From the NCBI RefSeq assembly GCF_019083965.1, contig NZ_JAHRCY010000001.1, positions 124,001 to 188,000 of the forward strand: a stretch of 64,000 nt of DNA, written 5' to 3'. Under the pieces are notes generated by a model. The model saw only the letters and a program-made list of their open reading frames with translations, searched no databases and was not told the DNA's origin. Below are positions 1 to 64,000 of this stretch, piece by piece (the first letter of the stretch is position 1; the number at the start of each line of letters is the position of its first letter). The stretch comes from Catellatospora tritici (GTDB taxonomy: Bacteria > Actinomycetota > Actinomycetes > Mycobacteriales > Micromonosporaceae). A program made the position numbers and the translations under genes.

Positions 1-149
1 GACGGGCTGCCCGGATCGTTGAAGCCGCCGCTGGTCAGGTCGCCGAAGACGGCCCCACCCCAGGTCCCGCCGACGATCACGACCGCGGCCGCGGCGATCA
101 GCACCCACCAGCGCAGCCGTACCACGGCACGCCCCCACCACGCGAACAT
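1..149 (-). CDS. MMPL family (RND-type) transporter, N-terminal fragment
   Basis: Only the first 49 codons lie in the window; the rest runs off the left edge. The protein begins MFAWWGRAVVRLRWWVL, followed by one hydrophobic segment of about 20 residues and then a periplasmic-type stretch reading GGFNDPGSPS. A short basic cytoplasmic tail, one membrane helix and an F..PGSPS turn is the usual start of actinobacterial MMPL lipid/drug exporters. GGAGG sits 6 nt upstream of the ATG, which fixes the start. It is divergent from the TetR-type regulator at 250, the common arrangement for an exporter and its repressor. Family assignment rests on this short N-terminus, so substrate cannot be inferred. 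Confidence 0.72.
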   Translation of the reverse strand, partial: MFAWWGRAVVRLRWWVLIAAAAVVIVGGTWGGAVFGDLTSGGFNDPGSP

Positions 150-188
150 CAGTTCCTCCCCGGAGGATTCGCTATGCTGTTTACGCCA

Positions 189-233
189 CTCAGTTGAGTG
201 AACGGTGTTTACTTTCGCGGACGACGTTCACTG
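189..233. promoter_or_regulatory. Candidate TetR operator between MMPL gene and regulator
   Basis: The 100-bp divergent gap holds two dyads: ACTCA-GT-TGAGT at 189-200, and AGTGAAC (198-204) paired with GTTCACT (227-233). They overlap each other and lie just upstream of the regulator's ribosome site. TetR repressors usually bind such dyads and control the divergent exporter. Assignment to this regulator is an inference from position. Confidence 0.45.
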
Positions 234-249
234 ACGTCAAGGGAGCACT

Positions 250-954
250 ATGTCGGACACCTCACACCGGCGCGAGCGGCTGCGCGAGCGCACCGTCGTC
301 GAGATCAAGGACCTCGCGCGGGCGCAGCTGGTGGCGGGCGGTCCGACCGGCATCTCACTGCGGGCCATCGCCCGCGACATGGGTATGACCGCAGCCGCGC
401 TCTACCGGTACTTCCCCGCCCTGGACGCCCTGGTCATCGACCTGTGCACCGACCTCTACGAGGAGCTGCGCCTGGCCTGCGAGGCCGCCCGGGACGCTCT
501 CGGCCCGGACGCCGACGCGGTGCCGCGCCTGCTCACCATGGCCCGCGAGCTACGCCGCTGGACCCTGGACCACCGCCCCGAGGCGACGCTGATCTTCGGC
601 CCGCCGCTGCCGGGCGTGGAGGAGTTTCGCGAGCGCTGCGTCGACCTGGAGCACGCGGGCGCGCGCTTCGGCCAGCTGTTCATCGAGCCGATCCTGGAAC
701 TGTGGCGCGACGGCCGCCTGCCGCCGATGGGCCACGTCGACCTGTCCCGGCTGAAATCGGCCCTGCCCAACCACGGCGAGCTGCCGGTCGAGGTCACCGC
801 GGTCTTCCTGACCTCCTGGACCCGTCTCTACGGCGTGCTCGCCGCCGAATTGTTCGACCAGTTGAACTGGACCGGCGTGGCTACCGAACCGCTGTTCGAA
901 GCGGAGCTCGCCTTCTTCTCCGCCCAGGTCAGGGAGCCGAAGAACGCCGGTTGA
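250..954 (+). CDS. TetR/AcrR family transcriptional regulator
   Basis: This 234-residue protein has a TetR DNA-binding domain at about residues 10-60; the helix-turn-helix reads ISLRAIARDMGMTAAALYRYF at residues 35-55, with the canonical Y-x-Y-F end. The remaining 170 residues are helical and resemble the C-terminal ligand domain of the WHG/TetR_C_13 group. The ATG has AAGGGAGC 4-11 nt upstream. The gene is divergent from the MMPL exporter at the left edge, which it probably represses, and its 3' end carries the likely promoter of the flavoprotein gene that follows. No ligand can be deduced. Confidence 0.9.
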   Translation: MSDTSHRRERLRERTVVEIKDLARAQLVAGGPTGISLRAIARDMGMTAAALYRYFPALDALVIDLCTDLYEELRLACEAARDALGPDADAVPRLLTMARELRRWTLDHRPEATLIFGPPLPGVEEFRERCVDLEHAGARFGQLFIEPILELWRDGRLPPMGHVDLSRLKSALPNHGELPVEVTAVFLTSWTRLYGVLAAELFDQLNWTGVATEPLFEAELAFFSAQVREPKNAG

Positions 955-981
955 CTGACTGGCGGCTCAGGAAGGTAGGCT
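951..981 (+). promoter_or_regulatory. Candidate leaderless promoter of the flavoprotein gene
   Basis: TTGACT at 951-956 and TAGGCT at 976-981 are separated by 19 bp. TAGGCT fits the actinobacterial TANNNT -10 element, and the ATG at 990 follows after 8 nt, so transcription would begin at or next to the start codon. No Shine-Dalgarno sequence precedes the ATG. The -35 hexamer overlaps the stop codon of the TetR gene. Confidence 0.5.
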
Positions 982-989
982 CGCCCGCT

Positions 990-3464
990 ATGACGAGCAA
1001 CACACTGCCCCCGAACCTGCCCGACCGCGCCCGCGTGGTGGTCGTGGGCGGCGGGGTCATCGGCACCTCGGTCGCGTACCACCTGGCGCACATGGGCTGC
1101 AAGGACGTCGTGCTGCTCGAACGCGACCGGCTGACCTCCGGCACCACCTGGCACGCGGCCGGGCTCATGGTCACCTTCGGCTCGACGTCGGAGACCTCGA
1201 CCGAGATGCGCAAGTACACCCGCGACCTGTACAGCCGACTGGAGGCCGAGACGGGCCTGGCCACCGGGCTCAAGCAGGTCGGGTTCGTGCAGGTCGCCAC
1301 CGACGCCGACCGACTGGAGGAGTACCGGCGCGTGTCGGCGTTCAACCGCCACTGCGGCGTGAACGTGCAGGAGATCTCGCCCGGCGAGGTCAAGGGCCTG
1401 TTCCCACTGGCCAACACCGACGACGTGCTGGCCGGGTTCTATGTCGCCGAGGACGGACGCGCCAACCCGGTCGACGTCACCATGTCGCTGGCCAAGGGCG
1501 CCCGCCTGCAGGGCGTACGGATCATCGAGGGGGTCAGCGCCACCGGGTTCACCACCAAGGGCGGCGCGGTCACCGGTGTGCGTACGCCGTACGGGGACAT
1601 CGAGGCCGAGTTCGTGGTCAACTGCGCGGGCATGTGGGCCCGCCAGCTCGGCGAGAAGGCCGGGGTCAGCATTCCGCTGCAGGCCGCCGAGCACTACTAC
1701 CTGATCACCGAGCCCATCGAGGGCATGCACGGCGACCTGCCCGTGCTGGAGGATCCGTCGTCGTACGGCTACTTCCGCGAGGAGGGCGCCGGGCTGATGA
1801 TCGGCCTGTTCGAGACGCTGTGCGCGCCCTGGAAGGTCGAGGGCGTCCCGGACACGTTCTCCTTCGGCGAGCTGCCCCCGGACTGGGACCGGATGGCGCC
1901 GTACCTGGAGAAGGCCATGGCCCGCATCCCGATCTCGGCAGAAGTAGGCGTGCGCAAGTTCTTCTGCGGCCCGGAGAGCTTCACCCCCGACCTCGCCCCC
2001 GTCTTCGGTGAGGCCCCCGAGCTGCGCAACTACTTCGTCGCGGCGGGCCTGAACTCGATCGGCATCCTCACCGGCGGCGGCATCGGCCGGGCGCTGGCGC
2101 ACTGGATCCTCAACGGCCGCCCCGACATCGACGTCACCGGTATGAACATCGACCGGCTGCACGCGTACCAGAGCAACCCCGAATACCGGGCCACCCGCAC
2201 CGTCGAGTCGCTGGGCCTGGTCTACGAGCCGCACTACCCCGGCCGGGCCATGCAGACCGCGCGCGGGGCGAAGCTGTCGCCGATCCACGCCCGGCTGGCC
2301 GACCAGCGCGCCTACTTCAAGGACGTCAGCGGCTGGGAGAGCCCCGACTGGTACGCCACGGCGGACATGCAGCCGAAGATCGAGAAGCTGTCCTGGGGGC
2401 GGCAGAACTGGTTCGGGACCTGGGCCGAGGAGCACCACGCGGCCCGCGAGAACGTGATCCTGATGGACATGTCGTTCATGGCGAAGTTCCTGGTGCAGGG
2501 GCGTGACGCCGGGGCGGCGCTGGAGCGGCTGTCGGCCAACCGGGTCGACGGCGAGCCGGGCACGATCACCTACACCCAGTGGCTGAACGAGGGCGGGCTG
2601 CTGGAGGCGGACCTCACCGTCACCAAGCTCGACGACGAGAAGTTCTGGGTGGTCGCCTCCGACACCGCGCACCGGCACGTCGAGACGCGGATGCGCCGCC
2701 ACTTCGCCGCGACCGGGGCGCACGCGTTCGCGACCGACGTGACCGGGGCGTACGCCCAGATCAACATCCAGGGGCCGCGCTCGCGCGAGCTGCTCGCGGC
2801 CGTCACCACGACGGACATGTCCAACGAGTCCTTCCCGTTCCGGCACGCCCGCGAGATCGACCTCGGCTTCGCCCGCGCCCTGTGCATCCGCATCACCTAC
2901 CTGGGCGAGCTCGGCTACGAGCTCTACATCCCCGCCGAGCAGGCGGTCTACGTCTACGACCGCTTGGTCGCCGCGGGCGCCCCGCTCGGGCTGCGGCACG
3001 CCGGGCTCAAGGCGCTGTCCAGCCTGCGGATGGAGAAGGGGTACCGCGACTACGGGCACGACATCGACAACACCGACTCGGTGCTGGAGGCGGGGCTCGG
3101 GTTCGCGGTCGCGCTGGACAAGCCGGGCGGCTTCATCGGGCGTGAGGCGGTGCTGGCGAAGAAGGCCGCGGGACCGCTGACCCGGCGCCTGCTGCAGATC
3201 CTGGTCACCGACCCGGAGCCGCTGATGTACCACGCCGAGGTGGTGCGGCGCGACGGCGTGGAGGTCGGCTACATCCGGGCCGCGTCGTACGGGCACACGC
3301 TCGGCGGGGCGGTCGGGCTGGCCATGATCGAGGCCGGGCAGCCGCTGGACCAGGCGTGGATCGACGCGGGCACCTGGACGGTGGAGATCGCCGACCGCCA
3401 GTGGCCCGCGATCGCGAGCCTGCGCCCCCTGTACGACCCGAAGAACGACCGCATCAAGCTCTGA
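990..3464 (+). CDS. FAD-dependent dimethylglycine/sarcosine dehydrogenase-like protein with GcvT domain
   Basis: The 824-residue protein combines an N-terminal D-amino-acid-oxidase-type FAD domain (about residues 14-390) with an FAO-middle and GcvT-like folate-binding half (about 430-820). The dinucleotide motif GGGVIG is at residues 20-25. The sequence SGTTWHAAG puts His54 where dimethylglycine oxidase and sarcosine dehydrogenase attach FAD covalently. The family oxidatively demethylates N-methylated glycines and passes the one-carbon unit to tetrahydrofolate. The start at 990 is chosen because the reading frame upstream overlaps the TetR gene and a TAGGCT element sits just before this ATG. 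It is a single gene with no betaine-catabolism neighbours, so the exact N-methyl substrate is unknown. Confidence 0.88.
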   Translation: MTSNTLPPNLPDRARVVVVGGGVIGTSVAYHLAHMGCKDVVLLERDRLTSGTTWHAAGLMVTFGSTSETSTEMRKYTRDLYSRLEAETGLATGLKQVGFVQVATDADRLEEYRRVSAFNRHCGVNVQEISPGEVKGLFPLANTDDVLAGFYVAEDGRANPVDVTMSLAKGARLQGVRIIEGVSATGFTTKGGAVTGVRTPYGDIEAEFVVNCAGMWARQLGEKAGVSIPLQAAEHYYLITEPIEGMHGDLPVLEDPSSYGYFREEGAGLMIGLFETLCAPWKVEGVPDTFSFGELPPDWDRMAPYLEKAMARIPISAEVGVRKFFCGPESFTPDLAPVFGEAPELRNYFVAAGLNSIGILTGGGIGRALAHWILNGRPDIDVTGMNIDRLHAYQSNPEYRATRTVESLGLVYEPHYPGRAMQTARGAKLSPIHARLADQRAYFKDVSGWESPDWYATADMQPKIEKLSWGRQNWFGTWAEEHHAARENVILMDMSFMAKFLVQGRDAGAALERLSANRVDGEPGTITYTQWLNEGGLLEADLTVTKLDDEKFWVVASDTAHRHVETRMRRHFAATGAHAFATDVTGAYAQINIQGPRSRELLAAVTTTDMSNESFPFRHAREIDLGFARALCIRITYLGELGYELYIPAEQAVYVYDRLVAAGAPLGLRHAGLKALSSLRMEKGYRDYGHDIDNTDSVLEAGLGFAVALDKPGGFIGREAVLAKKAAGPLTRRLLQILVTDPEPLMYHAEVVRRDGVEVGYIRAASYGHTLGGAVGLAMIEAGQPLDQAWIDAGTWTVEIADRQWPAIASLRPLYDPKNDRIKL

Positions 3465-3512
3465 CCCGACGGGGCGCGCCGAGCCCCGCCCCGCCCCGCC
3501 CCGCTTAGCATT

Positions 3513-3571
3513 GACGCTGGCCTATCTAGAGGACAGTTTTCCAAGATTCGTCCACTAGATAGGCCAGCGTC
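3513..3571. repeat. Long perfect hairpin between convergent genes
   Basis: GACGCTGGCCTATCTAG (3513-3529) and its exact reverse complement (3555-3571) form a 17-bp stem; after one mismatch a further GGAC/GTCC pairing closes it around a 15-nt loop. It lies between the ends of two convergent genes (3464 and 3611), so a bidirectional terminator is the simplest reading. It has no U-tract and its arms (about 53% G+C) are less GC-rich than the surroundings, so a mobile palindromic element is possible. Confidence 0.6.
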
Positions 3572-3610
3572 GATTTAGAACGGGATGCGGCGCGGAGCGC
3601 TCAGGACAGG

Positions 3611-4798
3611 TCAGAAGTTGGCGGTGTACAGCAGGCGGTTCGGGGAGCCGCTGCCCGGTGACCCGACCACGCCTGTGGTCGCGTTCGCGATCAACGCCGC
3701 CTGCACCTGGGCGGGCGTGGCCGTCGGATTGTTCTGCAGATACAGCGCCGCCGCCCCGGTGACGTGCGGGGTCGCCATCGACGTCCCGCTGATCGTGTTC
3801 GTGGCCGCGTCGCCGCCGAACCACGACGAGGTGATGTCCACGCCCGGCGCGAAGATGTCGACGCAGGTGCCCCGGTTGGCCCAGCTCGGCTTGGCGTCGT
3901 TGCTCTGCGTCGCCGACACGGTGATCGCCTCGGGCACCCGGGCGGGCGAGTAGTTGCACGCGTTGGCCGCGAAGATGCCCAGGATGCCGTTGCCCGCCGC
4001 GATGGCGTACGTGACCCCGTCGGCGATCGACGCCTTGACCGCGTTGTCCAGCACGGTGTCGGCGCTGCCGCCGAGGCTCATGTTCGCGACGGCGGGCTCG
4101 CCCGGGTCGTGGTCGGCGGTGACCCAGTCGATGCCCGCGACGACCTGCTCGGTGGTGCCGCTGCCCTCGGCGTCGAGCACCCGTACCCCCACCAGCGTCA
4201 CGCCCTTGGCCACGCCGTAGGTGGCGCCGCCGACGGTCCCGGCCACGTGGGTGCCGTGCCCGTTGGCGTCGTCGGCGGTGCCGCCGTCGATCGCGTCGAA
4301 GCCGGAGACGGCGCGGCCGCCGAATTCGCCGTGCGAGAACCGGATGCCGGTGTCGATGATGTACGCGCGTACCGCCGAGGCGGTGTTGTTGTAGGTGTAG
4401 GAGTTGCTCAGCGGCAGGTTGCGCTGGTCGATGCGGTCGATGCCCCAGGTGGCGGGCGACTGGGTGGCCTCGATCCGGTGAATCAGATTGGGCTGCACGT
4501 ACGCCACGCTCGGGTCGGCGGCGATGCGGCGGGCCGCCCGCTCACTGCCGTTGAACGAGAAGCCCCTGAGCCCGGCGGCGAAGCTGCGGCGCACCGACGC
4601 CCCGTGACGTTCGGCCAGCGCGGCCGCGTCAGCCTTGCCGCCATCTTTGAAAACGACGATGTAACTGCCCGGTACGGCCTCACCGCTGACGGGGACCAGC
4701 GGCGCCTCGGGCGGTGCGGCGACGGCCGCGGTGGGCACGGCCACGGCGCCGGTGACGGCCAGCACGACGGCCAGCACGCGCATCCTGGTACGACTCAT
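3611..4798 (-). CDS. Secreted S8 family serine peptidase (subtilisin-like)
   Basis: This 395-residue preproprotein has a signal peptide at residues 1-28 ending AVAA, an inhibitor-I9 propeptide at about 38-105 (YIVVFKDG... to AYVQPN), and a subtilisin catalytic domain from about 115 to the end. The triad is visible: Asp149 in IIDTGI, His181 in GHGTHVAG, Ser340 in GTSMATPH, with oxyanion Asn270 in AAGNG. It resembles the thermitase/aqualysin group and should act outside the cell. The start is the ATG at 4798, which follows GGGAGGAACAG; an upstream in-frame start at 4849 has no such signal and would spoil the signal peptide. An AT-rich promoter region lies directly upstream. Confidence 0.95.
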   Translation of the reverse strand: MSRTRMRVLAVVLAVTGAVAVPTAAVAAPPEAPLVPVSGEAVPGSYIVVFKDGGKADAAALAERHGASVRRSFAAGLRGFSFNGSERAARRIAADPSVAYVQPNLIHRIEATQSPATWGIDRIDQRNLPLSNSYTYNNTASAVRAYIIDTGIRFSHGEFGGRAVSGFDAIDGGTADDANGHGTHVAGTVGGATYGVAKGVTLVGVRVLDAEGSGTTEQVVAGIDWVTADHDPGEPAVANMSLGGSADTVLDNAVKASIADGVTYAIAAGNGILGIFAANACNYSPARVPEAITVSATQSNDAKPSWANRGTCVDIFAPGVDITSSWFGGDAATNTISGTSMATPHVTGAAALYLQNNPTATPAQVQAALIANATTGVVGSPGSGSPNRLLYTANF

Positions 4799-4820
4799 CT
4801 GTTCCTCCCCTACCCGACCT

Positions 4821-4849
4821 GCTATATGAGGAGGAACGTATACAACCAA
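4821..4849 (-). promoter_or_regulatory. Candidate promoter of the S8 peptidase gene
   Basis: On the minus strand TTGGTT (4844-4849) and TATAGC (4821-4826) are spaced by exactly 17 bp, about 23 bp before the start codon. The surrounding 4820-4880 stretch is strikingly AT-rich for this genome. The site is read from sequence only. Confidence 0.45.
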
Positions 4850-5230
4850 TGTAAATATAAGAAGACTTCAGTTTTTCGATGCGCTCAGCTTCACTGGAAA
4901 GGTTGGGCGCCCCGCCTCGACCGCCAGTCAAGCGCGCATATGGCACCTGAACTGCGACGACGCGCCGGTCCCGCCCGTCGCAACCCCGGCTCACCGCGAG
5001 CGGACGCGACCTCACAGTGGCTCGCGCGCCCGCGGTCATTCCCCTGCACAGACCCCTGCCCGGAACACCGGTTTTTGACCCACAGCACTGATCTCCGCAC
5101 GGAGATCGGCGTCTACGGTCAAAAACTGCGGCCCAGAGCCTGTTCTTGACCGCAGACGCCGATCATCGACACGCCACGCAAACCAGAGCCCAGGCCGAAG
5201 CCAGCCGGGCCAGGAGGTCCGGCCTCCGGG
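4850..5230. other. Intergenic region with nested palindromic repeats
   Basis: This gap between two minus-strand genes has no convincing gene. It contains three related units of about 22 bp: TTTTTGACC...GATC starting at 5072, TTGACCGCAGACGCCGATC at 5146-5164, and an inverted copy at 5104-5125. As a result 5104-5122 pairs with 5146-5164 (18 of 19 bp), TTTTTGACC (5072-5080) pairs with GGTCAAAAA (5117-5125), and GATCTCCG/CGGAGATC (5090-5107) forms a tight hairpin. Part of it may terminate transcription of the Rieske gene; the mutually exclusive pairings are unusual for a simple terminator. Confidence 0.5.
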
Positions 5231-6829
5231 TCAGACCGCGGTCTGCTGGGCGGCGGACTGGCCAGCGGGCTCGGAGCGGATCTCGTGGCCGACACTGGTC
5301 AGGCAGCGGCCGCTCTTGAGGTCCCACTTCCAGCCGTGCAGCTGGCAGGTGAGCTGGTTGCCCTCGACGATGCCGAAGCGGGTCAAGTCGGCCTTGAGGT
5401 GCGGGCATCGCCGCTGGAAGGACCAGTCGCCGACGGTGATGTCCTCGGCGTCGGGGCGCTGCGACTCGTACCAGCCCTCGGCGTACTGCAGGCGCTCCTC
5501 GGACAGGCACTTGAAGAACGCGTACACGAACTCGTTGTACTGCCCGATCCGCGCGGCCGAGAACCGGCAGGACAGGAACAGCGAGTTGACCCAGTCGCCC
5601 TCGTCGATGTGCAGCAGATGCTCGACCAGCCGCCGCTCGGTGCGGAACCGGTAGCGCACCTTCTCCGGCGCGCCGTCCACCAGCTCCGGCCGTCGGACCA
5701 CCTTGTTCGGGAAGTCAATCATGATGGACTCGACCACCTCGGGCACGTCCTGGCCCTGGACCGGCTCGGTCAGGTCGAACCGCACCGGCCCGCCCACGCC
5801 CTGCGCCAGCCGCACCGACTCCTCCAGCAGCGGCTCGATGCGGGCCCGCATCCCGGCCAGCACGTCGATCTCCGGGTGCGACCAGGACGCCTTCTCCTGC
5901 TCGATCACCACCCGCTGCCGCTCCCGGTACGCCTTGAGGTGCTCCTCCTTGGCGGCGAAGAACTCGCCCAGGTCCGGCACCGGGTGGGTGGTGTCGCACT
6001 CACCCACGGTGATCTCGGAGACCGAGCCGGGCAGCAGCACCACGCCGTTGTCCCCGCCGACCTTGGCGTACTCGGCGATGAAGTCCCACTGGTCGGGGAA
6101 GATGTTGCCCTCGTCGCCGTGGATGTCATTGAACTGCCACAGCTCGTCATCGAGGAAGCAGGGCGGGCCCGCGATCGGGAAGACGAAGTCGGCCTTGAGG
6201 TCGTCGATGTAGCGCCAGGTGCGGTCGTACTGCCGCTCGCGCTTCTGCTTGCCGAACGCGGTCTTGGCGGCCTGGGGCAGCTCGTAGACCATCGGGTACC
6301 AGATCGCGCCGGAGAACTGCAGCATGTGCGCGTGCACGTGGCCGAGCTCGGTGAAGCGGACCAGGTCGGTGGGGCGGGCGTCGTTCTGGTTCAGCACGCG
6401 TACGCCGTCGTGCTCCACCCACAGCGACGAGTCCCCGATCGGGCCGTCGGTCGGCGAGATCAGCGCCTGGATCATGATCTTCAGGCCGCCGTCGAGCTCG
6501 TGCACCTCGTCCGAGACGGTCTTGAAGAACCTGGTGAAGCCCAGCTCGCGCAGCTCGTCCTCCAGCTGCGAGGTCGGGTACTCCGGCAGCAGCACGGTCG
6601 CCTTCTTCGACACGAAGCGCCTGAGGTGCTTGGCGTCGAAGTGGTCGCGGTGCAGGTGCGAGACATAGAGGTAGTCGACGTCGCCGAGGGTGTCCCAGTC
6701 CAGCTGGGAGTTGTCCGGGAACGGGAACCACGAGGCGAAGTACGCCGGGTTCACCCACGGGTCGCACAGGATGGAGCCCGCCGCCGTGTCGATGCGCATG
6801 CTGGCGTGGCCCGTACCGGTGATCCGCAC
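5231..6829 (-). CDS. Metallo-beta-lactamase-fold hydrolase with C-terminal Rieske [2Fe-2S] domain
   Basis: This 532-residue protein starts with an MBL fold whose metal motif HLHRDHFD is at residues 58-65, after GTGHASMRI and CDPW elements typical of UlaG-like lactonases. Its C-terminus is a Rieske domain with Cys475-x-His477 and Cys495-x2-His498 (CPH ... CQLH). The same pair of domains occurs in vertebrate CMP-N-acetylneuraminate hydroxylase, but there the Rieske part is N-terminal. The start is placed at the GTG at 6829 because AGGGGA lies 7-12 nt upstream; a GTG at 6847 would add six residues. Electron partner and substrate are unknown; no sialic-acid genes are visible nearby. Annotated here only as an oxygenase-like metalloprotein. 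Confidence 0.8.
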   Translation of the reverse strand: MRITGTGHASMRIDTAAGSILCDPWVNPAYFASWFPFPDNSQLDWDTLGDVDYLYVSHLHRDHFDAKHLRRFVSKKATVLLPEYPTSQLEDELRELGFTRFFKTVSDEVHELDGGLKIMIQALISPTDGPIGDSSLWVEHDGVRVLNQNDARPTDLVRFTELGHVHAHMLQFSGAIWYPMVYELPQAAKTAFGKQKRERQYDRTWRYIDDLKADFVFPIAGPPCFLDDELWQFNDIHGDEGNIFPDQWDFIAEYAKVGGDNGVVLLPGSVSEITVGECDTTHPVPDLGEFFAAKEEHLKAYRERQRVVIEQEKASWSHPEIDVLAGMRARIEPLLEESVRLAQGVGGPVRFDLTEPVQGQDVPEVVESIMIDFPNKVVRRPELVDGAPEKVRYRFRTERRLVEHLLHIDEGDWVNSLFLSCRFSAARIGQYNEFVYAFFKCLSEERLQYAEGWYESQRPDAEDITVGDWSFQRRCPHLKADLTRFGIVEGNQLTCQLHGWKWDLKSGRCLTSVGHEIRSEPAGQSAAQQTAV

Positions 6830-6991
6830 TGTTCGTTCCCCTCTCACCCGCTGGTCGTGCAGCCTTAGACGCTACCCGAGCCGCATCCGCCCCGACGCGA
6901 CCGCCCGGACCCCCGCCATGCCAGACTGTGCTTGTCGCCGCCGTGGCACGCGCACGGCGAGGACGCGGACCGAGAGACAAGGAAGCAGACC

Positions 6992-7216
6992 GTGGCCGCA
7001 CAAGAGCCGGTAACCTCACCCGACCAGCACGCGAAGACGCCGGTCAAGGCCGCCCGGATCGCGGGCGTCGTCGTGATCGTGATGCTGCTGCTGATGCTCG
7101 CCGGTAACCACCGGGGCAACGTCGAGAACATCTGGCTGCTTCTCGTCGCCGGCATCCTGGCCGCCATCATGATCATCGACGCGGTGCTGCGCCGCAACGG
7201 CCTGCGCGACGAGTGA
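6992..7216 (+). CDS. DUF2631 family small membrane protein
   Basis: This 74-residue protein has two hydrophobic segments separated by the motif GNHRGNVENIWL, and it ends in VLRRNGLRDE. The G-N-H-x-G-x-V-E block and the short basic tail match the actinobacterial DUF2631 family (for example Rv2876), which also sits close to rlmN and cdsA. The GTG at 6992 is preceded by AAGGAAG with a 6-nt gap; a longer TTG start at 6932 lacks a ribosome site. Function is unknown. Confidence 0.75.
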   Translation: MAAQEPVTSPDQHAKTPVKAARIAGVVVIVMLLLMLAGNHRGNVENIWLLLVAGILAAIMIIDAVLRRNGLRDE

Positions 7217-7219
7217 GCT

Positions 7220-7276
7220 GACACGAAGAACGGCCCCGGCCGCTGACCTTGGTCAGCGAACCGGGGCCGTCGTGTC
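7220..7276. terminator. Bidirectional terminator between DUF2631 and DivIVA-like genes
   Basis: Nested inverted repeats form one long stem: GACACG/CGTGTC outside, ACGGCCCCGG/CCGGGGCCGT in the middle, and CGCTGACC-TT-GGTCAGCG at the tip. It lies exactly between the two convergent stop codons. Confidence 0.85.
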
Positions 7277-7284
7277 TCGACGCG

Positions 7285-8475
7285 TCAGCGGCGGCCGACG
7301 ACGATCTCGCGCACCTCGCGCAGCGCCTGCTCGACCTCGGCCTCGTAGTAGCCGCCGGGCACCAGGCTCAACCGCGACGGGTCCAGCTCGCCCTCGTTGA
7401 CCGGACCGTTCATGCGGCCCGACAGCGAGCCGAGCAGGCTCTCGAACAGCCGGTCCACCTGCTGCGGGTCGTAACCGCTGCCGAAGCGGCGCAGCTGGAA
7501 CGTCCGCCGGAGCTGGTCCACGCGCTGCAGCTCACCGGTGTAGGCCGGGCCCGCCGGGGCGGGCGGAGGCGGCGGCGGAGGCGTGGTGAAACCGCCGCCA
7601 CCGTACGACGAGACCGCCGGTGCCGGGGGCACCGCCCCGAACGTGCCGGTCGCGTCGCTGTCGTAGCCGCCCCGCGGGGCACCGAACGTGCCCGTCGCCT
7701 CGTTGTCGAACCCGCCACGCGGCGCGTTGAACGTGCCCGTGGCGTCGTTGTCGTAGCCGCCGCGCGGGGCCCCGAACGTGCCGGTCGCCTCGTTGTCATA
7801 ACCACCGCGCTGCGGCAGGCCGCCGCCATAGACGGGCTGCTGCCCGGTCTGCGAGCTGAACCCGGCACTCGGCCCGTACGGGTCGACGCGCGGGGGCTCG
7901 TTGCGGGGCGGCTCCGGCATCCGGGGCGGCTGCGGCCGCTCCATCCGGATCTCGCTGGTCATGTCGGCCCGGCCGTGGCCGCCGTTGAAGCCGTCAAAGG
8001 CGCCGTTCTGCGGACCGGGCGGCGGCCCGGCGAACTGCGGCTGCGGCTGCGGCTCCTCGAAGCGCTGGTCGTAGCGCGGCATCGCGCCCGTGGGCACGTT
8101 GGCGCTGGGGGTGCGGGTCGGCAGCGGCGGCGGCGCGTTCATGGGCCCGGGCGGGCCCTGCGGAGTCGCCACCGGCGGCGGGGTCGGGCTCATCGCGGCG
8201 CGCAACTCGGCACCGCGGCCGGGACCCGACGCACGCTCCTCGATCTCGGCGAGCTGCCGCTCGACCCGATCGAGGTGCAGGTCGACCTGCCACTCGTCGT
8301 AACCGCCGAAGCGGACCCGGAAGACGACGTCACGCACCTCGTGCGAACGCACGTCCGCACCGATCGAGGCGCCGTTCAGGGTCGCCTCGACCCGGTCCAG
8401 GAAGACGTCGACCTCGTCGACCTTGTAACCGCGGCGCACCGCCCTGCGCCGGAAACGCTGACCATGAGAACTCAT
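7285..8475 (-). CDS. DivIVA-domain protein with Pro-rich linker and ATGTF repeats
   Basis: This 396-residue protein carries three short DivIVA-like motifs: GYKVDEVDVFLDRVE (16-30), GGYDEWQVDLHLDRVE (57-72) and GYDPQQVDRLFESLL (334-348). Between them is a disordered Pro/Gly/Gln-rich linker with four 15-residue repeats (223-282) of the form RGGYDNEATGTFGAP. DivIVA/Wag31 proteins bind curved membranes and organise polar growth, so a cell-pole or septum role is plausible but not shown. There is no extended coiled coil as in true Wag31. It is 31 nt downstream of rlmN and starts at an ATG with GAGTGAGG upstream. The repeated Thr residues could be kinase/FHA sites; that is speculation. Confidence 0.75.
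   Translation of the reverse strand: MSSHGQRFRRRAVRRGYKVDEVDVFLDRVEATLNGASIGADVRSHEVRDVVFRVRFGGYDEWQVDLHLDRVERQLAEIEERASGPGRGAELRAAMSPTPPPVATPQGPPGPMNAPPPLPTRTPSANVPTGAMPRYDQRFEEPQPQPQFAGPPPGPQNGAFDGFNGGHGRADMTSEIRMERPQPPRMPEPPRNEPPRVDPYGPSAGFSSQTGQQPVYGGGLPQRGGYDNEATGTFGAPRGGYDNDATGTFNAPRGGFDNEATGTFGAPRGGYDSDATGTFGAVPPAPAVSSYGGGGFTTPPPPPPPAPAGPAYTGELQRVDQLRRTFQLRRFGSGYDPQQVDRLFESLLGSLSGRMNGPVNEGELDPSRLSLVPGGYYEAEVEQALREVREIVVGRR
7630..7809 (-). repeat. Four in-frame 45-bp repeats (RGGYDNEATGTFGAP type)
   Basis: Codons 223-282 of the DivIVA-like gene consist of four 15-residue units differing at only a few positions (N/S, E/D, Y/F, G/N). The unit length is a multiple of three, so copy-number change keeps the frame. 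Confidence 0.85.
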
Positions 8476-8506
8476 GCCGGGACCTCACTCATACCGTGCT
8501 CCGTGC

Positions 8507-9634
8507 TCATGCCTCAACCTCGCTCGCAGCCAACTGCCCACATGCGCCGTCGATCTCACGACCACGGGTGTCACGCACCGTAGTCGGCACTCCGGCGGCG
8601 CGCAACCGCCGGACGAACTCCCGCTCCACCGGCTTGGGACTGGCGTCCCACTTGCTGCCCGGTGTGGGGTTGAGCGGAATGAGATTGACGTGTGCCAGCC
8701 GCCCCGAAAGCAGGCGACCCAGCAGGTCGGCCCGCCACGGCTGATCGTTCACATCCCTGATCATGGCGTACTCGATGCTCACCCGGCGACCCGTGCGCTC
8801 GGCGTAGGCCCAGGCAGCGTCGAGCACCTCGGCCACCTTCCAGCGCTGGTTCACCGGCACCAGTTCATCGCGAAGGTCATCATCAGGCGCGTGCAGCGAG
8901 AGCGCAAGGGTAACGGAGAGATCCTCATCCGCCAGCTTGCGCATCGCGGGAACCAGGCCCACGGTCGACACCGTGACGTGGCGCTGGGACAGGCCCAGGC
9001 CCTCCGGGGCGGGGCTGGTGAGCCGGCGCACCGCCGCGATGACGCGGTTGTAGTTGGCCAGCGGCTCGCCCATGCCCATGAAGACCACGTTGCTCAGCCG
9101 ACGGGGCGTCCCGTGCATCACGCCCGACGCGGCCACGCCCGCCAGGTAGACGACCTGGTCCACGATCTCGGCGGTGGACAGGTTACGGGTCAGGCCCGCC
9201 TGACCGGTGGCGCAGAACGGGCAGGCCATGCCGCACCCGGCCTGACTGGAGATGCAGACGGTCACCCGGTCGCCATACCCCATCAGCACGCTCTCCACCA
9301 GGGAGCCGTCGTGCAGTCGCCACAGCGCCTTGCGGGTGTCGCCGTCGTCGCAGGTCAGCTCGCGCACCGGAGTGAGCAGGCGGGGCATCAGGTCGCCGGC
9401 CAGGCGCTCGCGCGCGGCGGCCGGGATGTCGGTCATCCGCGCGGGGTCACGCTCCAGCCGCCCGAAGTAGTGCGTCGACAGCTGGCCGGCGCGGAACGGC
9501 TGCTCGCCCAGCTCGGCGACGGCGGTCCGACGTTCGGACAGGTCGAGGTCGGCCAGGTGGCGCGGCGGCATGGACGCGCGGCGCGCGTTCGCGCCGTCAC
9601 CATCGGTAACTGAGATCAAGGGCAGGCTCGTCAT
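8507..9634 (-). CDS. rlmN: Dual-specificity 23S rRNA/tRNA adenine C2-methyltransferase RlmN
   Basis: RlmN is a radical-SAM enzyme that methylates C2 of A2503 in 23S rRNA and of A37 in some tRNAs. The 375-residue product has the iron-sulfur motif CGMACPFC (Cys134, Cys138, Cys141), the family block [10 protein letters not shown], and near the end the GACGQL motif whose Cys365 would be the resolving/methylated cysteine. Length matches the family. The ATG at 9634 is preferred over a longer start because conserved sequence begins only downstream of it. It lies between cdsA and the DivIVA-like gene, as in mycobacteria, where rlmN and cdsA are neighbours. Confidence 0.96.
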
Positions 9635-9763
9635 GACCGATCCAGTGTCCCACGTCCGTACCCGGGCGACAGCCCCCGAGGGTGCCAACCGCGCTGCTGA
9701 CGGCGTTCACCAGGCGTTCGTTGTGGCCGACCTCACCTCTGTCGGGCTTCCGTCTGTCCCGGC

Positions 9764-11122
9764 TCAGGACGCCGGGACGAGCACGGACAGCAACAGATAC
9801 GCCGTCGGCACCGCGAACACGATCGAGTCGAGCCGGTCCATGATGCCGCCGTGGCCGGGCAGGATGTTGCTCATGTCCTTGATGCCGAGGTCCCGCTTCA
9901 GCAAAGACTCGGCCAGGTCGCCGAGCACCGCCGCGATGGAGACGAGCACCCCGAACAGCGCACCCCACCAGGGCGCCAGGTCCAGCAACGCCCACAGGAT
10001 GGCCGCGCTGCCCCCGGCGGTGGCGACGATCGAACCCGCGAAGCCCTCCCAGGACTTCTTCGGGCTGATCGTGGGCGCCATCGGGTGCTTGCCGAACAGC
10101 ACACCAGCCACGAACCCGCCGGTGTCGGAGAGCACCACCGCCGCCAGCGTCGCCAGGATGCGCCACTTGCCGTCGGCCGGGGTGGTCAACGGGGCGGCGA
10201 AGGCGAGCAGGAACGGGACGTACACGATGATCAGCGCCGCGGCACCGATGTCGCGCTGGTAGCCCGCCGGGCCGTCGCCCATCCGCCAGACCATGGTGGC
10301 CAGCACGGTGACCAGCAGACCGATGCTCAGCGCCTCGACGCCGGAGAACCAGGCCAGGCAGATCATCGCGGTGCCGCCCGCGATCAGCGGAACCAGCGGC
10401 GGCTTGGCCCCGGAGGTCGCCAGGGCCCGCGTCATCTCCCATACGCCCAGGCCCGCCGCGGCGACCAGGATCGCCAGGAACAGCGGCTTGGCGAAGAACA
10501 GCGGAGCCAGGATGACCACGAGCAGGCCGACAGCGACGGCGATGGAGACCGGGACATTGCGCCCGGCCCGGCCGTAGTCGCGCTTGGGCTCCTCAGCGGG
10601 CGCCGACGCGGGCTCCGTGACAGGCTCCTCCCGGCGGTGGCGACGGCCGCCGCCTGAGGACATGTCGTCATGGTCGGCCGGTTCGTAGTCGCGCCCGGTG
10701 TACCGGTAGTCGGGGTCGGCCGAGTAGTAGCCCTGGTCCGGGGAAGCGTGGTCGCGGTCACCGGAGCCGTAGCCCCGGTCGGCCGAGCCGTAGTCGCGCT
10801 CGCGGTCGCTGGAACCGTAGTCGCGGTCGCTGGAACCGTAGTCGCGGTCGCTGGAACCGTAGTCGCGGTCCGCTGAGCCACGATCGCGGTCCGCTGAGTC
10901 TCGGCTCCGATCCGGGGAACCGTAGCCGCGGTCGGCAGAGCGGTGGTCGCGGCCGTAGTCGCGGTCGCCGCGGCCGTACTCGCCGTCGCCGCGGCCGTAG
11001 TCGCGGTCGCTGGGGCCGTAGCCGTCGGAGGACGCGGAATACGCGTCGGGCGCGGCATCGTGGGGGCGCCGCGCCCGGGTGGCGTCGGACCGGCGAGGGT
11101 CCGGGTCGTAGGAGTGGCTCAT
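9764..11122 (-). CDS. cdsA: Phosphatidate cytidylyltransferase with long repeat-rich N-terminal extension
   Basis: The enzyme makes CDP-diacylglycerol from phosphatidic acid and CTP in the cytoplasmic membrane. The C-terminal 265 residues are a standard CdsA: about eight membrane helices and the family signature at residues 406-433 (S..KR....KD, then LPGHGGIMDRLD). The first 185 residues are hydrophilic and unlike CdsA, built from about 15 variations of D-R-D-Y-G-S-S. The start overlaps the frr stop as TGATG, so the two are translationally coupled. The extension is probably disordered and cytoplasmic; its role is unknown. Confidence 0.95.
   Translation of the reverse strand: MSHSYDPDPRRSDATRARRPHDAAPDAYSASSDGYGPSDRDYGRGDGEYGRGDRDYGRDHRSADRGYGSPDRSRDSADRDRGSADRDYGSSDRDYGSSDRDYGSSDRERDYGSADRGYGSGDRDHASPDQGYYSADPDYRYTGRDYEPADHDDMSSGGGRRHRREEPVTEPASAPAEEPKRDYGRAGRNVPVSIAVAVGLLVVILAPLFFAKPLFLAILVAAAGLGVWEMTRALATSGAKPPLVPLIAGGTAMICLAWFSGVEALSIGLLVTVLATMVWRMGDGPAGYQRDIGAAALIIVYVPFLLAFAAPLTTPADGKWRILATLAAVVLSDTGGFVAGVLFGKHPMAPTISPKKSWEGFAGSIVATAGGSAAILWALLDLAPWWGALFGVLVSIAAVLGDLAESLLKRDLGIKDMSNILPGHGGIMDRLDSIVFAVPTAYLLLSVLVPAS
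10679..11017 (-). repeat. Degenerate 21-bp tandem repeats coding DYGSSDR units in cdsA
   Basis: Residues 36-148 of CdsA are composed of short units such as DYGSSDR, DYGRGDR and GYGSADR. Three consecutive copies of the 21-bp unit around 10798-10865 are identical, which points to recent slippage or unequal crossing over. Confidence 0.8.
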
Positions 11123-11679
11123 CAGACTTCGAGCAGCTCGGCTTCCTTGTGCTTGATGAGCTCGTCGATGTGCGCCACGTACTTGCCGGTCAGGTCGTCG
11201 AGCTCCTTCTCCGCGCGGCGCCCGTCGTCCTCGCCCGCCTCACCGTCCTTGACGATGCGGTCGAGCTCCTCCTTGGCCTTGCGGCGCACGTTGCGCACCG
11301 CGACCTTGGCGTCCTCGCCCTTGGCACGCGCGATCTTGGTCATGTCGCGACGACGCTCCTCGGTCATCGGCGGGACCATGATGCGCAGCTGGGTGCCCTC
11401 GTTGCCGGGGTTGACGCCCAGGTCGGAGTCGCGGATCGCCCGCTCCATGGCGCCGATCTGCGAGGTGTCGTACGGCTTGATGATCACCATGCGGGGCTCC
11501 GGCACGCCGATCGAAGCCATCTGCGGCAGCGGCGTGGGCGTGCCGTAGTAGTCGATCACAATCTTGGAGAACATCGCCGCGTTTGCCCGGCCGGTCCGGA
11601 TCGCCGCGAACTCCTCCTTCGCGTGCTCGACCGCCCGGTCCATCTTCTCCTCGGCCTCGAGGAGCGTGTCGTCGATCAC
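11122..11679 (-). CDS. frr: Ribosome recycling factor
   Basis: RRF works with EF-G to split the post-termination ribosome. The 185-residue product has family landmarks [12 protein letters not shown] near the N-terminus, [14 protein letters not shown], and the C-terminal helix with [19 protein letters not shown]. Length is exactly typical. The start is the GTG at 11679, with GGAGAAG 3 nt upstream. It is the second-to-last gene of rpsB-tsf-pyrH-frr-cdsA. Confidence 0.98.
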
Positions 11680-11824
11680 GGGCTTCTCCGTCTCGTCTCG
11701 GTGCTCTGTCTTCGATCATCCGCCTGCCGGCGGCGTAACGTTCATGGAGCGGCGCAACCCACCGTTACCGGGCACGTCGCCGCGCGGCCATAGGGTACCG
11801 CTCGCACCCTGAGGGCTCGCGGAA

Positions 11825-11848
11825 GGTCGGCCCCGGGCGGGACCGGCC
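11825..11848 (-). terminator. GC-rich hairpin after pyrH
   Basis: GGTCGGCCCC (11825-11834) pairs with GGGACCGGCC (11839-11848) through ten positions, two of them G-U in RNA. It starts 5 nt after the pyrH stop and precedes a 145-nt gap before frr. It may terminate or attenuate, giving frr-cdsA partly separate expression. Confidence 0.55.
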
Positions 11849-11852
11849 AAAC

Positions 11853-12572
11853 CTAGTCCGTCGTGATCAGCGTACCGATCTTGTCCCCGGCGACCGCGCG
11901 CACGATCGTGTCGTCGCCCTCCGCGCCGAAGACCAGCATCGGCAGCCCGTTGTCGTGGCACAGGCTGAACGCGGCGGCGTCGGCCACCCGCAGGTTCTGG
12001 CGCAGCACCTCGGCGAAGGTGACGGTGTCGAGCTTGACCGCGTCGGGGTTGGTGCGCGGGTCGGCGGTGTACACGCCGTCCACCCCGTTCTTGCTCAGCA
12101 GCACCACGTCGGCCCGGATCTCCAGCGCTCGCTGCGCCGACACCGTGTCGGTGGTGAAGTACGGCATGCCGGCGCCCGCACCGAAGATGACCACGCGGCC
12201 CTTCTCCAGGTGCCGGATCGCCCGCAGCGGGATGTACTGCTCGGCCACCTGCGCCATGGTGATGGCGGTCTGGACCCGGGTCTCGACGCCTTCCTTCTCC
12301 AGGAAGTCCTGCAGGGCCAGGCAGTTCATGACCGTGCCGAGCATGCCCATGTAGTCGGCGCGGGCCCGGTCCATGCCGCGCCGCTGCAGCTCGGCGCCGC
12401 GGAAGAAGTTGCCGCCGCCGACCACCACGGCGACCTGGATGCCACGGCGGACCACCACCGCGATCTGGCGGGCGATTCCGGCCACGACGTCGGGATCGAC
12501 GCCGACCTCGCCTCCGCCGAAGACCTCACCCGAAAGCTTCAGCACCACCCGGTTGAACTGGTGACCCGACAT
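11853..12572 (-). CDS. pyrH: UMP kinase
   Basis: PyrH phosphorylates UMP to UDP and belongs to the amino-acid-kinase fold, unlike eukaryotic UMP kinases. The 239-residue product has [12 protein letters not shown] near the start, the glycine loop [11 protein letters not shown], the UMP-binding stretch [16 protein letters not shown] and the [15 protein letters not shown] segment. The ATG at 12572 has AAGGGG upstream; an in-frame codon at 12626 would add 18 residues with no family similarity. Confidence 0.98.
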
Positions 12573-12623
12573 CAGCGCCCCTTCTGCTGCGGTTCGCCTG
12601 CCCTCTCCCGACAGACGATATGG

Positions 12624-12662
12624 CACGGGGAGGTCGTGGCGGACACCAGCAACCTCCCCGTG
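12624..12662 (-). terminator. Hairpin between tsf and pyrH
   Basis: CACGGGGAGGT (12624-12634) and ACCTCCCCGTG (12652-12662) form a perfect 11-bp stem with a 17-nt loop, 46 nt after the tsf stop. No U-tract follows, as is common in actinobacteria. Confidence 0.6.
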
Positions 12663-12707
12663 TTCGTGCGTTTCACCCAGGCGGGTACGAGGCCCGCCGC
12701 GGCGAGA

Positions 12708-13535
12708 TCAGGCCTGGCCGACCTCGAACCGCTCGAAGCGGGTGACCTCGATGCCGGCCTCGGCCAGCACCTGCTTGACGGTCTTCTTCTGGTCGGTCAC
12801 CGACGGCTGCTCGACCAGGACGAAGTCCTTGAAGAACGAGTTCACGCGGCCCTCGATGATCTTCGGCAGCGCGGCCTCCGGCTTGCCCTCCTCGCGAGCG
12901 GTCTGCTCGGCGATGCGGCGCTCCGACTCCACCGTCTCCGCGGGCACCTGCTCGCGGGTGAGGAACTTCGGCCGCATGGCCGCGATCTGCATCGCGACGG
13001 CGCGGGCGTCGGCCTCAGCGGCCTCGTCGTTCTTGCCGGCGTACGCCACGGCCACGCCCACCTGCGGGGGCAGGTCGGCGCTCTTGCGGTGCAGGTAGAC
13101 GGCGATGTCGCCGCTCAGCACCGCGAAGCGACCGATGACCAGCTTCTCGCCGATCTTGGCCGACTGCTCCTGGATCAGGTCGGCGACCGTGGTGCCGTCG
13201 ATCTTCGAGGCGAGCAGCGCGTCCATGTCGGCCGGGTTGTTCGCGGCCACGTGCGCGACCAGCTGGTCGGCCAGCGCGACGAAGGCGTCGTTCTTGGCGA
13301 CGAAGTCGGTCTCGCAGTTGAGCTCCAGCAGCGCGGCACCCGAGTGGGCGACCAGGCCGTTGGCGGTCGAGCGGCCGGCACGCTTGCCGACATCCTTGGC
13401 GCCCTTGACGCGCAGGATCTCGACGGCCTTGTCGAAGTCGCCCTCGGCCTCCTCGAGCGCCTTCTTGCAGTCCATCATGCCGGAGCCGGTGAGCTCACGG
13501 AGCCGCTTGACGTCGGCAGCGGAGATAGTGGACAT
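12708..13535 (-). CDS. tsf: Elongation factor Ts
   Basis: EF-Ts exchanges GDP for GTP on EF-Tu. The 275-residue product begins [20 protein letters not shown], a diagnostic N-terminus, and includes [10 protein letters not shown] and the core motif [14 protein letters not shown]. The start at 13535 follows AGAGGGAACTG. It is preceded by rpsB, as in nearly all bacteria. Confidence 0.98.
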
Positions 13536-13572
13536 CAGTTCCCTCTTCGGTAGAAAGCTTCGCAAGTCGTAC

Positions 13573-13605
13573 CACACGGTGCGGGCGGTACGCCCGCACC
13601 GTGTG
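13573..13605 (-). terminator. Strong hairpin in the rpsB-tsf gap
   Basis: CACACGGTGCGGGC (13573-13586) and its perfect complement (13592-13605) enclose GGTAC. It starts 8 nt after the rpsB stop. In other bacteria an attenuator in this gap reduces tsf relative to rpsB; the same role is inferred here. Confidence 0.75.
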
Positions 13606-13613
13606 ACAGCGGG

Positions 13614-14441
13614 TCACTCAGCGGCGGTCGCGGCGGGGGCGGCCTCGGCCGGCTTGTCGCCGGTCAGCAGCTCCTGCTCCCACTCGGCCAGCGGCTCGTC
13701 GGCCGCGACGGTGCCGGGCTCCGGCTTCACGTCGCCGCCACGGGAGGCCTTGCCCGAACGGGCGATCAGACCGTCGGCCACCGCGGTCGCGATGACCTTG
13801 GTCAGCAGCTCGGCCGAGCGGATCGCGTCGTCGTTGCCCGGGATCGGGAAGTCGACCTCGTCCGGGTCGCAGTTGGTGTCCAGGATCGCGATCACCGGGA
13901 TGCCCAGCTTGCGGGCCTCGTCGACGGCGATGTGCTCCTTCTTGGTGTCCACGATCCAGACCGCGGACGGGAGCTTCTGCATGTCGCGCAGACCACCGAG
14001 GGTCTTGGTGAGCTTGGTCTTCTCCCGCGACAGCTGCAGGGTCTCCTTCTTGGTGTACCCCGCGGCGGTGCCGGTCAGGTCGATCGACTCCAGCTCCTTC
14101 ATCCGCTGCAGCCGCTTGTAGACCGTCTGGAAGTTGGTGAGCATGCCACCCAGCCAGCGGTGGTTCACGTACGGCATGCCCACGCGCGCGGCCTGCTCGG
14201 CCACGGCCTCCTGGGCCTGCTTCTTGGTGCCGACGAACAGCACGCTGCCGCCCTCGGCGACGGTGTTGCGGACGAAGCTGTACGCCTTCTCGATGTAGTC
14301 GAGGGTCTGGCGCAGGTCGATGATGTAGATGCCGTTGCGCTCGGTGAAGATGAAGCGCTTCATCTTCGGGTTCCAACGACGGGTCTGGTGCCCGAAGTGA
14401 ACGCCGCTTTCGAGCAGCTGGCGCATGCTGACAACAGCCAT
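13614..14441 (-). CDS. rpsB: 30S ribosomal protein S2
   Basis: The 275-residue protein has canonical S2 segments: [20 protein letters not shown] at the start, YIIDLRQTL, and the region ending [13 protein letters not shown]. The C-terminal 50 residues are an acidic Ala/Pro/Glu-rich tail typical of actinobacterial S2. It opens the rpsB-tsf-pyrH-frr-cdsA block. The Shine-Dalgarno is weak, and a structured leader lies upstream. Confidence 0.98.
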
Positions 14442-14459
14442 GTGTCTGCCTGTCTCTCG

Positions 14460-14623
14460 GCACGGACGAAGGCCCGTGCTCTCCCTGGTTGTACCGGCGG
14501 CCGGCGGCCGCCGCCTGGCGCCCGGTCGTCGGCCAGGATGGGACCCACTGCGGGGACCAGGGAGGCCGACGCCCTACCTGTGACAGGTGGGAGGGCGCGC
14601 GAAGTCGACCACCGAGGTGGTCG
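14460..14623 (-). promoter_or_regulatory. Structured region upstream of rpsB
   Basis: Three hairpins lie in the gap before rpsB: GCACGG/CCGTGC (14460-14479) capped by a loop containing TTCG on the minus strand, 18 nt from the start codon; a nested stem at 14571-14596 with ACCTGT-G-ACAGGT at its core; and CGACCACC-GA-GGTGGTCG (14606-14623). The last could terminate the gene ending at 14680. The first two may form an S2-responsive leader, which is known in other bacteria but not shown here. Confidence 0.4.
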
Positions 14624-14679
14624 CGTTACTCAAGTGTACGCGGTGCCCCAGGTCACTCTCCCCCGGGACACCGCCCTGG

Positions 14680-15555
14680 CTATGCCGCCGACGCCGCCGC
14701 CAACATCAGCGCCGCGCCGATGACCAGGTAGACCAGCGGGGTACGCAGCCACACCCGCGGGCCCTGGAACTGCACCGCGGTCGCCGCGCCGGTGGTCACC
14801 GCGTACAGGCCGAGGGCCAGGAACGGGAAAGCCACCATCGCCAGCAGCGGCGCGAGCGCCTGGCCCGCCTCCAGGGTGAACGACAGGCCGCGCAGCAGCG
14901 GGCGCAGCATCGTGTACTCACCCAGACCGGCGAAGACGCCGAACGCCACCGCCAGCGCGGGACGCTTGCTGCGGTAGACGCCGTCGGACTCGGCCACCGA
15001 ACGCCGCATGGCGGCGGCGTCGACGGTCTCCGTGCGCTGGCGCAGGGGCTCCGGGTCGGGGTAGGCCTGCCCGCCCATCGGCGAACCCGGCATCGGGCCG
15101 CCCATCGGTCCACCGGGCATCGGTCCACCGGGCATGGGTCCACCGGGCATGGGTCCACCGGGCATGGGTCCAGGCGGCGGGGGCAGCGGCTCGCCCGAGC
15201 GCGCCCCGCGCGGGGCGAAGTCGGGGTCCACTGGCACCGGGAACCGGTCCCCGCCACGGTCCCACTCCCGGTCGCGGTCACGGTCCCGATCGCGGTCACG
15301 TCCGCGCGGGCGCTCAGACCCGCGCTCGCTGCCACGCTCGCTGCCACGCTCGCCGCCGCGGTCGCTCAGCTCGGCCAGCGAGGCGTAGCGCGAATCGCCC
15401 GAACGGGGCGCGGGCACGCGGGCCTCGCCCTCCAGGTCGAAGTCGTAGCCGTACTGGTCCGGGCCCCGCCGCTCGTCGCGGCCACCGCGGTCGTCCCGGC
15501 CGCCACGCGGCTCGCGGAATGAACTCCAGTCGGCGAAATCGTCACGTCCGTCCAC
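14680..15555 (-). CDS. Membrane protein with low-complexity cytoplasmic region
   Basis: This product (about 291 residues from the GTG at 15555) has a long charged, disordered N-terminal half with Arg/Asp/Gly runs (GGERGSERGSERGSERPRG, then alternating RD), then five GPMPG units, and three hydrophobic segments in the last 110 residues. It is not a recognised enzyme. The annotated start is preferred over the GTG at 15723 because the intervening codons are atypically AT-ending, a 17-bp perfect palindrome would fall inside the longer version, and a TACGGT -10 element lies 8 nt before this GTG. It lies between rpsB and the divergent yraN. Confidence 0.7.
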   Translation of the reverse strand: MDGRDDFADWSSFREPRGGRDDRGGRDERRGPDQYGYDFDLEGEARVPAPRSGDSRYASLAELSDRGGERGSERGSERGSERPRGRDRDRDRDRDREWDRGGDRFPVPVDPDFAPRGARSGEPLPPPPGPMPGGPMPGGPMPGGPMPGGPMGGPMPGSPMGGQAYPDPEPLRQRTETVDAAAMRRSVAESDGVYRSKRPALAVAFGVFAGLGEYTMLRPLLRGLSFTLEAGQALAPLLAMVAFPFLALGLYAVTTGAATAVQFQGPRVWLRTPLVYLVIGAALMLAAASAA

Positions 15556-15563
15556 GGGCGCAA

Positions 15564-15593
15564 ACCGTAGAGGAGAACTCGCGTCCGCGCCAA
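15564..15593 (-). promoter_or_regulatory. Candidate leaderless promoter
   Basis: On the minus strand TTGGCG (15588-15593) and TACGGT (15564-15569) are spaced 18 bp, with the GTG start 8 nt further on and no Shine-Dalgarno. TACGGT fits the actinobacterial TANNNT -10 consensus. Confidence 0.45.
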
Positions 15594-15686
15594 TACACAG
15601 CGGCCTTGAAAGATCAATCACACCGTCAGGCAGAGTTCGCGCGCCGGTTCCATCACCCGGTCGGCTCGGTCGGCGGCGGCCGTTCC

Positions 15687-15731
15687 GCCGTACGGTGTCG
15701 CGGACCGTTACCGCCCGCGACACCGTACGGC
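15687..15731. promoter_or_regulatory. Perfect 17-bp inverted repeat in a divergent gap
   Basis: GCCGTACGGTGTCGCGG (15687-15703) is mirrored exactly at 15715-15731 around an 11-nt spacer. The gap is divergent (membrane protein left, yraN right), so no terminator is needed here. It is either an operator for a large dimeric regulator or a mobile palindrome. Confidence 0.55.
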
Positions 15732-15844
15732 CCGATAGCAGATCCGGGGCATGATCGGGCGGTCATCCCCAAGCACACGGGTGTCCACAGCCGGGGCCCG
15801 GCGCGGGATGCGCCGCCCCCGGACCGGCCCGCAGGGTCTGCGGC

Positions 15845-16204
15845 ATGACGAAGGTGAGGCAGGCACTCGGGGCCTGGGGCGAGCGGCTCGCGGCCGCGCA
15901 CCTGGTGGCGGTGGGCATGGTGGTGCTCGACCGCAACTGGCACGGCGCGGGCGGCGAGATCGACATCATCGCCCGCGACGGCGACGCGGTGGTGTTCTGC
16001 GAGGTCAAGACCAGACGCGGCACCGGGTACGGCACGCCCGCCGAGGCGATCGGCTGGGCGAAGGTGCGCAAGCTGCGCCACCTGGCCACGCAGTGGCTCG
16101 CCATCAGCGGCATCCGCCCGTCCGAGGTGCGCTTCGACGTGGTCAGCGTGCGCGCCCAGCGCGACACCGAGCCGGTCGTCGACCACATCCGCGGCGCGTT
16201 CTGA
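15845..16204 (+). CDS. YraN family (UPF0102) endonuclease-like protein
   Basis: This 119-residue protein has the YraN nuclease-fold signature: GAWGERLAAAHL near the start, then GEIDIIARDGD and VFCEVKTRRG, which supply the Asp and E-x-K residues of a PD-(D/E)xK-like site. The family is Holliday-junction-resolvase-like; its cellular role is unclear. It is 61 nt upstream of yifB and part of the conserved yraN-yifB-dprA set. Confidence 0.93.
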   Translation: MTKVRQALGAWGERLAAAHLVAVGMVVLDRNWHGAGGEIDIIARDGDAVVFCEVKTRRGTGYGTPAEAIGWAKVRKLRHLATQWLAISGIRPSEVRFDVVSVRAQRDTEPVVDHIRGAF

Positions 16205-16265
16205 GCGGGCCCGGGATGAGCAAGCCGACCGAGAGCGTGCCCCGCCACCGAGGCCGGGGCCGCAC

Positions 16266-17789
16266 ATGAGTTACGCACGGGTGCTCTGCGCCGGGCTCGA
16301 CGGCGTCACCGGGGAACTGGTGGAGGTCGAGGCGATGCTCGCCGACGGCCTGCCCGGCGTGATCGTCACCGGCCTGCCGGACTCGGCCCTGAACGAGGCC
16401 CGCGAGCGGGTACGCGCGGCGATCACCAACTCTGGCGAGACCTGGCCGATGCGCCGGATCATCATCAACCTGTACCCCGCCGACCTGCGCAAACGGGGCT
16501 CCGGCTTCGACCTGGGCATGGCCCTGGCGATCCTCGGCGGCACGGGCACGCTGCCGCTGGCCGCGCTGGACGGCGTGCTCGTGCTCGGCGAACTCGGCCT
16601 GGACGGGGAGGTCCGGCCGGTGCGCGGAGTGCTGCCGATGGTCGCGGCCGCGGCTCGCGCGGGGGCGGCCGAGGCGGTGGTGCCGAGCGCCAACGCCGCC
16701 GAGGCCGCGCTGGTCCCGGGCATTCGGGTGTACGCCGCCGACAGCCTCGCCGCCGTCACCGCCCACATCCGGGGCATCACCGCGCTGCCCGATCCACCAC
16801 CGGTGCCCGCCCCGCCCACGGCGTCCGAACTCGACCTGGCCGACGTGGCCGGGCAGGAGATGGGGCGGCTCGCGGTCGAGGTGGCGGCCGCGGGTGGGCA
16901 CCACATGGCGCTGTTCGGGGCACCGGGCGCGGGCAAGACGATGCTGGCGCAGCGGCTGCCGTCGCTGCTGCCACGGCTGGATGACGAGGCGGCCCTGGAG
17001 GTGACCGCGCTGCACTCGATCGCCGGGGTGCTCGCGCCGGGGGCGCCGCTGGTGCGACGGCCGCCGTTCCAGGCGCCGCACCACACCGCGTCGGTGGCGG
17101 CGCTGGTCGGCGGCGGCAGCGGGCTGCCCCGACCGGGGGCACTGTCCCTGGCCCACCGGGGCGTGCTGTTCCTGGACGAGGCGCCGGAGTTCTCCCGGCA
17201 CGCGCTGGACTCGCTGCGCCAGCCGCTGGAGGACGGGACCATCACGCTGGGCCGTTCCCGCGGCGTCGTGGTGTACCCGGCCCGGGTGCAGCTGGTGCTG
17301 GCCGCCAACCCGTGCCCGTGCGCCCGACCCGCCGGGGACGTCGCCTGCGGCTGCACGTCGCACACCAAGCGTCGCTACCGGGCGCGCGTCTCCGGGCCGC
17401 TGCTGGACCGCATCGACATCCAGCTCGACCTGATGCCGCTGAAGGCGGCCCACCTGTTCACCGAGTCCGCGCCGCGGGAGCCGTCGCGGATCGTCGCCGC
17501 GCGGGTGGCCAAGGCTCGCGCGGCCGCCGTCGCGCGCTGGGCCCCCGAACTGGACGTGCGCACCAACGCCGAGGTGCCCGGCACCGTGCTGCGGCGGCGC
17601 CGCTGGAAGCTGCCCGAACCGGTCACCCACGAACTCCGGCAGCGCCTGGACCAGGGCGTGCTGTCGGCCCGCGGCTTCGACCGGGTGCTCCGGATGGCCT
17701 GGACCATGGGCGACCTGGCCGGGCTCGACCGACCGGGCAAAGAGGAACTCAACATCGCGCTGGAACTACGCAAGGGGAGTTGGCAATGA
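16266..17789 (+). CDS. YifB/ComM family Mg-chelatase-like AAA+ ATPase
   Basis: The 507-residue protein has the N-terminal Lon-like/ChlI domain (residues 1-170) and an AAA+ module with Walker A GAPGAGKT (218-225), Walker B VLFLDEAPEF, and a Cys-rich loop (PCPCARP...CGCT). ComM relatives are hexameric helicases that extend branch migration during natural transformation. Its stop overlaps the dprA start as ATGA, so the two are coupled, consistent with a shared role in handling incoming single-stranded DNA. Confidence 0.95.
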   Translation: MSYARVLCAGLDGVTGELVEVEAMLADGLPGVIVTGLPDSALNEARERVRAAITNSGETWPMRRIIINLYPADLRKRGSGFDLGMALAILGGTGTLPLAALDGVLVLGELGLDGEVRPVRGVLPMVAAAARAGAAEAVVPSANAAEAALVPGIRVYAADSLAAVTAHIRGITALPDPPPVPAPPTASELDLADVAGQEMGRLAVEVAAAGGHHMALFGAPGAGKTMLAQRLPSLLPRLDDEAALEVTALHSIAGVLAPGAPLVRRPPFQAPHHTASVAALVGGGSGLPRPGALSLAHRGVLFLDEAPEFSRHALDSLRQPLEDGTITLGRSRGVVVYPARVQLVLAANPCPCARPAGDVACGCTSHTKRRYRARVSGPLLDRIDIQLDLMPLKAAHLFTESAPREPSRIVAARVAKARAAAVARWAPELDVRTNAEVPGTVLRRRRWKLPEPVTHELRQRLDQGVLSARGFDRVLRMAWTMGDLAGLDRPGKEELNIALELRKGSWQ

Positions 17790-18967
17790 CGATCACCGAC
17801 GACGGGCTGGGCGCCGACGAGCGGCAGGTCCGCGACGCGCGGCTGGTGCTGGGCTCGCTGGTGGAACCGGGCAGCAAGCAGCTGTACGAGCTGGTCAAGG
17901 CGCACGGCCCGGTGGAGGCGCTGGCGCGCGTCACCGCCGGTGCCGCGACCGGGGCGCTGGCCGAGGCGGCGGCGGTCCGGCTCGACGGGCGCGACCCGGC
18001 CGCCATCGCGGCGGCCCTGTGGGAGCGCAGCACCCGGCTGGGCGTACGCATCGTCACGCCGGAGTCGGCGCAGTGGCCCGCGCAGCTGGACGACCTGCGG
18101 CACATCAGCGCCGAGGGGCGCGACACGATCGACCGCGACACCTACCCGCCGCAGTGCCTGTGGGTGCGCGGCCCGCACGAGCTGCCCGAGGTGACGGCCC
18201 GCGCGGTGTCGCTGGTCGGCTCGCGCAGCAACACCGTGTACGGCGCACACGTCGCGGCGGAGTTCGGCTACGGGCTGGCCGATCGGGGTTGGACGGTGGT
18301 CTCCGGCGGCGCCTACGGCATCGACGCGGTGGCGCACCGGGCCGCGCTGGCCGCGGGTGGGCTGACGGTGTCGGTGCTGGCGTGCGGGGTGGACCGGCCG
18401 TACCCGACGAGCAACAGCGCGCTGTTCGAGCAGATCGCCGAGCAGGGCCTGCTGATCAGTGAGTGGCCGCCGGGCACCGCCCCGTTCAAGGTGCGGTTCC
18501 TGGTGCGCAACCGGGTCATCGCGGCACTGACGCGCGGCACGGTGCTGGTCGAGGCGGCCGCGCGCAGCGGGGCCCGGCAGACGCTGCGCCGGGCGCGCCA
18601 GCTCGGCCGCGCCGCGATGGCCGTGCCCGGCCCGGTCACCTCGGAGAACTCGGTCGGCTGCCACGAGGAACTACGCCGCGACCCGCATGAGTCGGTGCGG
18701 CCGGTGGCCTCGGTCGAGCACGTGTTGGAGGAGGTGGGCGGGGTCGGCGACCTGGCACCCGTGCCGCGCGGCCGGGAGCAGTCACTGGACGCGCTCGACC
18801 CGGTGGAGCGGCAGCTGGTGGACGCGGCACCCCGCCGGGGCGCCGCCGGGGCGAGCCAGATCGCGTACGAGGCCGGGGTGCCGCTGCGCGAGGCGCTGGC
18901 GAAGCTGCCGTCGCTGGCGCTGCGCGGGCACCTGCGGGAGCACTCCGGCGGTTTCGCGAGAGTGTGA
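17786..18967 (+). CDS. dprA: DNA-processing protein DprA
   Basis: DprA binds single-stranded DNA and loads RecA. The 393-residue product has an N-terminal helical region, a Rossmann-like core with SLVGSRSNTVYG, VVSGGAYGID and PYPTSNSALFEQI, and a C-terminal winged-helix-like end (about 325-393). The ATG at 17786 overlaps the yifB stop and has AAGGGGAG upstream. The segment after VPGPVTSENSVGCHE is slightly divergent (RRDPHESVRPVAS) from the usual LIR motif. No whiG gene follows, unlike in Streptomyces. Confidence 0.95.
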   Translation: MTITDDGLGADERQVRDARLVLGSLVEPGSKQLYELVKAHGPVEALARVTAGAATGALAEAAAVRLDGRDPAAIAAALWERSTRLGVRIVTPESAQWPAQLDDLRHISAEGRDTIDRDTYPPQCLWVRGPHELPEVTARAVSLVGSRSNTVYGAHVAAEFGYGLADRGWTVVSGGAYGIDAVAHRAALAAGGLTVSVLACGVDRPYPTSNSALFEQIAEQGLLISEWPPGTAPFKVRFLVRNRVIAALTRGTVLVEAAARSGARQTLRRARQLGRAAMAVPGPVTSENSVGCHEELRRDPHESVRPVASVEHVLEEVGGVGDLAPVPRGREQSLDALDPVERQLVDAAPRRGAAGASQIAYEAGVPLREALAKLPSLALRGHLREHSGGFARV

Positions 18968-18983
18968 GGCGGGGCCGGGGTCG

Positions 18984-18989
18984 TAGACT
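18984..18989 (+). promoter_or_regulatory. Candidate -10 element for a leaderless aminotransferase mRNA
   Basis: TAGACT lies 8 nt before the ATG at 18998, and there is no Shine-Dalgarno. This is the geometry of leaderless transcripts in actinobacteria. No convincing -35 is seen. Confidence 0.45.
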
Positions 18990-18997
18990 CCGCGTAC

Positions 18998-20167
18998 ATG
19001 ATCGACGCTTCGACCCCTCCGGAGCCGCTGGCCGGAGCACGCGAGCTGTTCGCGCTGGACCCGGCGTACACCCACTTCAACCACGGTTCGTTCGGGGCGG
19101 TGCCACTGGCGGTGACCCGCGCCCGACGGACCATCCAGGAAGAGCACGACGCCAACCCGACCCGCTTCATCACCGAGGTGCTGCTGGACCGGGTGGACCG
19201 GGCGCGAGGACCGCTGGCGGAGTTCTGCGGCGCCGACCCGGGCCGCAGCGCCCTGGTCCCCAACGCCACCGCGGGCGCCGCACTGGCCCTGGCCGCGCTC
19301 GACCTGCGCCCCGACGACGAGATCGTGATCACCGACCACAGCTACAACGCGGTCACCCTGTCCCTGCGCGAGCAGACGCGCCGCCGCGGCGTACGGGTGG
19401 TCACCGCGCCGATCGAGCTCGGGGCCGGTGACGACGAGGCGGTCGAGGCGGTGCTGTCCCGGGTCGGTCCACGCACCCGGCTGGTGATCGTCGACCAGAT
19501 CTCATCGGCGACCGCTCAGCTGCACCCGGTCGCCGCGATCGCCACGCGGCTGCGCGAACGCGAGGTGCCGCTGCTGGTCGACGCCGCGCACGCGCCCGGC
19601 ATGCTCGACCGGCCCGCGGCCTTCGACGCCGACTTCTGGGTCGGCAACCTGCACAAGTGGGCGTTCGCGCCCGGCGGCACCGCTGTGCTGCAGATAGCCG
19701 AGCGGTGGCGGGACCGGATGGTGCCGCTGATGGTGTCCCACGGGCAGCCCGACGGATTCCCGGCCAGTATCGAGCAGCAGGGCACCCTCGACTACAGCAC
19801 CTGGCTGGCCGCCCCCGTCGGCCTGGAGCTGTTCGAGCGGTACGGCGCCGACACGATCCGCCACCACAACGCCGCGCTCGCCGCGTACGGCCAGTACGTC
19901 GTCGGCCGGGCGCTCGGACTCGACCCGGCCGGGTTCGCCGACCCGGGTCCGGGCGTCAGCATGCGAGTGCTGCCGGTGCCCGCGCACGTCGCCTCCGGTC
20001 ACGGCGAAGGGTCCCGCCTGCGCGCCCGCATCAGCGACGAACTGCACGCCGAGGTGAACGTGACGTCCTGGCGCGACCGCCTCTTCGTCCGCCTCAGCGC
20101 CCAGATCTACAACCACGCCGCCGAGTACGACCGCCTCGCCGAAACCCTGCCCGCACTCCTGCGCTGA
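18998..20167 (+). CDS. Class V aminotransferase family PLP enzyme (isopenicillin-N epimerase-like)
   Basis: This 389-residue protein opens with FNHGSFGAVP, the hallmark of the isopenicillin-N epimerase/cysteine-desulfurase-like subgroup, and has PLP residues Asp195 in LLVDAAHAPG and Lys220 in GNLHKWAFAPGG. Related enzymes act on cysteine sulfinate, ergothioneine intermediates (EgtE) or peptides; none of the corresponding partner genes is present, so the substrate is open. It stands alone downstream of dprA and looks separately transcribed. Confidence 0.88.
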   Translation: MIDASTPPEPLAGARELFALDPAYTHFNHGSFGAVPLAVTRARRTIQEEHDANPTRFITEVLLDRVDRARGPLAEFCGADPGRSALVPNATAGAALALAALDLRPDDEIVITDHSYNAVTLSLREQTRRRGVRVVTAPIELGAGDDEAVEAVLSRVGPRTRLVIVDQISSATAQLHPVAAIATRLREREVPLLVDAAHAPGMLDRPAAFDADFWVGNLHKWAFAPGGTAVLQIAERWRDRMVPLMVSHGQPDGFPASIEQQGTLDYSTWLAAPVGLELFERYGADTIRHHNAALAAYGQYVVGRALGLDPAGFADPGPGVSMRVLPVPAHVASGHGEGSRLRARISDELHAEVNVTSWRDRLFVRLSAQIYNHAAEYDRLAETLPALLR

Positions 20168-20243
20168 CCCGCCACGCACCCGCCGCACCCGCCGCACCCA
20201 CCACGCACCCGCCGCACGGGCCGCGCGGGCGCCGCGGCGAGGC

Positions 20244-20305
20244 TGCAGTTTCGGGGAAAGTGCACGAATCAAGGCGGTCTTTCCAGCAGTTTCCCCGAAA
20301 CTGCA
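20244..20305 (-). repeat. 62-bp palindromic intergenic element, copy 1
   Basis: TGCAGTTTCGGGGAAA (20244-20259) is mirrored exactly at 20290-20305 with a 30-nt spacer. The same arms and spacer length occur at 37384-37445, and the spacers match when this copy is reverse-complemented (shared GGAAAG, an 8-nt gap, then GATTCGTGCA). It lies between two convergent genes and may also act as a terminator. Confidence 0.85.
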
Positions 20306-20344
20306 CCACCCGCCGCCGCACCACCACCCGGCGCGGCGGACGGG

Positions 20345-21040
20345 TCAGCGGGTGGGCAGGAGGCGGACGCGGGCCAGGCCGAGGACGGCGAGCGGATCCA
20401 GGTAGGCGGCGCCTCGGCGCAGGCCCCAGTGCAGGCAGGCGGCCACCGGGCAGCCGGGGTGGCCCGGTGTGAGCGCGCCCAGCACGGTTCCGGCGTCCAC
20501 CTGTTCCCCGGGCTGGACCGAGGCCTGCACGGGCTCGTACGTCGTGATGAGGCCGTCAGGGTGGGCCACGCTGACGACGCCCCGCCCGGCGAGCGTGCCC
20601 GCATAGCGAACCACCCCGGCGCCGGCGGCGAGCACGGGCGTGCCGGGCTCGGCGGCGAGATCCACTCCTCGGTGGCCGGGTAGCCACGGCTGCGGCGGCG
20701 GGTCGAACCGGCGCACCGGTCGCGGTGTTCCGTCCAACGGCCAACGCCAGCTGTCCAGGCGGGCGACGGCGGCCCAAGCCGCCGCCGGGACGGCCGTCCG
20801 GAAAGCGAGGACCGGATGCGCCGGCAGAGGGGTCTCGACAGAGGCGGGTGCGGCGGCCGCAAGCGACCCGGTAGGCATGGCGGCCAGTGCGACGGCGAAA
20901 GCAGAGTCCCGCGCGGCCGACGGTGCCGCGGCAGGTGTGGCGGCGGTCGAGCCGGAGGTACTGGGCAGCGGCGGGAGGAGGCAAAGCAGCAGGGCGGCGG
21001 TCCGGCCCCGGCGGAGCCGGACCGATGCGATCGATGTCAT
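20345..21040 (-). CDS. Secreted M23-type peptidase domain protein
   Basis: This 231-residue protein has a signal-like N-terminus (Arg-rich start, then LLLCLLPPLP), an Ala-rich linker, and a LytM/M23 domain at about 100-225. The zinc motif HRGVD is intact (His123, Asp127). The second motif, normally H-x-H, reads CLHWG: Cys202 replaces the catalytic histidine while His204, a metal ligand, remains. It occupies the place of Rv2891 near rpsB in mycobacteria. It is either a weak endopeptidase or a non-catalytic amidase regulator. Confidence 0.87.
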   Translation of the reverse strand: MTSIASVRLRRGRTAALLLCLLPPLPSTSGSTAATPAAAPSAARDSAFAVALAAMPTGSLAAAAPASVETPLPAHPVLAFRTAVPAAAWAAVARLDSWRWPLDGTPRPVRRFDPPPQPWLPGHRGVDLAAEPGTPVLAAGAGVVRYAGTLAGRGVVSVAHPDGLITTYEPVQASVQPGEQVDAGTVLGALTPGHPGCPVAACLHWGLRRGAAYLDPLAVLGLARVRLLPTR

Positions 21041-21155
21041 GAGCCGAGGCTGCTGCCCGGGGCGCCGGGACGCGATGTGCCGGCCCGGCGTCCTGTGGAC
21101 AGCGCCCGTCTTGGGGACAGCCGCCCGATCGTGCGTGCGGTGTGCTAGCCCCGCC

Positions 21156-21473
21156 TCAGAAGCCGCCCTCGGCAGGCACCGAGATGTCGGGCTTCTCCAG
21201 CTCCTCGACGTTCACATCCTTGAACGTCATCACGCGTACGTTCTTCACGAAGCGCGCGGGACGGTACATGTCCCACACCCACGCGTCGTGCATCTCGACC
21301 TCGAAGTAGACCTCTCCGTCGGAGTTGCGCACGTGCAGGTCCACCTGGTTGGCCAGGTAGAACCGGCGCTCGGTCTCCACCACGTAGGAGAATTGGCGCA
21401 CGATGTCGCGATACTCCCGGTAGAGCTGCAGCTCCATGTCGGTCTCGTACTTCTCGAGATCCTCTGCGCTCAT
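21156..21473 (-). CDS. DUF2469 domain-containing protein
   Basis: The 105-residue protein begins MSAEDLEKYETDMELQLYRE and contains FSYVVETERRFYLANQVDL and the motif MHDAWVWDMYRPARFV. This is the highly conserved actinobacterial DUF2469 family (Rv2901c type), always next to rnhB. GGAGG lies 8 nt before the ATG. Function is unknown. Confidence 0.95.
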   Translation of the reverse strand: MSAEDLEKYETDMELQLYREYRDIVRQFSYVVETERRFYLANQVDLHVRNSDGEVYFEVEMHDAWVWDMYRPARFVKNVRVMTFKDVNVEELEKPDISVPAEGGF

Positions 21474-21573
21474 CGTTCGCCCTCCTGCGGCCACATCCTG
21501 CCGAAGAACCGTACCCCGCCGCGGCACGGCACGCGCGTTAGCCACGGACGGCGGCCGTGGGACGTCAGCCGGG

Positions 21574-22281
21574 TCACACCGGCACGGCCGGGCCGCCCGC
21601 GGCGCGTCCCCGTGAGGTAGCGCCCGAACCGTCCCGATCCATCGCCCGTGCGACGTTCTGGTACGAGTGCCGGTGCACCGGACTGGGGCCGTACCGCTCC
21701 AGCGCGGCCATGTGTTCGGCCGTGCTGTACCCCTTGTGCACCGCGAAGCCGTACTGGGGATACACCATATCGAGCTGTGTCATGATCCGGTCACGCGACA
21801 CCTTGGCGAGCACGCTCGCGGCCGCCACGCACGCCGCCACCTGGTCGCCCTTCCACACCGCCAGCCCCGGCACGCCCACGCCGTCGACGGGGAAGCCGTC
21901 GGTCAGCACGTACGACGGGCGGGTGGTGAGCGCGGCCAGCGCCCGGCGCATCGCGGCGAGGTTGCACACGTGCAGGCCCCGGGCGTCGATCTCGGGCGCC
22001 TCGATCACGATCACCGCGTACGAGGTGGCCACCGCGACCACCTCGTCGAAGATCCGGTCGCGGGCGGCCGCCGTGAGCAGCTTCGAGTCGGTCAGCCCGT
22101 CGATCTCGCCGCGCCGACCGGGCGGCAGCACCGCGGCGGCGGCCACCAGCGGCCCCGCGCAGGCGCCCCGGCCCGCCTCGTCCGCGCCCGCGACCGTGGC
22201 GAAGCCCCGCCGCTGCAGCGCGCGCTCGAGGGCGTAGAGGCCGCTCTCGGAGCGCACCACCGGACGCGTGGGAGTCAGCAC
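21574..22281 (-). CDS. rnhB: Ribonuclease HII
   Basis: RNase HII cuts RNA in RNA-DNA hybrids, including single misincorporated ribonucleotides. The 235-residue product has the active-site blocks VAGADEAGRGACAGPLVAAA, LTDSKLL, and AVWKGDQVAACVAAASVLAK. The start is the GTG at 22281, which overlaps the upstream Nudix stop as GTGCTGA and has GGGAG in front; a longer start at 22368 would overlap the Nudix gene by 90 nt. Confidence 0.96.
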   Translation of the reverse strand: MLTPTRPVVRSESGLYALERALQRRGFATVAGADEAGRGACAGPLVAAAAVLPPGRRGEIDGLTDSKLLTAAARDRIFDEVVAVATSYAVIVIEAPEIDARGLHVCNLAAMRRALAALTTRPSYVLTDGFPVDGVGVPGLAVWKGDQVAACVAAASVLAKVSRDRIMTQLDMVYPQYGFAVHKGYSTAEHMAALERYGPSPVHRHSYQNVARAMDRDGSGATSRGRAAGGPAVPV

Positions 22282-22751
22282 GCGGCCACTCCCGCCCCGG
22301 TCAGCACCGACAGCAGCTCGGCCGGGTAGTAGACCTCGTCGGTCTGGCTCAGCTCGGCGACGCTCCACCAGCGGTGGCCGTCCACCGACGCCTGCTCGAC
22401 CTCGTCGAACCGGCTGGTGTCCACGCGCCAGCTGTCCACCCGTACCAGGAAGAAGTCCTGCTCCTGGCGGAAGGCCACCCCGGCGAAGGTGAAGTGGGCG
22501 GTCTGCGAGTGCACGACCGCGCCGAGCCGGTCGACGGGCACGGACAGCCCCGTCTCCTCGAACAGCTCCCGGGCCGCGGCCTGGGCCGTGGTCTCGCCGT
22601 CGTCGAGGCCACCGCCGGGGGTGAACCAGTACGACTCGTCGGGCCGGTGCGGGTCGGTGCCGTGGAACAGCAGCACCCGCTCACGCGCGTCGACCAGCAG
22701 CACCCGTCCGGCACGCCGGAGGCGGGGCTGCTGCTGCGGCTCGGTGGACAT
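22275..22751 (-). CDS. Nudix hydrolase
   Basis: The 158-residue protein has a perfect Nudix box at residues 47-69 (G-x5-E-x7-RELFEETGL), flanked by YWFTPGGG. Nudix enzymes hydrolyse nucleoside diphosphates linked to another group; the substrate cannot be read from sequence. It is translationally coupled to rnhB by a 7-nt overlap, hinting at a joint role in nucleotide-pool or ribonucleotide cleaning. Confidence 0.93.
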   Translation of the reverse strand: MSTEPQQQPRLRRAGRVLLVDARERVLLFHGTDPHRPDESYWFTPGGGLDDGETTAQAAARELFEETGLSVPVDRLGAVVHSQTAHFTFAGVAFRQEQDFFLVRVDSWRVDTSRFDEVEQASVDGHRWWSVAELSQTDEVYYPAELLSVLTGAGVAAC

Positions 22752-22800
22752 GACTTGCAGCCTAGTTCGTCGGCGGCGCGGCGGCGTGCCGCGCCCGCGG

Positions 22801-23436
22801 TCAGCCGCCGGAGGTCGGCGCCGGCACGTCCTTGTACGTGTCCGGCACGGTCAGCCAGGTGCCCCGGTCAAACGGCCAGAACAGCACGAACGCGCGCCCG
22901 ATCACCGAGTCCATCGGAATGGTGGCCTGCATGATGTCCTGGTTGGAGTTGCTGTAGTTGGCCAGCGAGTCGCCGGAGGCCTCGCGGTGGTCGCCCATGA
23001 CCCACAGGCGGCCCTCGGGCACCACGATGTCGAACTTCTGCGGCGCCATCTTGTTGCCCGGGTACACGTACGGCTCGTCCAGCGGGTGGCCGTTGACCTG
23101 GATCCGGCCCTGCGGGTCGCAGCAGACCACGCGGTCGCCGGGGGTGCCGATGACCCGCTTGATGTAGTCCTCGTGCTCGGGCGTGCTGCGCCAGCTGTCC
23201 GGCGAGACAAAAACGATGATCTCGCCGCGCTCGGGGTCACGGAAGTCGTAGACGAGCTTGTTTACCAGCACCCGGTCGTCGACGAGCAGCGTCTGTTCCA
23301 TCGAGCCGGACGGGATGAAGAAGGTCTGCACCACGAACTGGCGCACCAGGAACGCCACGATGATGGCAACGCCCAGCAAGATTGGCAATTCGCGCCAGAA
23401 CGAACCCTTGCTGCTTTTGGTCTGCTCGTCAATCAC
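22801..23436 (-). CDS. lepB: Type I signal peptidase (shorter paralog)
   Basis: LepB cleaves signal peptides at the outer face of the membrane. This 211-residue copy has one N-terminal membrane helix (about 16-36), the catalytic serine in IPSGSME (Ser45) and the catalytic lysine in DYIKRVIGTPGD (Lys93), then box E MGDHREASGDS. It lacks the C-terminal helix of its neighbour. It lies 140 nt after the second signal peptidase gene. Confidence 0.95.
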   Translation of the reverse strand: MIDEQTKSSKGSFWRELPILLGVAIIVAFLVRQFVVQTFFIPSGSMEQTLLVDDRVLVNKLVYDFRDPERGEIIVFVSPDSWRSTPEHEDYIKRVIGTPGDRVVCCDPQGRIQVNGHPLDEPYVYPGNKMAPQKFDIVVPEGRLWVMGDHREASGDSLANYSNSNQDIMQATIPMDSVIGRAFVLFWPFDRGTWLTVPDTYKDVPAPTSGG

Positions 23437-23576
23437 GCACGGAGCCTACGCGGCGAAACTGAAAACGACGATCACCGGTGGTGTGTCCCCGGCATGGCAC
23501 ACCGCCGCCCTACCGTCACGGCGCGTGCCGGGCCTGGCACGCGCCGATATTCCGCCGCAAAGGTGACAGAAGGTCG

Positions 23577-24464
23577 TCACACCCGCGGCTGACGGCGGTC
23601 CCGCCGACGGCGCACCAGGGCGATCCCCAGCAGCAGGGGCGCCACCACGGCCAGTTCCGTCGTGGGGAGCTGATGCGCACCGATCGCGCCGAGGGCGGTC
23701 GCCCCCGGGGCGGGCACCTTGTCGAAGACCTCCTGGTGGGCCACCGAGCCCCAGCGGTCCAGCGGCAGCGCCACCACCATCGCCTTGCCGATGACGTTGT
23801 CGATCGGCACCTGCCCCTGGCAGCGGGAGTCCTGCGAGACCAACCGGTGGTCACCCATCACGAACAGCATCCCCGGCTCCACCGTGACCTCGGGGAACGT
23901 ACGCGAGATGCAGGACTTGGCCTCGTTTCCGGAATCGAGCGGCGAGTTGCGGATGACGTACGGCTCCTCGACCGGCACCCCGTTGACGTAGATCCAACCC
24001 TCGACGCTGCAGCAGGAGACCCGGTCGCCGGGCACGCCGATGACGCGCTTGATGAAGTCCTTCTCGCCCGGCTGGCTGATGCCGACCAGGTCACCAACGG
24101 TGCGGCCGAGCTTGGAGAAGAAACCCGCGTCCGGGTCGGTCCGGTTCTCCGGCGCCCAGTTGTCCGGGCCGCGGAAGACGATGACCTCGCCGCGCTCGGG
24201 GTCGCGGAAGTCGTACACCACCTTGTTCACCAGCACCCGGTCGCCGACCAGCAGCGTGTCCTCCATCGATCCAGACGGGATGTAGAAGGCCTGCATCAGG
24301 AAGGTGCGGATGAGCACGGCAAGGCAGAACGCGACCACGAGCAGCAGCGGGAGCTCCTGCCACAGGGGCATGCCCTTACGCCGGCCACGACGGCGGCGCT
24401 TCGGCCATTCCTCGCCCGTGAACTCGTTCTTAGCTGCCCTGCCGGTAGGAATGAGTGCCACCAC
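23577..24464 (-). CDS. lepB: Type I signal peptidase (longer paralog)
   Basis: The 295-residue protein has an Arg/Lys-rich N-terminal tail, a membrane helix at about 36-57, catalytic Ser66 (IPSGSME) and Lys139 (FIKRVIGVPGD), box E MGDHRLVSQDS, and a second hydrophobic segment near the C-terminus followed by RRRRDRRQ. Two tandem GTG codons (24464 and 24461) could start it; neither has a strong ribosome site. Tandem signal peptidases beside rplS also occur in Streptomyces (sip cluster). Confidence 0.95.
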   Translation of the reverse strand: MVALIPTGRAAKNEFTGEEWPKRRRRGRRKGMPLWQELPLLLVVAFCLAVLIRTFLMQAFYIPSGSMEDTLLVGDRVLVNKVVYDFRDPERGEVIVFRGPDNWAPENRTDPDAGFFSKLGRTVGDLVGISQPGEKDFIKRVIGVPGDRVSCCSVEGWIYVNGVPVEEPYVIRNSPLDSGNEAKSCISRTFPEVTVEPGMLFVMGDHRLVSQDSRCQGQVPIDNVIGKAMVVALPLDRWGSVAHQEVFDKVPAPGATALGAIGAHQLPTTELAVVAPLLLGIALVRRRRDRRQPRV

Positions 24465-24572
24465 TGCCGCCGCTCGGAGTCGACCCGGAATGTCAGGGCG
24501 TCAGCCTAAGAGACGAGAAGCTTTTTCGGGAGACCCGATCTGGCGGATGGGCGGCGGCCCGCCAAAACGTAA

Positions 24573-24606
24573 CAAGCCGGTGACATCAGTGGATGTCACC
24601 GGCTTG
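24573..24606 (-). terminator. Intrinsic terminator after rplS
   Basis: CAAGCCGGTGACATC and its perfect complement form a 15-bp stem with a 4-nt loop; on the minus strand it is followed by TTACGTTTT. It begins 15 nt after the rplS stop. Confidence 0.9.
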
Positions 24607-24621
24607 CCGAAGGCTTGCGCC

Positions 24622-24978
24622 TCAGGCGGGCTTGGCGTCCCGCAGCTCCTTGATCTTCGCCTTCTTGCCGCGAAGGTCGCGCAGGTAGTAGAGCTTCGCC
24701 CGGCGCACGTCACCGCGGCTGACCAGCTCGATCCGGTCGATGGCGGGACCGTGGATCGGGTAGGTGCGCTCCACTCCGACGCCGAAGCTCAGCTTGCGGA
24801 CCGTGAAGGTCTCGCGCAGGCCCGAGCCCTGGCGGCGGATCACGACGCCCTGGAAGACCTGGATACGCGAGCGGTTGCCCTCGACGACGCGAACGTGCAC
24901 CTTGAGGGTGTCACCGGCGCGGAAGGAGGGAACGTCGGCTCGCAGAGAGGCGGCGTCAAGTACGTCCAGCGTGTTCAT
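24622..24978 (-). CDS. rplS: 50S ribosomal protein L19
   Basis: The 118-residue protein contains the L19 signatures [40 protein letters not shown] and the C-terminal block [20 protein letters not shown]. It sits at the interface of the two ribosomal subunits. AAGGA precedes the ATG. It is separated from trmD by 184 nt, suggesting its own promoter, and ended by a strong terminator. Confidence 0.98.
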
Positions 24979-25162
24979 CGCTGCATCCTTGATTCTCAGC
25001 GCACCGGTGTCGGTGCGCGGACGGGCGTTTCTGACCCACGCGCGTGCCACGGTCGGACGGACCGGGGCGTTCGGTTGGGGTCCTCGTCGTCGGCCACGGC
25101 GTGACCGGCAGACGGCAGTGTTCACCATATGGCGAAGCCACCGTCCGGAGACGGCAACCTCT

Positions 25163-25933
25163 CTACTCTGCCACACCGGCCGGTCGGGCCGGAAATCCGG
25201 CCCCGTCCAGTAGAGCGAGATCACGTTTGTCCAGCGTGGCCCGGTCGAGCGCGGCCAGCAGGTCCGGCCGCCGGGTCGCGGTGCGCAACAGCGCCTGATC
25301 CCGGCGCCAGCGGGCGATCTTCCCGTGGTCACCCGAGCGCAGGATCTCGGGCACGTCGTGGCCGCGCCAGCTCGCGGGCTTGGTGTAGACCGGCGTCTCC
25401 AGCAGCCCGTGCGCGTGCGACTCGTCGGCCAGCGACTCGGCGTTGCCGAGCACGCCCGGGATCAGCCGGGTCATCGCCTCCAGCATCACCAGCACCGCGA
25501 CCTCGCCGCCGAACAGCACGTAGTCGCCGAGAGAGACCTCGCTGACGGGCATCCGGGTCGCCGCGTGGTCGAGCACGCGCTGGTCGATGCCCTCGTACCG
25601 GCCGCAGGCGAAGACCAGGTGCTGCTCGTGCGCGAGCTCGTACGCGGTGGCCTGGGTGAACGGGGTGCCCGCCGGGGTCGGCACCACCAGACGAGCCGAG
25701 CTGCCCTCGGGCACCAGCTCGTCCAGGGCCTGACCCCACGGTTCGGGGCGCATCACCATGCCGGGTCCGCCGCCATAGGGCGTGTCGTCCACGGTGCGGT
25801 GCACGTCGTGGGTCCACCGGCGCAGGTCGTGCAGGCCGAGTTCGAGCGTGCCCTGGGCCCGCGCCTTGCCGATGAGCGACAGCTCCAGCGGGGCGAAGTA
25901 CTCGGGGAAGATGGTGACGACGTCGACGCGCAT
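25163..25933 (-). CDS. trmD: tRNA (guanine37-N1)-methyltransferase
   Basis: TrmD methylates G37 of tRNAs to prevent frameshifting and is a SPOUT enzyme with a trefoil knot. The 256-residue product shows [11 protein letters not shown] at the start, [13 protein letters not shown], the knot region [11 protein letters not shown], and [21 protein letters not shown] lies before the ATG. It follows rimM by 14 nt in the conserved rpsP-khpA-rimM-trmD operon. Confidence 0.98.
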
Positions 25934-25947
25934 ACCGCCTCCCCCTC

Positions 25948-26466
25948 CTACAGGTCGAAGAGCCCGTCGGGCGGGTCCACCACGATGCGGCCCCCGGCCA
26001 CGTCCACCTCGGGCACGATCGCGCTCACGAACGGGATCAGGCCGGTGCGGCCATCGGCCAGCCGTACCACCAGCAGGTCCGACGACGGGGCGTGGTCGAT
26101 GCGGGTCACCTTGCCCAATGGCTCGCCGCCCACGGTGACCACGGACAGCCCGACCAGGTGATGGTCGAGGAACTCGTCCGGGTCCTCGGGCGCGGGCACG
26201 TCGGCGGAGTCGACGTTGAGCAGGGCGCTCTTGGCCAGTTCGGCCGTGTTGCGGTCGGGGATCTCCGCGAAGACGATGATCAGCCGACCCTGGTGCGGGC
26301 GCACCGATTCGATGGTGAGCTTGCCCGGCAGCCCCGCGACGGTGGGCTCGACGATCAACGTCGAGCCCACCGTGAAGCGCTGCTCGGGCTCGTCGGTGCG
26401 CGGCTGGACCAGGATCTCGCCCCGGATGCCGTGCGCGCGCACGACGTGTCCGACGATCAGAAGCAT
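25948..26466 (-). CDS. rimM: Ribosome maturation factor RimM
   Basis: RimM assists assembly of the 30S head by binding S19. The 172-residue product begins [18 protein letters not shown], the diagnostic N-terminus, and ends with the PRC-barrel region [19 protein letters not shown] and DPPDGLFDL. The ATG at 26466 lies 16 nt after the KhpA stop; its Shine-Dalgarno is weak, so coupling is likely. Confidence 0.97.
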
Positions 26467-26482
26467 CTGCTGCTGGCCGCCG

Positions 26483-26746
26483 TCAGAACGTGTCGACGAT
26501 GTCGACGCGGATGCCCTTGCCGCCGACCGAGCCGACCACCTGGCGCAGAGCTCGCGCGGTCCGACCACCGCGACCGATGACCGTGCCGAGGTCTTCGGGA
26601 TGCACCCGGACCTCGAGCCGCGGTCCACGGCGGTTGTCGACCATACGCACCCGGACGTCGTCCGGGTGGTCCACGATGCCCTTGACCAGGTGCTCCAGCG
26701 CGGGCCGGAGCGCCGAGTCAGCCCTGCTGGTCGTCGCCGGCCGCAA
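26483..26746 (-). CDS. khpA: KH-domain RNA-binding protein KhpA
   Basis: The 87-residue protein is a single KH domain with the loop [12 protein letters not shown] and the end [10 protein letters not shown]. KhpA works with a partner KH/Jag protein as a global RNA chaperone. No ATG or GTG exists at the expected place; the TTG at 26746 has AGGAG 7 nt upstream, so translation probably starts there, 29 nt inside the end of rpsP. This rare start and overlap make automatic annotation prone to truncation. Confidence 0.93.
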
Positions 26747-27194
26747 CGGCCTGCTCCTCAGCCTTGGCCTCGACGGCCTCGACGGGCTTCTCGGCCGGCT
26801 TCTCGGCGGCCTTGGCCGCCTTCTTCGCCGGGGCGGCCTTGGCGGGCTCGAGGCCCGCGGCGGCCTGCGCGGCGGCCTCGTAGGTCGCCTTGCGGTCGGC
26901 CTTCGGCGCCGCCACCAGCAGCGGCGGCGGGGCGGGCAGGCCCTTGAACTTCTGCCAGTCGCCGGTCTTGGAGAGGATGGCGATCACGGACTCGCTCGGC
27001 TGGGCGCCGACCGACAGCCAGTGCTGCACGCGGTCAGACTTGACCTCGATCACCGAAGGGTCTTCCTTCGGCTGGTAGATGCCGATGTACTCGATCGCCT
27101 TGCCGTCACGCTTGGTGCGCGAGTCGGCGACGACGATGCGGTACTGCGGGTTGCGGATCTTGCCCATCCGCAGAAGCCGGATACGAACGGCCAC
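26718..27194 (-). CDS. rpsP: 30S ribosomal protein S16 with Ala/Lys/Glu tail
   Basis: S16 helps fold 16S rRNA. The first 85 residues are standard ([20 protein letters not shown], then [13 protein letters not shown]). The protein is 158 residues, about twice the bacterial minimum, because of a low-complexity tail of Ala, Lys, Glu and Pro, a known actinobacterial feature. The GTG start at 27194 has GGAG 8 nt upstream. First gene of the rpsP-khpA-rimM-trmD operon. Confidence 0.98.
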
Positions 27195-27710
27195 GGTTTT
27201 ACTCCTGTGGGATTGAGGTGAGCGCCATTGCCCCGCGTGGGGTTGCCGGGCTCCGTTGCTCGAGACATCGAAGCGCCCCAGTAGTTAGAGGGCAGCCGGA
27301 AACGCATCGAATATCAGCTGACCATTGTGCCAGACCCCGGGCCCGCAGCCGCGCGCGGGCGGCGGCAAGGCGCGGGTTAGTCGCGCCACATCCCCGGTGG
27401 GCTCCAGGTGGCGATCATCACGACTGTCAGAGATGTAGATGTGATGATGCCGCCGCGGGCTCCGGATCCTGCGGGGATCCCCGCGCGGAGCGGGCACCGC
27501 GATGCCGTCACCTGCCACGATGCCGCCTCGACCGCGGTCGTGCCGCCGCACCGCGGCGTCGACCACAGAGGAATCCAGCACCGAGAACGGTGCTTACACC
27601 CGCCGTACCAGCACCGACCCTCGTCCGTACGGATGATTCTGCTGTGAAGTTGCTGAACGTAACGTGCCGGAGGTCACAACGGGGATCATCTACCACGGGG
27701 AGGACCCGAC
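27195..27710. other. 516-bp gap holding the rpsP leader and a divergent 5' region
   Basis: No gene is supported here; the 98-residue minus-strand frame at 27285-27581 has no ribosome site or family features. The minus-strand side must contain the rpsP promoter and a leader; GGCACAATGG near 27310-27325 is the only -10-like element noticed. ATCATCA and TGATGAT around 27415-27450 form a loose inverted repeat. The plus-strand side ends in GGGGAGG before the ATG at 27711. Confidence 0.5.
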
Positions 27711-28043
27711 ATGCTCGGCAAGCTCATCGGCAACAAGTACGGCCTGCTCATCATCGGCGTGCTCGCCCTGGGCTTCGGCATCTGGCAGCTGAACCAGACC
27801 GAGGTCACCTGCGACGGTCAGACCATGACCGAGGGCGACATCTGCGTCCACACCAAGAACGGCCGCACGACCGACGAGAACACCCTGGCCGAGGAGCGCG
27901 AGAGCCAGCAGCTCACGGGCAAGATCGCGGCCGGCCTCGGCGGCGTGATGGTTCTGGGCGGCGCGGGCTGGATCGTGGCGGGCATCGTGCGCGGCAAGCG
28001 CGAGGACGAGACCCCGGCGACCGACCCGGTCGCGGCGGCCTGA
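27711..28043 (+). CDS. Small two-helix membrane protein with CDGQTM...GDIC motif
   Basis: This 110-residue protein has a hydrophobic segment at about 9-27, an extracytoplasmic loop, and a second segment at about 72-92. The loop contains VTCDGQTMTEGDIC, with two cysteines ten residues apart that could form a disulfide outside the membrane. Similar small actinobacterial membrane proteins share the C-x-G-x-x-M-x-x-G-D-x-C pattern, but no function is known to me. GGGGAGG lies 7 nt before the ATG. It appears to be a single-gene unit. Confidence 0.75.
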   Translation: MLGKLIGNKYGLLIIGVLALGFGIWQLNQTEVTCDGQTMTEGDICVHTKNGRTTDENTLAEERESQQLTGKIAAGLGGVMVLGGAGWIVAGIVRGKREDETPATDPVAAA

Positions 28044-28110
28044 GCCCGCTCTCTGCGAACTTCGACGGCCGGGGTGCCCACGCACCCCGGCCGTCGCCGT
28101 GTCCGCCCTC

Positions 28111-28236
28111 AGTGCTCGCGTGCCCGGTCCCAGCGCTCGCGTGTACGGCTTCAGCGCTCGCGTACCCGGTCCCAGCGCTCGCGTGTACGGCTTCAGCGCT
28201 CGCGTACTCAGCCTCAGCGCTCGCGTGGCCGGTCCC
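28111..28236. repeat. Six 21-bp tandem repeats derived from the DUF402 3' end
   Basis: GCTCGCGT recurs at 28114, 28135, 28156, 28177, 28198 and 28219, an exact 21-bp period. Units alternate between a CCCGGTCCCAGC form and a GTACGGCTTCAGC form, giving a 42-bp higher-order period. The last unit is the end of the DUF402 coding region, stop codon included, so the array looks like serial duplication of that 3' end. Confidence 0.9.
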
Positions 28237-28861
28237 AGCCCGCGGGCACGGTGTCCGGCAGGGTCCACCCCGGGTTCGGCTCGAACTCGCACCAGGTGCC
28301 GTCGAACGGGAACGAGCCCGCCTCGATCAGCTTCACCACCCGCTCGCCCTCGGCCCGCACCGCCGCCTCGTCGGCCACCCAGTAGTCGCCCGGGTAGGCC
28401 AGCCGCTCGACGAACTCCTCCTCGTCCTTCCACCGCCAACTCCGGTCCGGTGCCACCACGATGTCGAGGTCCTGGTCGACGATGTCGACTCCGGCCACGT
28501 GGCCGTCGTCCCAGCGCACCCCGGCCTCCTCCAGGTTGACGTACCACCGGACGAAGCGGCCCTGCTCGTCGCGGAACCACCAGACCGAGTGGTCCTCGCC
28601 CCGGGGCAGCCACTTCAGCAGGCTCGGGCCGCTCCACGCGACCTCCCACAGCTTCGTCTCGGTGACGAGCCACTCCGAGAACGGCATCGCGCGCAGGCCC
28701 CGGTTGTCGACCGTCTTGCGGTCGAGCATGGGCGCGCCGCGCGGCACCCACAGCAGCAGGCCACGCTCGTCGTCGGCGATGACGACAGCGGTCTTGAGCA
28801 GGCCGATCCGGTGGCCGTGGAAGTGCCGGTGCAGGATCACCCGGCCGGGTTCGAAACGCAT
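28214..28861 (-). CDS. DUF402 domain-containing protein
   Basis: The 215-residue protein matches the DUF402 family through WYVNLEEAGVRWDDGH, VDIVDQDLDIVVAPDRSW and RWKDEEEFVERL. Characterised members are nucleoside di/triphosphatases or RNA-binding RNase E-like proteins; the acidic DxxDxxLD pattern is present. The start has AAGG upstream. The final codons GWDRPRER lie inside the tandem repeat array, and the stop is the TGA within the repeat unit. Confidence 0.85.
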   Translation of the reverse strand: MRFEPGRVILHRHFHGHRIGLLKTAVVIADDERGLLLWVPRGAPMLDRKTVDNRGLRAMPFSEWLVTETKLWEVAWSGPSLLKWLPRGEDHSVWWFRDEQGRFVRWYVNLEEAGVRWDDGHVAGVDIVDQDLDIVVAPDRSWRWKDEEEFVERLAYPGDYWVADEAAVRAEGERVVKLIEAGSFPFDGTWCEFEPNPGWTLPDTVPAGWDRPRER

Positions 28862-29086
28862 GTGCCAACCTTAACGAGACGGCTTGATTGATTAAGTCGC
28901 TGACATTAGAGTCGCTCTGTCACAGGCAAGAAGTGGCCTTTCCCGGCCCGCCGGTGGCCGCGCGCACACCCAGCGCGGGCGCCATGGCGGGAATGGCTGG
29001 TCCTCGTCCGGGCGACCGGGCCGGGTGCGACGAGCTGACCAGACCTGAGTAACGACCCTGTTCACCGAACTCAGGAGGCCGAAGGG

Positions 29087-29485
29087 ATGTCCATGCCCTT
29101 CAACCCGGGCCGCATGCCCAAGATCGACGAGGACATGACCTCGCTGGCGACCCACGTCGCCGAGATCGCCGAGACGCAGCGCAAGCACACCGCGATATTG
29201 GAGCGGCACACGGTCTACCACCGCGAGCACCGCGCCGAGCTCGCCGCCATCCGCACCGAGCTCGCCGATTTCAGACATGTGGTGGAGACCCGCTTCTCCG
29301 CCCTGGAGGACGACGTCGTGGGGCTCAAGACCGACGTGTCAACGCTCAAGACCGACGTGTCAACGCTCAAGACCGACGTGTCAACGCTCAAAACCGACGT
29401 GTCGACGCTCAAGACCGACATGGTCGACGTCAAGCAGACGCTGGCCGTGATCCTGTCGCGGCTGCCGGAGCAGCGGACGGCCTGA
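29087..29485 (+). CDS. Heptad-repeat coiled-coil protein
   Basis: The 132-residue protein is almost entirely predicted coiled coil. Residues from about 80 to 110 are repeats of LKTDVST, a strict seven-residue unit encoded by 21-bp DNA repeats (29324-29420). The rest has Ala/Glu/Arg-rich helices and a short tail LSRLPEQRTA. GGAGG is 10 nt before the ATG. No function is recognised; the sequence resembles a self-associating stalk. Ended by a strong hairpin. Confidence 0.7.
   Translation: MSMPFNPGRMPKIDEDMTSLATHVAEIAETQRKHTAILERHTVYHREHRAELAAIRTELADFRHVVETRFSALEDDVVGLKTDVSTLKTDVSTLKTDVSTLKTDVSTLKTDMVDVKQTLAVILSRLPEQRTA
29324..29420 (+). repeat. 21-bp tandem repeats coding LKTDVST heptads
   Basis: CTCAAGACCGACGTGTCAACG is repeated almost perfectly (single changes A/G), giving five heptads with Leu at the hydrophobic position. 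Period equals one coiled-coil heptad. Confidence 0.9.
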
Positions 29486-29493
29486 ACATGCGG

Positions 29494-29531
29494 GAAGGGC
29501 GGTCACCGGAGGGTACCGGTGACCGCCCTTC
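29494..29531. terminator. Bidirectional terminator between coiled-coil gene and proS
   Basis: GAAGGGCGGTCACCGG (29494-29509) and its perfect complement (29516-29531) form a 16-bp stem with a 6-nt loop between two convergent stops. Confidence 0.9.
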
Positions 29532-29540
29532 GTCACGTCG

Positions 29541-30950
29541 TCAGTACGACCGGGCCAGGATGGCGGTCAGGTCGGGCTCGTCCTGGGAGGCGGGCACCGA
29601 ACCGTCCGCCCGGAACAGGCAGCGTACGGTGATCGACTGCTCGTTCGCCTTGGCCTCGCCCTCGACGCCGACCCGCGACCACGGCACCCGCGCCCAGCCG
29701 GTGCCCGCCGCGGCGAGCGCGTCGTCGAGGTTGGTCACCTCGACGGTGTTGGCCTCGCGGCGAGCCAGCGCCTCGTCGTACAGCGCCTTCTGGTCGGCCT
29801 CCAGCGCGGCGGTGACCGCGCCGACCGCCTCGCCGAGCGCGAGCGGGGTCTTCGAGCCGTCGATGCGGCGCGCCAGCACGACCCGGCCCTCGGCGAGATC
29901 GCGCGGACCCACCTCGATCCGGACCGGGTAGCCCTTGAGCTCGGCGTCGACCGCGCGGCGGCCGAACGGGGTGTCGACGCGGTCGTCGAGCTTGACCCGG
30001 ACGCCCGCGGCGGCCAGGTCGTCGACGAGCGCCTGCGCGGCGGTGGTGATCGAGCCGTCGGTCTCCTTGACCACGGTGACCAGAGCCTGGATCGGCGCCA
30101 GTGCCGGCGGGATGCGCAGGCCGTTGTCGTCGCCGTGGCACATGATCAGGCCGCCGAGCATGCGGGTCGAGGTGCCCCACGAGGTGGTCCAGGCGTACTC
30201 GCGCTCGTTGCTGACGGCGGAGAAGGCGATGTCGAACGCCTTGGCGAAGTTCTGGCCCAGCTCGTGCGAGGTGCCCATCTGCAGCGCCTTGCCGTCGCCC
30301 ATCATCGCCTCCAGCGTGTACGTGCTGGTGGCGCCCGCGAAGCGCTCGCGGTCGGTCTTGCGGCCCAGCACCACCGGGATGGCGAGCAGGTCACGCATGT
30401 GCCGCTCGTACACCTCGTGGTGGATCTTCAGGGTGTACGCCTTGGCGTCGGCCTCGGAGGCGTGGGCGGTGTGCCCCTCCTGCCACAGGAACTCCGAGGT
30501 GCGCAGGAAGATCCGGGGCCGCATCTCCCAGCGGACCACGTTGGCCCACTGGTTGAGCAGCAGCGGCAGGTCACGGTAGGAGCCGATCCACTTGGCCATG
30601 AACTCGCCGATGACGGTCTCGCTGGTGGGACGGACCACGACCGGCTCGGCCAGCTGCTTGCCGCCGCCGTGGGTGACCACGGCGAGCTCGGGCGAGAAGC
30701 CCTCGACGTGCTCGGCCTCGCGCTTGAGGTAGCTCTCCGGGATGAACAGCGGGAAGTACGCGTTCTGCGCGCCCGCCGCCTTGATCCGGGCGTCCATGTC
30801 GGCCTGCATCCGTTCCCAGATCGCATAGGCCGTCGGTCGGATCACCATGGTGCCGCGGACCGGCCCGTTGTCGGCCAGTTCGGCCTTGGAGATCAGATCC
30901 TGGTACCAGCGGGGGAAGTCTTCCGCCCTGGGTGTGAGCACGCGCGCCAT
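29541..30950 (-). CDS. proS: Prolyl-tRNA synthetase (archaeal/eukaryotic-like short type)
   Basis: The 469-residue enzyme charges tRNA-Pro. It starts MARVLTPRAEDFPRWYQDLI and has class II motifs including VVRPTSETVIGEFMAKWI and WEMRPRIFLRTSEFLWQEGH, an anticodon-binding domain and a C-terminal zinc-like extension region. It lacks the editing insertion of the long bacterial type, as in the ProS type 3 group. The in-frame upstream codons to 31121 overlap the amidohydrolase gene and are not conserved. Only 23 nt separate it from the amidohydrolase. Confidence 0.96.
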   Translation of the reverse strand: MARVLTPRAEDFPRWYQDLISKAELADNGPVRGTMVIRPTAYAIWERMQADMDARIKAAGAQNAYFPLFIPESYLKREAEHVEGFSPELAVVTHGGGKQLAEPVVVRPTSETVIGEFMAKWIGSYRDLPLLLNQWANVVRWEMRPRIFLRTSEFLWQEGHTAHASEADAKAYTLKIHHEVYERHMRDLLAIPVVLGRKTDRERFAGATSTYTLEAMMGDGKALQMGTSHELGQNFAKAFDIAFSAVSNEREYAWTTSWGTSTRMLGGLIMCHGDDNGLRIPPALAPIQALVTVVKETDGSITTAAQALVDDLAAAGVRVKLDDRVDTPFGRRAVDAELKGYPVRIEVGPRDLAEGRVVLARRIDGSKTPLALGEAVGAVTAALEADQKALYDEALARREANTVEVTNLDDALAAAGTGWARVPWSRVGVEGEAKANEQSITVRCLFRADGSVPASQDEPDLTAILARSY

Positions 30951-30973
30951 AGCGCGCCATCTTACCGGCCGGG

Positions 30974-32056
30974 CTAGACGATCACCCGGCCGCGTAGCAC
31001 GATCCGGCGCGGGGCGAGCAGGGTGCGCAGATTCCGCCGCGGATCTTCGGCGTACACGACAAGATCGGCCCAGCCGCCCTCGTCCAGTCCGGGGAAGCCG
31101 AGCCAGCTCCGCGCCCGCCACGACCCCGCCGCCAGCACGTCCTCGGGCGTCATCCCGGCCGCGTGCAGCCGGAGCATCTCCTGCGCGGCCAGGCCGTGCG
31201 CGATGCCGCCGCCGGCGTCGGAACCGACGAAGACCGGCACCCCGGCCTCGTACGCGGCGCGCACCACGTCGGGGAACCGGTCGCGCAGCGCCAGCATGTG
31301 CTTGGCGTAACCGGGGAACTTGGCCTCGGCCCGCGCCGCGATGTGCCCGAACGTCTCAATGTTGATCATGGTGGGCACCAGGGCGGTCCCCCGCCGCGCC
31401 ATCTCGTCGACCAGGTCGGTCGACAGTCCGGTGCCGTGCTCCACGCAGTCGATTCCGGCCCGGACCAGCGTCGCCACGCTGGACTCCTCGAAGCAGTGCG
31501 CGGTGATCCGCGCCCCGGCCGCGTGCGCCGCCGCCACCGCCGCGGTCAGCGTGGCGTCGTCCCAGGCGGGCGCGAGGTCGCCGGAGTCTCGGTCGATCCA
31601 GTCGCCGACCAGCTTCACCCAGCCGGTGCCCGCGGCCGCCTGCCGGGTCACCTCGGCCACCACCTGGTCGGCGGGCACCTCCACCCCGATCTCGGGCAGG
31701 TAGCGGCGCGGCGGGGCGACGTGCCGCCCGGCGCGGGCCAGGCGCGGCACCTCCGGGTCGTCGTCCAGCATCGGGTACGGCAACGGCGAGCCCGCGTCCC
31801 GCAGCGCCAGCACCCCGGCGTCCCGGTCGATCAGGGCCAGCGCCTTCGCCTGCGGGACGCTGGTCACCGGGGCGCCACCGGGCGCGATACCGATGTGGCA
31901 GTGCGCGTCGACCAGGCCAGGTAGCACGAACCCGCCGTCGCTGACCGTCCGTGCGCCGGGCACCGGGGTCAGCGACACCCGGTCGCCGACCAGCCAGAGG
32001 TCCCGCAACTCGTCCTCGGGGAGCACCACTCCCCGTACGTGCAGCGCCGTCGCCAT
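30974..32056 (-). CDS. Metal-dependent amidohydrolase
   Basis: The 360-residue TIM-barrel hydrolase has the motifs of the imidazolonepropionase/prolidase-like branch: VDAHCHIG (His52, His54), the lysine in GWVKLVGDW, ITAHCFEE, CVEHGTGL, and the final aspartate in GSDAGGGIAHG. A related amidohydrolase (Rv2915c) sits beside ffh in mycobacteria, so this is probably part of the ancestral order. The ATG at 32056 is chosen because the next start at 32107 overlaps the divergent gene. Substrate is unknown. Confidence 0.9.
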   Translation of the reverse strand: MATALHVRGVVLPEDELRDLWLVGDRVSLTPVPGARTVSDGGFVLPGLVDAHCHIGIAPGGAPVTSVPQAKALALIDRDAGVLALRDAGSPLPYPMLDDDPEVPRLARAGRHVAPPRRYLPEIGVEVPADQVVAEVTRQAAAGTGWVKLVGDWIDRDSGDLAPAWDDATLTAAVAAAHAAGARITAHCFEESSVATLVRAGIDCVEHGTGLSTDLVDEMARRGTALVPTMINIETFGHIAARAEAKFPGYAKHMLALRDRFPDVVRAAYEAGVPVFVGSDAGGGIAHGLAAQEMLRLHAAGMTPEDVLAAGSWRARSWLGFPGLDEGGWADLVVYAEDPRRNLRTLLAPRRIVLRGRVIV

Positions 32057-32092
32057 GATCTGCACTGTCCCACACGGCTGGCCGAGCACCGC

Positions 32093-32098
32093 TACCGT
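32093..32098 (+). promoter_or_regulatory. Candidate -10 of paralog 1 (leaderless)
   Basis: TACCGT lies 7 nt before the ATG at 32106, the interval being GTCCGCC. The same interval sequence precedes paralog 3 after TACTCT (33653-33658). Confidence 0.45.
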
Positions 32099-32105
32099 GT
32101 CCGCC

Positions 32106-32885
32106 ATGTCGCCCCTGCCTCGGCTGCGCTGGCTCGCCCTGTGCTTCGCCGTCCTGGCCCTGCTCCTGCGCGCCGCGGACGCGGTGTGGTGGGCGCCCCG
32201 GCACGGCCGCCAGGAGATCATCGGCCAGTTCTTGCCTGCCCTGATCATTTTCGGGCTGGCCATCGGCGGCTACGTCCTACTCATCCGGCCGTACCGCGAA
32301 CTGCCGCGCACCTTCGAGACGACCGGCACGACCTTCATCGCGCCCGCCGCGCCCGGGGCGGCTTCGACGGCGCTCATCTTCGGATACCTCGCCGGAAGCG
32401 GCGTCGACAGCGTCCTCAAGCCCGACGGCACTGCCAGCGACCACCCGGCGGCCTGGATCTTCGGCGGCGCCGTGGTCGCGTCGCTGCTCGCGCTCGCCGT
32501 CCTGTCACTGTGGCGCGGGCCCCAGGTGGTGCTCGGCCGCGACGGCCTGACCATTCGCGGCGTGCGGACCCGGCACCTCCCATGGACCGCACTGCGGCGG
32601 GGCGGACCGGGCCTGCCGCAGGCGACCGACGTCCAACTGCTGCTGATCACGGCCACCCCCGCGGGCACGTACCGCCGCGAGCGGCTCCGGCTGGTTTCGC
32701 TGTACGTCGACGGTGAGTTCCTGGCCCGCGCCATTCGGCACTACGCCCAGCACCCCGAACACCGCACCGCCATCGGCACCGACGACGAGTTGGGCCGCCT
32801 GACCGCCGCGCTCGCGGCACCCGTCGCCGCTGCGGATGCCGCCCCTGCCGACGCGGCGCTCGGCGACCTCGGGGGGCGGGCATGA
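32106..32885 (+). CDS. Membrane protein of a three-gene paralog set, member 1
   Basis: The 259-residue protein has an N-terminal helix, a second at about 40-60, and one or two more at 85-140, then a soluble C-terminal part with GLTIRGVRTRHLPWTALRRG and FLARAIRHYAQHPEHRTAIG. The G-L-x-I-R...-I/L-P-W-x-x-L segment resembles bacterial PH-domain (bPH) membrane proteins. It overlaps the next gene as ATGA. It looks leaderless (TACCGT -10). Function is unknown. Confidence 0.72.
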   Translation: MSPLPRLRWLALCFAVLALLLRAADAVWWAPRHGRQEIIGQFLPALIIFGLAIGGYVLLIRPYRELPRTFETTGTTFIAPAAPGAASTALIFGYLAGSGVDSVLKPDGTASDHPAAWIFGGAVVASLLALAVLSLWRGPQVVLGRDGLTIRGVRTRHLPWTALRRGGPGLPQATDVQLLLITATPAGTYRRERLRLVSLYVDGEFLARAIRHYAQHPEHRTAIGTDDELGRLTAALAAPVAAADAAPADAALGDLGGRA

Positions 32886-33625
32886 CCGGTATCTCGCGGA
32901 GCCTGGCTGCGGTCATGGTGCGGCGCCCGCTGGCGGCATCGGTCGTCTGCGCGGGGTTCGGCGTGGCGACACGCGCGCCGGCCGCCGCGCTGCACCTGAC
33001 CGGGTGGCCGGGGAGCGTCGCGCTGGTGACGGCGACGGTTTTGCTGGTACTGCTGGCGGTGGGCCCGCACCGGCACACTGCGGCGGAGTTCCTGGTGCGG
33101 TCCGGTACGTTCCGGACGCCTCGCTCGCCGCTGCTCGTCGTCACGATGATCCCCATCGGCTACCTGTTCGGCCAGGGCCTGCTCAAACTGCTGGGATCAC
33201 CGCCACCGGCCGACCTCGGTCAGGTCACCCTCGAGATCACCCACGCAATGGCCCCGTTCCTGATCTTCACTTTGGTGATCGGGGTCGCGATGCTGTTCCA
33301 GCCGCGCCTGGAACTGACCCAGACCCACCTACGCGTCCATGGCCTGGGTTTCCCCGACATCCCCTGGTCGGACCTGGCCGCCGTGGCGCAGAACCCGGCC
33401 TTCCCGCGCCGGGAGCGCGGCCTGCGTGTCACCATCGCCCGGCCCGGCGGGCGCACCGCGTCGCCGAACGGCTCCCAGCGCGAGGAGCTGATCCCGACCG
33501 GCATGCCGATCGACTACGCCTTCCTGGCCGCGGCGCTGTCGCACTACGCCGGACACCCCGAGCACCGGGCCGCCATCGGCACCCTGGCCGAGCACGACCG
33601 CCTCATCGCCGACCTGCGGACATGA
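32882..33625 (+). CDS. Membrane protein of a three-gene paralog set, member 2
   Basis: The 247-residue protein shares the layout of its neighbours: three or four hydrophobic segments (about 15-65, 80-100 and 110-135), then ELTQTHLRVHGLGFPDIPWSDL and FLAAALSHYAGHPEHRAAIG. It is the most divergent of the three and carries its own charged loop ARPGGRTASPNGSQ. Its ATG overlaps the previous stop, so it is translated from the same message. Confidence 0.72.
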   Translation: MTGISRSLAAVMVRRPLAASVVCAGFGVATRAPAAALHLTGWPGSVALVTATVLLVLLAVGPHRHTAAEFLVRSGTFRTPRSPLLVVTMIPIGYLFGQGLLKLLGSPPPADLGQVTLEITHAMAPFLIFTLVIGVAMLFQPRLELTQTHLRVHGLGFPDIPWSDLAAVAQNPAFPRRERGLRVTIARPGGRTASPNGSQREELIPTGMPIDYAFLAAALSHYAGHPEHRAAIGTLAEHDRLIADLRT

Positions 33626-33652
33626 CCACCCCACCGCCCTCGCGGGCAGCAT

Positions 33653-33658
33653 TACTCT
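33653..33658 (+). promoter_or_regulatory. Candidate -10 of paralog 3 (leaderless)
   Basis: TACTCT is followed by GTCCGCC and the ATG at 33666, matching the arrangement upstream of paralog 1. Confidence 0.45.
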
Positions 33659-33665
33659 GTCCGCC

Positions 33666-34472
33666 ATGTCTGCCCTCTCCCGGCTGCGCTGGGCCGCGTT
33701 CGGCCTCGCCCTGCTGGCGTTCCTGCTGCACGTCGCCGACCGGCTGTGGTGGTCGCCCCGCTTCCACGACCTGAGCTTCCCGGTCGACGCTCTGCTCGGC
33801 CTCGTGCTGCCGCTCGGGACGATAGCCGGACTGGTCACCTGGGCCTACTGGCTGCCGGCCCGGCGGTACCGGGCCGCACCGGCGGCCTTCGACGTCGTGG
33901 CGGGCGGATTCACCGCGCCCTCGGCGCCCGCGGTCGTCGGATACCAGGCGATCGTGTGGGGGCTGTTCGCCGGGTATGCCGTCCCGACGCGGTACAGCCC
34001 CGGCGGTGGCAGCCGACTGGGCGCGGACTCCTTCGAGAACGCCCAGGGTGCCGTCGTCGTGCTGCTGTGCCTGACGGGTGCCGCGATGTGGCTCTGGCGC
34101 GGACCCCGGGTCACGCTGACGCCGCAGGGCCTGCACATCCGGACCCTGCGCACGCGCCGTATCCCGTGGACCGAGCTACGGACCGGCGGACCGGGCGTGC
34201 CCACGCCCAATCAGCGCCAGCTGTGGCTGGACCTGTCCCGGCCCGGTGGAGCCGACAGGTGGGTCGCGCTGACCCTGATGCCCCTGTACGTCGACAGCGC
34301 CTTCCTGGCTCGGGCGATCCGCCATTACGCCGAGCACCCCGCGCACCGCGCCGCCATCGGGGACCCCGCCGAACTCGCCCGCCTGACCGCCGAACCGGAC
34401 CCCTCCGATGCCGCCGTTATCGGCGCAGCGCCGCCGCTGGGTGACAGCCGGGGCGTGTCGGCGGGAGCGTGA
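33666..34472 (+). CDS. Membrane protein of a three-gene paralog set, member 3
   Basis: The 268-residue protein is closest to member 1: both begin MS-x-L-x-RLRW, share WWxPR after the first helix, and end with FLARAIRHYAEHPAHRAAIG. The PH-like strand segment reads GLHIRTLRTRRIPWTELRTG. Four hydrophobic stretches precede it. It has its own leaderless promoter copy. Directly downstream are two 36-bp-spaced copies of GCCCCGC(C/T)GAACTGAACC. Confidence 0.72.
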   Translation: MSALSRLRWAAFGLALLAFLLHVADRLWWSPRFHDLSFPVDALLGLVLPLGTIAGLVTWAYWLPARRYRAAPAAFDVVAGGFTAPSAPAVVGYQAIVWGLFAGYAVPTRYSPGGGSRLGADSFENAQGAVVVLLCLTGAAMWLWRGPRVTLTPQGLHIRTLRTRRIPWTELRTGGPGVPTPNQRQLWLDLSRPGGADRWVALTLMPLYVDSAFLARAIRHYAEHPAHRAAIGDPAELARLTAEPDPSDAAVIGAAPPLGDSRGVSAGA

Positions 34473-34474
34473 TC

Positions 34475-34530
34475 GCCCCGCCGAACTGAACCGAGCCCCC
34501 GGGTCGGGCCGCCCCGCTGAACTGAACCGG
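34475..34530. repeat. Short direct repeat after the paralog trio
   Basis: GCCCCGCCGAACTGAACC at 34475 and GCCCCGCTGAACTGAACC at 34511 are 36 bp apart in the convergent gap before the sulfotransferase. No hairpin of note accompanies them. Confidence 0.6.
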
Positions 34531-34538
34531 GCGCGGGG

Positions 34539-35453
34539 TCAGGCCGCCTCGCGGTGCAGCCAGGGCAGCAGGTCGGGTGCGCCGTACGTGGTGGCGAGCT
34601 CGGTGGCGCGGGCCTGGTAGCGGGCCAGTTCGGCGGCGTCGAGCAGGTTCCGCCCGGCGCCGGAGCCGCCCCGGCGGAAGAACGCCGCCCGGCTCTTGAG
34701 CACGCCCTGGGTGTCCGGCACGAACCGGTCGGCACCGGCCCGCATGCGTTCGAACGTGGCCGCCTCGACCAGCGTCGGCCAGACCTCCTCGGGCACCGCG
34801 ATGCCGAGCCGAGCCGCGAGCGCCCGCATCCGGCCGTCGAGGTCGGCGAGCAGGTCGTCGTAGTGCACCAACAGGATGTTGGGCTGCTCGCGGCGGCGCC
34901 AGGCGTCGGCGAGGTGCCACATCACGCCAGGCAGCGAGTCCATCTCCTCGCGCGGGTCGGCCTCGCGGGTGGTCCAGCGCAGCAGGGCCTCATGCTCGGT
35001 CCGGTGGGGCCGGGGCGGCTCGGCCGGGTCGGGTGCGGGTTGGCCGGTGAGTTCGCGCAGGCGTACCCGGTCGAGGTTGTTGCTCTGGTGGTGCAGCGAC
35101 ACCGCCATGTCCAGCGGATGCCGGGCGACCACCACGTACGTGCACTCGTCGTGCAGCGGGATGCCGTCCAGCGGGGTGTGCGTCTTGATGAAACGCCGGT
35201 GCGGCTGCGCCGCGAGCTGGGCGTACACGTCTTCGGCCGGGGTGATCAGCCAGTCCAGCCACGGGGACAGCTCGGCCAGGGGCGCGGGCAGGTCGGGGGT
35301 CCGGAAGACCAGCAGCGCGCAGATCATCTGCATCCAGGTGGTCCCGCTCTTGGAGCGGGTGCTGATCACAATGTCGCCGAGGCGGGGCGGGAAGGCGAGC
35401 CAGCGGGCACTGTCCTCGTCGGACGAGCGGTAGCGCACGGGTTGATCAGGCAT
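34539..35453 (-). CDS. PAPS-dependent sulfotransferase
   Basis: The 304-residue protein has the 5'-phosphosulfate loop TRSKSGTTW (32-40), the catalytic histidine in KTHTPLD (His92), the 3'-phosphate motif VARHPLDMAVSLHHQ (Arg111, Ser119) and a C-terminal R-G-G-x-G region. Such cytosolic enzymes transfer sulfate from PAPS to small hydroxyl acceptors. No biosynthetic cluster is visible, so the acceptor is unknown. A minus-strand TAACCT (35461-35466) lies 7 nt before the ATG, suggesting a leaderless transcript. Confidence 0.9.
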   Translation of the reverse strand: MPDQPVRYRSSDEDSARWLAFPPRLGDIVISTRSKSGTTWMQMICALLVFRTPDLPAPLAELSPWLDWLITPAEDVYAQLAAQPHRRFIKTHTPLDGIPLHDECTYVVVARHPLDMAVSLHHQSNNLDRVRLRELTGQPAPDPAEPPRPHRTEHEALLRWTTREADPREEMDSLPGVMWHLADAWRRREQPNILLVHYDDLLADLDGRMRALAARLGIAVPEEVWPTLVEAATFERMRAGADRFVPDTQGVLKSRAAFFRRGGSGAGRNLLDAAELARYQARATELATTYGAPDLLPWLHREAA

Positions 35454-35460
35454 GACGCCG

Positions 35461-35466
35461 AGGTTA
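35461..35466 (-). promoter_or_regulatory. Candidate -10 of the sulfotransferase (leaderless)
   Basis: TAACCT on the minus strand ends 7 nt before the ATG, and no Shine-Dalgarno is present. The LexA-type site lies about 45 bp upstream of this element. Confidence 0.4.
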
Positions 35467-35501
35467 GTCGATCATTCACGGTTCACTCGAACGAGTAAAG
35501 C

Positions 35502-35530
35502 TTGCCTTGTTCGAACACCTGTTCGATAAT
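35502..35530 (+). promoter_or_regulatory. Promoter overlapping a perfect LexA (SOS) box
   Basis: TCGAACACCTGTTCGA (35511-35526) matches exactly the mycobacterial/actinobacterial LexA consensus TCGAAC-N4-GTTCGA. It lies between and overlaps TTGCCT (35502-35507) and GATAAT (35525-35530), spaced by 17 bp. LexA bound here would block this plus-strand promoter until DNA damage. Expected transcription start is near 35537. Confidence 0.75.
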
Positions 35531-35536
35531 GGATCC

Positions 35537-35707
35537 ATGGCGGGGCGCCGCAGCAGCTGAGTGATGGCAGTCAGCATCTGCTCCGGCGCCCCACCGTTGG
35601 CGACGTGAGGCATCGCCGACGAACTGCATCGATCCAATGCAGACGAAGACCGCCGTCCCCCGGCGCGCCTGGCGCGCACAAGCCCTCGGGGGACGGCGGT
35701 CTTCGTC
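35537..35707 (+). ncRNA. Predicted SOS-controlled structured small RNA
   Basis: No plausible protein is encoded between the SOS-box promoter and the next terminator; frames give peptides of 7 and 15-16 residues only. The expected transcript folds into a run of stems: GGGGCGCCG (35542-35550) with CGGCGCCCC (35584-35592), continued by AGCAG/CTGCT and CTGA/TCAG; GTTGGCGA (35596-35603) with TCGCCGAC (35613-35620, one G-U); CTGCAT (35624-35629) with ATGCAG (35637-35642); then a 21-bp terminator stem. It lacks the GGAAGGAAGCAGC signature of SRP RNA. A leaderless heptapeptide MAGRRSS could alternatively be translated from the 5' end. Confidence 0.5.
35642..35707. terminator. 21-bp bidirectional terminator downstream of ffh
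   Basis: The 21 bases at 35642-35662 (starting GACGAAGACC) pair perfectly with 35687-35707; the loop has a further GCGCGCC/GGCGCGC pairing. It stands 6 nt past the ffh stop on one side and ends the SOS-box transcript on the other. Confidence 0.88.
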
Positions 35708-35712
35708 ACGTA

Positions 35713-37266
35713 CTACTTGTCGTTGTCGCCCTTCATCAGCTTGCCGAAGTCGAGCTTCGGGGCCTTGAAGGCGCCGCCACTCTGGCCGCCGAGCTGCTGC
35801 TCCAGCGCGGCCGGGTCCATGCCCGGGGGCAGCTGCGGCATGCCGGCCATGCCGCCGGGCAGGCCTGCGAAGCCGCCCCGGCCGCCACCGCCGCCACCCT
35901 TGGTGCCCTTGCGCTTGTTCTTCGGCGACTTGGTCGCCTTGCGGCGGGCACCGGGCAGGCCCATCATGCCGCCCATCTGCTTCATCATCTTCTGCGCCTG
36001 CTCGAAGCGGTTGAGCAGCTGGTTGACGTCCATCACGGTGACGCCGGAACCGCGGGCGATACGGGCCCGGCGCGAGCCGTTGATGATCTTCGGGGTGGTC
36101 CGCTCGGCCGGGGTCATCGAGCGGATGATCGCGGTGACCCGGTCGAAGTGGCTGTCGTCGAGCTCGGCGAGCTGGTCCTTCATCTGCCCCATGCCGGGCA
36201 TCATGCCGAGCAGGTTGGCGATCGGGCCCATCCGGCGCACGGCGACAAGCTGGTCGAGGAAGTCCTCCAGCGTGAACTGCTCGCCACCGAGCAGCTTCGA
36301 CGCCATCTTCTCCTTCTGATCGGCGTCGAACGCCTGCTCGGCCTGCTCGATCAGAGTGAGCACGTCGCCCATGCCGAGGATGCGGCTGGCCATCCGGTCG
36401 GGGTGGAAGACGTCGAAGTCCTCCAGCTTCTCGCCGGTGGACGCGAACAGGATCGGCTGACCGGTGACCTCACGCACCGACAGCGCCGCACCACCGCGGG
36501 CGTCGCCGTCGAGCTTCGACAGGACCACACCGGTGATGCCCACGCCGTCGCGGAACGCCTCGGCGGTGGCGACCGCGTCCTGGCCGACCATGGCATCGAT
36601 GACGAAGATGACCTCGTCGGGGTTGACCGCGTCACGGATCGCGGCGGCCTGGTTCATCATCTCGGTGTCGATACCGAGGCGACCGGCCGTGTCGACGATC
36701 ACGATGTCGCGCATGGCCCGCTTGGCGTGCTCGATCGACTCCTTGGCGACCCGTACGGGGTCGCCGACGCCGTTGCCGGGCTCCGGCGCGTACACCTCGA
36801 CGCCCGCGCGCTGGCCCAGCACCTGGAGCTGGTTGACCGCGTTCGGGCGCTGCAGGTCACACGCGACCAGCAGGGGCTGGTTGCCCTGGGCCTTCAGCCA
36901 GCGGGCCAGCTTGCCCGCGAGCGTGGTCTTACCGGAACCCTGCAGACCGGCCAGCATGATCACGGTCGGCGGCTGCTTGGCGAACTGCAGTCGGCGCGCC
37001 TGCCCGCCGAGGATCGCGATCAGTTCCTCGTGGACGATCTTGATGATCTGCTGGGCCGGGTTGAGCGCCTGCGACACCTGCGCGCCGCGCGCCCGCTCCT
37101 TGAGCTTGAAGATGAAGGCCTTGACCACCGGCAGCGCGACGTCGGCCTCCAGCAGCGCCAGTCGGATCTCGCGCGCGGTGGCGTCGATGTCGGCGTCGGT
37201 GAGCCGGCCCTTGCCCCGCAGCTTCGTGAAGATGCCGGAGAGCCGGTCGCTCAGGGTGTCAAACAC
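35713..37266 (-). CDS. ffh: Signal recognition particle protein Ffh
   Basis: Ffh binds SRP RNA and signal sequences at the ribosome. The 517-residue product has the N domain, the GTPase G domain with GLQGSGKTT (about 107-115), DTAGR and TGVVLSKLDGDARGG, and a methionine-rich M domain (about 325-430) with GSRRARIARGSG binding the RNA. The C-terminus has a Gly-rich and Lys-rich tail. The GTG at 37266 is preferred over TTG at 37281 because FDTLSDRL is the conserved start. It partners with FtsY at 42.8 kb. Confidence 0.97.
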   Translation of the reverse strand: MFDTLSDRLSGIFTKLRGKGRLTDADIDATAREIRLALLEADVALPVVKAFIFKLKERARGAQVSQALNPAQQIIKIVHEELIAILGGQARRLQFAKQPPTVIMLAGLQGSGKTTLAGKLARWLKAQGNQPLLVACDLQRPNAVNQLQVLGQRAGVEVYAPEPGNGVGDPVRVAKESIEHAKRAMRDIVIVDTAGRLGIDTEMMNQAAAIRDAVNPDEVIFVIDAMVGQDAVATAEAFRDGVGITGVVLSKLDGDARGGAALSVREVTGQPILFASTGEKLEDFDVFHPDRMASRILGMGDVLTLIEQAEQAFDADQKEKMASKLLGGEQFTLEDFLDQLVAVRRMGPIANLLGMMPGMGQMKDQLAELDDSHFDRVTAIIRSMTPAERTTPKIINGSRRARIARGSGVTVMDVNQLLNRFEQAQKMMKQMGGMMGLPGARRKATKSPKNKRKGTKGGGGGGRGGFAGLPGGMAGMPQLPPGMDPAALEQQLGGQSGGAFKAPKLDFGKLMKGDNDK

Positions 37267-37379
37267 AGCGCAACATCCCAAATCGTCGAGTTCTACTGGG
37301 TACAGGCCGAAGCAGCCTTGGTAAGGGTAGCCCGTGCCCGCCTACCCCACCGCGCCCGCGCGCCCTCACCGCCTCGGGC

Positions 37380-37449
37380 TTCGTGCAGTTTCGGGGAAAG
37401 TGCAGGAAAGGCGGCCGTGATTCGTGCAGTTTCCCCGAAACTGCACGAA
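37380..37449 (+). repeat. Palindromic intergenic element, copy 2
   Basis: Arms TTCGTGCAGTTTCGGGGAAA (37380-37399) and its exact complement (37430-37449) are 20 bp with a 30-nt spacer. The core 16 bp and spacer length equal those of the element at 20244-20305, which is in the opposite orientation. Confidence 0.87.
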
Positions 37450-37496
37450 TCACGGGGCGGACGGCAGGGCGGATGCGCGCGGTGTCGCGCCGACAG

Positions 37497-37587
37497 GTGC
37501 AGAGCAAGGCCGTGGGTGCAGAGCAAGGCCGTGGGTGCAGAGCAAGGCCGTGGGTGCAGAGCAAGGCCGTGGGTGCAGAGCAAACGG
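37497..37587. repeat. 19-bp tandem array, 4.7 copies
   Basis: GTGCAGAGCAAGGCCGTGG starts at 37497, 37516, 37535, 37554 and 37573 with no mismatch between the complete units. A 19-bp period is not a codon multiple, so the array is non-coding. Its GTGCAG start echoes the arms of the neighbouring palindrome. Confidence 0.92.
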
Positions 37588-37603
37588 CGGCGGGTGAGGT
37601 GGG

Positions 37604-39892
37604 TCAGACGGCTGCCAGCACCGCGGCCTCCACCTCGGCCCGGTCGAAGTCGCCGACCAGGTAGAACGCGTCGACGACGTCGGCGCCCAGGGTCGACACC
37701 CGGGCCGTGCGCACGTCCACGCCCAGCTCGGCCAGAGCCGAGGTGACCCGGTAGAGCAGGCCCGGCGCGTCGGTGGCCCGCAGTTCCAGTACCTGGGCGT
37801 CGGTCGCCTCCGCCCAGATCACCCGGGGCGCGGTGGTCGAGCCGCGCCCGTTGCCGCCCGCGGCGGCCAGCCGTCGGGGCGCGGCGAGCTGGTCGAGGCC
37901 GACCCGGCGCAGGTCGGCGGCGAGCAGTTCCCGGTCGGGCGCCGCGCCGTAGCGGGTGTTCACCGCGCACTCGATGATCGCCCGCTGCCCCATCGTCGAG
38001 GAGTTGACCGCGACAATCTCCAGTCGGTGCGTGGCCAGGCAGCCCGCCACGGCCGCGAGCAGGCCGCGCCGGTCCTGGGCGGCCAGCGCCACCCAGTCGT
38101 CGGCGACCTGCACCACCGGCAGCGGCCCGGCGATCAAGGCCGGATCAGGCGCGGCGGGCGTGGGCGACTCGGCCCCGCCCAGCGCCGCCCGCACCCGACT
38201 CACCAGGTCGTCGATGAGCTTGGACTTCCAGGCCGACCAGGCGGCCGGGCCGGTGGCGGCGGCGTCGGAGCGGGCCAGCATGTGCAGCAGCTCCAGCGTG
38301 GTCACGTCACCGACGGCCTTCACCACCTGGGCGATCGTCGCCGGGTCGTCCAGGTCGCGGCGGGTGGCCACGTCGGGCAGCAGCAGGTGGTAGCGGACCA
38401 GGTTCGAGATCGTGGTGACGTCGGCGGTGGGCAGGCCCATCGCGGTGCCGATCTCCAGCGCCAGGTCGGCGCCGATCTCGCTGTGGTCGCCGGGCAGGCC
38501 CTTGCCGACGTCGTGCAGCAGCGCGCCGAGCACCAGCAGGTCCGGCCGAGACACCTCGCGCGACCAGGTCGCGGCGTTGGCGGCGGCCTGCACCAGGTGC
38601 CGGTCGAGGGTGTAGCGGTGCACCGGGTGGTGCTGCGGGGTGCCGCGCAGGCGGGTCCACTGCGGCAGCCACTGGGAGGTCAACCCGAACCGGTCACACG
38701 CCTCCCAGGCGGGCACCAGACCGGTGCCCGCGCCGAGCAGCGTCAGGAACGCCGTACGCGCCGTGGCCGGCCACGGGGTTGGCAGTGGCGGGCAGAACCG
38801 GGCCAGCCACTCCAGCGTGGCCCGCGCGATCGGCATGTGGTGCTGGGCCGCGGCGGCGGCCACCCGCAGCGACAGCGACGGATCGGGATGCGGCCCGACG
38901 GCGGCGCGGGCCAGCACGATCTCGCCGTTGACGGCGACGACGTCGCGGGCGACGGGACGGCGGACCGCGGCCGCCTCGGCGGCGCGCGGGTCGACCCCCC
39001 GGCCGGTCGGCCCATGCCAGCGCTGCACCGAACGCCACGCGTCGGTCAGCGACCAGGAGACGGTACGCGCGTCAAGCCCGATCCGGCGCAGCAGCGCGTC
39101 CCCGTCGGCCAAGCCGAGCAGCTCGGCCACCTGCAGCCGCTCCTGCGCCCGCAGCCGGTCGTTGCGCCGCCCGACGCTCACGTGCAGCGCGTCGCGTACG
39201 TCCAGCAGCCGGGTGGCGGCCGCCCGCACCTGCGGTGGCAGCGCGTCGGCGACCCCGGCGACGCCGATGCCGCGCAGCACGCCCACGTCGCGCAGCCCGC
39301 CCGCGGCCTCCTTGAGGTCGCCCTCCAGCAGATACGCCAGTTCGCCGTGGGCGGCGTGGCGCTCCTCGCACAGCTCCCGCAGGCGCAGCAGCTGGCGGCG
39401 GGCGGTGCGCCGCCACTGGTCGACGGCGGCGCGGGAGAGCTGGGCGGTCAGGGCCGGGTCACCGGCCACGTGCCGCGCGTCGAGCAGGCCGAGCGCGACC
39501 TTGACGTCGTCGTGCGCGGCGTCCAGTGACTCGGCGACGGTACGGGTGGAGTGGTCCAGCCCCATCCGGGCGTCCCAGATCGGGTACCACAGCGAGGCGG
39601 CCAGTTCGTCGATGCCGGGCACGCCGCTGTGCAGCAGGATCAGGTCGAGGTCGCCGTGCGGCGTGCACTCGCGGCGACCCAGACCCCCGACCGCCACCAG
39701 GGCCAGCCCCGTGGACCGCTCGGTGAAGGCGGGCGGCACCAGGCGGCGCAGCCAGTCGTCCAGCGCGTCGGCCCGAGCGGCTCGGGCGTCGGCGCCGATG
39801 GCGGACGGATCGCGCTGCGCGAGCCGGGTATAGGCAGGCCCGGGGCCCACCGCCCCGTCCGTGCTGGAAGGTGCGGTGTTCCCCGGGCCCAT
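37604..39892 (-). CDS. glnD: [Protein-PII] nucleotidyltransferase GlnD
   Basis: GlnD modifies the T-loop tyrosine of PII in response to glutamine; in actinobacteria it adenylylates rather than uridylylates. The 762-residue product has the nucleotidyltransferase motif GGLGRRE (69-75) with DLDL (81-84), an HD phosphohydrolase domain (LGALLHDVGKG), and two C-terminal ACT domains in the last 150 residues. The ATG at 39892 has AGAGGG upstream; the TTG at 39925 would abut the glnB stop. Third gene of amt-glnB-glnD. Confidence 0.96.
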   Translation of the reverse strand: MGPGNTAPSSTDGAVGPGPAYTRLAQRDPSAIGADARAARADALDDWLRRLVPPAFTERSTGLALVAVGGLGRRECTPHGDLDLILLHSGVPGIDELAASLWYPIWDARMGLDHSTRTVAESLDAAHDDVKVALGLLDARHVAGDPALTAQLSRAAVDQWRRTARRQLLRLRELCEERHAAHGELAYLLEGDLKEAAGGLRDVGVLRGIGVAGVADALPPQVRAAATRLLDVRDALHVSVGRRNDRLRAQERLQVAELLGLADGDALLRRIGLDARTVSWSLTDAWRSVQRWHGPTGRGVDPRAAEAAAVRRPVARDVVAVNGEIVLARAAVGPHPDPSLSLRVAAAAAQHHMPIARATLEWLARFCPPLPTPWPATARTAFLTLLGAGTGLVPAWEACDRFGLTSQWLPQWTRLRGTPQHHPVHRYTLDRHLVQAAANAATWSREVSRPDLLVLGALLHDVGKGLPGDHSEIGADLALEIGTAMGLPTADVTTISNLVRYHLLLPDVATRRDLDDPATIAQVVKAVGDVTTLELLHMLARSDAAATGPAAWSAWKSKLIDDLVSRVRAALGGAESPTPAAPDPALIAGPLPVVQVADDWVALAAQDRRGLLAAVAGCLATHRLEIVAVNSSTMGQRAIIECAVNTRYGAAPDRELLAADLRRVGLDQLAAPRRLAAAGGNGRGSTTAPRVIWAEATDAQVLELRATDAPGLLYRVTSALAELGVDVRTARVSTLGADVVDAFYLVGDFDRAEVEAAVLAAV

Positions 39893-39927
39893 GGTCCCTC
39901 TTTCAGGTTGTTGCTTCAGCGACAAGC

Positions 39928-40290
<363 letters not shown>

Positions 40291-41733
40291 TTAACCGGAC
40301 ACCTTCTCGGTGACCGGAGCCGACTCCTCGACCTCGGCCACGGGGGCCTTCGGCGTGGTGATACCCGCGAGGGCGAAGGCGCCGCTGCCGCCGCCGCTGG
40401 CCGGAGAGAGGTCGTACGCGCTCTCGGCGTGCTCGCTGATGTCGATGCCACCGACCTCGGCGTCCTTCGAGACCCGCAGGCCGGCGGTCTTGCTGACCAC
40501 CCACGCGATGATCGCGGCGACGGTGAACGAGTAGACCGAGACCACGCCACTGGCCGCCGCCTGCCGACCCAACTGGGTCAGGCCGCCGCCGTAGAAGAGG
40601 CCGTTGCTCGCGCCCAGGATGTTCGGATCGGTGATCCAGGAGTTGACCGCGGCGTTGGCGAAGAGGCCGATCGCCAGCGACCCGATCCAGCCACCGACGA
40701 AGTGCACGCCGACCACGTCGAGCGAGTCGTCGTAGCCGAACTTGTACTTCAGGCTCACCGCCAGGGCGCAGACCGCACCGGCGACCAGACCCAGGATGAT
40801 CGCGGCCCAGGGCGAGATGAAGCCACAGGCCGGAGTGATCGCGACCAGACCGGCCACGGCGCCCGACGAGGCACCGACCAGGGTCGGCTTGCCGTCGCGG
40901 ATCCACTCGACCAGCAGCCAGCCCAGCAGCGCGGCGGCCGTGGCGACCTGGGTGTTGACGAACGCCACCGCGGCGGTGCCATCGGCGGTCAGCTCGGAAC
41001 CGGCGTTGAAGCCGAACCAGCCGAACCACAGCAGACCGGCGCCCAGGGCGACGAACGGCACGTTGTGCGGCTTGAAGGTGTCCTTCGGCCAGCCGACGCG
41101 CTTGCCGACGACGAGCGCTGCGGCCAGGGCCGCGGCACCGGCGTTGATGTGCACCGCGGTACCACCGGCGAAGTCCAGCGCGTGCCACTTGGCACCGATG
41201 AAGCCGCCGCCCCACACCCAGTGCGCCACCGGCACGTACACCAGCGTGAACCAGCCCGCCGCGAACAGCAGCCAGCCGAAGAACTTGGTGCGGTCGGACA
41301 GCGAACCGCTGATCAGGGCGACCGTGATGATGGCGAACATCATCTGGAACACCAGGAACACGTAGGTCGGGATCCCGGTGGACGCGCCGCCGGCGAACCA
41401 GAACTCCGAGAACGTGGTGCCCGTGGTCCCCTTGGCGAAGCCCAGGTACTGGGTGAAGCTGCCGATGAAGTCGTTGACGCCCCAGCCGCCGTCGACGCCC
41501 TTGTTCTCATTGGAGCCGAAGCTCAGCGAGAAACCGTACAGCAGCCACAGGACTGAGATGAGCCCGATGCACGAGAAGCTCATCATCATCATGTTGAGCA
41601 CGCTCTTGGACCGGTTCAGGCCACCGTAGAAGAAGGCCAGGCCGGGAGTCATGAGCAGGACTAGCGCGGAGGAGACCAGCAACCAGGTGGTGTTGCCGGT
41701 GTCGACCGTAAGTACTTCCTCAGCGAGCAGCAC
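40291..41733 (-). CDS. amt: Ammonium transporter
   Basis: The 480-residue membrane protein has eleven expected helices, the Amt signatures FYGGLNRSKSVLNMMMMSF, FAGGTAVHINAGAAALAAA with the first pore histidine, and VVGVHFVGGWIGSL with the second. The C-terminal cytoplasmic tail is extended and Glu/Pro-rich. It is first in the amt-glnB-glnD operon, regulated by nitrogen; a GlnR-type box lies 179 bp upstream. Confidence 0.97.
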   Translation of the reverse strand: MLLAEEVLTVDTGNTTWLLVSSALVLLMTPGLAFFYGGLNRSKSVLNMMMMSFSCIGLISVLWLLYGFSLSFGSNENKGVDGGWGVNDFIGSFTQYLGFAKGTTGTTFSEFWFAGGASTGIPTYVFLVFQMMFAIITVALISGSLSDRTKFFGWLLFAAGWFTLVYVPVAHWVWGGGFIGAKWHALDFAGGTAVHINAGAAALAAALVVGKRVGWPKDTFKPHNVPFVALGAGLLWFGWFGFNAGSELTADGTAAVAFVNTQVATAAALLGWLLVEWIRDGKPTLVGASSGAVAGLVAITPACGFISPWAAIILGLVAGAVCALAVSLKYKFGYDDSLDVVGVHFVGGWIGSLAIGLFANAAVNSWITDPNILGASNGLFYGGGLTQLGRQAAASGVVSVYSFTVAAIIAWVVSKTAGLRVSKDAEVGGIDISEHAESAYDLSPASGGGSGAFALAGITTPKAPVAEVEESAPVTEKVSG

Positions 41734-41911
41734 GCTGCCCTCCTTTGGGTGAGATCCTCCCTCCCAGCCCTCGAAGGCGTCCCGTACGGCTCACCGCCGC
41801 TGAAACCGGCGAACCTTTCGGCCCGTCGCCTCCGCCCTCCGGCATCAGTGCCGTTGGTGCTGGTTGGGGGGCAGCATCGCCGTCCCCTGTTTCACGCAAC
41901 GACGCTGGTCG

Positions 41912-41948
41912 GTTTCCAGCGCGTCACGATCTGTTTCGTACGTGTGAA
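41912..41948 (-). promoter_or_regulatory. GlnR-type nitrogen box upstream of amt
   Basis: On the minus strand the site reads TTCAC-n6-GAAAC-n5-GTGAC-n6-GAAAC. The second half is a perfect match to the actinobacterial GlnR half-site GTnAC-n6-GAAAC; the first deviates at one base, and the internal gap is 5 rather than 6. GlnR activates amt-glnB-glnD under nitrogen limitation in Streptomyces. Confidence 0.7.
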
Positions 41949-41963
41949 GAAATGTTCACACGT
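41940..41963. promoter_or_regulatory. Perfect inverted repeat overlapping the nitrogen box
   Basis: ACGTGTGAA (41940-41948) is mirrored by TTCACACGT (41955-41963) around GAAATG. It overlaps the outer GlnR half-site and lies 24 bp from the end of the phosphotransferase gene, so a second regulator could act on amt. Confidence 0.5.
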
Positions 41964-41986
41964 GAGAGAACGATTCATCAGGTGAA

Positions 41987-42790
41987 TCAGCGCAGCGCGT
42001 GCTCCAGCGTGTAACGCTCGTAGTCAATCAGCCGAAGGTCGCGCAGCGGTCGCCGAAGGTGTCCCTTCTGCACGATCCGCACGAACGCGGGCTCCCCCGC
42101 GGTGGCCAGTCGGCGGATGCCCTCGACGTGGTCCACGATCCGCTTGCGGATGGTGCGGACCAGGCGGTGCCGGTCGCGCGGGATCAGCCCGTACGCGTCG
42201 GCGAACAGGCGCAGGCGGCGCGGGCGGTCCGGCCGGTGCCAGCCCAGCGTGATCGAGTCGCGGTCGCTGAAGATCGGCACCCAGGTCCACGCGGCGTACG
42301 CCACGTCGTAGATGCGCGAACCGGGCGAGGCCAGGTCGAAGTCGATCATCGCGAGGGTGCCGTCGGGGCGCCAGATCACGTTGTGCGGGGCCGCGTCGTG
42401 GTGGCAGATGATCTCCGCGTCCGGCGGCGGCGGCCCGAACGAGCGCCACACCCCGCCCTGCGGCGTGCGGAAGCCCGCCTGGGCGTCGTGGAACATCCGC
42501 AGCATGGTCGCGACGGTGACCAGGGCCTCGTCGGTGACCCAGTGCGGGGCCAGCGGATACTCGCCGCACTCGCCAGGCAGGTAGGAGAGGACCTCGCGCC
42601 CGTGCTCGTCCATGCCCAGGGCGCGCGGGGAACCGGTGAAGCCCGCGTACTCCAGGTGGCGCAGCAGGGCGTGCACGGTCGGCGTCCAGGGTCCGGCGTT
42701 GCGCCGAACCGTCTCGCCGACCCGCACCACCGTGCTGACGTTGCCGCCGCGCAGCGGGATCTCGGTGGGGTCCAGATAGGGAGCTGTCAC
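41987..42790 (-). CDS. Aminoglycoside phosphotransferase (APH) family protein
   Basis: The 267-residue kinase-like protein has the catalytic loop CHHDAAPHNVIW (residues 129-140, Asp132) and the metal-binding IDFDLASPG (Asp150, Asp152), then the helix with YDVAYAAWTW. Members phosphorylate aminoglycosides, choline, homoserine or other small molecules; this branch is widespread in soil actinobacteria and resistance should not be assumed. It starts at a GTG 21 nt after ftsY. Confidence 0.88.
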   Translation of the reverse strand: MTAPYLDPTEIPLRGGNVSTVVRVGETVRRNAGPWTPTVHALLRHLEYAGFTGSPRALGMDEHGREVLSYLPGECGEYPLAPHWVTDEALVTVATMLRMFHDAQAGFRTPQGGVWRSFGPPPPDAEIICHHDAAPHNVIWRPDGTLAMIDFDLASPGSRIYDVAYAAWTWVPIFSDRDSITLGWHRPDRPRRLRLFADAYGLIPRDRHRLVRTIRKRIVDHVEGIRRLATAGEPAFVRIVQKGHLRRPLRDLRLIDYERYTLEHALR

Positions 42791-42811
42791 GTTTCGCTCG
42801 TCAGCCGTTCG

Positions 42812-44080
42812 TCACTCGTCGCCCAGCAGCGCGGTCACGAACGCGGCAGGATCGAAGGGGGCAAGGTCGTCCGGGCCCTCGCCGAGACCGACGAGCTTGA
42901 CGGGGATTCCCAGCGCCCGCTGCACCGCGATCACGATACCGCCCTTCGCCGTCCCGTCCAGTTTCGTGAGCACGACGCCGGTGACGTCGGCGACCTCGGT
43001 GAAGACCCGAGCCTGGCTCAACCCATTCTGGCCCGCGGTCGCGTCGAGCACCAGCAACGTCTCCGATACCGGACCGTGCTTCTCCACCACGCGCTTGATC
43101 TTGCCGAGCTCGTCCATCAGGCCGACCTTGTTCTGCAGGCGGCCCGCGGTGTCGATGAGCACGGTGTCGACCCCGGCCTCGATGCCCTTCTTGACCGCGT
43201 CGAACGCGACCGCGGCCGGGTCGCCGCCCTCCGGACCGCGCACGACCTGCGCCCCGACCCGACCGGCCCAGGTGGCGAGCTGGTCGGCGGCGGCGGCGCG
43301 GAAGGTGTCGGCGGCGCCCAGCACCACGGTGTGGCCGTCGGCGACCAGCACCCGGGCGATCTTGCCGCAGCTGGTGGTCTTGCCCGCGCCGTTGACGCCG
43401 ACCACGAGCACCACCGACGGCTTGCCGTCGACGATGCCGGTGTGCACGGAGCGGTCCATCTTCGGCTCCAGCGCCGAGGTCAGCTCCTCGGTCAGCAGCG
43501 CGCGCAGCTCCTTGGTGGTGCGGGTGCCCAGCACCTTGGTCCGCTCGCGCAGCTTGGTCACGATCTCACCGGTCGCCGCCACGCCGACGTCGGCGCTGAT
43601 CAGGCTCTCCTCGATCTCGTCCCAGGCGTCGTCGTCGAGGTGGTCGCGCGACAGCAGGCCCAGCAGGCCCTTGCCGAAGACGTTCTGCGAGCGGGCCAGC
43701 CGGGCACGCAGCCGCACCAGGCGGCCCGCGGTCGGCTCGGGCTGCTCGATCTCCGGCTCGGCCGGGGCGGGCGCCGTGACCGGCGGCGCGGCCTGCGTCG
43801 GCACCTCGGCGGGCGCGGGCGGCGCCGGGCGCTCGGGCGCGGTGGGCTGCTCCGGCGCGGGGGCGGGCCGCTCGATCACCTTCTGGTCGGCGGGCGCCTC
43901 GAGCACGCTCGGCGGGATCTTCGGGCCCTGCTCCACCTGCGGCGGCTCGGTCGGCGCCGGGGGCGCGGGCGGCAGGGTGGTGCCCTTGCCGGGACGGCGC
44001 ACCAGGTACAGCGCCAGGCCGCCGAGCAGCAGCACAGCGAGTACCACGAGTACGACGACGAGCACGTCTTGCGAAGCCAT
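42812..44080 (-). CDS. ftsY: Signal recognition particle receptor FtsY
   Basis: FtsY docks the SRP-ribosome complex at the membrane. The 422-residue product has an N-terminal membrane helix (about 6-26), a Pro/Ala/Glu-rich linker to about residue 125, and the NG GTPase domain with GVNGAGKTT, DTAGR and GVVLTKLDGTAKGG. The genuine transmembrane anchor is typical of actinobacterial FtsY. Partner of Ffh encoded at 35.7 kb. Confidence 0.97.
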   Translation of the reverse strand: MASQDVLVVVLVVLAVLLLGGLALYLVRRPGKGTTLPPAPPAPTEPPQVEQGPKIPPSVLEAPADQKVIERPAPAPEQPTAPERPAPPAPAEVPTQAAPPVTAPAPAEPEIEQPEPTAGRLVRLRARLARSQNVFGKGLLGLLSRDHLDDDAWDEIEESLISADVGVAATGEIVTKLRERTKVLGTRTTKELRALLTEELTSALEPKMDRSVHTGIVDGKPSVVLVVGVNGAGKTTSCGKIARVLVADGHTVVLGAADTFRAAAADQLATWAGRVGAQVVRGPEGGDPAAVAFDAVKKGIEAGVDTVLIDTAGRLQNKVGLMDELGKIKRVVEKHGPVSETLLVLDATAGQNGLSQARVFTEVADVTGVVLTKLDGTAKGGIVIAVQRALGIPVKLVGLGEGPDDLAPFDPAAFVTALLGDE

Positions 44081-44178
44081 TCCGGCATCCTCTCAAACTC
44101 ATCGTCACGGGGCGTACACCGGAGCCCGCCGCGCCGTCGTCGCTGGCCTCCGCCGCGCCGATCCCCGACGATATCGGC

Positions 44179-45789
44179 GTGGCAAACCTCCTTCTCGGTC
44201 CGCTGCTGCGCCGTGTCGACGGCGATCAGGCGGTCATCTGGGTACAGACCGACCGCCCCGCCCAGGTCACGGTAACCGCGGGCGACGTGTCCGTGACCTC
44301 GGACACGTTCACCGCGTTCGACGTGCACCTCGGCGTGGTCGTGCTGGCGGGCCTGCCGGTGGGCGCCACGCCGTACGCGGTGGCCGTGGACGGGCGGGCG
44401 GTGTGGCCGCTGCCGGAGCAGCCGCCCTCGGTGGTGACCGTCCGTGACCCGTCGACCGGGGACGCCGAGATCGTCTTCGGCTCCTGCCGCGAGGCGACCG
44501 GCCGCAGCCACAGCGAGCGGGGCCACGATCCCGATGCGCTCGAAGCCCTGGCGGCGCGGCTGCTGGGGCGGGCGCGGGTCGAGGGCGCCGGGGCGGGGCT
44601 GCCGGATCTGCTGGCGCTGATCGGCGACCAGATCTACGCCGACGAGCTGTCCGCGCCGACCGTGGCGTGGCTGGCCGGGCGGCAGCGCCACCCGCAGGCG
44701 CCGCCCCGGCAGGTCGTCGGCTTCGCCGAGTACGTGCACCTCTACCACGAGTCATGGGGCGACCCGGAGGTGCGCTGGCTGCTGTCGACCGTACCCACGG
44801 TGATGATCTTCGACGATCACGAGATCATCGACGACTGGAACTCCTCCGCCGGGTGGCTGGCCGAGGCACGGCGGCAGCCGTGGTGGCATGAGCGGATCAC
44901 GGCCGGGCTGGCGTCGTACTGGCTGTTCCAGCACCTGGGCAACCTGGCCCCGGCACAGTTGGACCTCGACCCGGTGTGGCGGCGCATCCGGGCGGGCGAG
45001 GACGCCACGGTGGTGCTCACGGAGTTCGCGGGACGGGTGGCGACCCCGGCGGGCGAGGACCCCTACGCCTGGGGCTACTCGGTCGAGGTCGGACGTACCC
45101 GGCTGATCATGATGGATTGCCGGGGCAACCGGGTGCTCGACCGGTCGCACCGGCGGATGTGGCCGCAGCAGCAGTGGGACGCCCTCGCCGCCCAGGCCGC
45201 CGCCGACCGCGACCACCTGGTGCTGGCCTGTTCGCTGCCGTGGCTGCTGGCGCCTGCGATCCACCACGGCGAGGCCGTGATCGAGGTGCTGGCGGCGCGG
45301 CACGACGGCGCGGAGAAGCTCCGCCAGAAGTACGACCTGGAGCACTGGGCCGCCGTCGGGCACTCGTTCGACGAGCTGACGGCGCTGATCGCGGGCGTAC
45401 GCGGACCCGCCACGGTCAGCGTGCTCGGCGGCGACGTGCACCACTCGTACGTCGCCCGCGCCGAGATCCCCGGCGCCACCGCCGCCGTCCACCAGATCGT
45501 CTGCTCGCCGCTGCACCAGAGCGTGCGCGGCATCATGCGTACGCTGCTGCGCCTGGGCTGGTGGCCGATCCTGTCCGGCCCCGCCTGGCTGGTCGCCCGG
45601 CTCTTCGGCGTGCCGCGTCCGCGCGTGCGCTGGCGGACCGGCCAGCCGCCGTTCTTCGGCACCGCCGTGGCGACGCTGACCCACCGGGGCCGCGCCGCCG
45701 ACGTGCTGATCGAAGGGGCCGGAGCCGACGGCGCCCTGACACCGGTGCTGCGCCGACGACTCACCGGCGGGCCGCGCGACGGCCGGTGA
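44179..45789 (+). CDS. PhoD-like metallophosphatase
   Basis: The 536-residue protein carries PhoD/alkaline phosphatase D motifs in order: FGSCREA, GDQIYADE, MIFDDHEIIDDWN, MMDCRGNR and GGDVHHSY. An N-terminal beta-sandwich (about 1-95) precedes the catalytic part. No signal or Tat peptide (S-R-R-x-F-L) is present, so unlike secreted PhoD it is probably cytoplasmic. It starts at a GTG without a ribosome site and is divergent from ftsY. Confidence 0.87.
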   Translation: MANLLLGPLLRRVDGDQAVIWVQTDRPAQVTVTAGDVSVTSDTFTAFDVHLGVVVLAGLPVGATPYAVAVDGRAVWPLPEQPPSVVTVRDPSTGDAEIVFGSCREATGRSHSERGHDPDALEALAARLLGRARVEGAGAGLPDLLALIGDQIYADELSAPTVAWLAGRQRHPQAPPRQVVGFAEYVHLYHESWGDPEVRWLLSTVPTVMIFDDHEIIDDWNSSAGWLAEARRQPWWHERITAGLASYWLFQHLGNLAPAQLDLDPVWRRIRAGEDATVVLTEFAGRVATPAGEDPYAWGYSVEVGRTRLIMMDCRGNRVLDRSHRRMWPQQQWDALAAQAAADRDHLVLACSLPWLLAPAIHHGEAVIEVLAARHDGAEKLRQKYDLEHWAAVGHSFDELTALIAGVRGPATVSVLGGDVHHSYVARAEIPGATAAVHQIVCSPLHQSVRGIMRTLLRLGWWPILSGPAWLVARLFGVPRPRVRWRTGQPPFFGTAVATLTHRGRAADVLIEGAGADGALTPVLRRRLTGGPRDGR

Positions 45790-45801
45790 CCGTCGCGCGG
45801 C
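45771..45801. terminator. Bidirectional terminator after the PhoD-like gene
   Basis: GCCGCGCGACGG (45771-45782) and CCGTCGCGCGGC (45790-45801) pair perfectly around a 7-nt loop that contains the TGA stop. The next gene converges from 45810. Confidence 0.8.
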
Positions 45802-45809
45802 GTCTTCCG

Positions 45810-46709
45810 TCAGGCGGTGGGGACCTCGACCGCCACCGAGTGGTCATCGCTGAGCAGCGTGACCTTGCCGTTGGCGTGCTCCACCGACAGCAGCGTGCCG
45901 GGCGGCAGGATGTCGAGCACGTCCGGCGGCAGCTGCACCGTGCCGTCGCCCGCGATCACCGCGAACTCGCGCCCGTCGCGGCCCTCCGAGCCGACCCGGC
46001 CGTCGCGGATGGTCACCGCGCGGCCCAGCCGCTCGCCGACCTCCGGGTCGTGCGTGACCGCGACGATGGTCGTACCGCGTTCGGTGTTGATCGTCTCCAG
46101 CGCCGACAGCACCTCGTCGCGGGCGTCCCGGTCGAGCTGGCTGGTCGGCTCGTCGACCAGCAGCAGGCCGGGCGAGGACGCCATGCCGACCGCGATCGCC
46201 GCCCGCTGCGCCGCACCGGGCTGCAGATCCTCCACCTTGCGGTGGCCCTGACCGGTTAGCCCGAGCAGGGCCAGGATCCGCTCCGGCGGCTCCAGGTCGC
46301 CGGGGCGGACCTTCGCGGCGCGCCGCTGGGCCAACCACACGTTGCTCAGCACCGTCGCGTACGGCAGCAGGTTGCGCCGGGCGCCCTGCAGCACGACGCC
46401 CAGGTCGGTGCCGCGCAGTCGGGCCAGCTCCGCCTCGCTGATCCGCCCGATGTCGACCAGGCCGATCTGCACCCGGCCCGCGCTCGGCCGCATCAGGCCC
46501 GCCAGCAGCGAGATCAGCGTCGACTTGCCCGAGCCGGACGGCCCGACCAGCGCGACCCGCTCGCCGGGCGCGATGTCGAGGTCGACACCGGCCAGCGCGA
46601 CCACGTCCCCGCCGTCGGAGCGGTAGATGTGAACCACGCGGCGGCAGACCACGGCCAGGCCGGTCAGGCTCTGGTGCTTGGGTGCGCTCTGGTTCTTCTT
46701 CATGGTCAC
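45810..46709 (-). CDS. ABC transporter ATP-binding protein with atypical signature motif
   Basis: The 299-residue protein is a LolD/MacB-type ATPase with Walker A GPSGSGKST (56-64) and Walker B LLLVDEPTS (about 182-190). The ABC signature, normally LSGGQ, reads LQPGA (162-166, in DLQPGAAQR), which should weaken ATP sandwiching at that site. About 70 residues follow the normal end. The start is the GTG at 46709 overlapping the permease stop, or the ATG at 46703. Last gene of a four-gene operon that also encodes a normal ATPase, so the two may pair as a heterodimer. Confidence 0.9.
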   Translation of the reverse strand: MTMKKNQSAPKHQSLTGLAVVCRRVVHIYRSDGGDVVALAGVDLDIAPGERVALVGPSGSGKSTLISLLAGLMRPSAGRVQIGLVDIGRISEAELARLRGTDLGVVLQGARRNLLPYATVLSNVWLAQRRAAKVRPGDLEPPERILALLGLTGQGHRKVEDLQPGAAQRAAIAVGMASSPGLLLVDEPTSQLDRDARDEVLSALETINTERGTTIVAVTHDPEVGERLGRAVTIRDGRVGSEGRDGREFAVIAGDGTVQLPPDVLDILPPGTLLSVEHANGKVTLLSDDHSVAVEVPTA

Positions 46710-49678
46710 GCCACCTTCCTGTCCGCGCCCGCCGCCACCTTCGTGGCCACGACGCAGGTCGTCAACAGCACGAGCAGGGCCACCGCCACCGGTACGAGCA
46801 CCGGCACCGGATCCGGCAACGACGCGGCGGGTATGGTCGCCGCCCCGTCACTGAAGATCGGCACGACCCGGCTCGCCAGCAGCCACGAACCGGCCGCCGC
46901 GATCAGCCCGACCAGGCTGCCCGCCGCCACCAGCGCCCAGCGGCCGCCCAGCGACGCGCCGCGCACCACCCCGGCGGGCAGGCCCTGCCCGCGCAGCACG
47001 GCCAGCCCGTTGTCGGTGCGCCCACGCTCCAGCACCGCGGTGACCAGCAGGCCGCCCGCAGCGAAGACGATGCCGGTGAACGCCGCCGCGGCCAGGAACC
47101 ACAGCGCCAGCGCCGGGGCCTGCTGACCGTAGAGGCGGCGCTGGTCGGCGGCGGTCTTCTCGCCGACGATCATCAGCCCGTTCGCGCCGAGTTTCTCGAT
47201 CACCGAGGCGGGGGTGTCGGCGGCCAGCCACACCTCCGGATCGGTGGCGTCGGAGTCCTGCCCCAGGCGCATGTCCACGTACTCCAGGTCGACCAGCACC
47301 CCGTGCACGCCGTAGCGCGGCACCTGGTTCAGCGTGCCCGTCCGGGTCACCGGCACCCGCACCGTTCCCGCGTAGGCCGACAGCTCGTCGGGCAGGGTTC
47401 CCGAGGCGACGACCGGCAGCGGGGTGGGCGCGGAGTCGGAGTACACCCGGATGTCGGGGGTCAGCACCGAGTTCAGCTCGAGCCGCATGCCCCGGTCCGA
47501 CAGGGTCATCTCCGGCACCGGCCGGGCGGCCGTCTCGGCGGGCAGCCGCCACTGGTGCCCGGCCAGCTGCTCGCCGGTGAACAGCGGCTTGCCGTCACCG
47601 TCGGCGATGCCGCCCACGGTCACGTCGACCCGGTAGCGCCCCCGCGTGAACAGGTCCACCTGCACCTGCTTGAGCAGGCACGGCGCGTCCGCGCAGTACG
47701 GCGTCTCGATCCGGTATGTGCCCGTGCCCGGCCGCAGCTTGTCCACCCGGGCCAGCGCCAGGCTGCCCTTGGTGCTGGTCAGGCGCAGCGTCACCGCGGC
47801 CTGCCCGCCCTCGGTCAGATCGTCCAGCGTCACCGTCACCTGCAGCGCCGATGCCTGCAGCAGCAGCGGCTGCACCGGCCGCGGGCGCAGCAGCTTCCCG
47901 GCGTCGGCACCGGACATGGCCCCGTACGAGGCGGGCCACAGCGCCGCCACGCCCAGCCGCGAGCTGTCCACCGCCAGCACCTTCGTGTCCTCGGCGATGT
48001 TGACCCGGGCGGCGGCCATCGCGTAGCGGCCCTCCGGATCGGCCGTACGCACCGCGTGCAGCAGCGCGGGCACCGGCAGCGGCGTCACCGACAGCACCCG
48101 GGCCGCGCCGCCCTCGACGCGGGCCCGGTCCTGCCAGGCCCGGTCGGCCACGTCGCGGGCGGTCAGCGCGAACCCGAGCAGGCCGAACACGACGGTCAGC
48201 AGCATCACGATCCAGTGCGTGCCCGAGCCGCGCGCCAGGCTCAAGGCGGCCAGACCGGTCCGCAGCCTGCCCTTGCGCAGGGCGCGGCGGCCGTAGCGCT
48301 CGGCGGGCACGCCGACCGCCCGCGCCGCCAGCAGGCCCAGCCCCAGCGACACGCACAGCGGGGCCAGCAGCCCCACCCCGCCCGAACCGGCGCCACCGGC
48401 GGCGACCTGGTATCCGGCCACCAGCGCCAGCGCGCCCACGGCCACCTCGACGCCGCCGACCAGCCCGCCGCGACGGCGCACCCGGGCCCGGCGCAGCAGC
48501 CCGAGCACCGGCGTGGTCAGCGCGCGCACCTGCGCCAGCAGGCCCGCCGCGAGCGCACCGAGCACCGCGACGGCCGCGTACGCCATCGAGGCCCAGTCCG
48601 GCTCCACCGGCGGCGAGCCGGGCAGCACGAACCTGGCCAGCAGCGCCGTCACCGCGTAGCCGAGCAGGTAGCCGGGGATCAGCGCGAGCAGCACCGGTGC
48701 GGCCGTCTCGGCGCTGGCCAGCAGCCAACGGGTGCGGCCGGGCACGCCGCGCAGCGCGGTCAGCCCCAGCTCGCCCCGGCGCTGCTCGACCCCGCCGGCG
48801 ACGGTGATGAACAGGACCAGCCAGCACAGCAGCACCAGCGGCACGACCGCGAGCAGCAGGCTGGCCGCGAGCTGCTTCTCCCCGGCGTCGACGCGGGCGA
48901 TCAGATCGGGCAGGTTGCTGTCGGTGCCGTACCCGGCGGCCACCAGCTGCGCGTCGGCGTCCGCCAGGTCGTCGCGCAGCGTGTCCAGGTCCCGGAACGC
49001 GTCGGCGGAGACCAGCAGGTCGACGGTCTGCACCGGGGCCGGGGAGACCGCGTTGACGGTGCGCTCGTTGGTGAACGCCGCGGTGGCGTCCAGGCCCAGC
49101 AGCGCCGGACGAGCCACCCAGAACGGGTCGTTCACGGCCGGGCGGGCGTACAGGCCGACCACGGTCAACGGCTCCGGCCCCGGCTTCTCCTGGCGGCCTC
49201 CCAGCACCCCGGGCTGGGTGAACGTGAAGTCGTCACCGACGGCCGCCCCGATCCGGGTGGCGACGTCGTCGCGCAGCACGACTTCGCGCTCGCCCGCGAC
49301 GCACCGCCCCTTGACGACCACCAGGTGTTCGCAGGCACCCGCGCGCCAGACCAGGAACATCGGCGCGTTCCCGGTGGCGGTCACGCCGGTGCCCTCGGCC
49401 ATCGAGCCACCGATGGTGGTGAAGCCCGACACGTACGGCAGCGACTGCGTGTCGTCGGGCCTGGACCCGCGCTCGCGCGGATCACCCGCCGCCAGCCCGA
49501 CCAGCGCCTGCTCGGAGATCCCGGCGGCGCGCACCTCGACCCCGCGCAGCGACACGGTGGCCGCCGCCTGGTAGATCGGGCCCGCCGCCGCGGCGGCCGC
49601 GGCCATCGCGGTCAGCACCAGCGTGATGGCGGCCAGTCCTCGGCGCGCCTTCATCATCGACCACAGCAGCGCCGTCAT
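46706..49678 (-). CDS. FtsX/MacB-type ABC permease (990 residues)
   Basis: The protein has an N-terminal helix, a large extracytoplasmic domain, an FtsX-like three-helix block around 290-400, further helices in the middle, a second soluble domain and a final FtsX block near 860-985. This is the duplicated architecture of large actinobacterial FtsX-like permeases, which act in mechanotransmission or lipoprotein/antimicrobial-peptide handling rather than classical transport. Its ATG overlaps the upstream permease stop as ATGA. Substrate unknown. Confidence 0.88.
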   Translation of the reverse strand: MTALLWSMMKARRGLAAITLVLTAMAAAAAAAGPIYQAAATVSLRGVEVRAAGISEQALVGLAAGDPRERGSRPDDTQSLPYVSGFTTIGGSMAEGTGVTATGNAPMFLVWRAGACEHLVVVKGRCVAGEREVVLRDDVATRIGAAVGDDFTFTQPGVLGGRQEKPGPEPLTVVGLYARPAVNDPFWVARPALLGLDATAAFTNERTVNAVSPAPVQTVDLLVSADAFRDLDTLRDDLADADAQLVAAGYGTDSNLPDLIARVDAGEKQLAASLLLAVVPLVLLCWLVLFITVAGGVEQRRGELGLTALRGVPGRTRWLLASAETAAPVLLALIPGYLLGYAVTALLARFVLPGSPPVEPDWASMAYAAVAVLGALAAGLLAQVRALTTPVLGLLRRARVRRRGGLVGGVEVAVGALALVAGYQVAAGGAGSGGVGLLAPLCVSLGLGLLAARAVGVPAERYGRRALRKGRLRTGLAALSLARGSGTHWIVMLLTVVFGLLGFALTARDVADRAWQDRARVEGGAARVLSVTPLPVPALLHAVRTADPEGRYAMAAARVNIAEDTKVLAVDSSRLGVAALWPASYGAMSGADAGKLLRPRPVQPLLLQASALQVTVTLDDLTEGGQAAVTLRLTSTKGSLALARVDKLRPGTGTYRIETPYCADAPCLLKQVQVDLFTRGRYRVDVTVGGIADGDGKPLFTGEQLAGHQWRLPAETAARPVPEMTLSDRGMRLELNSVLTPDIRVYSDSAPTPLPVVASGTLPDELSAYAGTVRVPVTRTGTLNQVPRYGVHGVLVDLEYVDMRLGQDSDATDPEVWLAADTPASVIEKLGANGLMIVGEKTAADQRRLYGQQAPALALWFLAAAAFTGIVFAAGGLLVTAVLERGRTDNGLAVLRGQGLPAGVVRGASLGGRWALVAAGSLVGLIAAAGSWLLASRVVPIFSDGAATIPAASLPDPVPVLVPVAVALLVLLTTCVVATKVAAGADRKVA

Positions 49679-52600
49679 CGCCGCACCCCCGCCGCGTTCT
49701 CGTCGCTACCTTGCCCGCTGCTTGCGCGTCCCGGCGGCCCGTCGGCACGATGGCCCGCCGACGAGCGCCCGTCAGCGATGGCGCCGGTCAGGGACCGTCC
49801 GGCCAGCAGCGCCGCCAGCAGGAGTACCGCCGTCGCCGCGATCACCGCGGGCGCGACGACGCTCAGGTCCGGATCGGGTATCGGCAGCGCGTCGGCCGCC
49901 GAGGTGAGCACGGTTCGGGCGGGCGCGCTCAGCGTCCACGACGCCCACGCCGTCAGCACGCCCACCGGCGCGGCAATGGCGATCATGGCGAGGTTGCCCA
50001 ACCGGGCCGCGCGGGCGGCCGCCGACCCGGGCAGGCCCTGCACCCGCAGCGCGGCCAGTTCCGCGGCCCGGCCGCGCCGGTCGGTGGCGGCGAGCACCAG
50101 CATGGCCAGGCCGACCAGCAGCACACTCAGCACGGCGGCGGCCAGGTGCAGCCGCAGCGCCAGGCCCGCGCCCTGTTCCTGGTAGCGGACCACTCGGGCG
50201 GCCACGGTCTCGTCGCCGACCGGCACCAGCCCGGCCGCGCGCAGCCGGTCGACGGCATCGGCCGGGGCCCGGTCGTTGAGCCAGACCTGCAGCGTCACCG
50301 TGTTGTCGCGGGTGTCGGCGAGCCGGTCGGCCAGTTCCAGGTCGAACAGCACGCCGTCGGCGGCCGCACCCGGCAGCACCGTTGACACCAGCCGCACGTC
50401 GGCCGGGCGCGACAGCGCCTGCAGCGGCGTGAGCTTGGCCAGTTCCCGGGTGTGCGCCAGCCGCCGGGGACCGGCCGCCACCACCGGCAGCGGCACGGGG
50501 CCGTCGGCGACCGCCAGCCGGATGTCGGTGCTGATGTGGCGCGGGTCCGCGGGCACGTAGGACAGCGAGATGTAGTCCTTGGCCCCCGGCCGCACCGCCT
50601 CCTTGCCCTCCAGCGCGGCGGCGGCGCGCGACTGCGCCCCGTTGAACAGCGTCACCTCGGACTCGGCGCCGAACTGCGGGCGCCAGCGGGAGGCAGCGCT
50701 GATCGCGGCCGCCGACAGCAGCGGGCGGTCCGGTCCGAACTGGTCCAGGCCGGTCAGCTGCAGCTCGTCCGGGGAACGCGGGAAGCTCAGCCAGGCCAGG
50801 CGGCAGCCGGGCGCCTGCGCGCACTGCGGCACCGCCATCCGGTACGCGCCGGGGCCGACCTCCTTGGCCACGTCGACCGCGCCGGTCACCGGCTCGCCCC
50901 TCGGCCCGATCAGCACGGCGGTGACGTGCATCTCGGCGCCCAGATCCTGCACCACGTACACGGACAGGCCGAGCTCGCCGCCGGTGACCGTGACCGGGTC
51001 GGCGGTCTTCGGCCGCAGCGTCGCCGCGACCTGCTCGGCGGTGAGCCCAGCCTGCTTCGGCCACTGGGCCACGGCCGCCAGCCGGGAACTGTCCACGCCG
51101 AGCAGCAGGTCACCGCCCTCGGGCTGGCGCGTCACCGCCATCGCCCAGGCCCCCTCGGGGTCGGCGGTGCGTACGGCCGACAGCAGCGCGGGCCGGGAGG
51201 CGGCGTACACGGTGAGCACCCGGGCGGCGCCCAACTCCAGCCCGGCCCGCTCCTGAGCGGCGGCACCGGCCACGTTCCAGGCGCTGAACGTCTGGCCGAC
51301 CAGGGCGACCGCGACGACGGTGAGCGCCACCAGCCGGTCGGCGCCGGGGCGACGCGCCACCTGTAGCGCGGCCAGCCCGGCGGCCAGACGGCCCCGATGC
51401 AGCCGGGCCGCGCCGTACGCGGTGGCGGCCGGGCGGATCAGCCGAGCCGTGAGCAGCCCTGCGACCAGCGCCAGCAGCAGCGGCACCAGCAGTGCCAGCC
51501 CGCCGGAGTCATTGGACGAGGCGTAGCTCTGCCCGACCGCCGCCAGCGCGATCACGATCACCGCGGGCTCGACCAGCCCGAAGCGCCGTCCTCGGCGGGC
51601 GGGGACCTGGCGCAGCGCGTCGAGCAGTGAACCGCCGTGCGCGCGCCGCTCGGCGACCGCGGCACTGGCCATGACCAGCAGCAGCGTGCCCACCGCGGTC
51701 AGCAGCGCGGTGCGGTCCAGCGGCACCGGCGCCTGCCCGGCGAAGGTTGCCCAGGTCAGCAGGCGTACCAGCAGCCAGCCCAGCACCACGCCGAACGGGG
51801 CGGCCAGCACCAGCACCAGGGCTGTCGGCCCGAGCGCGAGCAGGGTCCGGTGCCGGGCGGGCGCCCCGCGCAGCAGCCCCAGCGCCAGCTCGGTACGCCG
51901 TCCGGCCGCCGTGTAGGCCACCGCCATCAGCAGCACGAACCAGCACACGACCAGCAGCTGCACCGCACCCAGCGGCGCGGCCAGACCCAGCAGGTCCCGG
52001 GTGGCCTGAATGCGCTTGAGCAGCTGCGGCAGCCCGTTGGCGACCTTGATGCCGGGCATGCCCAGCTCCGCCTTGAGCGAGGCGGCGACGTCGGCGGCAT
52101 TGTCGGCAGTCAGCGCGGCCTCGCCCGCGTACAGGTCGAGCATGGCCACGACGGTGTCGGCGCCCAGCGAGTCGACGGTCGACTCGTCGACGAAGATCGG
52201 GTTGGTGGCGCGCAGCGGCTGCGGCGTCAGGTCGGTCCGCCCGGCCCAGTACGGGTCGCCGTCTCGCAGCGCGGCGGCCGGGTCGTACACCCCGGCGACC
52301 TTCAGCGTGACCGGCTGCTCGGCTCGGTCGGCGCGGAACACGAAGTCGTCACCGACGCGCACCCCGAGCGCCTTGGCGGTCGGGTCACTCAGGACCGCGC
52401 CACCCGACCCGGCCGGGCAGGCGCCCGACAGCAGCGGCAGGTGCGCGCAGACGCCGTCGCGCGCCGAGACCGGCGCCGAGACCTGGGCCTGCGTGCCGTA
52501 GCCCGCCCTGCCTGACAGGAGCACCCCGGCGGCCTGGGTCAGCGTGTTCTCGCCGGTCATCGCCAGCGCCTGCCCGCGCAGGTCGTTCAGGGAGGACTCG

Positions 52601-52812
52601 TGGCCGTCGACGGCGGACACCTCGGCGGTGAAGGTGATCGCGCGTTCGGCCGGGGTGGCGGTGCGCAGTTCGGCCGCGACGACGGCCCGGTCGGCGGCGG
52701 TGGCGTAGAGCGGTGCGGCGGTTCCGGCCGCGACCGACAGGACCGCGAGCACGGCCAGGGTCACGGCCTGGGCGCGCCGGCTGCGTAGCACGCCGAGCAC
52801 CAAGCGGAGCAT
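49675..52812 (-). CDS. FtsX/MacB-type ABC permease (1045 residues)
   Basis: This is a paralog of the downstream permease: N-terminal helix (LGVLRSRRAQAVTLAVLAVL), large outer domain, FtsX block around 280-390, helices around 430-510, second outer domain and a final FtsX block ending near 1030. Shared landmarks include S-A-V-R-T-A-D-P-E-G and Y-R-M/I repeats in both outer halves. The ATG at 52812 follows GAAGAGG by 6 nt; a TTG at 52818 is less likely. It is coupled to the second permease. Confidence 0.88.
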   Translation of the reverse strand: MLRLVLGVLRSRRAQAVTLAVLAVLSVAAGTAAPLYATAADRAVVAAELRTATPAERAITFTAEVSAVDGHESSLNDLRGQALAMTGENTLTQAAGVLLSGRAGYGTQAQVSAPVSARDGVCAHLPLLSGACPAGSGGAVLSDPTAKALGVRVGDDFVFRADRAEQPVTLKVAGVYDPAAALRDGDPYWAGRTDLTPQPLRATNPIFVDESTVDSLGADTVVAMLDLYAGEAALTADNAADVAASLKAELGMPGIKVANGLPQLLKRIQATRDLLGLAAPLGAVQLLVVCWFVLLMAVAYTAAGRRTELALGLLRGAPARHRTLLALGPTALVLVLAAPFGVVLGWLLVRLLTWATFAGQAPVPLDRTALLTAVGTLLLVMASAAVAERRAHGGSLLDALRQVPARRGRRFGLVEPAVIVIALAAVGQSYASSNDSGGLALLVPLLLALVAGLLTARLIRPAATAYGAARLHRGRLAAGLAALQVARRPGADRLVALTVVAVALVGQTFSAWNVAGAAAQERAGLELGAARVLTVYAASRPALLSAVRTADPEGAWAMAVTRQPEGGDLLLGVDSSRLAAVAQWPKQAGLTAEQVAATLRPKTADPVTVTGGELGLSVYVVQDLGAEMHVTAVLIGPRGEPVTGAVDVAKEVGPGAYRMAVPQCAQAPGCRLAWLSFPRSPDELQLTGLDQFGPDRPLLSAAAISAASRWRPQFGAESEVTLFNGAQSRAAAALEGKEAVRPGAKDYISLSYVPADPRHISTDIRLAVADGPVPLPVVAAGPRRLAHTRELAKLTPLQALSRPADVRLVSTVLPGAAADGVLFDLELADRLADTRDNTVTLQVWLNDRAPADAVDRLRAAGLVPVGDETVAARVVRYQEQGAGLALRLHLAAAVLSVLLVGLAMLVLAATDRRGRAAELAALRVQGLPGSAAARAARLGNLAMIAIAAPVGVLTAWASWTLSAPARTVLTSAADALPIPDPDLSVVAPAVIAATAVLLLAALLAGRSLTGAIADGRSSAGHRADGPPGRASSGQGSDENAAGVRR

Positions 52813-52903
52813 GAACAACCTCTTCGGATGATCAGATCGCCGGTGACGCGCGAGCGGAGCGCTCTCAGGGGCGGTCAGGGGGTGGATCAGGGGCTTACCG
52901 GGG

Positions 52904-53560
52904 TCAGCCCCGGACCAGCTCGGCGGTGCCGTCGAGCAGGTGCAGTTCGGCGTCGCACGCGGCGGCGGCCTCGAGGTCGTGGGTGGCCAGCACGACGGTG
53001 GCGCCCCGGTCGGCCTCGGCGCGCAGCAGGTCCAGCACGCGGCTGCGGTTGGCGGCGTCGAGCTCGCTGGTGACCTCGTCGGCCAGCAGCACCCGGCCGG
53101 ACAGGGCCAGCCCGCGCGCGATCGCCGTACGCTGCTGCTGACCGCCGGACAGCTCCTCGACCAGCTGCCCCGCCTGGGCGGACAGGCCGACCAGCTCCAG
53201 GGACTCGGCGGTGGCGCGGCGGGCGTGCTCCGGGGTGAACCCGTTGGCCACCAGGACCACCTGCACGTTCTCGCCCGCGGTGAGGATGGTGGCCAGCCCG
53301 TTGTCCTGCGGGATCAGCACCACCTTGCGGCCGACCGCGTCGTCGCGGTCGCGCAGCGCGCTGCCGTCGACCTCGACCGTGCCGGCGACCGGACGCAGCA
53401 CGCCGGCCATGGCCCGTAGCAGCGTCGTCTTACCCGCCCCGGACGGCCCGGTCACCGCCAGCATCCGTCCCGGCTGGGCCGTCACGGTCACCTCGCGCAG
53501 CACGGGCGCGCCCGCCGCGTACTCCACGGTCACACGGTCAACCACCAGAGCAGACGACAT
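52904..53560 (-). CDS. ABC transporter ATP-binding protein (LolD/MacB type)
   Basis: The 218-residue ATPase has Walker A GPSGAGKT (38-45), Q-loop LIPQDNGL, a normal signature ELSGGQQQR and Walker B VLLADEVTSELD. The Walker B loop ends V-T rather than the usual P-T. GAGGAG lies before the ATG. It is the first gene of the operon and is separated from the first permease by 91 nt. Confidence 0.93.
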   Translation of the reverse strand: MSSALVVDRVTVEYAAGAPVLREVTVTAQPGRMLAVTGPSGAGKTTLLRAMAGVLRPVAGTVEVDGSALRDRDDAVGRKVVLIPQDNGLATILTAGENVQVVLVANGFTPEHARRATAESLELVGLSAQAGQLVEELSGGQQQRTAIARGLALSGRVLLADEVTSELDAANRSRVLDLLRAEADRGATVVLATHDLEAAAACDAELHLLDGTAELVRG

Positions 53561-53898
53561 CGCCGCTCTCCTCTCGCCTTGCCGAACCCAGCGCCACGGA
53601 AGTGATCTCCCGTTTCCGCAGTAGTCACGCGCAATCTAGCGAGCAGGTTGTCAGAACACGAAATCTGTTTCACCAGGCGGGCACAACAAGAACAGCTCAA
53701 CGCAAGCTGTGTGCACGTGTTGCACCCCCGTTGCACACATATGCGGTAGAGCGCTCTCTGAACCCCAAGATCGTCCGAGTTGCCCGGCAATCGGGCGTAT
53801 CTTGAACCACCTTTCGCCCAGTTGCCCGGCAACTTGCGCGATCTTGGCGGCCGGACCCGGCCGAGCCGGCGGGGCGCGGTGGGCCGGGGCGGCGGGGG
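53561..53898. other. Upstream region of the ABC operon with dyads and a palindromic element
   Basis: No gene is seen. TGTGTGCA (53708-53715) pairs with TGCACACA (53732-53739); AGAGCGCTCT (53748-53757) is a perfect palindrome of the kind bound by LacI-family repressors; and 53765-53847 is a long palindromic element described separately. The operon promoter must lie in 53561-53760 but was not pinned down. Confidence 0.45.
53765..53847. repeat. 83-bp palindromic intergenic element (second family)
   Basis: Outer arms CCAAGATCG/CGATCTTGG, a 4-nt mismatch (TCCG/TGCG), and inner arms AGTTGCCCGGCAA/TTGCCCGGCAACT form a 26-position stem around a 31-nt spacer. Arm and spacer size resemble those of the 20244 and 37380 elements although the sequence differs. 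Confidence 0.8.
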
Positions 53899-54498
53899 TC
53901 AGATGGAGAGGGCGGCGCGGAGGTACGGCAGGTCGGCGGGGCCGGTCCAGCGCATCGCCGACAGCCCGGCGACCCGGGCGCCGCGGATGTGGCGGTCGGT
54001 GTCGTCGACCAGCAGGCAGCGGTCCGGCGAGGTCTGCACCGCCTGGCACGCCGCGGCGAAGAACTCCTTGGTCGGCTTGTGCGTCCGCAGCTCCGCCGAC
54101 GAGATCACCGCGTCGAACTCGGCGTCCAGCCCGAACCGCGACAGATCGTCACGCAGGTCGTCGGTGGCGTTGGTGACCAGGGCGACCTTGCGCCCGGCCG
54201 CCCGCGCGGCGCGCACGAACTCCAGCACCGGCTCGTCGATGCGTCCCCGGTAGGCGTCCCACTCGGCGAGCGCCTGCGCCGAGGCGCCGGTGTCGGCGGC
54301 GATCTCGTCCAGCCACTGCTGCCGGGTCCAGTAGCCGGTGATCGCGGGCAGCAGCCGTCCCCAGGTCAGCCCCGAGTCGAGCAGCACCGACGGCGCGATG
54401 CCGTGGCGCTGTTCGAAGCCGGGGTACGCGTCGGGGTCGTACTGCCGCAGCACGCCGTCGAAGTCGATCAGCAGGGCCTCGGCCGGTCGCCGCCTCAC
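53899..54498 (-). CDS. HAD-superfamily hydrolase
   Basis: The 199-residue protein has HAD motif I LLIDFDGVL (Asp12, Asp14), a cap domain at about 20-85, motif II VALVTNATD, motif III lysine in HKPTKEFF, and motif IV LLVDDTDRH. It looks like a small-molecule phosphatase. The GTG start overlaps the smc stop as GTGA, so it is translationally coupled to smc; substrate is unknown. Confidence 0.9.
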   Translation of the reverse strand: MRRRPAEALLIDFDGVLRQYDPDAYPGFEQRHGIAPSVLLDSGLTWGRLLPAITGYWTRQQWLDEIAADTGASAQALAEWDAYRGRIDEPVLEFVRAARAAGRKVALVTNATDDLRDDLSRFGLDAEFDAVISSAELRTHKPTKEFFAAACQAVQTSPDRCLLVDDTDRHIRGARVAGLSAMRWTGPADLPYLRAALSI

Positions 54499-57400
54499 TC
54501 GCCCTCACCCTTCAGCCGCTGGCTGATCACCTCGGTCACCCCGTTGCGCATGGTCACGCCGTACAGGGCGTCGGCGACCTCCATGGTGCGCTTCTGGTGC
54601 GTGATGATGATCAGCTGGCTGCGCGAGCGCAGCTCCTGGAACAGCGTGATCAGTCGGCCGAGGTTGACGTCGTCCAGGGCCGCCTCGACCTCGTCCATGA
54701 TGTAGAAGGGACTGGGGCGGGCGCGGAAGATCGCGCAGAGCATCGCCACGGCGGTCAGCGAGCGCTCGCCACCGGACAGCAGCGACAGCCGCTTGATCTT
54801 CTTGCCCGGCGGGCGCGCCTCGACCTCGACCCCGGTGGTCAGCATGTTGTCCGGGTCGGTCAGCACCAGCCGACCGTCGCCGCCCGGGAACAGGATCGGG
54901 AACACGACCTCGAACTCGCGCGCGGTGTCGGCGAACGCGGTGGCGAAGACCTCCAGGATGCGGTCGTCCACGTCCTTGACCACGGTCAGCAGGTCGCGGC
55001 GGGTCGCCTTGAGGTCTTCGAGCTGGTCGGAGAGGAACTTGTACCGCTCCTCCAACGCCGCGAACTCCTCCAGCGCCAGCGGGTTGACCTTGCCGAGCAG
55101 GTTCAGGTCACGCTCGGCCTTGGCGGCGCGCTTCTCCTGGATGGCCCGGTCGTACGGCTCCGGCTCGGCCAGATCCGAGGAGCCCAGCACGATCACGGGC
55201 ACCGGCACGCCGGGGCCGTACTCGCCGAGCAGGGTCTCCACGTCCAGCGAGAACTCCTCGGCGGCGCGGGTCTCCAGCTGCTCGATGCGCATGCGCTGCT
55301 CGGCGCGGGCGACCTCGTCGCGGTGCACCTCGGTGGTGAGCCGGTTCAGGTCGTCGCCCAGCCGCTTGGCCTGGCCACGCACCTGCGCCAGCTCGGCCTC
55401 CCGGGCGGTGCGCGCGGTGGCGATCTCGTCGCGCCGTGCCGCGGCCTCCTCCAGCACCACCGACAGGCGGGTCAGCAGCTCCCGGGTGCCCGACTCGACC
55501 GCCTTGGCGATCGCGGCACCCCGCTCCCGGGCCGCGCGTCGGGCGGCCGCGCGCTCGCGGGCGGCCCGCTCGGCACCGGCCTGGCGCAGCAGCGAGTCGG
55601 CCCGACCGGCGATCTGCGACACCCGCTCCTCGGCGGTACGCACCGCGAGTCGTACCTCGACCTCGTTCTGCCGGGACTGCGGCACCATGGCCGCGAGCTG
55701 GTCTCGTTCGGTGGTGGACGGGTCCTCGTCGACCGGCAGCGACTCGGCGGCGGCCAGCCGCTCCTCCAGCTCGGCCAGGCGGGCCAGGTCCTCCTCGCGG
55801 GCGGCGGTGGCCTTGTCCCGCGAGGCGGCCAGGCGCTGCGCCTCGGCCTGCGCCGACCGGGCGGCCGCGCTGACCTCGGCGAGCTTGCGGGCGGCGGCGT
55901 TGCGCTCGCCCTCGGCGGCGCGCTTGGCGGCGGCGGCCTCGTCCATGGCGGCCTTGCGCTCGGACACGACTTCGCGCGCCTGCGCGATCTGCTCGCGCAG
56001 GACGGCGACGCTCTCCTCGGCCGCGTTCTTCTTGGCCCGCGCCTCGTCGACGGCCGCCTGCACCTCGATGTAGCTGGGCGCCTTGGCCGAACCGCCCGCG
56101 CCCGCGAACACCCCGACGACGTCGCCCTCGGCGGTCACCGCGCGCAGCGACGGCTGGGCGGCGACCAGGGCGGACGCCGACGACAGGTCGGAGACGAGCA
56201 CGATGTCGCGCAGCGCGTGCGCGACGGCGGGGCGGATCGAGTCGGCGCAGCGCACCACGTCGATCGCCCAGCGGGCGCCCGGCGGCAGCGCCACGTCGGT
56301 GCGAGGCTGCGGGCGCGAGGTCGCGATGAGCAGCGCGGCCCGACCCGCGTCCTGGATCTTGAGCAGCCGCATCGCCTCGGTGGCCTCGTCGACCCCGGCG
56401 ACGGCCACGGCGTCGGCGAGCGTGCCCAGCGCGGCGGCCAGCGCCGCCTCGCAGCCGGGCTCGACGCTCAACAGCGACGCGACGCTGCCCAGCAGGCCGG
56501 GCACCTCGGCGGCGCGGGCCAGCAGCGCACCGGCGCCGTCCTTGCGGTTGAGGCCCAGCGCCAGCGCCTCCTCGCGCGCCTTCCAGCCGGTGGCGTCCTT
56601 CTCGGCAGCGCGCTCGGCCTCGTTGAGGCGCCGAACGGCGGCGGTGGCGTCCTCGTGCGCGGCGACCGCGGCGGCGTGCCGGGTGTCGAGGTCGGCGTTG
56701 TCCCGGTCGGCATCGGAGGTCAGCTCGGCGACCGCGTCGACCTGCTCCTGCGCCGCCTCGGCCCGCATCGCGGCATCGCCGTACGCGGTGGACAGGCGCT
56801 CGATCTCCTCAGCGGAGGAGGCGGTGCGCGCCCGTGCGGCGTTGACCTGGCCGGTCAGCTTGGCCATGCCCTCGCGCCGGTCGGCGATCGCCTTCACGGC
56901 CGCGACCAGGGCCCGCTCGGCGCCGGCGAGCTGGCGCTCCAGCTCCTGGCGGCGCTCGACCGCCTCGGCCAGGCGCACCTGGTCCTCGGCCAGGGCCTCG
57001 CGCAGCGTCTCCTCCTGCTCGCGCACCGCCTCGGCCTCGGCCTCCAGCTGCTCCGGGTCCCGGCCCGGCCGCTCGGCCTCGACCGGGGCGGACAGGTGGC
57101 GGTGGCGCTCGGAGGCGAGCTGGGCGGTGGAGCGGAACCGCTCCTGCAGCGCAGACAGCTGGTACCAGACGTCCTGGGCCTTGGTCAGCGCCGGCGCGTC
57201 GACGGCGTGCGCGGCCTCCAACTCGGTCAGCCGCTCCTGCACCTGCTCGTGCTCGGCCTCGACCATTTCGCGCCGGGTACGCAGGGCCGCCTCGTCGGCG
57301 ATCTCCTTGTCGAGGGTCGTCCGCAGGGTGAACAGGTCGTCGGCGAGCAGCCGCAGGCGGGCGTCGCGCAGGTCGGCTTGGATCGTGGCGGCGCGCCGGG

Positions 57401-58034
57401 CCACCTCGGCCTGCCGCCCGAGCGGCTTGAGCTGGCGGCGCAGCTCGTCGGTGAGGTCGGTGACGCGGTTGAGGTTGGCCTGCATCGCGTCCAGCTTCCG
57501 CAGCGCCTTCTCCTTGCGCTTGCGGTGCTTGAGGACGCCCGCGGCCTCCTCGATGAACGCGCGGCGGTCCTCGGGCTTGGCGTGCAGCACCGCGTCGAGC
57601 TGGCCCTGGCCGACGATGACGTGCATCTCGCGGCCGATGCCGGAGTCGCTGAGCAGCTCCTGGATGTCGAGCAGGCGGCAGGCGTCGCCGTTGATCTCGT
57701 ACTCGCTCTCGCCGGAGCGGAACATCCGGCGGGTGATCGACACTTCCGTGTAGTCGATGGGCAGCGCGCCGTCGGTGTTGTCGATGGTCAGGGTGACCTC
57801 GGCCCGGCCCAGGGGCTGGCGGCCGGACGTACCGGCGAAGATCACGTCTTCCATCTTGCCGCCGCGCAAGGCCTTGGCGCCCTGCTCGCCCAGCACCCAG
57901 GCGATCGCGTCGACCACGTTGGACTTGCCCGAGCCGTTGGGACCCACCACGCAGGTGATCCCCGGTTCGAGCTTCAACGTCGTCGCGGAGGCGAAGGATT
58001 TGAAGCCCTTCACCGTCAGGCTCTTGAGGTGCAC
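54495..58034 (-). CDS. smc: Chromosome segregation ATPase SMC
   Basis: SMC forms the condensin ring that compacts and separates chromosomes. The 1179-residue protein has the N-terminal ATPase half with Walker A GPNGSGKSN (31-39), two long coiled coils flanking a hinge at about 500-650, and the C-terminal half with LSLLSGGERSLTAVAM and IMDEVEAALDD. The GTG at 58034 follows CGGAG and gives the conserved start VHLKSLTVKGFKSF. ScpA and ScpB are not in the window. Confidence 0.97.
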   Translation of the reverse strand: MHLKSLTVKGFKSFASATTLKLEPGITCVVGPNGSGKSNVVDAIAWVLGEQGAKALRGGKMEDVIFAGTSGRQPLGRAEVTLTIDNTDGALPIDYTEVSITRRMFRSGESEYEINGDACRLLDIQELLSDSGIGREMHVIVGQGQLDAVLHAKPEDRRAFIEEAAGVLKHRKRKEKALRKLDAMQANLNRVTDLTDELRRQLKPLGRQAEVARRAATIQADLRDARLRLLADDLFTLRTTLDKEIADEAALRTRREMVEAEHEQVQERLTELEAAHAVDAPALTKAQDVWYQLSALQERFRSTAQLASERHRHLSAPVEAERPGRDPEQLEAEAEAVREQEETLREALAEDQVRLAEAVERRQELERQLAGAERALVAAVKAIADRREGMAKLTGQVNAARARTASSAEEIERLSTAYGDAAMRAEAAQEQVDAVAELTSDADRDNADLDTRHAAAVAAHEDATAAVRRLNEAERAAEKDATGWKAREEALALGLNRKDGAGALLARAAEVPGLLGSVASLLSVEPGCEAALAAALGTLADAVAVAGVDEATEAMRLLKIQDAGRAALLIATSRPQPRTDVALPPGARWAIDVVRCADSIRPAVAHALRDIVLVSDLSSASALVAAQPSLRAVTAEGDVVGVFAGAGGSAKAPSYIEVQAAVDEARAKKNAAEESVAVLREQIAQAREVVSERKAAMDEAAAAKRAAEGERNAAARKLAEVSAAARSAQAEAQRLAASRDKATAAREEDLARLAELEERLAAAESLPVDEDPSTTERDQLAAMVPQSRQNEVEVRLAVRTAEERVSQIAGRADSLLRQAGAERAARERAAARRAARERGAAIAKAVESGTRELLTRLSVVLEEAAARRDEIATARTAREAELAQVRGQAKRLGDDLNRLTTEVHRDEVARAEQRMRIEQLETRAAEEFSLDVETLLGEYGPGVPVPVIVLGSSDLAEPEPYDRAIQEKRAAKAERDLNLLGKVNPLALEEFAALEERYKFLSDQLEDLKATRRDLLTVVKDVDDRILEVFATAFADTAREFEVVFPILFPGGDGRLVLTDPDNMLTTGVEVEARPPGKKIKRLSLLSGGERSLTAVAMLCAIFRARPSPFYIMDEVEAALDDVNLGRLITLFQELRSRSQLIIITHQKRTMEVADALYGVTMRNGVTEVISQRLKGEGE

Positions 58035-58373
58035 GACACTCCGGAATCGATCATCTTGGCGCCCCGTACGGGGCGTGGGTGGCACATGCTACCGGTCAAA
58101 GCGCAGGGTACCCGGTCGGCCGAGAGGCCCTTCCGACACGCCGGGCCGTCGAGCCCGCGGTCGTATGCCCGGCTGTCACGCTACCGAACCATCGGGGGAT
58201 GCCAAGTTTCGGCGAGGTCGATAGCGGGAACGCTGGGTCGGCAAGATTCGGGGAACGCTGGATGGCAAAAGGAAGCGCGCCGCCACAAGAGGGTGGAGGC
58301 GCGCAAAAGGTCTGGTGCCGCGGCAGCTCGCTCGGTAGAGCAGCTGTCCGGTCCCGCTGACGCGGGGAAGGAA
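58035..58373. other. Gap upstream of smc with short repeats
   Basis: No gene is supported. GGGAACGCTGG occurs at 58226-58236 and again at 58251-58261, within two looser copies of AAG-T/A-TTCGG. A D-arm-like sequence (58325-58341) is discussed among the rejected items. The terminator of the small gene at 58374 is at 58275-58304. The smc promoter was not resolved. Confidence 0.5.
58275..58304 (-). terminator. Terminator of the 64-residue gene
   Basis: GCGCGCC/GGCGCGC and CCAC/GTGG pair with one mismatch between; on the minus strand the stem is followed by TTCCTTTT. Confidence 0.7.
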
Positions 58374-58568
58374 TCAGGTCAGAGCCGGTTCGGCAATGCG
58401 GAAGAACTCGTCGGCCTCCGCGGCAGCCGCCGCCAGTCGATCATTCTCCGCCCGAAGCCGGGTTACCTCGAACTCCAGTGCCCGCACCGTGGCACGCAAG
58501 CGGGTGACCTCGTCAAGCATGCGCCGGTCAGGCGCTGCCGTGACGTGGCCATAGAGGGCCTTCGCCAT
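58374..58568 (-). CDS. Conserved 64-residue coiled-coil protein
   Basis: The protein begins MAKALYGHV and ends EPALT, both recalled as conserved in short actinobacterial proteins, and between them is a leucine-heptad helix (LDEVTRLRATVRALEFEVTRL). GGAG lies 6 nt before the ATG. The size suggests a dimeric adaptor. Function is unknown. Confidence 0.82.
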   Translation of the reverse strand: MAKALYGHVTAAPDRRMLDEVTRLRATVRALEFEVTRLRAENDRLAAAAAEADEFFRIAEPALT

Positions 58569-58794
58569 ATCGTCTCCTTGTGAAGCGCTGCCGGTTCGCC
58601 GGCCAAACGCGCGCCCAGTTATATTCGCGACTCCCGGCCCGGCTATCCGGAATGTAACTCCAGATAAAGCTGACGAGCGCGGTCGGGCGCGACTGGCGAC
58701 ACCTCCATAGTCCGCCGATACCCCCGTGACGTCAAGTTGCCGTGCGCCACACCCCGCCGTTGGTGTCGCAAGGCGACAAAACCACCCGAACTGC

Positions 58795-58800
58795 TAGCGT
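58795..58800 (+). promoter_or_regulatory. Candidate -10 of the CAP gene (leaderless)
   Basis: TAGCGT ends 6 nt before the GTG at 58807 and no Shine-Dalgarno precedes the start. No -35 was identified. Confidence 0.45.
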
Positions 58801-58806
58801 CGATTC

Positions 58807-59478
58807 GTGGCAATCCGCGGTCGGCACCGTACGCCCCTGCGGCTCGCACCGGCCATCGCGGCCTGCGCCGCCGTACTCTCCGTGGCCGCGAGCGCGGCGC
58901 TGATCGCCGCGGGCGCCACCGTCGGGCTACAGCGTGGCACTCCCCCGGTGATCAACCAGGACAGCTCGGGCACCACCGCCCCACGAGCCACGGACCAGCC
59001 CGAACCCGCGGCCCTGCGCACCGCCGGGCCGAAGGCGACCGCCACCGCCGAGCCCCGCCGCGCCCGAACCATCACCCCCGCCACCGACCTGATCACCTGG
59101 TTGGAGGACCAGGTGACGGTGCTGGTCAACCGCGAACGCAGCCGGGGCGGGTGCCCCCGGGTGCACACCGACGAGCGATTGCGCACCGCCGCCCGACGGC
59201 ACAGCGACGAGATGGCCGAATACGCTTACTTCAGCCACACCAGCCGCGACGGCAGCGATTTCGTCGACCGACTCGCCGCCGCGGGGTACCCGCGCGCCGA
59301 CGCCGCCGGCGAGAACATCGCCTACGGCTACCCCAACCCGCAGTCCGTGGTCGAAGCCTGGATGGGCAGCTCAGGCCACCGCGACAACATCCTCAACTGC
59401 GACGTACAGGCGTCCGCCACCGGCCTGGCCTACCAGGGCCGCACCCCGTACTGGACGCAGGACTTCGGCTACCGCTGA
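58807..59478 (+). CDS. Exported CAP/SCP-like domain protein
   Basis: The 223-residue protein has a basic start and an N-terminal hydrophobic segment (about 14-40), a Thr/Pro/Ala linker to about 95, and a CAP domain: LVNRERSRGGCP, LRTAARRHSDEMA, YFSHTSRDGS, AAGENIAYGY and SSGHRDNILN. The CAP cavity histidines are present. Two cysteines (near 116 and 199) could bridge. CAP proteins bind lipids, sterols or wall components; the bacterial role is open. It directly precedes the spherulin-4/GH114 pair. Confidence 0.92.
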   Translation: MAIRGRHRTPLRLAPAIAACAAVLSVAASAALIAAGATVGLQRGTPPVINQDSSGTTAPRATDQPEPAALRTAGPKATATAEPRRARTITPATDLITWLEDQVTVLVNRERSRGGCPRVHTDERLRTAARRHSDEMAEYAYFSHTSRDGSDFVDRLAAAGYPRADAAGENIAYGYPNPQSVVEAWMGSSGHRDNILNCDVQASATGLAYQGRTPYWTQDFGYR

Positions 59479-59522
59479 GCCAAGGCCGAGACAAGCCCAC
59501 GGTCGTTCGTTCGGGGAGTTCG

Positions 59523-59536
59523 GTCGGCATGCCGAC
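59523..59536. promoter_or_regulatory. 14-bp perfect palindrome upstream of the spherulin-4-like gene
   Basis: GTCGGCATGCCGAC is fully self-complementary and lies 49 bp before the GTG at 59586. It may be the binding site of a dimeric regulator of the downstream gene pair. Confidence 0.45.
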
Positions 59537-59585
59537 ATACCCGGGCGGGCAGTCGCGGGCGGCGCGCATCGATCGTTGTACGGGC

Positions 59586-60209
59586 GTGACCCCCCTGCTG
59601 CCGCTCCCCGCACACCCGCACCTGCACCCGGAGATGTGGGCGACGATCGAGGCCGCCGGTGTCGGCGCCACCGTCCTGCTCAACATCGACGCCGGCCCGG
59701 GTTCCGGGCTCGATCCGACCTGGACCGCCGCGACCACCCGCCTGGTACGCGCCGGAGCCAGCCTGCTCGGCTACGTCGACCTCGCCTACGGCGCCCGGCC
59801 CACCGAGCACGTCCGCGCCGAACTCGGCCGCTGGGCCGGGTACCCCGTCCGGGGAGTCTTCTTCGACCAGGCGCCGACCAGCCCGTACTCGATCGGGCCG
59901 GTCGCGGTGGCGGTGCGCGCCGCCCGGCGGATCGGCTTCGACACGCTGCTGGTCAACCCGGGCCGCCCCACCGACTCGCTCTACCGCGGGCTCGGCACGG
60001 TGCTGTGCACCTTCGAGGGCTCCTGGGAGCAGTACCGCGTCGGCACCGAGGACGGCGTGCGCTCCGGCGACGCCCACCTGGTGCACTCGGTGCCGCTGGA
60101 CCAGATCGAGACCTGCCACGAACTGATGCGTGCCCGCGGCGCCCGGTTCGGGCTGGCCACCAACGAGGCGTCCGTGCACGGTGCGCCGGTGCTGCCGGTC
60201 GCGGTGTGA
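59586..60209 (+). CDS. Spherulation-specific family 4 (spherulin-4-like) protein
   Basis: The 207-residue protein matches the spherulin-4/GH135-like barrel through LLNIDAGPGSG, LLGYVDLAYGAR and VRGVFFDQAP, where the aspartate of FFDQ is the predicted catalytic position. In fungi the family member Sph3 hydrolyses galactosaminogalactan. No signal peptide is visible from this GTG; a longer start is possible but not supported by a ribosome site. The next gene overlaps its stop as GTGTGA. Confidence 0.82.
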   Translation: MTPLLPLPAHPHLHPEMWATIEAAGVGATVLLNIDAGPGSGLDPTWTAATTRLVRAGASLLGYVDLAYGARPTEHVRAELGRWAGYPVRGVFFDQAPTSPYSIGPVAVAVRAARRIGFDTLLVNPGRPTDSLYRGLGTVLCTFEGSWEQYRVGTEDGVRSGDAHLVHSVPLDQIETCHELMRARGARFGLATNEASVHGAPVLPVAV

Positions 60210-60811
60210 GGGTCCCGGCCACCGCGGCGGTCGTCCTGGCCTGCCTGGCCTGCGCCGCCCCGCCCCGAGCCGCCGACTGGTACGACCCCCCGCCGCCACC
60301 ACCGGTCGACCCGGACCGGCTGCACTGGCTGTGGTCGCTGGACCGGCCCGAACCAGATCCCGACGCCGCCGACGTGTTCGTGCTCGACGGCTTCACCACC
60401 GACGCCGCCACGGTGCAGGACCTGCACCGGCGGCGGCGCCACGTGGTCTGCTACCTGGAGATCGGCGCGGTCGGCGGCCAGCCCGACGCGGGACGCTTCC
60501 CCAGCGCGCTCACCGCCACCGATCAGGGGGTGCGCTGGGACGCCCCGGCGCGGGCGCTGCGCGACACGGTCGCGCCGATCCTGGCCGACCGGCTGCGGGT
60601 GTGCCGGGACAAGGGCTTCGACGCCGCCGCGCTGGACCGGCTGGCCGGGGCGCCCGAGGACGTGCTGGTGCGGGTGCTCGACGCGGCACGCGAGCTGCGC
60701 CTGCCGGTCGGGCTGGTGGACCGCGCCGACGCGCGGGCAGACCTCAGGCTGCCGCCCTCACACGGGGGCGGGGCTGGCACTTCGGGCACGAGTACGAAGA
60801 ACGGTTCATGA
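60206..60811 (+). CDS. GH114-like (endo-alpha-1,4-polygalactosaminidase family) protein, truncated
   Basis: The 201-residue product has a signal-like start ([20 protein letters not shown]), then [42 protein letters not shown] and [17 protein letters not shown], all aligned with the first half of GH114. The family then normally has a D-G-V-E-P-D-N motif and another 100 residues; here the position reads [10 protein letters not shown] and the barrel ends early. The last 68 nt run antisense into mutM. The start overlaps the spherulin-4-like stop (GTGA). It is either a decayed enzyme or a lectin-like remnant. Confidence 0.7.
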
Positions 60812-61601
60812 ACTGCTCGCGGCGGATCGCCGTACCGCAGCGCCCGCAGGGCTCGCCCTCGCGGCCGTAGGCGTTGAGCGAGCGGTCGAAGTAGCCCGAC
60901 TCCCCGTTGACGTTGACATACAGCGCGTCGAACGTGGTGCCACCGACCTTGATCGCCTCGCCGAGCACCTCGCGCACGTGCTGGAGCAGCTTCGTCGCGG
61001 CGGGGGCCGACAGCTCGTCGCAGGGCCGCTCGCCGTGCAGCTTCGCCCGCCACAGCGCCTCGTCGGCGTAGATGTTGCCCACCCCGGAGATGAGCGACTG
61101 GTCCAGCAGCGCCCGCTTCACGCCGGTGCGGCGTCGGCGCAGCGCGTTGAGGAAGTCGGCCGGTTTGAACTCCGGATCCATCGGGTCCCGGGCGATGTGC
61201 GCGATCTCGGCGGGCAGCTGCGCGCCGCCCGGCGAGACGGCCAGACCGCCGAAGGTGCGCTGGTCGACGAAGCGCAGCTGCGGGCCGCCGTCGGTGAAGT
61301 CGAACCGGATGTGCAGGTGCTTCTCCTCGGGCGCGGTGGCGGGCTGCACCAGCATCTGGCCAGACATGCCCAGGTGGCCGACGATCGCGTCCCCGCTGTC
61401 CAGCGGCAGCCACAGGTACTTGCCGCGACGGCAGGCCGCGGTGACGGTCCGGCCGGTCAGCACGGCGACGAAGTCGGCGGCCCCGGCGGCGTGGCGGCGG
61501 ATCGCACGGGCGTGGCGGACCTCGACGGTGTCGATGGTCCGGCCGACCACCCACTGCGCCAGCCCGCTGCGCACGGTCTCGACCTCAGGCAACTCCGGCA
61601 T
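60744..61601 (-). CDS. mutM: Formamidopyrimidine-DNA glycosylase
   Basis: MutM removes 8-oxoguanine and nicks the site. The 285-residue product starts [13 protein letters not shown], with the catalytic N-terminal proline and Glu, has [16 protein letters not shown] for the helix-two-turn-helix, and a C-terminal zinc finger with C-x2-C ... C-x2-C (CGRC, CPKC). A Pro/Arg-rich tail follows the finger. It is convergent with the GH114-like gene and overlaps its 3' end. Confidence 0.97.
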
Positions 61602-61682
61602 GCTCCACCCTCTCCTCGCCCGACCCGACCATTCTGCTCCGGCCCCCTGACAACCGGCGTCAGTGCGGGCGCGGGAAGGCGG

Positions 61683-62435
61683 TCACGCCTCCCGGGCCTC
61701 CGGGTGGTCCAGATCGACGGCCCGGTTCGACAGCACCTGCCAGGCGTCCTCGGCCGCGCGCTGCTCGGCCTCCTTCTTGGTGCGGCCGGTCACCCCGCCG
61801 AAGCGCTCGGCGCTGACCACCGCCCAGGCGGTGAAGGTCTTGGCGTGGTCCGGGCCCTGCTCCTCGATCACGTACTCGGGCACGCCCCAGCCGTGTTCGG
61901 AGGTCAGCTCCTGCAGGCTGGTCTTCCAGTCCAGCGACGCCCCGCGCCGGGCCGACTCGGCCATCAGCGGGTCGAACAGGGCGCGGATGACCTCGCTGGC
62001 CCGGTTCATGCCGTGCTCCAGGTAGATCGCGCCGAGCAGCGCCTCCAGCGTGTCGGCGAGGATCGACTCCTTGTCCCGCCCGCCGGTGGCCTCCTCGCCC
62101 TTGCCCAGCAGCAGGTGTGGGCCGATGCCCAGGGTGCGGGCCACCCCGGCCAGGGCGCGCGAGTTGACCACGCTGGCCCGCAGCTTGGCCAGTCGGCCCT
62201 CGGCCAGGTCCGGGTGGGTGTGGTACAGCGAAGCGGTGATCACCACGCCGAGCACCGAGTCCCCGAGGAACTCCAGGCGCTCGTTGGTGGGCAGACCGCC
62301 GTGCTCGTACGCGTACGAGCGGTGGGTCAGCGCGCGTTGGAGCAGTTCGGGCTCGAACGGCACGCCGAACGCGGCGGACAGCTCGGCCGGGTCCGGCGTC
62401 TCGGCCGGTTTCGGGTCATGCGATTTCGCTGCCAT
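61683..62435 (-). CDS. rnc: Ribonuclease III
   Basis: RNase III cuts double-stranded RNA in rRNA precursors and regulatory RNAs. The 250-residue product has the signature [12 protein letters not shown], the second acidic cluster [13 protein letters not shown], and a C-terminal dsRBD ([13 protein letters not shown] to [13 protein letters not shown]). The ATG at 62435 follows GAGAGGG by 8 nt and is preferred over the GTG at 62444. Confidence 0.98.
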
Positions 62436-62480
62436 CAGCGACACCCTCTCGGCGACCGCGGGACGGCGCAGACATGGCGA

Positions 62481-62512
62481 CGTCGCCGACCGGCGTCAAC
62501 CGGTCGGCGACG
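62481..62512 (-). terminator. Hairpin between rpmF and rnc
   Basis: CGTCGCCGACCGG and its perfect complement form a 13-bp stem with loop CGTCAA, 42 nt after the rpmF stop. It probably limits readthrough from the ribosomal gene into rnc. Confidence 0.78.
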
Positions 62513-62554
62513 CGACGAGTTAAACAACCCCCGCGGCACCCGGACGGCTCGGGA

Positions 62555-62728
62555 TTAGACCTCGAGCACCTGACGGCCGTTGTACGTGCCACAGACGGTG
62601 CAGGCGCTGTGCGGCAGCTTGGCCGACTTGCACTGCGGGCAGGCAACGGTCGCGACCGCGGTGGCCTTCCACTGCGCCCGACGGTGACGGGTGTTGCTGC
62701 GCGACATTTTGCGCTTCGGGACTGCCAC
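62555..62728 (-). CDS. rpmF: 50S ribosomal protein L32 (zinc form)
   Basis: The 57-residue protein reads VAVPKRKMSRSNTRHRRAQW at the start and has two cysteine pairs (CPQC and CTVC), so it is the zinc-binding C+ form. The GTG at 62728 has GGAG upstream. It lies directly after the DUF177 gene, the usual pairing. Confidence 0.97.
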   Translation of the reverse strand: MAVPKRKMSRSNTRHRRAQWKATAVATVACPQCKSAKLPHSACTVCGTYNGRQVLEV

Positions 62729-62814
62729 TGTATTACTCCTCAGTAGTAGTCGGCGGGTGCCGACCTTCTCTCGTTCGGCCGGCGGCCGACTGGTGTCTGA
62801 CTCCGCGGCGCCGG

Positions 62815-63402
62815 TCAGGCTTGCGGATCTGCGGGCTGCTCCGGCTCCACACCGGTAAGCCCGCGCAACGCCGCCCAACGTGCGTCGACCACCTCGTGCT
62901 TGTGGTCGTCGGGCAGCTCGTCCCAGCGGACCCCGCACTCGGGGCACAACCCTGGGCAGTCCTCGCGGCACAGCGGGTTGACCGGCAGTGCGAGCACCAC
63001 CGCATCCCGCACGGCCGGCTCCAGGTCGATCAGGTCGTCCTGGATCCGCCCCACCTCGTCCTCGTCGGTGGTCTCGTCCGTGGCGCTCGCGCGGTACACG
63101 AACAGCTCCTGCACCTGGACGTCCAGCTCGTCGTCGATCTCGATGAGGCAGCGCCCGCACTCGCCCACCAGCGGACCGGTGACGGTCCCGGAGACGAGCA
63201 CGCCCTCCGACACCGACTCCATCCGCAGGTCCAGGACGAGGTCGGCGCCTTCCGGCACCCCGATCATCTCGAGGCCGAGGTCCTCCGGGGCCGGAACCAC
63301 CCGATGGAGGGTACGCATCGCGCCCGCGCCGCGCGGCAGGTCCCGGAGGTCGAGGACGAGCGGCGCTCGCGGATCGAGGTGCTTCATCGAGTGTTCAGGC
63401 AT
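62815..63402 (-). CDS. DUF177 (YceD-like) domain protein
   Basis: The 195-residue protein has VSGTVTGPLVGECGRCL and PLCREDCPGLCPECG, the paired cysteine motifs of DUF177, separated by an acidic loop. In plants and bacteria the family acts in 23S rRNA processing and is always next to rpmF. Start choice is uncertain: ATG at 63402 or 63387; neither has a good ribosome site. Confidence 0.94.
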   Translation of the reverse strand: MPEHSMKHLDPRAPLVLDLRDLPRGAGAMRTLHRVVPAPEDLGLEMIGVPEGADLVLDLRMESVSEGVLVSGTVTGPLVGECGRCLIEIDDELDVQVQELFVYRASATDETTDEDEVGRIQDDLIDLEPAVRDAVVLALPVNPLCREDCPGLCPECGVRWDELPDDHKHEVVDARWAALRGLTGVEPEQPADPQA

Positions 63403-63543
63403 GACTTTTCGCAAAGAGGTGAGACTTCACCGGGACAGCGGACGGTTGGCCGAGTTGTCGCAGGCCGACGTAGAAGGTTACCTGAACCGGCCCGACCCCG
63501 TCGAACGGGCTCGTTCCCCGCGCGGCGCGGGCCGGTCCGAGAG

Positions 63544-64000
63544 TCAGAACGGAAGCGGACGATCGTCGTCACCGGGGACGAACGAACCGATCTCCCGCAG
63601 GGCGTGCATCTTGTCGCGACCACGCTCGATCGAGGCCAGCGCCCGGGTGAGGAACTGCTCGAAGTTGCCCAGCGCCGTGTCGACGTACTCGTCGACCTCG
63701 TCGCGCAGTCGCTGCGCCTCGGCTCGCGCCTCGGCGACGATGCGCGCGCCCTCGTGCTCGGCGGAGACTGTGATCTCGTTCACCGAGACCAGGCGGGCGT
63801 GTTCCTGCTCACCCTCGTGGATGATGCGGTCCGCCTCGCGCCGACCGGCGTCGAGGATCTTGTCCCGCTCCTCCAGCAGAGCGGCGGCGCGACGCAGCTC
63901 GCCGGGCAGCTCTGCCCGCAGCTGGTCCAGCGTGCCGATCAGCTCACCGCGGTCGACCATGCAGTTGCGCGACATCGGCACCGATCGCGCGGCTTCCACC
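63544..64000 (-). CDS. SepIVA-like coiled-coil protein (5' end beyond the window)
   Basis: The visible part is about 152 residues of charged helix with EARAEAQRLRDEVDEYVD and the tail DKMHALREIGSFVPGDDD. SVPMSRNCMVDRGELI near its start corresponds to a segment that is internal in relatives such as Rv2927c (SepIVA) and Streptomyces homologues, so the true N-terminus lies beyond 64000. SepIVA is involved in cell division and envelope growth in mycobacteria. It sits beside DUF177/rpmF, as expected. Confidence 0.85.
   Translation of the reverse strand, partial: VEAARSVPMSRNCMVDRGELIGTLDQLRAELPGELRRAAALLEERDKILDAGRREADRIIHEGEQEHARLVSVNEITVSAEHEGARIVAEARAEAQRLRDEVDEYVDTALGNFEQFLTRALASIERGRDKMHALREIGSFVPGDDDRPLPF

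Follow-up and report, generated by a model that had tools for sequence, protein, structure and literature searches.

Small RNAs tied to LexA-controlled loci include the antisense RNAs of SOS-linked type I toxin-antitoxin systems, IstR-1/TisB and its kin, in which LexA controls the partner, a toxin mRNA on which the antisense RNA acts. The closest analogue of the locus described here is the DinR sRNA of Klebsiella pneumoniae, which, according to the available part of the report, is LexA-controlled and trans-acting, is released from the dinI mRNA 3′ end by cleavage, depends on Hfq and, upon DNA damage, blocks translation of its target ftsZ at the ribosome-binding site (PMC10907235). Actinobacterial small RNAs have likewise been examined under DNA damage, in Mycobacterium tuberculosis treated with mitomycin C, and the available portions of these reports assign no SOS box to an ncRNA (PMC5057432, PMC2764107). 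The mitomycin transcriptome of Vibrio cholerae, as excerpted, catalogues ncRNAs beside the SOS regulon, the host being a proteobacterium (PMC5963079), and the 6S-like RNAs of Actinobacteria include Ms1, a structured sRNA described in the accessible text as binding core RNA polymerase (PMC9130861). Among the literature matches listed, no title or abstract opening names an sRNA with a LexA promoter in Actinobacteria; most subscription papers lie outside this search, and the absence is not proven.

The present locus lies within a stretch of 64,000 nucleotides from Catellatospora tritici (the window) and consists of a LexA box, a predicted promoter and a predicted small RNA (35537-35707, plus strand). 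As with the type I antisense RNAs, a predicted small RNA is tied to a probable LexA-controlled locus; unlike them, it is accompanied by no conserved toxin frame on either strand, and an opposite-strand toxin frame of a type I system was rejected, since five of the 11 Catellatospora genomes lack a frame of at least 25 codons there. In contrast to DinR, the Catellatospora RNA has its own predicted LexA promoter, is intergenic and actinobacterial, and shows no ftsZ site common to the 11 genomes. By analogy with DinR, ftsZ was considered as a target and rejected: the best energies on the 11 leaders are -11.5 to -15.5, and the best loop pairing falls at different sites in different genomes. Like Ms1 the RNA is a structured actinobacterial one; the unit, however, matches no Rfam family at gathering score (Rfam 15, 0 matches; best sub-threshold match FourU, E 0.77).

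The preliminary description had claimed a perfect LexA box overlapping a -35/-10 pair with 17-bp spacing, and both elements are confirmed at exact coordinates. The box TCGAACACCTGTTCGA, a perfect palindrome (TCGAAC-ACCT-GTTCGA) located by pattern search and by comparison of 11 genomes, occupies positions 35511-35526 of the plus strand and matches TCGAAC-N4-GTTCGA of the actinobacterial LexA regulon with zero mismatches. It is situated between a predicted -35 hexamer, TTGCCT (35502-35507), and a -10 hexamer, GATAAT (35525-35530), overlapping the latter, with a spacer of 17 bp between the two hexamers, a placement that would fit repression by LexA. The promoter scan of 35400-35800 returns one promoter, compared with a mean of 0.1 in shuffled sequences. 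The box is the only zero-mismatch LexA palindrome in the window, while the 9.6-Mb genome holds eight, versus one for the reversed pattern; with one mismatch allowed the genomic counts are 68 and 16, respectively. The motif also agrees with the consensus tCGAAC-N4-GNNCGa from LexA ChIP-seq in Streptomyces venezuelae, a study whose main text, in the part available, makes no mention of small or non-coding RNA (PMC9380542).

Comparison of the 11 Catellatospora genomes reveals that both LexA half-sites, the adjacent A and T, and GATAAT are identical in every one of them, the two central bases of the box take six forms, and the flank upstream of it diverges. A TTGC-like -35 element stands at spacing 17 in seven genomes and one base further upstream (spacing 18) in the remaining four. 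The constancy of the half-sites, set against the variability of the central bases and upstream flank, indicates that the LexA box is under selection.

Further LexA-related sequences were encountered during the same searches. Upstream of lexA of the same organism lies a related box, TCGTACAGATGTTTGA, which is a weaker match than that at 35511-35526. Two lexA regions of one assembly (G000:C1:19851 and G000:C44:59373; L102 and L103) are identical across 300 compared bases, reflecting either duplication or assembly redundancy, and a third LexA-domain protein of assembly G000 is found at C12:162814 (L104). Perfect LexA palindromes occur at position 1501 of L048, some 145 bp ahead of an asparagine-synthase-like frame, and at position 1501 of L050, around the start of a prolyl-oligopeptidase-like frame, both frames being labelled by eye. 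A one-mismatch box, TCGAACATATGTTTGA, at position 1501 of L054 marks the start of a radical-SAM-like frame with an intein-like insertion, which we take to resemble Rv2578c.

The predicted RNA would begin about 7 nt after the -10 hexamer and end at the last stem. Folding of 35537-35715 (-116.2 kcal/mol, z -8.96) yields three stems followed by one of 21 bp; none of 200 shuffled sequences reaches this energy, and two relatives (L009 and L004) fold with z values of -6.70 and -5.83. Stem-loop I (35539-35595), supported by folding and by covariation in the alignment, carries a 10-nt apical loop, GTGATGGCAG (35561-35570), closed by GCTGA/TCAGC (GCTGG in one genome); the loop is identical in ten of the 11 genomes, and the other, G003, has an extra T. 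An additional hairpin (35596-35620) is confined to the clade of the window (3 of 11 genomes). Stem-loop II (35625-35641), recovered by folding and alignment, displays in its loop region the self-complementary ATCGAT (35628-35633), which could let two RNA copies pair. The final 21-bp stem is formed by 35642-35662 with 35687-35707 and is a putative terminator shared with the convergent ffh transcript. Folding thus reproduces the three stems and the 21-bp stem of the preliminary description; the terminator label given there stays putative, since the stem has no U-run, and the classical terminator scan found none. Stems without a U-run can end transcription in actinobacteria.

The fold was evaluated for compensatory changes on an alignment of 11 rows, with 43 base pairs and 470 cells, and it passes this test. 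Overall, 98.1% of the cells pair, while slid versions of the structure reach at most 53.3%. Seven base pairs change on both sides, of which stem I holds three and the final stem four; the number of double-change cells is 20 versus 6.7 in shuffles, and the covariation score is 0.156 versus 0.094, a value that none of 500 shuffles attains. Two of the five measures are weak: the number of pairs with double changes is less striking (7 vs 4.5, with 25 of 500 shuffles reaching 7), and there is no increase in further pair types (14 vs 15.2). The stem I tip ranks with the most conserved parts, and clades differ in the inner part of the stem nearest ffh.

The unit is present in all 11 Catellatospora genomes searched, in each case at the 3′ end of ffh (SRP54; 35713-37281, minus strand, in the window) and convergent with it. 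The covariance search over the family, proposed in the preliminary description, was run on 354 genomes and returned the same 11; no unit above chance was detected in the other 343, for which the strict filters may lose weak matches. The further covariance matches are an opposite-strand self-match of the unit in G002 (E 0.03) and one in G263 (E 0.078), which is taken as chance. By blastn, 42 of 300 family genomes give hits, of which only 11, all of the genus, fall below E 1e-4; the remaining hits, outside the genus, are short pieces (E 1.1e-4 to 0.01). The pattern formed by the LexA box plus TGATGGCAG occurs in 31 records of genome_contigs, seven of them Catellatospora; none of the 11 read among the 24 other records has the stem I tip, and these partly resemble LexA-driven protein genes (Glycomyces, Mycobacterium). 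A mobile origin was rejected, given that no similar DNA is found at E 1e-5 in phages or plasmids. The 20-mer of the stem I tip has no exact copy in viral contigs.

Taking into account its presence in all 11 genomes, the invariant half-sites, the double changes, and a MAGRRSS-type peptide start in only three genomes, the unit is most likely a LexA-repressed non-coding RNA. Together with the invariant -10 hexamer, this evidence supports the regulatory-RNA reading of the preliminary description as far as the predicted RNA is concerned. LexA control of a non-coding RNA, comprising repression, release by damage and the RNA itself, is accordingly regarded as highly probable. The unit shows features expected of a trans-acting sRNA, being most likely non-coding and combining its own predicted promoter with a conserved, covarying fold. 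A further feature of base-pairing sRNAs is the complementarity of its conserved loop to the translation start region of whiB1, which makes this gene a candidate target; the preliminary description had named none.

The complement of the loop, CTGCCATCAC, was searched in all 11 genomes, perfect complements only, and occurs at 148 places, of which 10 are the RNA's own gene; the other 138 were all processed. Among them, a single set recurs in every one of the 11 genomes, namely the sense-strand leader of whiB1 (wblE), whose product falls in Pfam Whib and is closer to WhiB1 than to any other PDB protein (134 bits; 58 for the next-best, non-WhiB1 entry). Fourteen of the 138 places lie just upstream of a start preceded by a Shine-Dalgarno sequence, and 11 of these 14 are whiB1. 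The match extends one base beyond the 10-nt complement: the 11-nt site ACTGCCATCAC is present in every whiB1 leader of the genus, spans -27 to -17 in eight genomes and about -30 to -20 in three, and adjoins AAGGAG at -16. A 3-4-nt indel beside the site leaves it intact. In predicted folds the site is mostly unpaired (means 0.53-0.71, with the leader start assumed).

Outside the genus, 58 whiB1 orthologues, one per genome, were compared. The longest match to the site is 9 nt in one (L316) and 7 nt in eleven, the others having less, and none of the 58 exceeds 9 nt. The pairing energies, all computed with the standard loop sequence, are -6.5 to -17.7 in these orthologues versus -20.2 to -20.5 in Catellatospora. 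Since some starts were placed at an upstream GTG, the tabulated offsets can be off by some 9 nt, and the 60-nt windows still hold the region. Part of the whiB1 site may be ancestral, because L316 and the eleven orthologues with 7 nt match it without the RNA.

Loop and site are both almost invariant and consequently show no sRNA-target covariation; the adjoining ribosome-binding region of whiB1 varies just as little. In the three standard-loop RNAs checked, folding places four of the ten loop bases in two weak inner pairs. In the G003 RNA much of the loop is predicted paired, and owing to the extra U it pairs contiguously with the site over 10 nt only. Of the 305 ORF starts in the window, one pairs slightly better than whiB1 does (-20.8 vs -20.2 to -20.5). 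The chance of coincidence for the whiB1 hit is estimated at about 5%, from two clusters of at least eight genomes and a 2.4% background (3 of 127 non-whiB1 places). A control 10-mer, the complement written backwards, occurs at 60 places, of which 30 were read; the largest cluster among these comprises five genomes, and no cluster can extend to 11 genomes, since neither of the two G008 places, both read, matches a G010 place. The chances that whiB1 is a real target appear evenly balanced.

The reading that best survives beside it also accepts the LexA-controlled non-coding RNA and gives it a main target other than whiB1, reached through imperfect pairing to other mRNAs or through protein binding. 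The RNA itself is well supported, whereas whiB1 rests on one match of 10-11 nt with a chance level of about 5%, and the target search covered perfect loop complements only. Against this, the apical loop matches, over its full 10 nt, the ribosome-binding region of a single gene, whiB1, throughout the genus, and none of the three remaining places just ahead of a Shine-Dalgarno-preceded start recurs across genomes. A different main target is a serious possibility, judged the less probable outcome.

Several other occurrences of the loop complement deserve mention. It also appears, again in sense, some 75 nt into a membrane-protein-like frame in four of the 11 genomes (L226, L235, L254 and L265), which may represent a possible second target, and in one genome a sense match lies near the start of an aminopeptidase-like frame. 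The other recurrent perfect complements, in 3 to 8 contexts each, are repeats, antisense to open frames or inside them, as far as read; for example, the complement at a junction presumably corresponding to rplP/rpmC is antisense to the frame in eight genomes. The loop letters GTGATGGCAG themselves occur in the sense strand of the apparent rpmC start in eight genomes (e.g., L173 and L175), probably by coincidence.

Action of the transcript in cis on the convergent ffh is improbable. With a 3′ part that would be antisense to the 3′ untranslated region of ffh, the transcript could disturb ffh transcription or stability once DNA is damaged, and it is in favor of such a role that synteny with ffh is kept in all 11 genomes while the upstream neighbourhood changes, and that the final stem has no U-run, so that read-through into ffh is possible. 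On the other hand, the linkage may be plain vertical inheritance, and the best-conserved parts include the stem I tip, the inner part of the ffh-proximal stem being clade-dependent. Furthermore, ffh was found in 61 searched genomes and its 3′ side read in 30, three of Catellatospora and 27 outside the genus: a perfect box is present in all three of the former, while the 27 keep ffh with no box of at most one mismatch on its 3′ side (a two-mismatch hit occurs in four).

A short SOS peptide as the product is very unlikely, whether the leaderless MAGRRSS or an internal ATG frame beginning MAVS. The former, offered as an alternative in the preliminary description, fails because its start occurs in only three of the 11 genomes. 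In favor of the latter, each of the 11 genomes keeps the internal frame open over 14 codons or more; yet a stop follows after 14 codons in three and the ends differ in others, silent changes are no commoner than expected (25 of 151; expected share 0.24), and the frame begins inside the stem I loop. No frame in the RNA is conserved among the 11 genomes, in line with the initial view that no credible protein is encoded.

That the box serves the divergent upstream gene, the hairpins being only the terminator region of ffh, is hardly tenable: although the divergent gene of the window, a sulfotransferase gene (34539-35453, minus strand), begins 57 bp from the box, it occupies this place only in the three genomes of the window's clade and the other eight have an amidohydrolase-like frame at varying distances upstream, while the box, the -10 hexamer and stem I persist and the -10 hexamer faces the RNA.

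The preferred explanation, a LexA-repressed trans-acting sRNA that is made after damage and likely blocks whiB1 translation via its apical loop, is given even odds as a whole. LexA on the box would block RNA polymerase until RecA-triggered cleavage of the repressor frees the promoter, from which an RNA of about 160-170 nt, running from approximately 35537 to the 21-bp stem, would be made. Its predicted loop GUGAUGGCAG, complementary to CUGCCAUCAC at 17-30 nt before the whiB1 start and adjacent to the Shine-Dalgarno sequence, would pair there and hinder ribosome loading on whiB1, thereby lowering a likely partner of the primary sigma factor during damage. WhiB1 of M. tuberculosis is an essential protein that binds region 4 of SigA, and for wblE of Streptomyces two studies disagree on essentiality, according to the part of the source available (PMC6282962). 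Lowered WhiB1 would be expected to shift SigA-dependent transcription during repair.

The stronger proposal, that the Catellatospora SOS response is wired directly to a WhiB-class iron-sulfur regulator, with LexA cleavage releasing a dedicated sRNA whose whole loop would engage the whiB1 leader and shut off this regulator, is advanced tentatively and with somewhat less than even confidence. If true, it would represent the first trans-acting sRNA with a LexA promoter in Actinobacteria, with the RNA and the full target site both in one genus, and DNA damage would be linked to WhiB1/WblE, a partner of SigA that is essential in M. tuberculosis. SOS regulons have been described mostly as protein genes, and a stand-alone RNA with a LexA promoter would show that actinobacteria also use RNA in their damage response.
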